NCBI RefSeq assembly: GCF_023856365.1
Contig: NW_026042445.1
Coordinates: 1 to 64,000, forward strand
Direction: 5' to 3'
Length of the DNA: 64,000 nt
DNA from: Brienomyrus brachyistius
Taxonomy: Eukaryota > Chordata > Actinopteri > Osteoglossiformes > Mormyridae
This document shows, one piece after another, positions 1 through 64,000 of this stretch. Position 1 is the stretch's first letter. Each line of letters starts with the position of its first letter. A model generated the notes under the pieces. That model did no database searches, was not told the DNA's origin, and worked only from the letters and a program-made list of their open reading frames with translations. The position numbers were made by a program, and so were the translations under genes.

Positions 1-290
1 CAGCTACTATAAGCAGATAGCACAGTACAGGTGCTTAATCTGTATGCTATTTCCATCCATCCATTGTCCAACACCGCTTATCCTACTGGGTCACAGGGGG
101 TCCGGAGTCTATCCCGGAATCAATGGGCACGAGGCAGGGAAGAACCCAGGATGGGGGGCCAGCCCATCACAGCTCACACTCACACACCATTCACTCACAC
201 ATGCACACCTACGGGCAATTTAGCTACTCCAATTAGCCTCAGCATGTTTTTGGACTGTGGGGGGAAACCGGAGGAAACTAGCAGCTTTGT
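1..290 (-). repeat. tRNA-headed SINE copy with duplicated flank (arm 1 of an inverted duplication)
   Basis: Positions 52-285 read, on the minus strand, as the body and GGAT-type tail of the same SINE found complete at 1289-1637. The tRNA-like head is missing. Positions 1-51 are an inverted copy of the unique sequence at 1642-1693, differing by a small indel, so this arm is a duplication of the SINE together with its flank and not an independent insertion. Short open frames across it are repeat artefacts. Confidence 0.8.
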
Positions 291-296
291 GTGGTA

Positions 297-1288
297 ATTG
301 TTTGTATTAAAAATACATTGGATCAAGTCAAATTATTTTTATGAAGAATTAACATCTAAAAGCTGCTAGTAGACCGTGGGAAAATAATTTTTCTATTTTC
401 TTGCTGCCATCTCGTGGCCAAAAGTAGGTATTGCAATTTCCATCATATGTAAGAGGGCCTGCCCATCAGAGTAATGTACATCCTGTGACATGTATTGACT
501 ATCAAGACAAACTGAAACACGGTGTATTAGGCTGTCAATGAGTACTGGACTAGGGTGAAAAACTGCCTGATAATCTACCTATTAACTAGAAGAGTACAAA
601 CTGGAGACGGATCCCCTAATACAGAGGGATTAACGTCTGTGCCACATCCAGAACCATTCAGTGTAGGAGTCTGGTGGTTCTACTGGATACTGACAAGTAC
701 CCAGCCCCTTTGTTCCCTCTGATAATCATCAGTCCTCCTCTGAATGCCTTCACCACTCTATTCCTGAATAGGTACACATTTAAATATGCTAGCAAGATCA
801 AGGTATTGGGATAACTGTTAGGTTCGCTGTTAAGAGAGTTGCAGTGAAAACCATCATACACAGTGGCCCTTTCTGGATAAGATTACCTCCCTCTGATCTA
901 ACAGGTCAAGATCAAAGCAAGGTGCATTGCAATGTCTGACACCCAGCACACTACAGCATATAAAATACAGGTATCCATCGCCTTCCGCATTTGGAACCAG
1001 GACCACTTGTTGCAAGTCAATTTGGGCGTATCTCAAGTTATACGAGAGAGGCAAGACATTAAGGACAGTATACACAGTACTGAAATAATAATGTACATAT
1101 TAAACCACAGCACTTAATAAACAGATACTGCACTTACATTTCACAAAAAAAAAATAAAGCACAGATTGCACTAAGAAATCAAAAGATGCATGTGCTAGCA
1201 AACAGTGGGAGCTGAGGAAGAAGCAGTGGTGAAATACTTTATTGTACAGTACAGTAAGTTTCTTTTTATAGAATGAAATAGCATACAG
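297..1288. other. Spacer between the inverted arms, nothing recognised
   Basis: This AT-rich stretch of about 1 kb has no splice-framed open reading frame, RNA gene or recognisable repeat. It separates the two inverted SINE-containing arms. Its last 14 bases (1275-1288) are the target duplication of the SINE that follows. Confidence 0.5.
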
Positions 1289-1637
1289 GGGGCGGCATGG
1301 TGGTGCAGTGGTTAGCACTGTTGCCTCACACCTCTGGGACCCGGGTTCGAGTCTCTGCCTGGGTCACATGGGTGTGGAGTTTGCATGTTCTCCCCATGTC
1401 GTCGTGGGGTTTCCTCCCGCAGTCCAAGAATATGCTGAGAATATGCTGAGGCTAACTGGAGTTACTAAATTGCCCGTAGGTATGCATGTATGAGTGAATA
1501 GTGTGTGAGTGTGCCCTGTGATGGGCTGGCTCCCCATCCTGGGTTGTTCCCTGCCTCGTGCCCATTGCTTCCGGGATAGGCTCCAGACCCCCCACGACCC
1601 AGTAGGATAAGCGGTTTGGACAATGGATGGATGGATG
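1289..1637 (+). repeat. Full-length tRNA-derived SINE with target duplication
   Basis: The head carries pol III box A-like and box B-like sequence (GGTTCGAGTCT near 1342), followed by a conserved body and a (GGAT)n tail. The 14-base direct repeat GAAATAGCATACAG at 1275-1288 and 1638-1651 flanks the element and proves retroposition. Other copies of this family lie at 4261, 10961 and 32615, with diverged relatives at 11895 and 63778. Confidence 0.9.
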
Positions 1638-2239
1638 GAAATAGCATACAGATCTTATAAGCACCTGTACTGTGCTATCTGCTCATAGTAGCTGTCCATT
1701 GTAGATACATCACTGTATGCATACTGTATTAAGAGCTAGACAAGGGTCATTATATGGCTTGCAGTCCTGCTCATTTTCCTGCACGCGTTACACTAAGTGA
1801 TACACCCACTAATGTCCTCTTTTATCCACTTTCGGGCATCTCTTGATCAGTGTATATTATTTACTATGGACCTTGGACATACATGCGATTGAACGCACAC
1901 ACACACTTACACTAATTACCTAATCATCCATCTGTGCAAGCAGGTAAACATTTACCATCTATGTAAGTATTGCACATTGCATAGAGAGTGTCCAATCTAT
2001 ATTAAAGGTGACTCAAAAGAAGTCAGACTTCAGTAAAGACTGTAAATTGGCAGCCATAACATAAGCCGTAAATAATTACCAAATGAGTCATCCCCTTTCG
2101 GAAACATTTATTGATATTCTTTCATAACACACAGACATGAGTTTTTTTTCAACTGTCAGCATCCTTCTCGATTGTCAGAAGCTCTGCGCTAGAGGGAGGT
2201 TTACTGGTCTTATACTCTTCTGGCACCTTGTGTGATTCC

Positions 2240-2520
2240 TGACTTGGGACATCAGTTTGGCTCCTTCTGTATGTGGTTTACATTGTATTTGTTCTTTAAA
2301 GTTGCCCCTTCAGAATTAGACAGTGTAACCAGCTTGCCACATATTGCCTGGATGACATAAGGTCCGGTAAAATCCGGTTCCGTTCTTCCTCCTTTCCGTC
2401 CCCGCTTCCTCATGTTGAACAGAAGCGCCTCATCTCCAACATGATAAACTGTGTTTTGGTACCTCTTTTGTATTCGTTTACCACATGCCTGCTTCTGTTT
2501 TTCCTGTGACTAGGAGATGT
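2240..2520 (-). pseudogene. Ty3/gypsy- or GIN-type integrase C-terminal fragment
   Basis: Minus-strand translation reads through a segment with GDEALLFNMRKRGRKGG followed by EPDFTGPYVI and a downstream YNVNH motif. This is the layout of the chromodomain-like C-terminal tail of Ty3/gypsy or GIN/Ginger integrases. No intact polyprotein surrounds it. An integrase-core remnant on the same strand at 3112-3245 is probably the same element, separated by an inserted MITE. Family-level assignment between gypsy and Ginger is uncertain. Confidence 0.65.
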
Positions 2521-2754
2521 TTTCAGCTGTTGTTGCTTATTGTCTCAACTACTTTATTTTTTTCATCAAAAAACGTGCCGTAGCTTTTCTCATCGGGAAG
2601 AATAATTGTGGAAAGCTGAAGTGGAAAAACATTCATAGCAAATTATTATTATTCACAGATCATTATAAAGAGTCATTTTCTAAAAGCATTAAGAACAATG
2701 TAATTTGCTGTTTCAAGATATGTTTTTAAATAACTACTTGTCAGTCATAAGAAA

Positions 2755-3006
2755 CTCTTCAACACACATGATCCGATCTTGCCACAAATCATTTTTAATC
2801 TCACTTTTGTTGCCAGCAGTTCAGACATTAATGGCTGTGTGTTGAGTTATTTTGAGGGGACATCAAATTTACACCATTATACAAGCTGTACACTGATTAC
2901 TTTACATTCTATCAGAGTTTCATATCTTTAACGTTGTCCCTTGAAAAGATATAATAAAATATTTACAAAAATGTGTGGGGTGTACTCACTTTTGTGAGAT
3001 ACTGTA
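2755..3006 (+). mobile_element. Non-autonomous DNA-transposon (MITE) remnant
   Basis: The segment ends in GGGGTGTACTCACTTTTGTG followed by AGATACTGTA, an end sequence shared by a widespread teleost Tc1-like non-autonomous family. It lies between the two integrase fragments at 2240-2520 and 3112-3245, consistent with insertion into that older retroelement. The other terminus is degraded. Confidence 0.5.
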
Positions 3007-3111
3007 TATTAAGGGATTGATTGTCAATAATATCAGTAATTCCTGATGTAATGTTAAAAGAATAGAGCCTGTCTCACACAGTTCTAAAACAACCTCAAAA
3101 ACAGACTTACC

Positions 3112-3245
3112 ATTTTATGTCATCATTCGTTTTCTCATCCAGGCCATTGGTTTGGGGATGATATGCAGCAGTGATCAACGGCAGAACAGGGGCTCTGAAC
3201 GCAGTATGGATTAAAAAGGAATTAACCATCTCTCTCAATATAAAA
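3112..3245 (-). pseudogene. Integrase catalytic-core remnant
   Basis: Minus-strand translation gives PVLPLITAAYHPQTNGLDEK. The AYHPQTNGL block precedes the catalytic Glu region of Ty3/gypsy- and Ginger-type DDE integrases. Only about 40 residues survive. A second copy of the flanking sequence lies near 23,020-23,170, where the motif is truncated. Confidence 0.65.
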
Positions 3246-5540
3246 TTAGGATCATTTATTCTCTACAGAGGCCCCCATAGAATAGTGCATCCATCCCCTC
3301 ACTCATGTTTAGACAGACGTAAGGCAACAGGCCAATGACATTCAGAACAGCAACAACATCAACAATTGTACAGCTAGTTTTAAAATTTAATAAAAAAGAC
3401 AAACCAATTAGGTAATATTAATGAAATTATTAAAATGTGCAGATTAATAGTCAGAAATAATTTGCGATTTTAAGAGCGGAAAGGATACATTAAAACTCAA
3501 TTACATTTATCCCTTAATAATATAAAAAGGTTTTTGAATTTTACATCATGATAAATGCGAACTATATGTGATTACTAATTACTGTTGACTAATTTCCTGT
3601 CTGGACGTTTCCCTCCTCATTGTTAAAAGTCATTATATGTCTGGGTGCCAGTCAGTGGAAGCACACAGACATGTTGGCCAGCTGTCATATTCATTCAGCA
3701 CCAGCCCATCAAGTAGAGAATTCAGCACCACGGACAGTGACCTGTGTTACAATGACATCAGGTCATTGGCTCTAAATATTTTTCTAGAAATAACTAAATG
3801 GCTCTATTGTAGAAATTTCCAGCCAGAGTCTTGTGGTGCGTTCGTTTTTCTCTCGGAACTTGGAAATTCCAAATTGGGTGACATCACATCCAACAATCTC
3901 CCGTTCAAGCTAGCACAACTCGGAACAAACATGGCTGCCTCCATGAATACGCTGCTGTGTTGTTGCTTTATATTTTAGCAGTTATGGAGTAAGATTATTA
4001 TTTCAGACAAATAAACAAGAAACAGGAACTAGTCAAACCACATTAAAAGCTTTATAAAGTATTTTAGTACATTCATAGCGATATTCTTTTTTCGAGAGGC
4101 AAACAAACTACAAACAAACCAAAAACACTAACAAGTCTGGTAAAAATCTGATATTGCATGTTAGGATACTGTTTACGGTCACAATATGGTATTCTCTAAA
4201 TCGAACACGTGCAATTACATTAATAATTACTAATAATTATAAATAATAATAATAATAAATGGGCGGTATGGTCGTGCACTGGTTAGCACTGTTGCCTCAC
4301 ACCTCTGGGACCCAGGTTCAAATCTCCGCCTGGGTCACATGTGTGTGGAGTTTGCATGTTCTCCCCATGTCGTCGTGGGGTTTCCTCCGGGTACTCCGGT
4401 TCCCCCCCACAGTCCAAAAACATGCTGAGGCTAATTGGACTTGCTAAATTGCCCGTAGGAATGCATGTGAGAGTGCATGGTGTGTGTGAGTGTGCCCTGC
4501 GATGGGCTGGCCCCCCATCCTGGGTTGTTCCCAGCCTCGTGCCCATTGCTTCCGGGATAGGCTCCGGACCCCCCGTGACCCAGTAGGATAAGCAGTTTGG
4601 AAAATGGATGGATGGGATAATAATAAATTTAACAAAATAAACATTTTTAAGGATTTGTAAAATAGAATTAATGTTGAGTGTGTAAGCCGCCATGTTGAAA
4701 TTACGTCACAGGGGCAACTCGGACAAGAAGATTCTGTCAGACATTAACGTCATAAAAGAGGCGTTTCTAATGGGAAGTGATGTTTTTCGTGACGTTTTTG
4801 TCCGAGTTGGAGTGAAATAATCAAACGCAGCATGTGTTCCTATTTGAAGAGAATATTCTATTTTTATTCTAAGGAACTACAGAAAATCAGCTCTGCATGT
4901 GATCTCCCCTTTACTGCTCGAGCAGGGCACACGCACATCAACAAGTGTCAAGGCAGCAAGTGCATGCAAACAACTTCTCAGGACGGTTACAGTATAGGAC
5001 CTTCAGAAAGAGCCAGACTGCGGCGTCATTCAGAGATTCCATTGTCTAAGGCTTGCACTAAAACATTACAGCATATTTAAACAAAGTAGCATGGCACCTG
5101 TGTCAGAATCCCTCCCTGCCTTGTTCTGTTCTCTCTTTGTTGTCCCCATTTAGCCAGCACATGTCACTGGCCATCCTGACTCCTCTTTTGATTGTGGGTT
5201 TTAAGGATATCAGTGGGTCTGTGTTTTCATAATTGTCCCCCAGGCCACCATGCTGCTCAGCCCTTGATTCCAACTACAGTTGCAATCAGGTGGTTCTCAA
5301 TCTACTAGGACTGTATAACAGGATTGGCCACCTGTTCTACCTTTACTCGTTCAGCCGCATTCATGAGTCTGGCCTATAGGTTATTCAAATTTTGTCCTGC
5401 CAAATTTACCGGACAGGAGGTGGACACTGCAAATGAATGTGTGAATACTCCAATACCTACATCTTTACAAGTTACCTGAAGTGGTTTGGTAAATGATTGT
5501 GAGGTTGGAAGTCCTTCTTGATGTCTGTTTGCAGCTCATC
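3165..5540 (-). repeat. Dispersed retroelement-derived repeat, copy A
   Basis: Blocks at about 3170-3330, 3620-3835 and 4830-5540 are homologous to direct copy B (23,010-23,830) and inverted copy C (26,210-27,170). Copy A is enlarged by sequence at 3836-4829 that includes the SINE at 4261-4616. The minus-strand order gag-like (5485-5840) then integrase (3245-2240) suggests a gypsy-type element that has lost most of pol. The 113-codon plus frame at 3637-3978 overlaps this repeat and is not treated as a gene. Confidence 0.6.
4261..4616 (+). repeat. tRNA-derived SINE, full length
   Basis: Same family as 1289-1637: tRNA-like head, conserved body and GGAT tail. It is flanked by the AT-rich direct repeat ATAATAATAAAT (4249-4260 and about 4617-4628). 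It is inserted within repeat copy A. Confidence 0.85.
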
Positions 5541-5840
5541 CACCAGCAACTGCACGAGTTGTCGCTCCCAGAGGGAATCCCACTCTCGGTCCGCTGGAGG
5601 GTCCATCTCACTGTAGCTGGAGTATGTTTCCAATCAGTCACTTGGCGTGGGGCTCACAGAATTTACCAGGCTCCTGTTTAATCTGACGCACCTTAGTCCA
5701 GTCCATGCATCTGGGGAACTTCTCTGAAAATCTCTGGCAGATTCTTTGCAGCTATACTTGATATTGGGTACTTGCCGCAACTAAGTAATGGGTTGTTGAA
5801 TCAAAGTCCCGTTCCATGTCAAAAATAACCCCATTTTAGG
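5485..5840 (-). pseudogene. Retroelement gag-like fragment
   Basis: Minus-strand translation shows ICQRFSEKFPRCMDWTKV followed by RQIKQEPGKF, a layout like retroelement Gag capsid regions (a tryptophan followed by a Lys/Arg-rich QxxGE/P segment). Stops and frame changes break it. A related DELQTDIKK-type segment lies near 26,210-26,275 in the opposite orientation, so it belongs to the A/B/C repeat family. Confidence 0.45.
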
Positions 5841-6109
5841 GTTTTGTTAAACAACTGGTCTAATTTGGATGCAGAGGTTCTGCACGGAAGGCCCAGTCTC
5901 TGAAGGGCTGTGGCATAGCGAGGCCTGTTCTGCCTGGAATCCGGCAGGTCACTGGCAACATCCCCCAACTCCTTCATCTATAAGGTCGGGAAACCAGAAC
6001 GTTTACTCCCCCTTATGGATAAGGACATACCAACGTTGGGGCAACTCCTGCTGCCTGAGTCTTCAACCAAGTCCAAAACAAAAGTATACAATGTTAGGAA
6101 GGGTAATTC

Positions 6110-7680
6110 AATGGTATGAGACTGAAACTAGAAACTGTAAATCGGATGGAGTTAAATAGCAATACTGTGGAAGAGGCATGGGAATTTTTTAAAAGCACAT
6201 TGTTGCAAGTGCAAAAGAACTTCATACCCGTTTCCAGAAAAACTAAATCTAGGAAACTGCAACCAAGCTGGTGTCATGACCTGCTTGTACGATCCTCGTG
6301 TGTGCCACGCCCCCTCATTAACCATGTGTGCTGCCCCGATTGTAACCAGCTGTTTTCTGTCAGTTTGAGTAGTCCTGTGTATTTAGTCCACATTCAAGTC
6401 TGTTTCCCCAGTCCTGTCATTGAAATCTCTCGCTGTTGGTACCTGTTTTCATCAATAAACCCTCATTCCCGACTCTCCGTTTCCCGGATCCTTGATTCCT
6501 CGCTTCCTGCCTGTTCGTCCAGCACGCGATGTCACAGGTGGTTTACTACGAAAATTAAGAATAAAGTCAGGAGCAAAAGGGCTTTCTTCCACAAATGGAA
6601 ATTAACTAATGATTTCAAAATAAAGCAGGAGTATCTACGTCTACAGGTTTAGTTAATAACAGTTATAAGGATGACGTTAAAAGTTTCTTCCAATATTTTA
6701 ACTCCGAAAGAGCTCTAAAAGCTGAAAATCACTCATTTGCAGGATAGTAAGGGCCTTATAATTGAAAATGAAATTGATATAAATGAGTTTAATGATTATT
6801 TTACAATGGCTGTTCACAGTAGAATAGCTTACCACCATTTAGTACAAATACAACGATGTCTATGACCAATATATGTATAACTGAGGCTGATGTGGTACAA
6901 AGCCTAGCTAAGCTCAAATAAATAAATCGCAAGGCCCTGATGGCATCTTATCTATAGTTTTAAAAGAGATGAGGGGTATTATTAGCCAACCTTTAACTTT
7001 ACTATTCCAGAAATCATTATCTGCTGGTGTGGTATCTTCTGATTGATGTTAGATCATGTCTCATGTCCAGAGAGGCTACAACAGGATCTGGATTTAATTA
7101 GCGACTGGGCTCATACGTGGCAGATGAAATTTAACATAGATAAATATAAGGTAATCCATGCAGGGAGCAGAAATATAGTAAATATAGTAAAGTACAGATA
7201 TTTTATGGGTTCCACTGAAATAAAGGTAGCTGATTACGAGAAAGATCTCGGTGTGTATGTTGATACTTCCATGTCCCACTCTTGCCAGTGTGGGGAAGCA
7301 TTAAAAAAAGGCAAAAGGATGTTGGATTAAACTCCACACACCTAGAGATGTAAGTCAAGAGAAGTGATGCTACGATTATATAATTCCTTGGTAAGATCCC
7401 ACCTAGAATACTGTGTGCAGGTTTGGTCACCATACCTTCAGAAGGACATTGCTGCCTTGGAAAAGGTGCAACGTAGGATGACTAGAATGATTCCTGCACT
7501 TAGAGGAATGTCTTATGAGGAGAGGTTCGCTGAGCTGAATCTGTTTAGCCTCAAGCAAAGGAGACTATGGGGGGACATGATCCAGGTATATAAGATTCTA
7601 ACAGGTCGGGATGCTGTTCAGCCAAATGACCATTTCAATATTAATTTAAAATACTAGAACTCGTGGCCATAGTGGAAATT
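6110..7680 (+). pseudogene. CR1-like non-LTR retrotransposon ORF2 relic
   Basis: Plus-strand pieces align in order with a CR1/L2/Rex-type reverse transcriptase ORF. There is a linker (VEEAWEFFKSTLLQ near 6165), a segment after a solo LTR (KNKVRSKRAFFHKWK near 6560), the RT block KSQGPDGILS near 6920, then WQMKFNIDKYKVIHAG near 7120. The C-terminal block SLVRSHLEYCVQVWSPYLQK lies near 7390-7445, followed by LEKVQRRMTRMIP. Between about 7030 and 7045 the catalytic YADD region is deleted. Stops and frameshifts are frequent, so the copy is dead. Confidence 0.8.
6272..6537 (+). mobile_element. Solo LTR inside the CR1-like LINE
   Basis: The element begins TGTCATGACC and ends GATGTCACA, with a TATTTAG box and a CAATAAA poly(A) signal (near 6453) in LTR order. 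The flanking LINE frame resumes after it (PSW before, WFTTK after), so it is an insertion into the LINE. Its first 60 bases closely match the minus-strand start of the LTRs at 15,458 and 18,327, including the shared block GTGTGTGCCACGCCCCCT, so it is the same LTR family. The flanking 5-mers GCTGG and GGTGG are only a partial target duplication. Confidence 0.75.
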
Positions 7681-7719
7681 AGCTGGAGAACATTTAAAAA
7701 TGAATCTGAGGAAGCACTT

Positions 7720-10494
7720 CAATTCAATTCAATTTTATTTATATAGCGCTTTTAACGACATGCATTGTCACAAAGCACTTTACATTTAACCGGCCAGAAC
7801 CCCACCAAGCAAGCCTGAGGCGACAGTGGCAAGGAAACTCCCTCTAGCAGGAAGAAACCTTGAGTGGAACCTAGACTCAGAAGGGGACCCCATCCTCCTC
7901 TGGGCGACCAAGGAGCATGAAACTGCATTTACATTGACATTCATTAGAGTTCATATAGTTATAAAGTCCCAGTTGGTTTCATGTAGTTATATCCAGGAGT
8001 CCAGGTGCGGGTTCACACGGTGTAGTCGGCTCGGTATCAGCTCGAAAAAGAGAAGATGGAGAAGAGTTATTGCCCTACACCTAACCGGCAGGACTAAAGC
8101 AACTATGACAGCCTGCCTAAAAGAGTGACCTGGAAGGAAGCACAGGCATGAGGGTTTACAGAGGTTTTGGCGTCAAGCCACCTCCCATCCACAGCTTAAG
8201 TGATCGGCGAGAGTGGCAGGACGACAGCACCAATCCCCCCTTTCCCCTTCAATCTCAAATAACTATGAACCTCCAGATTTCCCATTCACCTTAGAAAAGA
8301 AGATTTAACTATCCAAAAGACTGGCGAAAGAGGTACATCTTAAGCCTTGACTTAAAAGCAGAGATTGTGTCTGAGTTCCGAACACTAATAGGAAGTTTAT
8401 TCCATAGCTGTGGTGCTTTATGAGCAAATGCTCTTCCCCCAAAGGTAATGTTCTTTATTCTGGGTACGGATAGAATACCTCCATCTCGTCATCTAAGTGT
8501 ATGATTCGGAACGCAAATGAGGTCACTCACATACTGCGGTGCAAGACCATTTACAGCTTTATAGGTTAAGAGCAGTGTTTTGTAGTCAACACGAAATCTA
8601 ACTGGCAGCCAGTGCAGTGAAGATAAAATTGGGGTAATATGATTATATGTTTTAGTTTAACTATTGCTAGTAGCGGTTCAATCAATGCTGGGAGCATCGC
8701 TGAATAATTTTGATGGAACAGGGTCTAGCATACAAGTAGATGAATTTGAAGATAAAATTAAGTACATCAGTTCTGACTGGTTAACCAATATTCAATATTC
8801 AAAATGTTCTGTTTAATTGAGCATATTTTTGGTCAAAAAGTTTCATAAAGTCGTCACTGGAAAATAACCAGTGGTCTGGTTATTAGTCAGCTTGGACACC
8901 ATAGTAAATAGGAATCTAGGATTATTTTTGTTTATTTCAATTAGTTCTGATAGATACTAGATGATTTGGCGGCACTAAGAGCCTTTTTGTAGCTACCCAT
9001 AGCCTCTTTCCATGCTAGTTCGAACACCACTAGTTTAGTATGATGCCACTTACATTCTGTAAGGACATAAAACTTATAGGTCCTGCAGGCCCCAACTCTG
9101 ATCAGCCTGCATCAGTCTATTTCAGAGCTCCGCTGGCCCAGGCAAGACTGGACTCAACTCGTCAAACCACCCCTTTTAAGGAAGGCAAAGGCCTGCCGGC
9201 TCCTGAGAGACTGGATAGGAATAACTGGAGCAGCACAGAAAAAGCAAGACCTTTCACCCCCGGAGTGACCAGAGTTCCACAATCAATCCACAGCAACAAC
9301 AGCTGTCAGCCTCCAGACACAGACACCTTTTCCACTATAAACAGGATAACTCAGCACACATAGATGTTAGGGACAAATACACGCATGTTTGGTCTCGTTT
9401 GAATAGGCATGAGACGAGGAGTATTATACTCTCAGATTTAAGGCAGTATAGCTTTTCCTAAGAGAAATACAGAAACTTCGGCTCAACCCACCAAACTGAG
9501 AGAGATTCTCTCATGGTAGAACAAGGGAATTACAACCACCCCCTAAAGTGATCTGATTGGCTGGGGACTTGAGAACCAAGGTCAGCAATGCCCCTAAAAT
9601 TAACCATTGACCGAAATTAGTCAGTCTTCAGAAACATGCCATCACCTGGTCTGGATACTTAAGGAAGGGCTTCAGAAGTAGTCGGGGAGTCACTCTGTAA
9701 TCAGAGCTCCCGCAGAGAACTGGGTGAAAGTCTATCTGTAGTCAGATACTTTCCACAGAACTTTGTTCACTCTCAGCTGAGGAATGTGATTGTTTAATAT
9801 TGTATTTGTCCAAATGTATTTACAAGTATGTGTCCACATGTCAATAATTGTATATTGTAGTATTTTTAATAAATGTTGTTTCGATTACTTTATGACTGTC
9901 TGATTTGCTAACTTCTTCATAAACTTTCCAGATTGGACTTCTATCCTTATTAGGACTATGGTGGTAAATACTATCTTGCAGCCTCTGGGTTAAATCCCAT
10001 TTATTTATCCGGGTCCCAAACTTGACTGCCCAAGTTAAGTTAGGTGGATACCAAAACTACACCTCTGGAGTTCGCACACGCTGATGACAGGTACCGGTCT
10101 ACCCTCTGAGGGGCGTACACACTATGTTCCTAGGCACCGGGCATAGTCCCTGAGACGCTCACATGGTAAGACAATGGGTGGCATCGGCGGAGGCCCAAAG
10201 TAAACCTCGTACAACCTTTTTTATTTTTAACTGAGCAATTTTCTCTAGTGGAATTAAGCATAGATGCTAAATAATCCGTAATGCTATCAAGTTCAGCAGA
10301 ATTCGACATTAGTTTGGTTGAAAACGATAGCTCAGGGAGGTTATCGATAAAGTTACTTGCTGTATTTGACGTGATTGTACGTTTGGCATATAGAAGCGAG
10401 TCGGGGGGCTAATATTTTGAGCAAGGGAAATATTGAACGCAATAAGATGATGGTCAGAGATAATACTGGACTGAGGCAGTAGAGTTGAATACAT
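7720..10494 (-). pseudogene. L2-like LINE relic, deleted and interrupted
   Basis: Minus strand, 5' to 3': an endonuclease end (SIISDHHLIAFNISLAQN, 10,309-10,494), a linker (VFELAWKEAMGSYKKAL, about 8960-9045), an RT-start piece (MLDPVPSK, about 8725), and an RT C-terminal block at 8640-8280. That block contains ILSSLHWLPVRFRVDYKTLL and GGRAFAHKAPQLWNKLP. A 3' UTR with the familiar teleost block near 7735-7915 ends in an AATTG-repeat tail at 7720-7745. The catalytic RT core is missing between about 8690 and 8640, and a foreign insertion occupies about 9050-10,205. The plus-strand frame at 7826-8128 is noncoding. Confidence 0.75.
9050..10205 (+). mobile_element. LTR-like insertion within the L2 LINE
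   Basis: About 1.15 kb of unrelated sequence separates the endonuclease and linker parts of the L2 LINE. It contains a promoter-like GATACTTAAGG near 9655 and a poly(A) signal-like AATAAATGTTG at 9868-9878, the order seen in LTRs. No paired repeat or exact boundary was identified, so solo LTR is an inference. The 107-codon frame at 9040-9363 has no recognised product. Confidence 0.4.
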
Positions 10495-10499
10495 GATAT

Positions 10500-10760
10500 G
10501 AAGACAACTGGATCACAACTGGATCACGGGGGAATCATAAGCAGGGAAGAACACACAGGCAAACAGCAGCAGCAACATTAAAGGCAGGACTGAGAAGCAC
10601 ATTTATACAAGGCTAAGCAGGGAGCAAACTAGAGGCACCTGAAATGAGTAACACAAGGGCAGGAAGGAGAGGTAAAACAAACGCGGAACAGGCATGGCAC
10701 GTTATACCACACTAGGGAGGAAACGGGAGGTTCAGGAGGGCAGGGTGTGGCAGGGATCCG
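10500..10760 (-). repeat. Degraded LTR-like sequence
   Basis: The purine-rich plus strand with a CATTTATACAAGG-type block loosely resembles the organisation of the 15,458 LTR read in the same orientation. Similarity is weak by eye and no flanking duplication is visible. Confidence 0.25.
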
Positions 10761-10960
10761 TTTCAAAATTTAATTTTGGCTTGTACAAACCTTGGTAAAA
10801 GCTGCAAAAGATCGATCAACCACTTTCTGAGCTATTGTCTTAACAAACAAAGCATCTGTTGGGGTGGCGGTGTCTGGGGAATACCATGTGTAATACACCT
10901 TGTGAAGATTTATATGTAAAACAAAATATTTTTTGATTCTATCACACATATAGAAATTAT

Positions 10961-11315
10961 CCATCCATCCATTTTCCAAACCGCTTATCCTATTGGGTCG
11001 CGGGGGGTCCGGAGCCTATCCCAGAATCAATGGGCACGAGGCAGGGAACAACCCAGGATGGGGGGCCAGCCCATCGCAGGGCACACTCACACACCATCCA
11101 CTCACACACACACACCTACGGGCAATTCAGCAACTCCAATTAGCCCCAGCATGTTTTTGGACTGTGGGGGGAAACCGGAGTACCCAGAGGAAACCCCACA
11201 ACGACATGGGGAGAACATGCAAACTCCACAGACATGTGACCCAGGCGGAGACACGAACCCGGGTCCCAGAGGTGTGAGGCGACAGTGCTAACCACTGCAC
11301 CACCATGCCGCCCCT
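10961..11315 (-). repeat. tRNA-derived SINE, full length, minus orientation
   Basis: Complete copy of the 1289 family, tail first (CCATCCATCC) and tRNA-like head last. The 12-base direct repeat TATAGAAATTAT flanks it at 10,949-10,960 and 11,316-11,327. The two plus-strand frames inside it are artefacts. Confidence 0.9.
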
Positions 11316-11329
11316 TATAGAAATTATTC

Positions 11330-11894
11330 TAGGTTTAAATAGTAATTTAGCTGAGTAACTAGGCTGAAATTCTAGATAGTTGCAATTTTAAGAATTATTA
11401 CTATTATTCACAGCTTTTAAGCATGCAGTTGGATGACGGATGGATGGATATTCAGCCACCAGAAATGCCAATTGTTGTTAAGAGGATCAAAGTCTGCAAA
11501 GTAGTATGCAGGGTTTAAGGCCAGAACACAGCATACTCTCCGACAGAAAGCATAAAGTTCACTGGGGGAATTTCTGTGGCCACTGCCTGAACAGCATGTG
11601 TGGAGAATGTTTATGAGGGTCGAGCCATGCAGAGCTGCTGGCCCTGGCATGTAATGATGAATCACAAATCAGTTAAAAATCGGTGCAAATGCATGAAGAT
11701 TTAAACCGGCTGATGTGGAAAATGAATCACTATTGTAGGAGTACTTCACAGTACTTTAACAGAAAAACTGGTGTAATATTACATTTGATTTCACAATGTG
11801 AGTTTGACGTCAGATGTCACTGCGTATCACGTCGACATCGTACGTCAGTTTTTGGTTTTGAGCGAACGCGAGATGATGAATGAATTTGAAACTG
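11330..11894. other. Intergenic sequence, nothing recognised
   Basis: Unique-looking sequence without a supported exon, RNA or repeat. Short frames on both strands have no family signature. Confidence 0.4.
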
Positions 11895-12190
11895 AGGACG
11901 GCACAGTGGTTAGTGCTGGCTTCGGTCCAGGGCCCTTTCTGTGTGGAGTTCGCATGCTCTCCCCGTTTTCGCCGGGGACTCCAGGTTCCTCCCACGGTCC
12001 AAAAGCATGCAGGATAGGTTGACTGGTGAGTCTAAATTGGCCCTGTAGTTGTGTGAGTGTGTGCGACCTGCGGTGTGTAGGTGACTGCCTGGGCTTGGTT
12101 CCTGTCTGCGCCCCTTGTTCCCGGGATAGGCTCCGGTCTCCCCCGCGATCCCAGTTGGGATTAAGTGGTTTCAGAAAATGGATGGATGGA
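11895..12190 (+). repeat. Diverged SINE of the same superfamily
   Basis: The sequence starts with GGCACAGTGGTTAGTGCTGG and continues with the GTGTGGAGTTCGCATG body and the GGATAGGCTCCGG block. It ends in a GGATGGATGG tail. It is clearly related to the 1289 family but its middle differs, so it is an older or separate subfamily. Confidence 0.75.
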
Positions 12191-12654
12191 CGCACCGCCC
12201 GATCTTCAATTGGCGGTGTGGCAGCATATTAGCTTTCCGGTAATCACAAACGAGGAGGAAACAGCGAGAAAAGCACAGACAAGACATAAACTGCATGCAA
12301 ACATTGTAATAGACTGATAACATACACAAACAGGTCCACTGGCACCACCGTGAGCTGAGTGAAGATTATTAAAAGGGCAAAGCACGCTAAAAAGCTGCAC
12401 ATGCAAACCTTAGCTTATTTATTTGATTTATTTTTTTTTATTTACTTATTTTGATTTGGGATTTTTTTCAACAGTATTTTATTCAAATTCAGTTGCACTG
12501 TTCACAACAGTGTCAACAGTTCAGAAAGATAAATATAAGAATATTTTTGAATATATTTGTCTGCAGCTCATTCTGCAAAAAATGAGAAAATTGAACTCAG
12601 AATCGTGAATCGTATCAAATGGTGAGTTGAATGTATCGTTACATCCCTAGTTCT

Positions 12655-13050
12655 TACAGTAGTACTATGGTATGGTGGAGCCACATGACAGGAAGGCAGT
12701 ACATTGCGAAGTCTGTTAAGAACATCATTCGCACTGAACTGCCCTCCATTGACCAGCTGTACTTTAACTGCCACAGTAACAAGGTTCAGTCTATAATCCA
12801 GGACTCTGACCACCATCCACAAACACTGACTAGCAGATTCATGAACAGCTTCATTCGCCAAACAATTCAAACCTGCAGCTTTTGCATCCCCTGTAATAGT
12901 CATTTCCACGGCAGCTGCACTGTACAGCTGTTCCTGCACTTTATCCACCACTGACCACGTATCATCCAGTTTTGTCCTGCTTTGTATCGCACTGTTTCTG
13001 CACCATGTTGTCTTGTACTCCCTTGTGTTGTTATGCACCATCTGTGTTGT
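12655..13050 (+). pseudogene. Non-LTR retrotransposon 3' fragment
   Basis: Translation around 12,690-12,890 reads KSVKNIIRTELPSIDQLYF then KVQSIIQDSDHHPQTL. This layout is typical of the C-terminal end of a teleost LINE reverse transcriptase (a conserved ELPSI block followed by a DS.HP block). The following pyrimidine-rich segment resembles its 3' UTR. The frame decays and there is no upstream RT. The minus frame at 12,568-13,065 is a shadow. Confidence 0.55.
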
Positions 13051-13059
13051 TCTGAGCAG

Positions 13060-14198
13060 TGCCATGATGCAATATTACAAAAAGATCTTGAGGAAATGCA
13101 GAGTTCTGGAGGAGATTCTCACAGATCATGGCATGTGTTTATACTGAAGAAACTGTACAAATTGCTAGACATAAAACACAGGACTGGCAACTGTGGTACG
13201 TTTTAACACCTTGATAAAAAACTTAAAATCCATAGTAAGTAGGACAACCTCATAGAACCTTTACTAGTCATTGTTCAGAAGATTAACACGGATTAAAAAC
13301 CATTACTATGAAAGCACGCTAATCAGTTAAGTTGATTATGTGGAGAGAGAGAAAAAAAACTGTCTTTGAAAAAGATCAACCATAGAACGAAGCTGCAGCA
13401 TTGACACCCCCTAGTGGTGATTTGAAGATAGTTCTGTCTGTAGCAGCTAAGCAGTAGATTTGGCGTCAGGTGCCATGACAAACTCAGTGCTGCTCGGTTT
13501 GAACGGCAGAAGCACAAAAATAAAGGGGGCATCTACTGCACGCCCCCCACCCTTGAAAATGGTACAAATTATCATGCAACAGTTTTCTTAAGTAAGTCTT
13601 TTTGGGCGTCTGCAGAAACCTCCACGATGCGATTGCCCTGATTAAGAAGTGCGCAGCGGATACAATTTGGGATGCATCGTTCATCCGATTTATTAATATA
13701 TAATTATTAGTATGTCTATATTATTTTAGAAACGTTACTTGACGAATATTTTTCATTGAGATTGATTCCCCGTTTAAAATTTTGGTGACACTTCATATTT
13801 TTTAAGAGAGACAGACAATTTGACGCATGCAATTTGCAGAAATATGTTGTGCCGCTATAAAGTACACAGGCAGCATGACAAACATAAGTACTCACTGAAG
13901 CCACGACATACGCCCGGCTGGCCCCAGCGGTACCCCTAAGAAGAAGGCTTTTTTCACAACCCACGACCATCACGAGGGCAAAAAAAACTGAATAGCCTAG
14001 AATTTAGTTAATTACAAGGCACATATTTATTGGAGCAAGAGCTCTAACATAAAACTACCTTGTAATTATAAAGTATTATGGCTGTGAACAATGTACAAAC
14101 AGGCACAGAAAGTAAAATACTCCAAAAATGCAAAGAACCTAAATATTTTTGTTTCCACCGATTCACTCTTGATGTGTTAGGAGTCACAGTTCAGTAGC
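13060..14198. other. Intergenic sequence, nothing recognised
   Basis: AT-rich sequence with small frames on both strands and no family motif or splice structure that could be supported. Confidence 0.4.
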
Positions 14199-14990
14199 CT
14201 ATTCTTCAGTATCTGCATTTAAGACCACCAACTGCTCTTTCTCCTCCTTCGCTCGTCGGCTCAGAGTATTGGACTTGGTAAGTAATGTTGCCCTTTTGGT
14301 TCCAGCAGCACTCTCTGCTTCCTCTGCCATGTGCTCAGCATCCTTTTGTAAACTCTCACATACACTTTCCAGTGAGACTCTCTTCCTCTTGAGTTCCTCA
14401 AGTTTTCTTTTTTGCTTTTCGCTCATCTTTCACCTTTGGTCAGAGGCGCTTTGGTTGCTCCCCCACACACTCTGACATGGTCGCATATAAGCCTCTGTGC
14501 AACAACTGTTTCCTCTGATAAGTTGCAGGTCTCCACCTCTATTCGTTCCACTTCGGCTTGCCCATAGGACAGCAGCAGCAAGTTCTTGCAGAACATCCAG
14601 AGGTCAGGATAAGGCCCACTAACTTTTTGATGTAAAAAGACATCAACTTTGGATGGTGCTGAAGGAATGAAGGATATAAAATCCAAGCCTTTTGCCTCAT
14701 TGTGCAGGTGATTATCAGACTGCTGGGATATTGCATCACCTGTAATTACATTAATTACAGTAGATTAGATGCAGATCAACAATGTCAATACACAGAATCA
14801 CATGTAGAATAGGAAAGTGATTTATAACCCAATTTTCCTATGATACCATAAATGTGCAATCATTTTAATTTAATCTTGAGATATCTCTAGGCTCATCAAA
14901 GAAAATATAACTGGGCTGATGCTTCTTTTCAAACACCAAGAGTCGGTCTTCTAAATACTGCTAAAATCTACGTGTTAACACTATTCAGTT

Positions 14991-15300
14991 CAGGGACGGA
15001 TTATGGGTTGTGTGGGCCCCTGGGTAAAACGTTCGCGAGGCCCCCCCCCCACCACCACCACCTGCACCACCACCACAACCACCACAAGTCAAGGGCCCTT
15101 GGCAGCCAAACACCCTCCCTATAGGGTCAGGGGACCTTGTAGGCAGAGGATCAAAGAATGTAGGCCCTCTAAAATAGACAAACGAAAATACATTGCTGAT
15201 AAGCGTTGCAAATTGTTTTGGGCTTGGGGCCCACGGGCCCCCTGCACCCCAAGGGCCCCTGGGCAGCGGCCCCGCTAACCCGGTTTGTAATCCGTCCCTG
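14991..15300. mobile_element. hAT-type MITE with 8-bp target duplication
   Basis: A 310-base element with inverted termini CAGGGACGGATTA and TAATCCGTCCCTG. It is flanked by the exact 8-base direct repeat ATTCAGTT (14,983-14,990 and 15,301-15,308). Eight-base duplications and CAGGG ends are characteristic of hAT-superfamily elements. The interior is GC-rich with a CCACCA run and has no coding capacity. It lies inside the hAT-like relic. Confidence 0.9.
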
Positions 15301-15457
15301 ATTCAGTTAGATGTGAAAAAAGAAAAGCATAATTTAAAAATAATATTCTGAACTATCCTATTCTTATCCTATGATTTACCAGCAGATATCCTGCCTGCCA
15401 ACCGATTCTCCTGCGCAAACTTCTGCATGAGATTTCTCCTTTTCTGCTGGCAGTTAT

Positions 15458-15744
15458 TGTCACGATCGGGTACGGGTGAAGCGGCGATCGTGCGGGCAAG
15501 CAGGCAAGCAGGAAGCAGGAATACGGGGCAAACGGGAGTTTAATACGAGGACAGGGACCGGGAAACAGCTCACGCTTACGAACATCAGACATTAATGACA
15601 GACAAAGCAAACTGGGGAGACCAGGACTTAAATACACAGAACAAGGCAGCAGGAAACAAGACACGACTGGGCAGGATCAGGAAATCACACGTGGGTAATT
15701 AGGGGGCGTGGCACACACGAGGAGCGGACGAGCCGGGCATGACA
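15458..15744 (-). repeat. 3' LTR of the 15.5-18.6 kb element
   Basis: 287 bases, apparently identical to 18,327-18,613. Element sense is the minus strand, so this is the 3' LTR. The internal G-rich tract abuts it. Confidence 0.88.
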
Positions 15745-16515
15745 GAACCCCCCCCCAAAGGCGCGCTACACCGGGCGCGCCAAGGAAGGGGGCGACGGAC
15801 GGGACGAGGCAGAACAGGACCTGGAAAACAAGAACAGAATTTACGCACGACGGGAAACAGGACCGAAGCACAAAACAAAGCCAGGGACAAGACGTGCGAC
15901 AAGAGCTGACAAAGGGATGGGAAGGCAGACAGACAGATCAGGAAGGGAGAAACAGAGGGAACAGGCGGAACACAAGGAGCGGGAGTGACGGGAGGGAACG
16001 ACGGGAAACCAGGAATGGAGAAAGGAGGAAAGACAGGAGGAGGAGCAAACAAAGGAGGGACCAGGGCAGGAGAGAAGGGAGAGAAGGCGGGGGAACAAAG
16101 GGGAGCCCGTGGGAGCCCCAGCGGGCGACGGGCGGCAGCCGGAGGGGCCGCAGGCGGCCGGGAGGCCGGAGCCGGAGGGGACCGAGAAGGGGCAGAGGAG
16201 ACAGGGCGAGGGACCCGCGGAGGGGCCAGGGAGGGAGCAGGAGGGAGCACCAGGGAAGGGGACGAGGGAGCTGGAAGGGGCCAGGGCGAAGGCACGGAGG
16301 AGGGGGGAGCCGCAGCAGGCGGCGATGTCCGGGGGAGGGCCGGAGGTAGGGGCCCCGCAGGCGACCGACCAGGACCCGGAGAGGGGAGCGAGGCAGGGCG
16401 ACGAGGCACCGGAGAGGGACCCGCAGGCGCCAACCGAGCCCCAGCGCAGGCGAGGCAGGGCGAGCCAGGGGGCAGGGCGGGCGGGACCCCAGCCCTGCGT
16501 CTGTGTCCCCTCCCT

Positions 16516-18324
16516 TTACGGGACACAGACCCCAGGTCGGGGTCGAATTCGCCGGGGTGAGAGAGACAAAGTCACTGGAGGAGAAGGGACAGGAGCTGGA
16601 GCTGCTGCAGGCGGAGGGGGCGCCTCTGGAGCGCGGTCAGGGACTGGAGCGCGGTCAGGGACTGGAGCGCGGTCAGCTGGCCCGGGAGCCGCTGGAGCGC
16701 GGTCAGGACTTGGAGCGCGGTCAGGGGGCGCCTGCCCTGGAGCTGCAGCAGGCGGCTGCAGTGGGGGCGCCTGCCCTGGAGCTGCAGCAGGCGGCTGCAG
16801 AGGGGGCGCCTGCCCTGGAGCTGCAGCAGGCGGCTGCAGAGGGGGCGCCTCTGCAGGAACTGGAGCGCGGTCAGGAACTGGAGCGCGGTCAGGAACTGGA
16901 GCGCGGTCAGGAACTGGAGCGCGGTCAGGAACTGGAGGTGGCTGCAGTGGGGGCGCCTGCCCGGGAGCTGCAGCACGGTCAGGAACTGGAGGTGGCTGCA
17001 GTGGGGGCGCCGGCCCGGGAGCTGCAGCAGGCGGCTGCAGAGGGGGCGCCTCTGCAGGAACTGGAGCGCGGTCAGGAACTGGAGCGCGGTCAGGAACAGG
17101 AGCTGGCTGCAGAGGGGGCGCCTGCCCGGGAGCTGCAGCAGGCGGCTGCAGAGGGGGCGCCTGCCCGGGAGCTGCAGCAGGCGGCTGCAGAGGGGGCGCC
17201 TGCCCGGGAGCTGCAGCAGGCGGCTGCAGAGGGGGCGCCTGCCCGGGAGCTGCAGCAGGCGGCTGCAGAGGGGGCGCCTCTGCAGGAACTGGAGCGCGGT
17301 CAGGAACTGGAACGCGGTCAGGAACAGGAACGCGGTCAGGAACAGGAGCTGGCTGCAGTGGGGGCGCCTGCCCTGGAGCTGCAGGTGGCTGCAGTGGGGG
17401 CGCCTGCCCTGGAGCTGCAGGTGGCTGCAGTGGGGGCGCCTGCCCTGAAGCTGCAGGTGGCTGCAGTGGGGGCGCCTGCCCTGGAGCTGCAGGTGGCTGC
17501 AGTGGGGGCAGCGAAGGCGGCTGCGCAGGCGGCGGCGGCTGCACGGGAGCGGGGTCCGCCGGCAATGGCGGCTGCACGGGAGCGGGGTCCGCCGGCAATG
17601 GCGGCTGCACGGGAGCGGGGTCCGCCGGCAATGGCGGCTGCACGGGAGCGGGGTCCGCCGCCAATGGCGGCTGCACGGGAGCGGGGACTGCAGCCCTCTG
17701 GAGCAGTAAGAGCTGCCGCACGTCCTCTGCCATACTCACCAGCTCCTCGGGGTCGGAAGCGGGAGTAAATGCTGCAAAGCTCCTCTGGAGTCGCTCCGCT
17801 AGCCCCGCTACCTCCGGACTTACTGGAGGGACCAGTTCCCCCCAGATCCTCCAGAACAACCCCTGGAGGGCAAAGAACTGGGAGGCGCAGTTCACCGGCT
17901 TCCCTAAGTGAGGCGCGGGCAGCGCCTCCGGGGTGGTTACTGCAGGGGGAGAGAGCTGTGTGTCCGTGGGCGTTAACGGAGGGAGCTCCTCGGGACAGGC
18001 AATCGCCGGTCTCCTCCTCCTTCTCCGGCGCCCAGCGGCGGCGAGAGGTGGTGCGATGTCCTGAGAAACAGGCGGTGAAAGGATCGGCTCCGGGTAAGGG
18101 TAGAGGAAGGGCTCCTCGTCCTCATCCTCACTGGAGAGCCAGTACTTCCACACGGGATCGGGGTAGTGTGTGGTCAGCTTCCGGGCTGGAGGTAGAGCGG
18201 GTACTTCCCTCTCATTCTCCTCCGAAGTGATCCATAGCCGGGAGAGCGAACAGGCTCCCAGGCGGATCGTCTCCTCCGGTCCTCTCCTCCTTCTCCGGGG
18301 GCCTTTCCTTTTGTGGTCTGTCAT
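16516..18324 (-). CDS. Proline-rich, repeat-encoded LTR-element protein (gag-like position)
   Basis: This 602-codon open frame starts two bases inside the 5' LTR boundary on the minus strand. Residues 1-30 are very basic (KGPRRRRRGPEE). Residues about 50-95 are acidic and aromatic (VWKYWLSSEDEDEE), with a basic RRRRRRRPA run near residue 105. Residues about 140-200 look helical (AERLQRSFAAF, DVRQLLLLQR). From about residue 210 the chain is built of short repeats: ADPAPVQPPLP-type 12-mers, then APPLQPPAA-type 13-mers, then PVPDRA 6-mers. No zinc knuckle, protease or RT motif is seen. Position right after the 5' LTR suggests a Gag-like role, but no family is recognised. The frame survives because the DNA repeat units are multiples of three. 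The competing plus-strand frames are shadows. Confidence 0.55.
   Translation of the reverse strand: MTDHKRKGPRRRRRGPEETIRLGACSLSRLWITSEENEREVPALPPARKLTTHYPDPVWKYWLSSEDEDEEPFLYPYPEPILSPPVSQDIAPPLAAAGRRRRRRRPAIACPEELPPLTPTDTQLSPPAVTTPEALPAPHLGKPVNCASQFFALQGLFWRIWGELVPPVSPEVAGLAERLQRSFAAFTPASDPEELVSMAEDVRQLLLLQRAAVPAPVQPPLAADPAPVQPPLPADPAPVQPPLPADPAPVQPPLPADPAPVQPPPPAQPPSLPPLQPPAAPGQAPPLQPPAASGQAPPLQPPAAPGQAPPLQPPAAPGQAPPLQPAPVPDRVPVPDRVPVPDRAPVPAEAPPLQPPAAAPGQAPPLQPPAAAPGQAPPLQPPAAAPGQAPPLQPPAAAPGQAPPLQPAPVPDRAPVPDRAPVPAEAPPLQPPAAAPGPAPPLQPPPVPDRAAAPGQAPPLQPPPVPDRAPVPDRAPVPDRAPVPDRAPVPAEAPPLQPPAAAPGQAPPLQPPAAAPGQAPPLQPPAAAPGQAPPDRAPSPDRAPAAPGPADRAPVPDRAPVPDRAPEAPPPPAAAPAPVPSPPVTLSLSPRRIRPRPGVCVP
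16600..17700. repeat. GC-rich composite minisatellite
   Basis: Tandem units include an 18-mer (GAACTGGAGCGCGGTCAG), a 39-mer built on GAGCTGCAGCAGGCGGCTGC plus a GGGGGCGCCTG core, and 36-mers around GGGTCCGCCGGCAATGGCGG (about 17,535-17,690). Copies are near-identical and block lengths are multiples of three. The array lies inside the LTR element and encodes the proline-rich repeats on the minus strand. Confidence 0.9.
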
Positions 18325-18326
18325 TC

Positions 18327-18613
18327 TGTCACGATCGGGTACGGGTGAAGCGGCGATCGTGCGGGCAAGCAGGCAAGCAGGAAGCAGGAATACGGGGCAA
18401 ACGGGAGTTTAATACGAGGACAGGGACCGGGAAACAGCTCACGCTTACGAACATCAGACATTAATGACAGACAAAGCAAACTGGGGAGACCAGGACTTAA
18501 ATACACAGAACAAGGCAGCAGGAAACAAGACACGACTGGGCAGGATCAGGAAATCACACGTGGGTAATTAGGGGGCGTGGCACACACGAGGAGCGGACGA
18601 GCCGGGCATGACA
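18327..18613 (-). repeat. 5' LTR of the 15.5-18.6 kb element
   Basis: 287 bases, apparently identical to 15,458-15,744. In element sense it carries a TATTTAAG box and an ATTAAA signal in the expected promoter-then-polyadenylation order. Confidence 0.88.
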
Positions 18614-19728
18614 GTTATCTGGCTGGTGTGCATTTTGTTTGGGTCCAAGCACGTCATCTCATGTACAATCGAGTACTTCAGAGGGCATTTATCCAAGGCC
18701 TTTTTGCACATTTTTGAGAGCACAATCTGGCAATTTTTTTTAATCTGAAGGACACCAAGGTCACTTCCACTGCCTTTGGCTCCTGACTGTCTCTGACAAA
18801 AAGATGGTTTGTCAAATTTCCAGAATCTTTCTGCACACTCAGCCCAAGGTTAACACTACCTCAGCTGTACATATCAAACCAGCTCAAACTCCATGTTATT
18901 CACATATTTTTTACTTCACAATTGTTTGATACATTTGTATGTAAAGATACCAGTGAATTCACAGAAGTCCCACCTTGATGACAGCCATTCCTATATCCAC
19001 CTCCTTTGGACTGAGCCAGAGTTTTTGCCTGTACAACAGCTGTACATGTTGCTACACAACACTTAAACATTCTATTTCCTCAATGAACTATTTTTTTTGC
19101 AGCAAAAGCCATGAAGCAGCAATAAAATCTTTAAAATATGCTTACCAATAAATATGGTTCTCCCATTTAAACACATGTAAAGATAAACCATGGATATTTA
19201 AAAATCATGGGTTCGTTAATGAGTTTAAATGTTATTGAATGGCTTACCTTAAACTTCTCCAGTAAGTCTTCAGCGGTGGAGTGGCTCATGTACTGTGATC
19301 CCAGAACCAGGACTGCACTCGAGAGCCATTCTCATAATTCACCCAATACCTGACATGCACATCCAGTTGTTTTCTTTTGATGGTCCTGTTCATACTTACG
19401 TCAAACATGACAACGAAGCTCCCTTTTAATATATGGAGCGAGTCCAAATCGCGCAAGAAAAGCGGTTTTATCTTTACCACAAGTGACCCTGCGAGTCAGG
19501 GAACATCACCCTGGAGACGGTGTGAATGTCATCATTGGACGTATAGGAGTGATGTCGGCAAACCGTTTGCAAAGCCCATAGCACTTCTGCTTTCAGTGTG
19601 GGTTGAGGAGGATGTACTGAAGGCATTATTTGTCATGGGATCCGGAGACACTGCCAAAACGGGTGTAGGCCTATCTTTAGAGGTTGTACTTATCTCCACT
19701 GAATAAACATAAATCTGGGCTTATTCTA

Positions 19729-20792
19729 TACTGAACAAAAATATAAACGCAACACTCTTGTTTCTGCTCCCATTTTTCTGCTTTGCTGAGATAATCCATC
19801 CCACCTCACAGGTGTGCCACATCAAGATGCTGATCTGACATCATGGGTAGTGCACAGGTGTACCTTATACTGCCCACAATAAAAGGCCACCCTGGAATGT
19901 GCAGTTTTGTCTCACAGCAAAATGCCACAGATGCCACAAGCATTGAGGGAGCGTGCAATTGGCATGCTGACAGCAGGAATGTCAACCAGATCTGTTGCTC
20001 GTGCATTGAATGTTCATTTCTCAACCATAAGCCGTCTCCAAAGGCGTTTCAGAGAATATGGCAGTACATCCAACCGGCCTCACAACCGCAGACCACGTGT
20101 AACCACACCAGCCCAGGACCTCCACATCCAGCAGGTTCACCTCCAAGATCGTCTGAGACCAGCCACTCAGACAGATAATGCACGGCCCCATGTTGCAAGG
20201 ATCTGTACACAGTTCTTGGAAGCTGAAAATGTCCCAGTTCTTGCATGGCCAGCATACTCACCGGACATGTCACCCGTTGAGCATGTTTGGGATGTGCTTG
20301 ACCGGCGTATACGACAGCGTGTACCAGTTCCCACTAATATCCAACAACTTCGCACAGCCATTGAAGAGGAGTGGACCAACATTCCACAGGCCACAATTGA
20401 CAATCTGATAAACTCTATGCGAAGAAGATGTGTTGCATTGCATGAGGCAAATGGTGGTCACACCAGATACTGACCGGTTCTGAGTCCCCAGACCCCCAAT
20501 AAAGCAAAAAACTGCACATTCCAGGGTGGCCTTTTATTGTGGGCAGTATAAGGTACACCTGTGCACTACCCATGATGTCAGATCAGCATCTTGATGTGGC
20601 ACACCTGTGAGGTGGGATGGATTATCTCAGCAAAGCAGAAGTGCTCACTATCACACATTTAGACTGATTTGTGAGAAATGTTTGAGAGAAATGGTAATAT
20701 TGTGTATCTGGAATGAATTGTAGGTCTTTAAGTCCATCTCATGAAAAATGGGAGCAAAAACAAAAGTGTTGCGTTTATATTTTTGTTCAGTG
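19729..20792 (+). mobile_element. Tc1-like transposon, internally deleted
   Basis: The element has inverted termini ACTGAACAAAAATATAAACG at the left, with the right end (TTTTTGTTCAGTG at 20,780-20,792) as its reverse complement. It is flanked by TA dinucleotides (19,727-19,728 and 20,793-20,794). The inverted homology extends inward as blocks of over 100 bases (19,775-19,905 against 20,510-20,645). It carries one transposase frame at 19,922-20,473. Confidence 0.92.
19922..20473 (+). CDS. Tc1-like transposase, in-frame deletion derivative
   Basis: The open frame runs from 19,907; the ATG at 19,922 matches the usual MPQ start region. The N-terminal helix-turn-helix is intact (ALRERAIGMLTAGMSTRSVA), as is the second helix set (STISRLQRRFREYG). 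The C-terminal DDE part holds DNARPHVA (second catalytic Asp), WPAYSPDMSPVEHVWD (Glu) and the RRR tail. Tc1 transposases are usually about 340 residues. Here about 150 residues, including the second DNA-binding subdomain and the first catalytic Asp, are missing at the join RPATQT/DNARPH without breaking the frame. Catalysis is therefore not expected, but DNA binding to its own ends is plausible. Confidence 0.8.
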   Translation: MPQMPQALRERAIGMLTAGMSTRSVARALNVHFSTISRLQRRFREYGSTSNRPHNRRPRVTTPAQDLHIQQVHLQDRLRPATQTDNARPHVARICTQFLEAENVPVLAWPAYSPDMSPVEHVWDVLDRRIRQRVPVPTNIQQLRTAIEEEWTNIPQATIDNLINSMRRRCVALHEANGGHTRY

Positions 20793-20794
20793 TA

Positions 20795-21200
20795 CATTGA
20801 TTTACAGAATCAAATTTAAAAAACAAAAATACACTGATTTTATACAGATTACTAACTTTTGGGGATCACAATACAAATCTAAATATTTTAGACAAGTTAC
20901 TTATCTGCTTATTGAATGGTGGGCGAAAAAAATATCTGTATAGTGTCCATTATCTAAAACCCCGCAATGACGTAGTTTGTGTTGTTCTTAAAATAATATT
21001 AACTTAAACGGTCAATCTGATTTTCTGGAGGAAAAATAATAGTTTTGATGAATCAACAGCTTGGGAAAATAGTCGCTAGATTAATTCAAAGAAAAATTGT
21101 CTGTAGTTGCACCTCAACAGTATAACCAGTGATAATACTATATAAATAAAATTAAAGTAATGGCACCAGCATAGACAGACACAGTAACAGTACAGAATGA
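20795..21200. other. Intergenic sequence, nothing recognised
   Basis: AT-rich spacer after the Tc1 element with no supported exon or repeat. Confidence 0.4.
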
Positions 21201-21214
21201 GGTAACAGTGGCAG

Positions 21215-21570
21215 TGTGAGGAAATGTCAGCGTCACTGGCTGGTTAACAGCAATGGGGAGGAAACTTGTCTCTAAATCTGGAAATGCTTGTGCAGATGGA
21301 TGGATGGAAGGTGAAAAGTGACAGTGCTGGGTGGCTAGAGTCTCTCAAGGTGCTGCTTGCTTTTCTGAGGCAGCACCTGAAGACGATGCCTTTGACCGCC
21401 AGAAGCTGTGTGCCCGAGGAACTGGAAGCTGTTGAAGCCTCTACAGCATCCTCTGCGATGTAGATAGGACTTTGGGGAGTCATCCGTTTGCGAAAGTCCA
21501 GGATCAGCTCCTTGGTTTCTCTAGCGTTGAGGGTGATGTTGTTATACATGGTGAAGAGCTGGGCCTACAA
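21215..21570 (-). pseudogene. Non-LTR retrotransposon RT fragment
   Basis: Minus-strand translation gives LNARETKELILDFRKRM followed by SPIYIAEDAVEA. This resembles the block after the catalytic YADD of teleost LINEs (LN.SKTKEL..DFR). The frame then decays. It may belong to the same family as the 12,655-13,050 fragment. Confidence 0.6.
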
Positions 21571-21752
21571 ATCCCAGCATTCAAGAGGTGAAAATACAGA
21601 CTTAGAGGGAATTTGGGAAAAGTGAAAAAATCCTCTTTACTCGTGTCTGTATAAATCTCACCAAGCGTAACTTTGCAGATTAAAGACTGGCTGAGAGTGT
21701 AAATGTAAACGCTGATAAGGAGTCAGGAACAAAGTGCTCATGTAGTGCACAC

Positions 21753-24700
21753 CTGGGTCCAGAGGGCCCTTGTTCAGATGGAAAACTGAACAGGCATCTT
21801 TTGTGCTAAATGACAGCCGGTGCTGCTCAAGATGATGGACACTATGGGGAAATAAAAAAAAAAAGAGTTTTGAATGAAAAGACACACAAGAGTAACAGTG
21901 CAGCCTTGGTCACGTCTCCCCAGCTCATGACTGGACCAGGCTCCACATTGACCCCAAAACTGGCTTTACACACAGGAAACTCACTGAAACTCAACACAAC
22001 ATTGTCCTGATCTTGCCTGGGGAGTTTCACCTGGTTACTGAGATGACCGGCAGCACAGACAGTCTTACCAGCAACAGATATGCTATTAAGGGGTGCGAAG
22101 CGTCTGCTGCCAGCACATGGCTTTATATCTGTCGGCTGCATTTGCGCTGCTCCTCCCTCCTATAAAGAGGACAGTTGAACAGCAGTGTGAAGAAAGGGCA
22201 CAGAAGCAGAAGTCAGTGGAAAAAGCCCCATTACTAACCCTAAGCCCAACTTACTGCAAACAGCCCACTGTATTTCATATGTCTGCTTCATATTTTCCAT
22301 TTAATTGCCATAATCTCTGGCAGTCAGTGACAAAAGTTATTTACCCTTAAACAGTACTGAGATTGAGTAGAGTGAGGTACTTAAGCGGTATTATGGAAGA
22401 ATAAAAGCTGAGTCCCATGTCCAGGCGAGATGCGTAGCTGACAGGCTGATGAATGTTTCAAACTCTTACCTCCACCGTACTGACAGGAACGGCGAGCTGC
22501 TGTGGCATCATGGCATTAAACTTCTGTTTCTCCAGGGAAGAAAACAACCAAGACCAACCTTAATAATCCACACACTTTGAAGACTGACATAAATGGTAAA
22601 TATGAGACGTAAATATCATCCAACACTACCAGGTATCACTCAGTGAATACTCAGTCATGCAGAAATATAATCTAAAGTTATAATTATGGGGACACGTGGC
22701 CGTCCACTGCAGGTGACAATGTCCTAAACTCTTTCATACTTAAAGAACACATACAGTTATTACTTTGTAAGGATGCATAAAACTCCAGTTCAGTAAATTT
22801 ATGGAATATATACTGCAGCAACTACTTTATAGTCATTTATTAAGTAACTGACTTATTTCTTCCCTGCGGGAACTTGTAATTATGCTGAAATAAAAATGTA
22901 ACTTAACAGCGTTAAAAAGAACTCAGGAATCCAGTCCAAAATGCTTTAGTTTGACATGTGATCAAAATTCAAACTAAATTTCATAGAGTAAACTAATACA
23001 TGATAGCATCCATGCAAAAGATCAACGGCAGAACAGGGGCTCTTAAGGCAGACTGCATTAAAAAGGAATTAATCATCTCTCTCAATTTAAATTTGGGATA
23101 ATAATTCTCTTCAGAAGCCTCCATAGAATAGTGCATCCATCCCCTCACTTATGTGTAGAGACGTATCCTAAGGCTCTGGCAACAACATTCAGGTCAACAG
23201 CATCAAAAATTTCACAGCTAGTTTTAAAACTTGTTTTTCACTTTACGTTACAGCAAGTTAGTTAATATTAAATTATTGCAACGTGCAGATTAATAGTCAG
23301 AAAAGGTTTTTGAAATTTACATAATGATAAATGAGAACTATATTTGATTACTAATTACTGTTGACTAATTTCCTGTCTGGACTTTTCCCCCTTCATTGTT
23401 AAAAGTCATTATATGTCTGGGTGCCAGTCAGTGGAAGCACACAGACACCTGGCCTATTCATTCAGCACCAGCCCATCAAGTAGAGAATTCAGCACCACGG
23501 ACAGTGACCTGTGTTACTATGACATCAGGTCATTGGCTCTAAATATTTTTCTAGAAATAACTAAATGGCTCTATTGTAGAAATTTCCAGCCAGAGACTGG
23601 GTTCCTATATGAAGAGAATATTATTATTCAGACAAAGAAAATAAACTACAGAAAACTAGCTCTGCATGTCATCTCCCCTTTACTCCTTAAGCAGGGCACA
23701 CGCACATCAACAAGTACCAATGCAGCAAATACAGATGAACAATTTCACAGCTTCAGAAGAAGTCAGATTTCTGTGTAATTCAGAGATTGTCAAAGACTTC
23801 TGATAGAACATTTTCTGCACTTGAGTCTAATTTCAAGATAAATTGCACCTGGGTCTATTAAAACAAGGTGATGCTGCCTGACCTACCAACCAAGGCTGGG
23901 GAGGAAACGTAGGAATACAAGGAAAGCAAGGAAGAAAAGCAGCCACCCTATCTCATGGTCACGGACACAAACATCAGGGAGTGTTATGAAGAAGACACCA
24001 CACTTAGGACCATTGGTTTTACGCAGTGAATTACACCAGAGAGAGTTTTTACATTCTAGCTGTGTTATGTAACATTCCTCAGCCTTCAGCTTTTTTCCCC
24101 ACACAATGCAGGACATGCAGGGGTGCCAAACAAAACAGTGGAGCTGCAGTGTAGCCAATTATTTCTTTCAGTAGTTTTAAGATGGTTTGTGAGGTTGTGT
24201 GTTAGAGATGGCGGTGAGCAACACTGAGGCATCTCAGGGAACCATGTTGCCCATATTAAAAAACATGCACGCATGCAACTCAGGCAATCCAGCATTTCTT
24301 ATTTCAGTTACGTATGACACTGCATGTTGCGGTTTTACATGTTCACTACAAGTCAGTGGTTTTTTCCTTGTATGATTATGGCCACATTCACACCAAAAAC
24401 ACACTAGACATACTGTACAAGGCACTCAAGGGAAAAATTCTCAGAACACAAAGTGAATGTATCAACCGAAGAAGGATTTTTCCTTTTCGGAATATTCATT
24501 TTTTTCCATGTGGAACCACTGTCCATGATTCAATTGAGTGCATTCAAAGAATGATACATCAAAACTAATAGTGACAAAATATTCATTTAATATGCATTGT
24601 ACATGAATGTAGGACTTAGATGTTGATGAATTTCTCATCAGTGAAGGGCATATACACTTAAGGGGTATTATGAAAAAAAAAGTTGAGAACCCAGAAGTAA

Positions 24701-25761
24701 CTATCCGATTAAAGATGTAATCTGGTACATGTGCAGACCAGTGATGGATATGTAAATGATTCAAATTGCAAGGAGTTGGCATGTTTAATCACCAGACACA
24801 GGATGCCTCGTAGTCACATTAGACAGTGTTAACGGCACTTGACGGAGTTTGATAGGGTTGCATTGCGGGTTTACATGAAGCCAGGTGGTCATGTGCTGCA
24901 ATTGCATGTGGGCCATGCGGATATCACAGTGGCCTGATATTGAAACCAATGGGCACGTGAGGCATCCACACACGTCGTGAAGTTTCTGGTCATCCAAGAC
25001 AGACCACGCCAAGGAAGGATCGTCGGATTGTGCTCCAAGCATCACAGATCCCCATGACACCTGCGCCTGATATATGGACACAGCTACTGGACTCTCTACA
25101 ACACCCTATATCATCGTGTCGCGATGACTGGCATCAGCTGGACTACGGGTTCACCGTCCCATGCATAGGCTGCCGTTCACAATAGCACAGAAACGGTTGC
25201 GTTTGGAGTGGTGTAGTCACTGGGAGGCATGGACTGATGGACTGATGACGACTGGCGTCCTACCATGTTCAGCGATACATCTCAGTTCTGCAGTACCACA
25301 GATGACCGTCATGTGCGTATGGTGGCGCTGCAGGGAGAGGAGCAATCCTGCCAATGCTGTGGAGTGACACACCACACTCTGACGGCACAGTGGTACACCA
25401 GTGACATCCTAGTAGTATCCGGGCCCAGGGGTGTGCTATACCCTACTGACATGGGACCAGCAGTGTGACCATACCGCCAACTCCGTGGTCCGTTTGATCT
25501 GATGATTATAATCATCGCGATACAGTCACATGCCCTTTCATCACATGCAGATTTCATTTTCACAACTTAGTCTGTTGCCCTTCACTTTTTTGCCACTGAG
25601 TTTGTGTTTTGACACTAAGTTGATGGGAATTGATTATTTAAGCGTCATCTAAAGAGCTTATATTAATTGGGTAAATTGCATAAGACTCACATGGTATTTT
25701 GAAAAGATTCCCATATGCGCTGATTAGCTGGGGTTGATCCAAGCAGCTGTGCACTTTTCTC
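21753..25761 (-). CDS. Unrecognised spliced gene, partial (four candidate exons)
   Basis: Four minus-strand segments have good splice sites and coding-like translations. They are 25,691-25,761 (EKSAQLLGSTPANQRIWESF), 22,470-22,529 (KQKFNAMMPQQLAVPVSTVE), 21,914-22,159 (EGGAAQMQ... to SWGD, 82 codons) and 21,753-21,822 (HRLSFSTKDACSVFHLNKG). The last three join in phase (60, 246 and 70 bases). The first ends with two bases of a split codon and needs an unseen exon before 22,529. The long exon includes CAGSRRFAPLNSISVAGKTV and DNVVLSFSEFPVC. No transmembrane segment, zinc finger or family motif is recognised. Both ends are missing: a LINE fragment lies just downstream and repeat copy C just upstream. 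It could be a real host gene or an old pseudogene. Confidence 0.45.
23010..23830 (+). repeat. Dispersed retroelement-derived repeat, copy B
   Basis: Direct homologue of copy A. The block at 23,020-23,170 matches 3170-3330, and 23,395-23,600 matches 3630-3835. After the point where copy A carries its insertion, 23,600-23,800 matches 4830-5020. It lies between candidate exons of the unrecognised gene. The 121-codon frame at 23,413-23,778 parallels the copy A frame. Confidence 0.75.
24780..25500 (+). pseudogene. Degraded Tc1/mariner-like transposase
   Basis: Translation in shifting frames shows RQTTPRQ-like sequence followed by RRIVLQASQIPMTPAPDIW near 25,010-25,080, then GLRVHRPMHRLPFTIAQKRL (about 25,145-25,200) and EWCSHWEAW. 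This matches the order of Tc1 transposases (linker, second DNA-binding part, R..L..P.HR..RL..C). Several frameshifts and stops make it non-functional. Termini were not located. Confidence 0.6.
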
Positions 25762-26209
25762 CTGTAACATAAAAGTTTGCTTTTAGGACAGAAAACAAGG
25801 TTAAGACCATATTATGTAGTTTACATCTATCAAAATAAAACCAAAGTCACTGTTACCAAAAGAGTAACCATGTGTTATCAAATTCCCTAACATTTTGCTT
25901 CATCTTACTTTGGATGCCCATGGTTAGGAGAGAAGCAGAAATCTGCTCAATCATAAGAAAGACTTTTATTGCTACAGGGAGTGAGATCTTGTTGCAGGTG
26001 ACAAGGCAGGATAGAGTGTGTTTAGAAAAATAATGAAGAGGGAATGTGAGTGTGAGCTATCGTGGCATCTGTGTATAACCCAATATGGCGGCATCCTTCT
26101 GAATGTAAATAACATAGCCGGCTTAATTAGCTTAATCAAGCGTAATTGAACTAAGGAAAATTTAGCAATATACTTTCCCTGCTTGGTGTGATAAATACAG
26201 CAGCAGCTG

Positions 26210-27170
26210 CTGGTGGACGGGCTACAAACAGACATCAAGAAGAAATCCCACCTCACAGCCATTTACTGTACCAAACCCCTTAATGTAACTTGTAAAGATG
26301 TAGGTATTGGCGTATTCACACATTCATTTGCAGTGTCCACTTCCTGTCCAGTAAATTTGGCAGGACGGAATTTGAATAACCTATAGGTCTGACTCATGTA
26401 TGCGGCTGAAGGAGTAAAGATAGAATGGGTGAAGAATCCTGTTATACAGTCCTAGTAGACCGAGAACCACCTGATTGCTACTGTAGTTGGAATCAAGGGC
26501 TGAGCTGCATGGTGGCCTGGGGGACAATCATGAAAACACAGACCCACTGATATCCTCAAAACCCACAATCAAAAGGGGAGTCAGGCACGGTGGCCAACCA
26601 CTTGGCCCGTTAAGCCACATGGTGGCCCGATGAGCAGGCAAACACACTATGGGCTAAGGGGTACAAGACAGAGGAGAGAATAGGATGGCCAGTGACATGT
26701 GAACAGGACAAGGCAGGGATGGATTCTGACATAGGTACCATACTACTTTGTTTAAATATGCCCAAGTGCATAGAATGTTTTAGTGCAAGTCTTAGACAAT
26801 GGTATCTCTGAATGACACCGCAGTCTGACTCTTCCTGAAGGCCCTGAGAAGTTGTTTGTATGCACTTGCTGCCTTGACACTTGCTGATGTGCGTGTGCTC
26901 TGCTTGAGCAGTAAAGGGGAGATCACATGCAGAGATGATTTTCTGTAGCTTCTCAGTCCGAGTAAAAATAAAATCTTCTCGTTATATAGGAACCAAGTCT
27001 CTGGCTGGAAATTTCTACAACAGAGCCATTTAGTCATTTATAGAAATATACAGAGCCAATGAAGGAACCAGATGTCACAGCACAGTAACACAGGTCACTG
27101 TCCGTGGAACTGAATGAATAGGATAACCGGCCAATGTGTTTGTGTGCTTACACTGATTATATGTCAGGGG
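26210..27170 (-). repeat. Dispersed retroelement-derived repeat, copy C
   Basis: Inverted homologue of copy A. Its left edge (GTAACTTGTAAAGATGTAGG near 26,285) is the reverse complement of about 5456-5475, and its right side (about 27,000-27,165) matches the 3620-3835 block. It lacks the SINE-containing insertion, so it shows the uninterrupted organisation. The segment 26,210-26,275 corresponds to the gag-like end of copy A. Confidence 0.75.
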
Positions 27171-27993
27171 GGAAAATATTTATATCATTGTTGCGATGAA
27201 CGTCATTCCAGCAAGTGGTTACGTCGTTCACGCAAGTGGTCATGCGGAACCAAAGTTTACTCACCTGTGTGCACCCGAGGGGAAGGCATTAACGGACGCA
27301 CCTGCTCTTTATTTTGGATAAAGTCGGCAAAACGCATTGGTAGCGCGACAAGCAAAGGGTCAAATCTACACCAAGTGCTTCTGGAACTGTGCTGCGATTG
27401 TGTACTGAAAAGTAGACTCTGAACGGACAGCCGGTAAGACCATGAACCATGCGTGTTGGACTTTGTTGCAAATGTTATTTGTAGCAAGCACTACCTGTTG
27501 CGAGTGGGGTTTATTTCTTAATGGGGTGCGCTAATGAGGCATTGAGGCGCTGGTGCTGGCTTGTAACATTATATGAGTTGTGGTATTTGACTGTATTAGG
27601 AATAAATGGTGTGCTGTAAGTGTCTTAATGACAATATGTGGAATGCTGTTTTATTGATTCAGATGTTTGCATTAATGCGGTTTAAAAGGGGGGGTTCTAT
27701 TTTTAGTTTATCTAAAAGTTAAATATTAAATTGCTAAAAAGAAAAAAAAAAAGTATTAAGGGTGAACTTTCCTTTTAATAATTCATATGGGCAGAAGTGT
27801 TAAACCTATTGTTCGATTGTCTAATTGGTTAGCTTTTCATTGCAATTTATTGCGTTGAGTAACTCATTTATGTGTTTCCCCAGTGGTTTGATCTTAAACT
27901 TTGATGTTTGGAGGAATTTTATTCAGAACAAGTTATGTATAATTGTGTGGAAATTTGAAGCTGAGATTGGTCATTCATTGTATATTTTGTGTG

Positions 27994-28075
<82 letters not shown>

Positions 28076-28556
28076 TTTAAAGTAAAATTTTGTGTTTGCT
28101 CATAAGATAGATTGGTGAAAGTTGGTGTTTTGTGGTTTAAGGTTTTTCACCTGTAAATGCCTGGCTTGAGGAAAGCGAAGATAAAATAAAAAGGGATAAA
28201 GAGTCCAAAAAGAAGGCCTGGTTATTCTGAGTGAAATCCAGTTATATGTTCAGTTTTGGTACATCTCTATCAAGTGAGGGGTAAAGCACAGTAAGAATTG
28301 TGATCACTTGACAATCATTGAGGGGAAAAATGTAAAAATATATACAGTAAGGACAATATAATCGTAATTTAATGTATCCCTTCTGCTCTTTAAAAAGCAC
28401 AATGTCTGACTGACAAATATGTCTATTATTAGCACATTTTAATAATTTAATTAATATTAAGCAGTACACCTATTTCCTGTAATCACTCTGCGTTAAAGCA
28501 ATTTTTAAAACTAGCTGTGAACTGGATGCTGTTCTGACTGTTGTTGCCATGGTGCC
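27171..28556. other. Intergenic sequence, no gene seen apart from a TA microsatellite
   Basis: No exon or mobile element is supported here. The only notable feature is the simple repeat at 27,996-28,074. Confidence 0.4.
27996..28074. repeat. (TA)n microsatellite
   Basis: About 78 bases of perfect alternating TA. Confidence 0.98.
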
Positions 28557-30609
28557 TTATTTACTTTCAAATCGCATTGTCCACAACCTGATCAAAGGAC
28601 CAAACTTTAAAATCAGTGCAGGGTAGTGTCGCAAGTAGTGATGCTTAGGCTTTAACCTATGTCCTGGAAAGAAAGAAAATCTACAAGCAAGATATTCTTG
28701 GATAAGAACGTCAAGGTATGCAACCTCTGGCAATAAAATTTTCTGTGCACAAATCAGCTCCACAATGTCTTTTAGCTGAAGGGTCAACTGCCAATCATCA
28801 TCTGTGGGCTCTTTCACCTTGTCACACATGATCACAGGAAGAAGTCTTAGAAAATTCCAGTTCTGAACAGCCTGACCATAAAGCTTTACTCCATTGGAGT
28901 TTACTGCACATGGCTTACTCAACACATCAGAGCCACTGTACTTAAATTTCTTAATGCGTCTATTCAGAATTGAATAAGTGAACCACTTTTTTTGCTTGAT
29001 GAAGTACTTCAGGTAAAGGGCTAAATCATAGGAAAGGATACCCTCAAAAATGTCATGGCCTAAACAAGGTGGCAGGCCAGGCATACAAACATCGAAGTAA
29101 TTCAATGAATTAAAACTCAGATATTATACCTTCAACGTTTTGTTGTTCCTCAGACTGTAAAATGCATTTGGATCTGTTTGAAAATCTGTTCGGGTTGTCC
29201 GGCAATACCTGCAGAAATATTCAGAAAAACTAAAATTTTCTGTAAATCCACCGATATTATGAGACCCCAAATTGTCCCCTGCAATGCACAAAACAGTCCC
29301 TTTAACTTTTTCCTCTGCCACCGTTATTCCATTGTCTTCCAGGTCTTTTAAGTCTGCAATGAGCCTTGAGAAAACTTTGTCATGGCCAAAGTGTTTGAAG
29401 TCTTTTTCCTGACACAGCATTACAAGTGACATGTGGTCTGTACTTGATGAGGTGGTAAATTAGCCAGAGACAAATATACAGCTACTACTTTGTGCTGCTT
29501 TTTGCTGAACCTAATGGGTTCACCGCCTCAAAAGAATCTTGATATAGAATTAGTTTTAGACATGATGGGTTTTGAGAAAAGAACTCATTGTTTTTATATA
29601 CCTGACCATCACTGACATCACAAAGCACATCAGTGTATGGTACGTATGTACCCTGTGCAGCACAATTCTGCCATAAGTCTGACTCCAGTAAATGTCTCAA
29701 AGTGTCTTTCAATGGAACATAGTAGGCAAACCTCTGTGACCTTGTTTCATCCCTTCCTAAGTACAACTTTACAGGTTCTGTGTATCTAAACATCTGTTTA
29801 AAAGCCCTAGTTCTTGAAAAATTGGTTCTCATTGGTCCTTCATGACTAATGGTGAAAAGGTCAGATTCCTTCACAACATCACATATACTACCAATAACCT
29901 CATCTGTTAATTCAGTTAAGTCACTTTTCAGGAATGCACTTAATTTATTCAAAGTATATGTCTGTCCTAGTTCATGTATGCTTAGCATCTCTTCAATAAT
30001 ATTTTGTATAGTTGATGCTGGCAGAAGAAACTGCCCATGTAATTTCAAGTAGAAAAGAGAAATATTTCTAAGAAAAAGGTCACTGAAATTTTCTGTAAGA
30101 TGGACTTCACCTTCATCAGTCTCACTAAATCTCTCTGTAGGGCCTGTAACTAACGGTTCAGTTTCAAGAAACTGAGAAACTGTCTCCTTATTAAGATCTC
30201 TTATACTGTCCACAGAACATTGTCTGTGTTTCCTGGACATGTAGGCTGTAAACGACGATCTCACAGTGAACGTATGGTCGCATCCTGTCACCGGACATGT
30301 CACAACACGTCCTTCGGCTATATGTTCCTTTAAGTGAGCTGTTAGTGATCTGACATCGCGACATTGGCGCTGGCACATAGACATATTACACGTAAACACC
30401 GTAAGGGCATTTGTAGTATCAATATATGAATCTGTGTTATGTTTACGGTAAAAATGAGCCTTAAATTCCCCATATGAACGAAACGTATTGTGGCAATCTG
30501 TAGCGCCACACTTGAACACGCATCGTGGTTCATGACGGTGAAGTTTGACATGTAAAACATGTTCCCTAAGGGTTTGCACTGATGTTCCACAGAAATAACA
30601 ACTAAACAT
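28557..30609 (-). pseudogene. C2H2 zinc-finger plus transposase-like protein, frameshifted relic
   Basis: The minus-strand start is chosen at the ATG at 30,609 (MFSCYFCGTS), which opens the first zinc finger. Four C2H2-like fingers follow (CYFCG..HVKLH; CGATDCHNTF..HFYRKH; CNMSMCQRQC..HLKEH; CPVTGCDHTF..RKH). A long middle region ends in DSFEAVNPLGSAK. Downstream come GTVLCIAGDNLGSHNIGGFT with YFCRYCRTT, then MPGLPPCLGHDIFEGILSYD, and KPKHHYLRHYP with FGPLIRLWTMRFESK. The GDN, HD and H-rich blocks resemble the tnp2/DUF4218-like cores of transposon-derived fish proteins. The copy is broken by a frameshift in the A5 run near 29,500, another near 29,438, a gap near 29,107-29,125, and a stop right after RFESK. 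Transposon origin and possible domestication of relatives are inferences. Confidence 0.6.
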
Positions 30610-30619
30610 TGTAACTGCG

Positions 30620-31140
30620 TGAACAAACACGCACTCTATTGCTGTTTTAAACACCTAAATGCTGTTTCACATCCCGCTTGCAAATCTAAGTTTTACATGT
30701 GCTGCCAAGATACGTTCATGCGCCGTCAACACGGTACATGCTACTCGTGTTTAAAACCACACACTGCTTAACACTGCTTAAAACGATTTAATTTAACTTA
30801 CCAATTTGCCCAGACACATTTATTTTATTTTATATTCCCACTAGTTTGTAGATTTTTTTTAAATGTTATGTTTGTTATTGGGTGCTTTCCACTTCATGTA
30901 CCCACATACAGCGCTGGCTTAAAGCAATACATTCTGGTCCTGACGCAATGCATTGTGGTTAGATTTTTATCGTCCGCTGCATTATGTCACCATGTCACGT
31001 CGTACAAAAACCTCGCGAGAGCAAGACAGATCATCCTGCACCTCTTAAGTGTTATGTAGTTTTGCCTGAAACGCAAAAATAAAACAAAGCAATTAAAGCC
31101 GATCAGTGGCTCAAATTCTGCTGTAGCGATTGAAGAACTT
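30620..31140. other. Upstream flank of the zinc-finger relic, nothing recognised
   Basis: Contains the 5' extension of the zinc-finger relic frame (to 30,654) and unassigned sequence. No promoter or other gene is supported. Confidence 0.35.
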
Positions 31141-31141
31141 T

Positions 31142-31252
31142 TGTCGGAAGTTGGATTCGAACCCACGCCTTACTTCGGAGAACAGAATACCCCTTACTTT
31201 GAAAGGCCATTTTCGCTGCGCAGGAGGCTTTAGACCGCTCGGCCATGGGGCA
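31142..31252 (-). pseudogene. tRNA-Leu-like pseudogene
   Basis: Minus-strand sequence has a D-arm region ATGGCCGAGCGGTCTAAAG and a T-arm region GGCGTGGGTTCGAATCCAA, both typical of tRNA-Leu. An extended central part contains CTTTCAAAG, which could hold a CAA anticodon. The 5' end (CCCC) does not pair with the 3' end (TTCCGAC), so no acceptor stem forms and a functional tRNA is unlikely. The expanded middle may be an altered intron plus a long variable arm. Confidence 0.6.
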
Positions 31253-31259
31253 GTTTCCA

Positions 31260-32614
31260 GTTGAACCCTAAGGAGTAGGTTAAGTCCAGCCTTGGCTTCC
31301 AAGCTGACGTTTTTCTACATATGTGCTTGTGTATCATGGACAGTAAGAGGGGGCAGGCAAGGAGAGAATTTCTCTCTTTGGGGATCAATAGAGTGTTGTT
31401 ATTATAACGTCTAAAACGTATGATGGTCTGTCGATAAATCAATAACAATATCAATGAAGTCAATGTTTATCTAAAGGAATCAGAATTCAGGAAAAGCCAG
31501 GGGCCGGACCGAGTGTAGGGGGCGTGGCCAGAGACAGCCTGCTGACTGTTCCAAATCATGGGTGCATGTTACAAGTCCGGAACATATTTTAACTTAGTAC
31601 TAACTTAGCATCATATTTGATCTGATTCGACTGAATATCCCAGGTTTCCATCTCTCATGCATCTGGTGTGACGTGTTTTCAGACTCTCAGGCTGGCGCAA
31701 AGAAATCTTACGGGAATTGAACGTCTCACTCCGGTCAGCTGACCAAAGTTGGTAACCTTGGTATTGTGTGTAGGAGATTCGGTATAACTATAATTTCGTT
31801 CTCCATTTACATGCCCGTAGTGTCTTTAACCGGCTGCACAAACTGGATCCGCCTCCATTACGACACAACTTTGCCCTTATTGGCTTAAGAATTTAGTCAC
31901 ATACATGACGTATATCTGCTATTTCTCCCGAGAAGCAGGTAAAGCAGTGGTAACTGCTTTGTAGTTAATTTACCTGGTAAAATTAAGTTTAAATAAATGA
32001 TATAAATACTGTAATAGTACTCGTGAGCTTTGTTTATTTGTTATTAGTTATTGTAATGTTGCGCTGCTTTATTTGTTTAATCGTCTAGTCTGTGGAGACA
32101 TTCAAGTTAATCAAATAAGAATTGCACTGTACACTGTACATGACCATAAAAACTTTGTATCCTTGAAATAAATGTTTTTGATCTTTTCCTTGGCAGTTAT
32201 CTTTTTACACAGGGCCTCTATGTACACGATAGTTTTTTTTTTCACGACTAACAGTATGGATCAGGAGTTGGTTATTGTAAAAGAAGTAATGTGCATGCAG
32301 GTGATATTTGTATAGATTTATCCACACCCTTGTAGCAGTGCTGCCATTGCAGTCAGATCTCGCAAACTAGGAGTATTAGTTGTCTTTATTTCTCTTTATT
32401 TCTTGACGCCAACCCTCTCCATTAATCCGGGCTTGGGACTGGCACCTACCTGAGCTGGCTTGCTCCCTTAAGTGGCTGGGTTAGGCTAAACTATATATAT
32501 ATATTTACCAAGACTACAATAAAACATCTCGAAATGTGTAGTCTAGCAAAACGCAGTTTAAAGAAGGTAGCCTACCTGGCGAAATTGCAAACAAATTAAG
32601 GGCGTTAGGCAGCC
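31260..32614. other. Intergenic sequence, nothing recognised
   Basis: AT-rich sequence without supported exons. A short GGGGGCGTGGCC block near 31,519 recalls LTR sequence elsewhere in the window but is too short to assign. Confidence 0.35.
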
Positions 32615-32956
32615 TTTCCAAACCGCTTATCCTACTGGATCGCGGGGGGTCTGGAGCCTATCCCGGAAGCAATGGGCACGAGACAGGGAACAACCCAGGA
32701 TGGCGGGCCAGCCCATCGCAGGGCACACTCACACACTATTCACTCACGCATACACTCCTATGGGCAATTTAGCAACTCCAATTAGCCTCAGCATGTTTTT
32801 GGACTGTGGGGGAAACCAGAGTACCCGGAGGAAACCCCACGATGACATGGGTAGAACATGCAAACTCCACACACATGTGACCCAGGTGGAGACTCGAACC
32901 CGGGCCCTAGAGGTGTGAGGCAACAGTGCTAACCACTGCACCACCATGCTGCCCCC
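32615..32956 (-). repeat. tRNA-derived SINE, minus orientation
   Basis: Near-complete copy of the 1289 family, ending with the tRNA-like head CCACCATGCTGCCCCC. The tail-side start is truncated and no clear target duplication was found. Confidence 0.82.
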
Positions 32957-32959
32957 TAA

Positions 32960-33757
32960 ATGGAAAACCATTAAATACAAAAGGAAAACAAAAGTGCTGT
33001 AAGACTGTATACTTATGTGTATGTTAGTAAAGGCTGTAGCTGACACAACGGACCCCCCTAATTAGAAAGGGGTAATTGTACACATGTGGCATCCAGTATG
33101 TTCTTCTATAACAGTTTTTTAAAAAAAAAAAAAACTCACATTACACAAATTGGCACTATCAAAACGAGGATTATGGGGAAAATGGGGACTGTGATGGAGA
33201 TTACATACACGTAGGCATGGTATTTAGTTTTTTTTAATCTGGTCACCTTCCAGAGTAATTGTAAACTAAAACCATCTTCACCCTATTTGATTCTTTATAA
33301 ATGGACAATCAGTCGTGCAGTAAATGGGGGTATAGAGAGACACAGAGCTTGTCTAACAAGAAACCCTGGGAAGCTAACATTAATAGGGTGGGTATGGATA
33401 GCAAAACCATTGATACAGATTACAGATTTATATCTCACCTGAACCCTGGCGGGCTCCGTGCCAATAGGGGTTGGGATTAGGGTTAGTTAACTTAAGTAGT
33501 AATATTGATGTGTATATTCTCCTATTCTCCAGTCAGTGAATCGTGAAACGTAATGTTAATATGTTTCTATACCTATATGTTCTGCTTAAAAACCCATAAA
33601 GGCAAGCACAGTGTTTAGACATTCTGTTACTTAGACTAGTAAACACTAAGATCCTTCAGCTTTCAATTAACCTGACACAACAGTCTAAACAACAAATGTG
33701 TGCCATGTCATTTGTCATCTTTACATCTTGTATCCTTTATATGGTAATTGGATTTTC
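32960..33757. other. Intergenic sequence, nothing recognised
   Basis: No supported exon, RNA gene or repeat boundary. Confidence 0.35.
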
Positions 33758-35160
33758 AAGGTGGAATTGCAGGTCGATCATTTTAAGGATCTAGATGTAA
33801 ACCTCCCTGGTGTTGCTTTAATATTTTTTTTGCACAATTTGCTTCACACACTTCCTCCAGCAGAGAAGCTTACAATACTACACCCCACCAAATGACTGGA
33901 TGATGCCTTTTTATTTAAGGTCTGGCTGTGAGCCTCGATTACCGATACACTATCTTCAGGCTCCTGCCGGGATCAGTCAGTATGGTGGACCTTTGGAGGA
34001 ATGGGTACAAAACCATCAGGAAAGTTTGCAGGTGCTTCAAGAGTATGTGAAGGCTTAGTTGGAGGAACAAGCCACACCACGAAATCGGAAACACAATGAG
34101 TTGGTTAATGATTAGGGGTTTGATGAAGGTCAGCTGGTGTGTTTGCGGAACCATGTTTGAGGTAAAATACAGGATCATTGGGATGCCTGTTTGTATATGG
34201 TAGTTCGGTGTCCCCAAGATCAGGGTGCAGTTTACTCTGCAACTCCAATGGAGGGGGACGGGGTTGTCCGTCAAGTTCACCGAACAGAGTTGCGTCCAGT
34301 ACCACAGGGGGTTGTTATGTCAGGGGAAGATGTTCTGGTAATGTCTCCTGAGTCTGGGTTGCCCACAGGGGCAACAGAAATGGAATCGGATGAGGACTCT
34401 GTGATTTTACGGGGACAGGGCTGGTGGGAGGGGTCGCAATAGAGCATCCACAAGTAGGCCTCGTATAATGGAGGAGGTTATGTCCCCCCCGAGGTGTAGA
34501 GACCAGTTAAACGTTCGGTGAGGTCCACCACTGGTCATCATACCAACCCTTATAAGTTACCACGGTCAGTGAATGATCGTTCGGTTGGGGAGGAAGACCA
34601 GTGGTTTGGGGATAGAATTCTTAGCTGTGATCGTTGGGTCATCAATTTCATTTTGGGGGATGGATTGTAGCCAGGCAATTATAGGCAGGTATAGGAACTG
34701 CAGTTCGGACTGGAGGCATAGCCGGGGCGAGATGGCTGTGCATGTTCCGATGGTAGGGCATATTGGCAAAGGAGCAGGCACGGGAAAGACAGGCAGGGTC
34801 CTGATAGATTTGGTGGAGCATCGGCGGGCATATTGAATTTGCAGTGTAGCAGCCTTTCTGTTTGCTTGTTTCAGGGGTGAACAATCTTATCCGCAAAGGG
34901 CCGGTGTGTATGCAGGTTTTCGCTGCAACTCCCTAATTAGATTTCTAATTAGAGGACTGATTAGCTGAAGAGTCCTCATACCTGGTTTTGAAGAGCTGAC
35001 CTAAAGGTTACCCCAAAAACCTGTTTTTTTTTTGTTTGAATGGGGCAGTGAGTCATGGGGTAAACTACTGTTCTTTAGGGGTTTTCAAGGTGGAATTACG
35101 GGTCGATAATTTTAAGGATCAGGTTGTAAACCTCCCTGGTGTTGCTTTAATATGTTTTAT
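33758..35160 (+). mobile_element. Deleted Ty3/gypsy-type element with terminal direct-repeat remnants
   Basis: A block of about 65 bases containing GTAAACCTCCCTGGTGTTGC occurs near 33,760-33,825 and again near 35,085-35,150, like remnants of two LTRs. Between them, plus-strand translation from about 33,960 reads GGPLEEWVQNHQESLQVLQE, then LVCLRNHVRGKIQDHWD, MVVRCPQDQGAVYS and VVRQVHRTELRPV. This is the order of a gypsy integrase C-terminal tail. All upstream gag-pol sequence is lost. The LTR interpretation of the direct repeats is inferred. Confidence 0.55.
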
Positions 35161-35625
35161 CTGAGGTTGTATCGTGTATTATCAAGCCAGCCGGCTTAGT
35201 GGCCTCGGGAGCGGGGTTTAGTGGGAGCAGCTGGCTAGTTTTATTTTCTTTTTTGTTTGTGTCTTTTTCTTTGTTGTATGTATATTTTGGGTTCATTATT
35301 AGGCAGGCTGGGCCTTTTGGCACCTGTAGTCTGGGTGCTGGATTGCCCATAGGGGTCTTTTTTATTGCTGTGATTTGCTGTGTCATTCACTAGTGTGATT
35401 TGTGCTGGATGTGTTTTTAAGGTTGTGCTGTGGCGTGTACCTGAGCAAACTTTGGGCAACCTGTTCTCTTGTTGGCTTTATTGACAAAGGGTGGATTAGT
35501 CTAATTACGGCCTGCTACAAATAGCTGCATATAACGTATAAAAAAAATCACCTTATGGGTGCTCCGTAGGGTAGCAAGATCTTGAGTTTTTTTTACAGTA
35601 CTCGGGTACGTTTTAAAATTTTCGA

Positions 35626-35725
35626 CCAATCAGCAAACATTATTCTGACAGCATAGCTGGGAAACCAATGAAAAGTGAGTGCAACGTTCTAGAACTTGAC
35701 TTCGGGTTGACGCTCCCTATAAAAG
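35626..35725 (+). promoter_or_regulatory. Promoter-like module: two CCAAT boxes, HSE-like palindrome, TATA box
   Basis: CCAAT boxes lie at 35,626-35,630 (GACCAATCAG) and 35,665-35,669. A heat-shock-element-like palindrome TTCTAGAA is at 35,687-35,694, and TATAAAAG is at 35,718-35,725, so spacing is promoter-like. A start near 35,750 would yield an A-rich transcript reaching a good donor (AAG|GTAAGT) at 36,079. No long open frame exists; the first ATG (35,817) opens only about 15 codons. It could be an LTR promoter or a noncoding-RNA promoter. Confidence 0.4.
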
Positions 35726-36079
35726 AGCTGGGTACTGCTTCAAGGCGTTCAGTTGGCGCTACCTCCTGATAGAGTAGCACTGTACGGCTCTTGTTCCGTA
35801 AAACAACATCAAAAGGATGAAAAAAAAAACAATTTTTAAAGAAGACGAAAAAAACATCGTCTAAAAAAATAAGCCAAAAAAATAATATCCGAAGAAGGAA
35901 AAACATGCAAAGTAAAAAAAACAAACAAAAATAAAAAACAATATCCAAAGAAGAAGGAAAAAAACATCCAAAGGGAGAAAACAAGAACTGAAGGGCAAAC
36001 GAGGTAGGAGGAAATACAAATTTCGTTTCAGCACCGTTGGAGTGCCAAGCCGTGAAAAGCATTTGGCCAGAAGACAAGG

Positions 36080-36857
36080 TAAGTGTTGTAGCTGTTATTT
36101 TAAAACAGCGCTTTTCAAAATGCTGCTTTATAATCGTTTGAGATCGTTAGCCAGTGTGACAGCTGAAGGCTTTTTGAGTTTACCAACATAAAGTTTTATT
36201 TCTGTATTAGGACATTGTCAGGAACAATGATGTGTTCATCGCTATGATGTGGTCAAAAAGCGATGCATTGAATCTTAGAAACATTTGTGATTTTTCAAAC
36301 GATGCTTTTCCTTTTATTTAATCAGTAAAATTTCCATCGGTTTTATATAGTGCCCCTTGAAATATGTCTTTAGCTCATTTTCCGGGCATTTTACTAGAAT
36401 GCATCCTGAGAAATACACAAGCTCTGCTGCATTTCCGTGCCTCGATGTTTAGTGCCGAGTATAATTGTTGCAGTTGCCTTTTATATATTCCATGAGACCT
36501 GTTGGTACCAAGAGAAGTGTGAGACTGTCAGGGTGAATTTATCATACAATCGCACGCATAAATACCTGAGGGTTGCCAGTCCTTTTGCGTTGTTACAGGA
36601 GGACTAGAGCTGACGAGTGTGTTTCTACACACTATCAAGGGCATTGTAGTACAGTTTTCTCAGGTGGGAGAATGCTGCCGATCTCCTATTTGACAATACA
36701 GCCCTTGATATATTAGAATATTACAGAACTAGAAGCCTTTTGCAAGGAAGAATGTGAGAAAATCCCAAGTACAAGAACTGAAAGCCTTTCAGCTGGCTAT
36801 AAGAAGCGCTTGTAAGCTGTGATATCTGGCAGAGGAGGTGTTACTAAGTACTGATTA
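36080..36857. other. Noncoding sequence, nothing recognised
   Basis: No exon was identified, including none of the missing N-terminal clcn7 exons. Confidence 0.4.
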
Positions 36858-37076
36858 CGTAGGGTGCCCAAACTTTTGCAGAGTGCCATAATAATGTTTT
36901 TATTTTGTAATTTTGTTCAATTTATGGCATAAAAAGTAACTATTCATCAATGTTTGCTGAAAATATTGTGTATTTTCCCCCCAGTTCCTAAAGAGACTGT
37001 ATTAACTGATATTGTTGCTTTTGTAATTGAAAAGATGTTATTTGTCAAGGGGTGCCAAACCTTTGCATAAGACTGT
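36858..37076. mobile_element. MITE-like dispersed repeat
   Basis: Begins GGGTGCCCAAACTTTTGCA and ends GGGGTGCCAAACCTTTGCAT followed by AAGACTGTA, a combination seen in a widespread teleost non-autonomous DNA-transposon family. It has no coding capacity. Confidence 0.5.
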
Positions 37077-37254
37077 ACACAGTGTGTGTATGTGTTTATG
37101 TGAGTGTGTGTCTGTGTGTGTCTTTATATATATATATGTGTGTGTGTGTGTATATATTTCTGTATATGCATGTGTATATATATATTTATATATAGTTCAC
37201 ACACATTCAAACTTATTTGAATACACATTCAAAATAATTTTTATTATTATTATT

Positions 37255-39630
<2,376 letters not shown>

Positions 39631-39932
39631 ACCCGAAGCTCTGATCTCAGATCAGTTCCATGCCTCCAGAATCTAATGTTACCCTCAAGGAAGAAGGGAA
39701 GCTATGATGAGTAAAAAAAAGGTTATTAGAGTGTCCTGTCAGCGTTGGGCTTCTTCGGCCTCCGCCATTGATTTTTCAGTTTCAGGATGGAAAGTACAAG
39801 GTGGCTCTGTGTTGATGAATAATCCAGGAAAAAAATGCCACAAAGGCATGGAGTCACACCAGTGGAGTCTTATCCTTGCAATAAAGACCCCTGTATGACC
39901 TTTGCTGAATATTTCCAGTTTAGTGGAGCTGA

Positions 39933-48240
<8,308 letters not shown>

Positions 48241-51200
48241 GGTTTTGATGCATATGCCTATTTGTATTGCACGAGTCAGTCATGCTGTTTAATAAGAATC
48301 ATTTGTATTTATACAAACAATGATACAATAATTTTTTTATTAAATGGCGTGTTTGATGATACTGCTGGTGACTCCGTGGCACTCTTTGAGCAACGTGTCC
48401 GTATCCTAATTTTCTACCTTCTGACACACAAATTCTCAGACTAAATGAGATTACTGCAGTCCCGTTGCCGGGGTAATGCAATTGTTTAGGTGGATGTCGC
48501 TGAATGCATTTCAGTGGGAGGTCCAGAAAGCCTGGGACGCGATTTGACGGGGTAGAAATGAGATGAACGGTTCTGTTGTACCTTGCAGATTTGTACCTTG
48601 CAGATTTCCCTCGATTAGCTTATTAGTTGCTGGAAATCAATATTTAAAAAAAAATGTGCGTTGAACATGCCTTTCCATCCCGATCCATGAACCCAGTTTT
48701 CCCAGATATCAGCAAAACAATGAGAAATTCTATATATAAAAAAAAAAAAATCAACATTTGATTAAGTTTTATTAATGCTTGCTTTCATGTTAAAAAATTT
48801 TGGTGCACAATTTAATTTTTTTTTTAACACACAACATTTGGTTGAAATTGTAACGTGGAACATCAAGTCTGGGGCGCAGTTAAGGGGGGGAGATTAGGAC
48901 AGTAAAAAACTTGGAACATAACTGCATTGGTGTGGGTTTGTGGCCCAATATGATATGCATTCATGGGGCCCAAATTCTCTAGCAGAATCACAGCATAGAT
49001 TTCTTTGTATATTTTTTAGGTTTAAAGGACTCCGGAGATTGAGATATTGTGTTTTTAAAGTTTCCTTGGACTCCCACAGTAAATTTTACAGAGCTGGGGT
49101 CTCCATAACTTTTGCTGTGCAATAAATTTTGCTGACTGGGAAAGGGGGGGGGGGTTCCCCAAGATTTTTGCCGGCTCGCCTACCCATCGGCTCACCTTGA
49201 AAATGCCCAAAATGCCACCTGGCTGTTCAGCCCTGCTATAAAGTTGCAGAAAGACACGACGTTGTACTGTGACCTTACGATGTTACAGATCCGAGAAATA
49301 GCGTACTAAGCAGCACGTGTTTCCCTGCTGTGTTAAGGTGGGCCTTAGAAACCCATAACGCACTAATGCAGCTCTGGATGGCGGGCTATGCGTCAGTAAT
49401 GCTGTCAGAGAAGATTCACTCATTAGTCTGATGTGAACTTAATCAGATTATGGGTCCTTTTTAGTCGCAGAATACAACATAATCCATGGCAAATGGACAT
49501 CGGTGCCGTCTTTATGATGTTATGCTGACAGTGCCTTTAATCCCACCCCCCACCCCCCACCAATCCCTTTCCCAACTTCATGTTGTCTCTTAATCCTGTA
49601 TGTTTCAGTAATATGAAGACGGAATTTCAGTATTCTCTGTTGCGGTTGTTTTATTTTTATCTCGCGAGTTTCATGCATTTTTAAGAACCGCGCAGAACAT
49701 CAGTTAACTCTGTGCTGCTGGAATCCTGAGGATTGCCTTGATGGGTAGTGTAGGAGTTGAAGGATTTGCGTAGTCAGATTTAATTTTTTAAAAAGGAAAT
49801 CTATTAAAAAGTAACATGCAAAGTAGTTTATTATTATTATTTTTTTTTTTTTTACATAAGAATTTCAAGAGAAACTGAGAGCCTCGTTTTAATGGGCTTG
49901 TCTGGTAAAGTTAGTTTGACACTTGTACTGCATGTATTATTAAACATTTATCTATCCATCCATCCATCCATCCCGGCTCCGTCAACATGCAAACTTCAGT
50001 AATTCAAAACACTTAGTATTGAGCTTCCATTGTGAGCCTTAGCAGCCAATAAACAAACCGCCAATAATGAATATCACAGGCTTTGGTGATGGACACAGAC
50101 TTCCAGACACGCCCCATATTCCTGACGCATTCCTCACCATGACCCTGTCTACTTCACATTCGCAGCCCAATATTTCATTCAAACTGGAGTTCGAAAGCTT
50201 GTTGGAGCCGAATGGACAATTTTAAAGACCAACATGGCAGAAAATTCAGTTCTGAAAGAAAGGAAGTTTCGATTTTTAATGAACTTATGAGATGCAGCAG
50301 AGATTCATCTTACCCTCAGTAATCTTTAGTTATAGCTTTCAGGGACTGGGATATAGATAATTTAGAAATGTGCTGCTTTTTAAAACACTAAGTAGGATTC
50401 CAATACTTTTCCAAGACACGGTATAATAGTATAATGTATTGTTGGTGCGCTGTGGGAGGGAGGTGCTGTCCTGGCAGGGGAGACAGGTGACTGAAACCTT
50501 TTGTAGCGATTTGTTCCGCCTGTCTGTTGGGCAGAATTTAGTTTGCTCTCTTTGTGCTTCCAGTAAATCTAGGTCCCGTTCCCATCATACCAGCAAGTCC
50601 GTGCAGGGTGGATCTCTGGCTAATCTCTTTTGTTGTTTGATTCCCTCCACGGAGGAAAAAAAAAAGAACTCGAGGTCACCTGCGGTTCCGAACCACATCT
50701 CCAGCAGGTCAGTGATCTCAGAGTACATGCCGTTTATAAGCCAAAAGAAAAATGGTTGAAAAGTACGACACCTGTGTTATTCTATTTTGGTATTTAAGTG
50801 ACAGAATTCCACTAAAGGTGAATTAAAAACTTGCTTAATTTATTGAGAAATGCTGAAGAAGTAAATGAACAAAGGATGAGAGAAGCTGCTGGAATCTGAA
50901 GCAGACATGATGCAGGTTCGAAACTGCACAGTTTTGATCTGGAATATGGGACACAATCCACATTATAAGCACTGAGCTAAATGCCAAGTTTTAAATGGCT
51001 ATTTATCTATTACAACCATTGTTTCAGTGAAAGTTGTATGCAGATGTTTATTACTTAGTAATAAGGCAATATTTGGCTCAACTATGGTTTGTCTGTTACT
51101 AATGAAATAAACTTTTCCTATATATAGAGACACAGGACTTTTCTCACTTCTGATCTAAACCATAATTTAGTCTGTTCTTATTTAACATGACACTATAATA

Positions 51201-51324
51201 AAAATACATCCGAAGTTAAAAATCCTGGAAGACTGCGTCAAATAGAGCAGCAGAGCACCGCCCCCAAACAGCCTCTGTGGGGCAGCAGTGAGCTCAGAGT
51301 GCATCCCCCCCCCAGGAGGCAGTG
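48241..51324. other. Interval between convergent clcn7 and rgs11
   Basis: No exon, RNA gene or intact mobile element is supported. A short CCATC run near 49,955-49,973 is a simple repeat. The part nearest 51,324 is expected to contain the rgs11 3' UTR. Confidence 0.45.
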
Positions 51325-54300
51325 TTAGGAAGAGCAGGCTGCTGTGGGACTTGCTGGTGACCCCAGGGACTTGGTCTTGCCGTTGTCCTCTAAGGCCTGG
51401 GCGAAAAGGGCAGGGTTACGGCTGGAGTGCCGCTGGCGTCTCACAAAGGGAAAGACACTGGGGCATGATGGGAAGGAGAACATGTTAGCGTTCCGCTAAC
51501 ACTTGTGGCACTGCCTTTTCTAAGTCAGCCATGTTGGAAAATCCTTGACTACCGTGGAATTACAAACAGAAACTGGAGAGCATCACAGGGGACGCAAAAG
51601 CAATTAACATTACAGAACTCTGTGTAGTCTTAGTGACGAAGCTAAGCTGAAGCCAGCAGTTCACACTAAGCCCAAAAATCCCTGGAATTAATCGTTAACA
51701 ACCCCAGAAACAGAACCTGTGTGTATCCCACACCAATATGAGTCTTATCCCCTTATATAAAATACATGGAATATATTACAGAAAGACCCCTTTTATAGAA
51801 GATAATAGTTTTACCTTTTTTTGGTCTCTTGTGGTTCTATGGCTCTAGCCAGCATGTTTTTGTAGAGATCGGACTTTAAATAGCGGGCGTAGGAGTCCTG
51901 AGGGTGAGAGGAGAGGCCGAGAGCCCGTTTTAATGAAGCTGTCATCCACTTTCATGGCTGTGCACAGTTAATGCTCCTACCTTCTTCATCAGGAAATAGA
52001 TGTGCATCTGGGCGTCATCCAGGACAAAACGATGTGGGCTTTTCATGCCCTGCAGGGTCTTCTCCATGGTCTTGCTGTCCACGTTTACCCACTTGCTGGC
52101 TCCCGGGGCCAGGAACTGCCTGGGGGGAAGGAAGTGATGAGCCTGAGCTTTGCAGTCCCACTGGGAGTAAGCAAGTGCCACATCAGGGCCTGCTCTAAAT
52201 TCAACTGGGATGCAAACTGTCCCACTGGGCCACAAGGTCGCACTCACTTGTAGACCTCTTCCACCTTCTGCGGGATCGTAGCGCTCTCGCCGTGCCGGAT
52301 GTCCTCACAGGCCTCCCAGAAACAGAGGTTCTCCACTGTGAATGAAACAGCGCATGCATCAGCTACCTGCAGGAGGCGCTCATCACGATGCCAATATGGA
52401 GGAGAATTGCCTTTCATAGAGGGATCATGATTATTAATTTAGCAGATGCTAGATCCTATTTTTTTTTTTTTTTGAGAGGGCAGGGTCAGTCAGTCCCTGG
52501 AGTAACTGATCGACGGCCCAATAGTGAGGTCACTCAGCTGACTCTGGGATTTGAGCTGATGACCTCCTGCAATGAATCCCAATCTGCTGAGTCACACACT
52601 GCCCAAATAGGCCCGCAGTGATCAAATAATGAATATGATTCTTACTTGCTGACGATGCCTCCATGAAGCTGATCTACTTGGGCGGGGGGGTCTACATGCT
52701 GCTCACCACTGAACTCCTTCTCCAGGTACTCCCTGAACTTGCACCGTCCCAGAGGGTCCCTAAGGAGCTCCGTGAAGCCGAACCCCCATCGTTCCACCCG
52801 CAGCTTGGTGGGTGTCTCCACCCTGCACCAGGAGGCGTGGAAGTGAAGAGACGACAGTCACCTCTGGGGGTGTGGCCCTGAAGAGGCAGGATGGGGCGCG
52901 GTAACGCACACTCACATGTCGGCATTCAGCGTCCAGAGTGCCGTGTCATCTGTTATCCAGGGGTTGCTGGGGGGGCAGCCTTGCATCATGGGGTCATGGT
53001 TCAGGTACTGCTCGCTGAACTTAAGGAAGCTGAACACAGAAGACCAGCCATTCCCAGTTTTAGTCCTACTTTCTATAATCCTTGCAAGTCATCAAATATT
53101 CAGGTTCAATGCTGGCATATTCCAGCAAACTGGAGCTCGAAATGGTGACGAAATGATTATACGTCATTGAACCCTATAAGGAAATTCTCTTTTCATCTCC
53201 TCCATCTTGCTCTCCATAGGTGAGAGAAAGCTTGGTAGCAAAGGGCAGCTGCCCGTAGAGGCTCCCAGGAACCTGGGGGTTAAGGGCCTTGTTCAAGGAC
53301 CCACAAGTGTGCTGAAGCCAGGCTTGAACCGGCGACCTTCTGATCAATATTAAGTAATTATTTGCAGTTAAATACAGTTCAATTCAGTTTAATAGTCAAC
53401 CGGTTTCAATATTAGTTAGGCATCATTAATCCAGGATATGTGTGACTCTGAGATTTATGGTGAAAGATGGATGGGCAGATGGACGAAAGAACGAAATAAC
53501 GAGGTTAGATTTTCACAAAGAGCAGTCCCCAGCATTTTTGTCAGAATTAACATGAAATAGATCCCCCCCCCACCAATCAGAGGCACAGTATACAGAATAC
53601 CCAGAGATATCCCCCAGTTAGGGACTAATGTGGACTGGTGTCGAACCAGTGGTCCCCCAGCTATGCTGGGACTGAGGCTGAATCACAGGTGTTGGGGGGG
53701 GGTAGGTGGGGGAGGCTGTTATCCAACCTTTCCAGGCAGATGGAGGACTTGACCCTCGAGCGGCCCAGGGATTTCCTGATGTGTTCAATCTGGTGTCGGG
53801 AGCCATGAAAAATCACACGGGGAATATAAGAGTCAGAAAAAAGGCACAGCATGGTACACATCCAAGCCCTGATAAGAGCCATGCTGTTGTACCTTTAAAC
53901 AGAATTTGTCAATATCTGAGAGCCAACAAAAGAAAACGACAACACAGATGTAGATCCTTCCGAAGCAATTTTCTTATGACAGCATTCTTAAGAGCCCACT
54001 TAATCACCCTCTTTGGTTGTTCTTGGCAACCATCCCATCAGCTGAAATAGGTTCACTCTAAATTCTTTCAGGCTTACCTCTCTTTTGTAGTAGTCCGCGT
54101 TCTGTTCTGTAAAGAAGGAAGAAACAAAACCGTCTCTAAACATGATATAAGCCACATGTTTATGGGAGTTTTACTTGCGCAAAAATGTTCTGAGGGCACA
54201 AGGTTCATTGGTTCAGAGAGATAACCAATCAGACTGTAGAAGTGGTGGATACAGGCAACTAGAGGAGGGGGGGGGGGTCAACCAATCAGATGTCTTGTTC

Positions 54301-57300
54301 CTGCCTCCTCTAGTTCCTTAGACCCACCTCCTCTACAATCTAATTGGTTATCTCTCTGAACCAATCATTTTTCCTTCTGCCCTCAGAACATTTTTGTGAG
54401 GGTAAAACTCCCACGAGCGAATCACATGCAAGGAATCAGACAGTAGGAATTCTGCTCACACTCAGCTCCTGGCTTTACTAAGCAGACATCCAGTCTAGAA
54501 ACCATGAATAATATAGCACTATTACGAGTATGTATTGTGGGACTGCTGACGTACTTACGTTAGCATGGAAAACAAGAGCAGGAAGTGAGGAAGAAGTGAG
54601 ACAGAAAGATGAGCACAACGAAGTGCTGTCACACTCACACACGAGCTTCCCTCGGATGCCCTCCCACCAAAAACACTGATTATCACTTCACTTCCTTGGG
54701 TAATTTGGGGGCCCAAGGCAACAGCCTATTCTGCCTATAGCTGCCATATATATATAGATATTAATATACATATTTTTTCTTCATGACTTTGATCTTATCT
54801 AGGCCCCGAGCGGCTCTCTTGTTTGCCCGGATCCGGTCCTGTGACTGACAGAGGCGATAAACAGCAGGTACTGGCATTACGGAAAAAATGTATATGCTTA
54901 ATAAAAAGCTCAGACCAGCTGGACTCGGGAGTTGTGCCGGTTCCTTCGCTCAGGGCCTTGTTCTTGAACGCTGAATGTTCCCGGCTGCAGAAAATCAGAG
55001 GGTGAGAAATCCTTAGCTGAACTTCAGATGAAGAGTGAGCTCGTTTCTCTCAAGCAGACTGACGCCGGTCTAACGCTGCATTAATACCCCTTAGCACTAC
55101 TGGTCACATTTCCCATGATGCCACTGGGTACAGCCCATGGCGACACTGCCCAGTAGGGGACAGTGTGACAGCTTTCCAAAAGGACCATTCGGTCCTGGAG
55201 GGCCAGTCGGTGACACAGTATCCATGATCAGGACTGGGGTACCCTGCTTTACAGAATAAACTAACCAAATGTCGATACTGAATGCAATCTGATTTAACAT
55301 GGTTTCCTTAAATCCCAATTAAAGGGGGGGGAGACGCAAACACAGCATGTCTGCATTTTAGCTTCAGGCCGTCTCCCAGTCCCTTCGCACTCCTCTCTCC
55401 CAGATCCAAGCATCACCAGTCTTAGCGATGCGTCTCGTGTTTCTCGGGCAAAGAGAAAGGAGGCAGGAAGCGGCCATTTTGTCATTTGCTGGTTTTAATC
55501 CCCCCCCCCCCCCCCAGCTTCCCCCGTCCACCTGGCCGTACCAGAGTGCAGAGCGTCCCTGCCTTTTAAACACGAGCAGCACCTGACTGGGGGGCCCTAC
55601 GCTGCGTGGTTTTTGGCTCAACTGTGTTTCCGTCTAATTGGCGTCAAAACGGTGGGTTTCATCAATGAGGGTGGTGTGTGGCTGAGCGGGTTGGCAGTCG
55701 CCGCCTATGACTGGAAGGTTGCCGGTTTAAATCCCACAGTCAGCAGAGTGACATCACCACTGGACCCCTGAGAGAAGTCCCTAAACCCCCAACTGCTCTA
55801 GTCTCAATAAAAGGTACATCTGCAAAATAAGCTGAATTTAGGATGTGATCCGCAGCTGCGTGGCTGCCATTCCCACCTCCTGATGCCGCCCCGGATGGGG
55901 ATAATGGCCCACATAAACGCTGATGCTTATTAGCCCTGAGAGATGCTGCGCACCCAGCAGAAAGGGGCCCTAGTGACGGCCGGGATTAAGCCAGATACAC
56001 ACCACACTCTGCTCCTGTCCCACACTTTCATTCTCCACTCTCCTGTGTTATTCATGAACTCCAAATTACACTCAGCGAGGGTGCAGTTGCTCATTCCCGC
56101 AGCCTGCTGTCCTGTCTGTCTTCTGAAAGCTCTCGTCCCACAGAACATAGGCTTCTTCCCAGCTAAGTAAATATTTCATGATCACACTGAAGCAGTAGTG
56201 GGTTATCAGGCCTGAAGTGATATATTCCTCCCCCACAAAGTATGCATGGAGACACTCTGTGTGTCTTACTTAACGAAGATAAAACTCCCCCCCCCCCCCC
56301 CCCCCCCCGTGAATTTTGCTGAGCTCAATGCTCTGGAGATGACGGAGATCGAAAATTATACCGGAAATGTTCCATATGTCCTTACAGATGTTTCCTTTGC
56401 CTTCCTTCATTGAACAAACCCGTTGTCGTGGGAGAGAACTGCACAACCCCCCAGCTCTCTGTGGGGGAATGGGACCCTGCCTATGCCTTCCTGCCAATCC
56501 TGCCAAGTTTCCCCTGTAAGTTGAAGGATCTCCTAACAGGCCTGCATGTAGATTAATGTCATACCCAGGACAAAGCAATTGCAGGTTAAGGCCCTTGCTG
56601 AAAGGCCCAACGGAGTAGAATCACTCTGGGCATTCACAGGATTTGAACCAACAACCTTCCACTTGCTTGCACAGATCCCTAGGCCCAGAGCCACCACTCT
56701 GCCCCACAACCTCAAAAAAATCCTAGAATCGCCCCCAGCCTTAGGCGATATTCGAGCTGCCAAGGTGCATTGAGTTCAGGTTTACCCAGTGTGTGCTTTA
56801 CTCTAATCACAGCATACTGGGTTTTCGCCGGGGCAGATGTAGGGAGTCAGGGGTTTCGGGGGAGGTGCTTACTGGCGGTCTGTTGACGAGCCAGTAGGCC
56901 TGTTCCTGACATTCCAGCACGATGCGGTCCGCCTTGCGCCTCTGTTTGGCTGCCCTGGTAGGAGCAGAGCAGTCGATGGAGAGTCAGAAAGCATACTGGG
57001 TAATTAGCATATAGCGGTAATCACTGAACTGCAAGGTAGGGTTTTCATTTTTCTGTTTCCTTTTTCACTTAGAAATGGATTTCCGACTCTAGTGTTTAGG
57101 CTGAGGTCTGATTTAACAGATAGGAGGGAAATTATGACCACACACCATGTTACTTTTTAATTTAGGTAACATCATCATCCTCTTAATACGAGATTTATTC
57201 ATCCATTCTCATCTGTCCCCTTGTGTGCATTTATGAAATTGATTTCATAGCTCGATGCGACAGTATTCCCGGGCTGGGGTGGGGTTTACCTGAGCTGCTC

Positions 57301-60300
57301 CTTCGCCTGCATCACCACGAAGTCCCAGGTGTGGTTGATCCGTTTGTGCAACATGTTGTAGCTGTCCTGCGGAGACGATGTTTAAATGCGACATTGCCAG
57401 GTCGCACGGCTGGCTGCGTTGCTGCATGGGTTCACGTTATGACTCACAGGCCGAACCCCTCCCAGGATATCAGCTGGCAGTGTCGGATTCACAAACCCTC
57501 TTACTGATGAGAACCTAAAATGCGTTGACCCTGACGCAACATGGCGGCAAGTTGGTGGATGTCTATGTGCGATCCTACTATGTGCATAATTGGTGGGAGG
57601 TTTTCTTACACAAAAATGTTCTGAGGGCAGAAGGAAAATGATTGGTTCGGATAGATAACCAATCAGATTGCAGAGGAGGCAGGACCAAGACATCTGATTG
57701 GTTGCTCCTGCCTCCTCTAGTTGCTCGGATCCACCTCATGTACAATCTAATTGGTTATCTCTCTGAACCAATCATTTTTCCTTCTACCCTCATAATATTT
57801 TGTGTAAGTAAAACTCCCATGAGCATTCAGCTATCACATGATCTCATCAAGCAATGCTTCAGACCAGCGAATAAGAATAGCATTGAAATGTACATAAATA
57901 AAAATTTTCTCTTACCTTTTCATAGTCTATCAGCTGCCCTTGCTTTCTGATATTCTTCTTAGTCAAATAAATCGCTTTAGAAGAGCAAAAGAAAGACATG
58001 GCAAGAAACTGTGTTTTTCTATTATTCTAGTAAAGGGAAGTAATGATGTAATAGGCGAGCACATGATTAATAATTGGTAATCACCGTAATCTAGCTCGGA
58101 GGCTGGCCACTGCTGAGAGCTCCAGAAGTACGGAGTCTAGCAAAAAGGAGATGCTGTCATTTGAAACTATTCAGAAGCAGCGTGACAAAGGTGCTTTGTG
58201 ATTTAACATGTCAGGGACAAGGCGGGTGGAAGGCATTTTGCTACTTTAACTGGCATTGGTTCTCATACATCAGTGTTTCCCAATCCGGTCCTCGGCGACA
58301 CACAGATGATCCACGTTTTTGCTCCCTCCCAGCTCCCTACCAGACAGTCTACGTTTTTGCACCCTCTCAGCTCTGGAGCCCGGACCAGATTGAGAAATAC
58401 TGTCCTACACGGTAATTCCGCAGTCTCTCCAACGAATAGTTTCGATATGCGTGCCCCCCCACATGGCCACCACCCTCTCGCGCTGCCCTCCATCTGAAGA
58501 AACCGTGGTTTTAGGTTACCTGGAAGCGATACGGCGTCTCGTCGGGCCGCAGGACGAGCGTCCTGGGGTCCTTTAGGGGGTAAATGTAGCCGTGCTTCAC
58601 GATCAGATTCCCCACATGAAGTGCCTCTGAAAACACACAAAGTGGTCACTCATTTCCACGTAAACTACTCAAAGCTCAAACAAATCCACTACTCGTAGCC
58701 CAGATTTAGGCATAGTAATTCTCTAAATTTTTGTCAGTGGAATACAGTAGAACACACGATAACTAGAAACTGAGTAGGCATATTATATTTTATTTTACGG
58801 TATAGCAAGTAACTGGAAAAAACGTTGACATGGTGCACAGAATAAGCCGCGGGGATGGTGCATTCCTCATCGGAACTATAATTAATTACGAGTAATTGGG
58901 ACTTTCCACTTTCCGGCTGCCTCCGCGGCCATTGGCAGTCAGGCGCTCCCGGGGGTTTCAGACCGGCGCAGCAACAGCGCTGCTAGGGGGAAGCCTAGTG
59001 TTTACAGGGAGGGGTAACTGCTTACCGGGGCAACAGGTTTTTTGCCCATTCAAGTCTGTTAATGCATCTGCCATCTACTGCCTAAAAGTCCCCTCCTTTC
59101 CATTCCGACTTCTTTTCCAATCTGGGCTGTAAATCAGGGAAATCTGCTCCCTTGCTATTTAAAACCTCATCTGCATCGCCCGGGAATTCAGGACAACAGC
59201 GTCTTGCAGAAGTGCATAATGAGGGAGACGGATAGCGATATTTCTCCAGGCATGACTGACTGCCTCTGGCTATCAGCGAAGTTTGCATCGGGACTATCAA
59301 ACCGTACAGCTCAGCATGCGTAGCGGCGCGACTCGGGACTGGCCTACAGATTATTTGTACTAATAGCCTCTCAGCAGAAAGATAAATAATTCAGCAGATA
59401 AATTGACGCCAGGGGAAGAAAATCCCAAAAGCTTCAGGCGAATGGGGTGTCTATGTTATGGACAAGCTCAATTCTGACATTTATTAATTCACAGGCTCAG
59501 CAATATCAATGGAACAGAACATGCTTCTGTCAGACACGTGAATTGCATATGCTTACACATAAATGCAGCTAGGCTAATCTGTTGTATGGATGACAAATTC
59601 TATTACTTCATTTGTATTTATTATTCAAAAGACTCGTTTATTTCTGTTATTTTATTACAAAAAAAAAAAAACCTGATGACGTCTTTCGCCAGCAGGGGCG
59701 CCATCGTCGTCACGAAGGGAAAAAAACAATCGATTAACCTCACATAAGAGCACCAGGTAACGCTTCCCTACATACTTCTCGGCCCTACCTTCTTCCATGA
59801 TGGAGTACTTCTGAATTAGCCACTCCACGATATCATTTCCTGGGAAGGCATAGCGAGGAAGGCATCTAGTTAGAGTCGAGAAATGCATTAAGCCGTCATA
59901 AATCAAAAACGCTGAACTCGATAAATAAATTACATAAATAAATATGAGCGCAAGGAGATCGATGACAGTCTTAATGCACAGGATTCCCGAAGACCGCCGA
60001 TGTATGGGCTTTCCTGTGAAGGGCTTAAATGACCATTAGGACCCGGCCCCCGGGACACTGCACGGCCGGGTGTAAGACAACCCGGGCGGCACGAAAAATT
60101 ATTTTTAAAAAGTAAAATATGTATCGTGCACCTGTCATCGCATGTGGAATCACTGTGATTAACAGTCTTTGATTCTTCATCTTTATCCCCATGTCGGGAT
60201 CTTGCATCGCCACAATGACTTGTTCAATCTGGGATAAGAAGAATAGTCAAAATCGTGAAATCAAGGTGACGACAGACATAGTGAAAACGTTCAACCTAGT

Positions 60301-61181
60301 AATATAATAATTGCTTAATGTGTGATTTGATATGTAATCGTTATATTCATCATTAAATCACCGGAGAGACACACTCATATATTTAGGCATATATATAAGT
60401 AAACTACAAGGTTTTTCCTCTGACTATCTTAACTGCACGTCAAAGACGTTATCGGATATTCCCGACTACAGACTTTCGGTTTGATCATTTATTCGCGTTA
60501 TTAATTCGGCTCCTGATTACATTAAACTAAACATGCTCAGATTGTTACAACCTTTGCTTGTCGGTTATTTTTGGGATCTTTCTGGATGGGCTCAAGGCGG
60601 GGTCTGTAAGCACAAGCAAACTGCCAGCACTTTTGTTTTACATGAAAATAGTTTGATGTCGGCCTATTGCGTTATTGTCTGGCTATAATTTGGAGGCAAT
60701 ATTAAACAATAGGCCCATATATTGTAAATATACATGTTGTGTTGTTTTGTTGTTATCACAAACGTATAGCCTGATCATAAATTTCATGGATACCTGGATG
60801 TTGTATGTTCCATTATATTTATGAATGAATGATTTATGTGAAGTCTGGCTTAGATTCGAGAATTAATCATATAGATTAAAAAAAGTTTTCATTTAAAACT
60901 TATCTCATATAATAAAATCCTCGTCCGAACGAACATATGTCAGAATGAAAAAACATTTAAATTATTTTTGTGATGCATCAGTATCAATAGCTACAACGTC
61001 ATAACAGATATAGATATAATGCGGTTCATACTTTTGAAGTTGATGCGTATCTCCCGAAAAAAATCAACTCCAGAAGAGTCCGCGTCTGTAAATGCCTGAA
61101 CTTCGGAATCGATCCTACCTTTGTTAGGCGCGGCATCTGTGTCTTGCAGCTGTTCCCTTGGATAAAGATGTTAATTGTCAT
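51325..61181 (-). CDS. rgs11: Regulator of G-protein signalling 11, complete
   Basis: An R7-family GTPase-activating protein for Gi/o alpha subunits, working as an obligate dimer with Gbeta5. Exons in transcript order: 61181-61119, 60228-60132, 59839-59789, 58626-58520, 58136-58085, 57974-57916, 57366-57290, 56954-56873, 54984-54916, 54101-54078, 53789-53728, 53029-52916, 52822-52707, 52335-52248, 52119-51981, 51897-51815 and 51457-51325. All have GT/AG sites and sum to 1416 bases, 471 residues plus stop (human RGS11 is about 467). The DEP domain is about residues 25-106 ([20 protein letters not shown]), the GGL about 225-290 ([17 protein letters not shown]), and the RGS about 297-415 ([36 protein letters not shown]). 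The C-terminal [13 protein letters not shown] favours RGS11 over RGS9. The RGS motif reads FSVENL where FSGENL is usual. The exon-11 donor (AAAG|GTTGGA) is weak. Confidence 0.95.
52436..52606 (-). repeat. tRNA-like SINE copy in an rgs11 intron
   Basis: Contains GGGATTTGAGCTGATGACCT and GCAGATGC-type blocks of a common teleost SINE family, with a poly(T) run at about 52,460. Distinct from the GGAT-tailed family at 1289. Confidence 0.55.
53270..53345 (-). repeat. Short SINE remnant in an rgs11 intron
   Basis: TTAAGGGCCTTGTTCAAGGA and GGCTTGAACCGGCGACCTTC are the reverse complement of a box B-containing tRNA-like SINE head. Only about 75 bases remain. Confidence 0.55.
54163..54413. mobile_element. 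CCAAT-rich foldback element, copy 1
   Basis: The left half (TGGGAGTTTTACTTGCGCAA, then AATGTTCTGAGGGCA) is the imperfect reverse complement of the right half, which ends TGAGGGTAAAACTCCCA. The two halves could form a hairpin of about 110 bp. Both arms carry ATTGG/CCAAT boxes in pairs, including AACCAATCAGA. It has no coding capacity and lies in an rgs11 intron. A homologous copy is at 57,594-57,819. Confidence 0.8.
55660..55810 (+). repeat. tRNA-like SINE copy in an rgs11 intron
   Basis: GTGTGGCTGAGCGGGTTGGC resembles box A and GGTTGCCGGTTTAAATCCC resembles box B, spaced as in a tRNA-derived head. Confidence 0.55.
56575..56710 (-). repeat. tRNA-like SINE copy in an rgs11 intron
   Basis: Reverse-strand box B-like GGATTTGAACCAACAACCTT and the AAGGCCCTTGCTGAAAGGCC block match the family seen at 52,436 and 53,270. 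Confidence 0.55.
57594..57819. mobile_element. CCAAT-rich foldback element, copy 2
   Basis: Homologous to 54,163-54,413: TGGGAGG-TTTT start, an AATGTTCTGAGGGCAGAAGG block, the central CATCTGATTGGTTGCTCCTG, and an AAAACTCCCA end. It has the same inverted architecture and paired CCAAT boxes and lies in another rgs11 intron in the same orientation. Confidence 0.8.
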
Positions 61182-61704
61182 GCTTACAGCATCTCGATCT
61201 CCGGCGTTTGTGAAGTTGGGATTGATGCTGTCCTGTGTTTTTTTTTTCCTTCCACACTTAAGCTCTGCTTGTTACTGCCCCATAGCGGAGCGCAAGTGAA
61301 ACGGACTACCGGAGATTTGCACTGTTTTTCTGTTAGTGTGTATAATCAAAATATGACTCAGTTTGGCCAGTTAGAAAAATATGATAATAGAAAAGTATTC
61401 TTTTCCTCTCACTTTTTTTTCTTGATTTAATTACCGACTTCACGTACTTACACTGTGTCCCGTTGCACGATGTAATATTGCGAAACTATGATTTTGTGGC
61501 AGTGTTTTGTAAAGGAATTTTCCGTTTAATCATCGTCTTAGTATAAAGCTATATGGTTGTTCTGGTATCAGTGGACGTACATTATGTATTTTTTCTTCTC
61601 TTGAGCACCATGGTCATGACATGAAGCTCAGTCATTGATTACTCGCAAATGTTAGTAGTCATCCGCTGTTTATCTTGAAGATGTAAAAGTAGTGCGCGTA
61701 CATC

Positions 61705-61776
61705 TCCTCGTTAGTATAGTGGTGAGTATCCCCGCCTGTCACGCGGGAGACCGGGGTTCGATTCCCCGACGGGGAG
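61705..61776 (+). tRNA. tRNA-Asp(GTC)
   Basis: A 72-nt cloverleaf. The acceptor 5' strand TCCTCGT pairs with ACGGGGA (one T-G pair) and the discriminator is G. The D-arm contains TAGTATAGTGGTGAGTAT. The anticodon stem-loop CCCGCCTGTCACGCGGG has anticodon GTC, and the T-arm is CCGGGGTTCGATTCCCC. Box A and box B are intact and a T5 pol III terminator follows. It stands between the divergent rgs11 and u2af2 starts. Confidence 0.97.
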
Positions 61777-61786
61777 AGTCTGCATC

Positions 61787-61791
61787 TTTTT
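61787..61791 (+). terminator. RNA polymerase III T5 terminator
   Basis: The first run of at least four T residues downstream of the tRNA-Asp gene, 10 bases after its 3' end. Confidence 0.8.
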
Positions 61792-62335
61792 GCCTCGGTC
61801 TCAAAAGGCACCAAGCTAGAACCGGCCCCGTGTTAGTGGAAACGGGGCTTGTGACTTGTACTCATGCATAATATTCTGCGGGTCGCTCAGCAGCGCAGCA
61901 TATGAAACTAGACTCGGATTGTAAGTGTGTGGTTTTGATAATTGATGTATGGATGGATGGATCCTTAATAAGAGATATAAACAATAAGGTCCAGTCGCCA
62001 ACTAATCATGTAAAATACGTCATAAACTCATGGTTGTTAAACCCAGAATAAAAATGAAGACGTATAACTAGGAAAGTCAACTTGCACATTTCAATTTTGG
62101 TTCGATATAATCACGTTGTCCTTAACCCTCCAGTGCAGGAGGGGACGGTAATGCGCATCGAATGTTTCCGAACCTGTGTGTGATACAACCGAGGAAGAGC
62201 CGATGACTTCGGGGGAGGAGGGGCAGGCGACTCGGAAGAAAAAGCAGCAGAACCCAATGCAGCCTGTAGCCCATTCAAAGGCCTACTGTTGGACCTCTGC
62301 TTATTTTGCAATACGTCTTTAGTACGGACTGAAAA

Positions 62336-62384
62336 ATGTCCGATTTCGATGAGTTTGAGAAGCAGTTAAGCGAAAATCGGCAAG
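62336..62384 (+). CDS. u2af2: U2AF large subunit (U2AF65), coding exon 1
   Basis: Translation MSDFDEFEKQLSENRQ ends at a strong donor (G|GTAAGT) with one base of a split codon. Vertebrate U2AF2 begins with nearly the same peptide (MSDFDEFE.QL.EN.Q) and splices there before its RS domain. U2AF65 binds the polypyrimidine tract and recruits U2 snRNP in the nucleus. Only this exon is inside the window; the rest must lie to the right. Which teleost u2af2 paralogue it is cannot be told. Confidence 0.85.
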
Positions 62385-63777
62385 GTAAGTTTGGCTTTGA
62401 AGATCGGTGTATGCTCCCTGTTTTAGGGTAATAAAGTGGCCGGCGTGTCCTAGCGCCGAGGATGGTGCGGAGGGCACTTCTGCTGGTTCCGAAAAGAAAA
62501 GCGCGGCTGGGAAATCGGTGCCTTTTATCCGAGCGCTCGCCGATTCTGAAACCTGCCCGATTCTTCTTCTCCCAGCTGCCGCAGGATCCCCGAAAACTGA
62601 CCGCTTTGGTAAATCAGTGACATTCTTTGCTTGGCATTGTTATAGAGATCGCTAGGCCTGCATCCATCAGTGCCCGGCGTACATAACATGGACATTTCAA
62701 TGAAACGTTATTGGGGTGCACTCGATGTGAAAGCCTGCGGTTTTATTTATTTAATTATTTACCATTATACACTTGGATCATAAATTGCGACCCGCGTATT
62801 TTCATTCGCAGTAACACACTATGCATGGATGTTTGTTGCAAGCGTTATATTTTCAAGATCACGTTTAAAGTTTTATGCAAATAAAAACGACCGCGACCAC
62901 TTGATTTAAAGTCCGCACTTAATAACAGTGTTAGTTACTTGGTTTTTAAATACTACGACGAGTTTTCTATATAATGATATGATTTTGTCTCTTTCCGATG
63001 CACAATAGCCTTTCCCTTGGGTCCGAAATGCTGGCCCTGTCATCCGTACAGAATAAGTCTTTCTCACACGATCGCCGTTTCTTCATGATGTATAGACTCT
63101 AAAAATCAGCCGCGTTCCCTGGAATCATAACAACTGCTTTTAGGTCGTTATTGCAAAGTCTTGCACCTGTATCTACCTTTACAGCGGATAGCAGTAACTA
63201 ACAATGATGTACAGTTATATAACAATACACATATAACTTCATTAAAGTGCAGAGAATCCAGTAAACTGAATAAACTTAAGCCATACTAACGCAACTGAAA
63301 TATACAACATGCGTTACAACGGAGTCGAAAGTAGGATTGATTTATGTACCTATCAAATGGCAATCTTGTCATATCAGCTCCTTATCACTAAATCACTAAA
63401 ATGTCATTCGAAACGACCTGATTCGGCTAGACGAGCACTAAGTGCCGCCGTGTTTGATAAACTAGCAGTTCCAGTCATTCATATCTGCGCTCTGACTATG
63501 CCTGCGATTGCGGTAATTGGTTATTACCGATTTACGTAAGATGCATTGGCCGCTCCGTGTCTGTACTTTTGCAGCGGTGCATTACCGTAACGCTGTTATA
63601 ACTGATGCATGAAGCTGATTCCTCGAGCAGCACCTGCGTTTAAATGCTTCACTGAAAACTGCACCTTCAGGGATTTATTTAAGCTTCTATATGAAGGACC
63701 TGCTGGGATAGAAAGGTGATATTTTATTGCTAGTTTAATAAAGTGCTGTCTGTCAGATTGAAACGATATTAATTACC
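62385..63777 (+). other. u2af2 intron 1, partial
   Basis: Begins with the donor of exon 1 and contains no further supported exon. Frames at 62,407-62,655 and 63,309-63,539 have no coding support. Confidence 0.6.
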
Positions 63778-63921
63778 CATCCATCGTCCAACCAGTTATC
63801 TTAGTCAGGCTCCCCTGGAGCCTATTCCAGGCAAATTCCCCATACAGAGAGCAGAGGCAAAATTCAGGCCTCCAGACTCGGAGGCGTGAGGCAACTGTAC
63901 TCACCACTGTGCTCCTATATC
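63778..63921 (-). repeat. Diverged SINE fragment in u2af2 intron 1
   Basis: CCATCCATCGTCCAACCAGT, then GGAGCCTATTCCAGGC and AGGCGTGAGGCAACTGTACT, correspond to tail, body and tRNA-like head of the GGAT-tailed SINE superfamily. The middle of the body is deleted. Confidence 0.6.
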
Positions 63922-64000
63922 ATTAATTAGTCTGGTTATGTTTTTATTGTTTCACAACAGACTGACATTCAAGGGGATGTCCTTGTGCCCTTGAAATTAT

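Follow-up and report, generated by a model that had tools for sequence, protein, structure and literature searches.

A young non-autonomous LTR element of Brienomyrus brachyistius with a probable self-priming layout and a proline-rich repeat ORF

A window of 64,000 nucleotides (Brienomyrus brachyistius, assembly GCF_023856365.1, contig NW_026042445.1, positions 1 to 64,000) was found to contain an LTR element of 3156 bp at 15458-18613. The element has two LTRs, an exact target-site duplication, a primer-binding site (PBS) beside the 5' LTR which is complementary to a segment of that LTR, and one long ORF, and it encodes no pol domains detectable by Pfam. It is probably a non-autonomous LTR retrotransposon that works in the manner of the Tf1/sushi group, with the 5' end of its own RNA as the predicted primer. 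The features are located in Table 1.

Table 1. Location of features in and beside the element (window coordinates; a point marks features without strand)
Feature	Position	Strand	Remarks
5' LTR	18327..18613	-	287 bp, TGTCATG...CGTGACA; no mismatch to the other LTR
3' LTR	15458..15744	-	287 bp, identical to the 5' LTR
Target-site duplication GTTAT, left copy	15453..15457	.	exact
Target-site duplication GTTAT, right copy	18614..18618	.	exact
TATA-like box TATTTAA	18497..18503	-	LTR positions 111-117; putative promoter element
ATTAAA	18408..18413	-	LTR positions 201-206; possible polyadenylation signal
Predicted self-primer GTCTGTCATT	18463..18472	-	LTR positions 142-151; 31 nt past the start of the TATA-like box
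PBS AATGACAGAC	18316..18325	-	exact reverse complement of the self-primer; includes the ORF ATG
Upstream ORF, predicted leader	18321..18461	-	46 codons; TGA overlaps the main ATG (ATGA)
U5-IR-like stem, 5' arm CACGATCG	18354..18361	-	folding prediction
U5-IR-like stem, 3' arm CGATCGTG	18330..18337	-	folding prediction
602-codon ORF	16516..18324	-	ATG 2 nt past the 5' LTR; N-terminal part, then proline-rich repeat region
Three-helix bundle, ORF residues 146-211	17692..17889	-	predicted, AlphaFold2
In-frame minisatellite region	16519..17685	-	units of 33, 36, 39 and 18 bp
3' internal region	15745..16515	-	771 bp; A-poor, with 23 A in the sense strand
G9 run	15748..15756	-	probable polypurine tract, separated from the 3' LTR by 3 nt

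The minus strand was taken as the sense strand because the TATTTAA and ATTAAA motifs, the ORF and the G9 tract ahead of the 3' LTR all read in that direction. Both LTRs have TG...CA ends and the element is flanked by a target-site duplication, as expected of a non-autonomous LTR retrotransposon. The terminal sequences TGTCATG and CGTGACA agree with the Tf1/sushi end motifs TGTYANR and CNTNACA, and equally with those of rGmr1, as tabulated in PMC3601003. No differences were found over the 287 sites compared between the LTRs, which, by the rule of three (3/287), puts their divergence at less than about 1% and indicates a young insertion. An earlier preliminary description, made without database searches, had proposed a recently inserted minus-strand LTR element with identical LTRs, an exact GTTAT duplication and a proline-rich tandem-repeat ORF, and on each of these points it was upheld. 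Two identical copies would by themselves also be compatible with a 287-bp direct duplication that arose by chance or in assembly, with no element involved; such an origin is made extremely improbable by the TG...CA ends, the 5-bp duplication, the PBS and the G tract, and by the presence of a related solo LTR at another place in the window.

The sense strand immediately past the 5' LTR reads GAATGACAGACCAC, in which bases 2-11 are AATGACAGAC; this segment, one base beyond the LTR, is a perfect 10-nt reverse complement of GTCTGTCATT within the LTR. The complementarity is solid. As a control, 47228 random 16-mers were drawn from the window minus the element and the solo LTR; 5 of them showed 10-nt complementarity to the RNA start region, and 76 showed it to some part of the LTR. 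RNA synthesis should start near LTR position 140, judging from the TATA-like box, and on sequence grounds the layout is the self-priming arrangement of the Tf1/sushi group. The RNA's own 5' end serves as the primer in Tf1, Tj1 and the sushi group (PMC10085805, PMC6317226, PMC4600332). The preliminary description had seen no evident primer-binding site; a tRNA-type site is indeed lacking, as no TGG adjoins the LTR among the bases inspected past it, but a 10-nt self-primer/PBS pair occupies the expected places, and self-priming would offer a simple answer to the puzzle of how an element lacking a primer site could be copied. Most Ty3/gypsy elements use tRNA primers, and this general usage is what would favour priming by a tRNA through an unusual PBS. 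The bases past the LTR begin GAATGACAGACC, with no TGG to pair with the CCA end of a tRNA, and the PBS finds a perfect 10-nt complement in the LTR; tRNA priming is accordingly very improbable.

In the self-priming cycle that we envisage, transcription would proceed from the minus strand, with the RNA beginning near LTR position 140, and the first 10-12 nt of the RNA would fold back on the PBS beside the 5' LTR. The folded-back end would be cleaved at the PBS, and the cleaved RNA end would prime minus-strand DNA synthesis by the reverse transcriptase of a partner element, supplied in trans. The G9 tract would prime the plus strand, and the integrase of the partner, likewise provided in trans, would insert the DNA with a 5-bp duplication.

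Folding of the predicted leader RNA was compared with the three-duplex RNA "pretzel" described for the Tf1/sushi group in PMC10085805. By prediction, the first 160-190 bases of the RNA form all three pretzel duplexes: the fold of the short leader comprises the primer:PBS duplex, an adjoining UGUC/GACA duplex and a stem formed by the end of the LTR, together with other helices. In unconstrained folding of RNA from 137-142 to 300, 310 or 327, the mean pair probability of primer:PBS was 0.97-0.98. When the final 87 nt of the LTR were shuffled by mononucleotides, a terminal stem of the U5-IR type arose in 46 of 20000 shuffled sequences. When the RNA ended at 337, 347, 367 or 387 the primer:PBS probability was at most 0.003 and a different fold was preferred, the forced primer:PBS fold being worse by 2.0-9.2 kcal/mol in RNA to 337-387; a 209-nt leader likewise favoured a non-pretzel structure.

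The ATG of the ORF sits within the PBS AATGACAGAC. The predicted leader contains two upstream AUGs ahead of the main ORF; the second of the upstream ORFs has 41 codons, with its stop at positions 283-285, barely within the LTR end. With the AUG inside the PBS, translation and self-priming of one RNA molecule are hardly possible simultaneously, and the position of the AUG inside the primer duplex, if this forms, suggests that the two processes compete. The most elaborate reading would be a parasitic self-primed element that encodes its own non-gag helper, with the start codon placed in the primer:PBS duplex after an overlapping upstream stop (AUGA) and RNA folding choosing between translation and DNA priming; taken as a whole it is speculative and rather unlikely. 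If the self-priming model of the element is true, it would extend self-priming to a non-autonomous element with an unrelated protein of its own, would provide a compact case for asking how one RNA is split between translation and reverse transcription, and would raise the question of why a parasite retains a repetitive protein gene.

The 602-codon frame, reported in the preliminary description as beginning two bases past the 5' LTR, is present as described. Two runs of arginine and an acidic stretch mark its N-terminal part, in which a helical bundle is also predicted, and the whole product is rich in proline (184/602, 31%) and alanine (109/602, 18%). Much of residues 214-602 is occupied by tandem units of 11, 12, 13 and 6 residues; the units of 6, 12 and 13 residues had been noted previously, and the 11-residue unit had been missed.

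The ORF may be non-functional, that is, GC-rich, A-poor minisatellite DNA that is open by chance within a plain non-coding LTR derivative that is still self-primed; this is a serious alternative but an unlikely one. The repeat part fits such an account, as it has no stop or one stop in three of the five other frames and remained open in the ORF's frame in 50 of 500 shuffles, which makes it weaker coding evidence. Shuffles of the 3' internal region point the same way, with at least one sense frame open in 790 of 1000, as does a homologue search with the first 215 residues, in which 7978 candidates were scored and none reached E<=0.001. The non-repetitive part argues for coding: its 213 codons were stop-free in the ORF's own frame in only 2 of 2000 dinucleotide shuffles, any of the six frames was open in 26 of 5000, and the five other frames contain between 2 and 10 stops each. 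All four minisatellite unit lengths are multiples of three, and the structure prediction gives a helical bundle at high confidence, which the antisense control described below does not. In the 12-, 13- and 6-residue units, to which the count was confined, eight codons vary and five of these differ synonymously only, an excess that is weak and suggestive of coding at most. With the stop-free non-repetitive codons and the confident three-helix prediction together, the frame looks coding.

The LTR end upstream of the ATG (18325-18408, minus), when read in the ORF's frame, gives PVPDR, identical to five residues of the 6-residue repeat unit. A 5-mer that occurs at least four times in the ORF protein was given by 63 of 20000 shuffles of the LTR end. 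Possibly the LTR end gave rise to the repeats; otherwise the match is due to chance.

Residues 1-212 were modelled from the single sequence with AlphaFold2 (mean pLDDT 63.7, pTM 0.36), and 44 of the 212 residues reached a pLDDT of at least 90. Helices were predicted at residues 146-164, 170-185 and 192-211, and residues 1-140 gave no confident fold. In an antisense-frame control of the non-repeat part, which overlaps the helical stretch in part only and differs in composition, 0 of 153 residues reached a pLDDT of 90. Fold comparison of the bundle returned generic three-helix arrangements. A Pfam search of the ORF found no domain at E<=1, gag, capsid and zinc knuckle included.

Two further origins of the ORF were weighed. 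It may be the diverged gag, or a part preceding gag, of a full-length sushi-like family of which this copy has lost pol by deletion; the position of the ORF directly past the LTR, the basic stretches and the helical segment are as this would predict, and the lack of any Pfam match, even to gag families, tells against it, leaving it fairly unlikely. Alternatively, the interior may be a transduced fragment of a host gene whose repeats expanded after capture. An ORF that resembles no Pfam family, retroelement families included, is in keeping with such a capture, but its start falls exactly inside the PBS and no counterpart was found, the latter a weak point as the database may hold few vertebrate proteins; capture is distinctly unlikely. 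Our preferred guess, held tentatively and short of even confidence, is that the ORF product is a translated RNA-binding or assembly helper, the features in mind being the arginine-rich stretches, the helical bundle and the flexible proline-rich tail.

The 3' internal region is extreme in composition (Table 1): among 11860 stretches of 770 bases sampled outside the element on both strands, the lowest share of A was 16.9%. On the plus strand, antisense to the A-poor region, 15981-16485 contains three G-quadruplex-type motifs; ten others lie elsewhere in the window, counting both strands.

No reverse transcriptase, integrase, protease or chromodomain was detected by Pfam, either in the ORF at E<=1 or in 11 further stop-to-stop frames of at least 120 residues overlapping the element, which gave no match of any kind at E<=0.01; the preliminary description of an interior devoid of the first three thus held. 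As no pol or chromodomain is detectable, the element is not classified as a member of the Tf1/sushi group. With the chromoviruses of that group (Tf1, Tf2, Tj1 and sushi-ichi) it shares a PBS that is complementary to the predicted start of the RNA, the LTR end motifs and a predicted U5-IR-like stem; a pretzel-type fold is predicted for its short leader RNA and not for longer RNA. It differs in having no Pfam-recognised pol, chromodomain or gag and in its start codon, which falls inside the PBS. TR-GAG elements are also non-autonomous with an ORF between the LTRs, whereas the present element has no gag domain recognisable by Pfam (a very diverged gag being possible) and a self-primed layout. LARD elements are likewise non-autonomous with a long interior, but are larger and non-coding, in contrast to a 3156-bp element with an ORF. 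Short LTRs and the absence of enzymes are shared with TRIM elements, which are under 1000 bp (PMC6934838) and so differ from the present element in size and in its 602-codon ORF. Among the matches listed in a search of titles and abstract openings of open-text literature, such a layout was not described.

The related solo LTR lies at 6272-6536 (plus sense, 265 bp) between flanks GCTGG and GGTGG, which agree at 4 of 5 positions. Aligned with the LTR of the element, it is identical at 197 of 236 gap-free columns and retains CTGTCATT in the corresponding position, downstream of a TATTTA of its own. Its PBS is gone, and as a single relative it allows no covariation test. This comparison suggests that the LTR type predates the element copy and that the primer core has been kept. 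Judged by eye, the solo LTR breaks a LINE-like frame, in which Pfam found nothing.

Elsewhere in the window, 19776-20640 (865 bp) has identical 133-bp inverted ends that enclose a frame of 196 residues matching HTH and DDE_3; it is probably a Tc1-like transposon, shortened and of recent origin. Matches to CLC, CBS and RGS were also seen in exon-like frames, together with a DEP match under the Pfam cut-off. A large AT-rich tandem array occupies 37125-39627; its matching pieces are about 86-94% alike and its frames consist of alternating Tyr/Ile.
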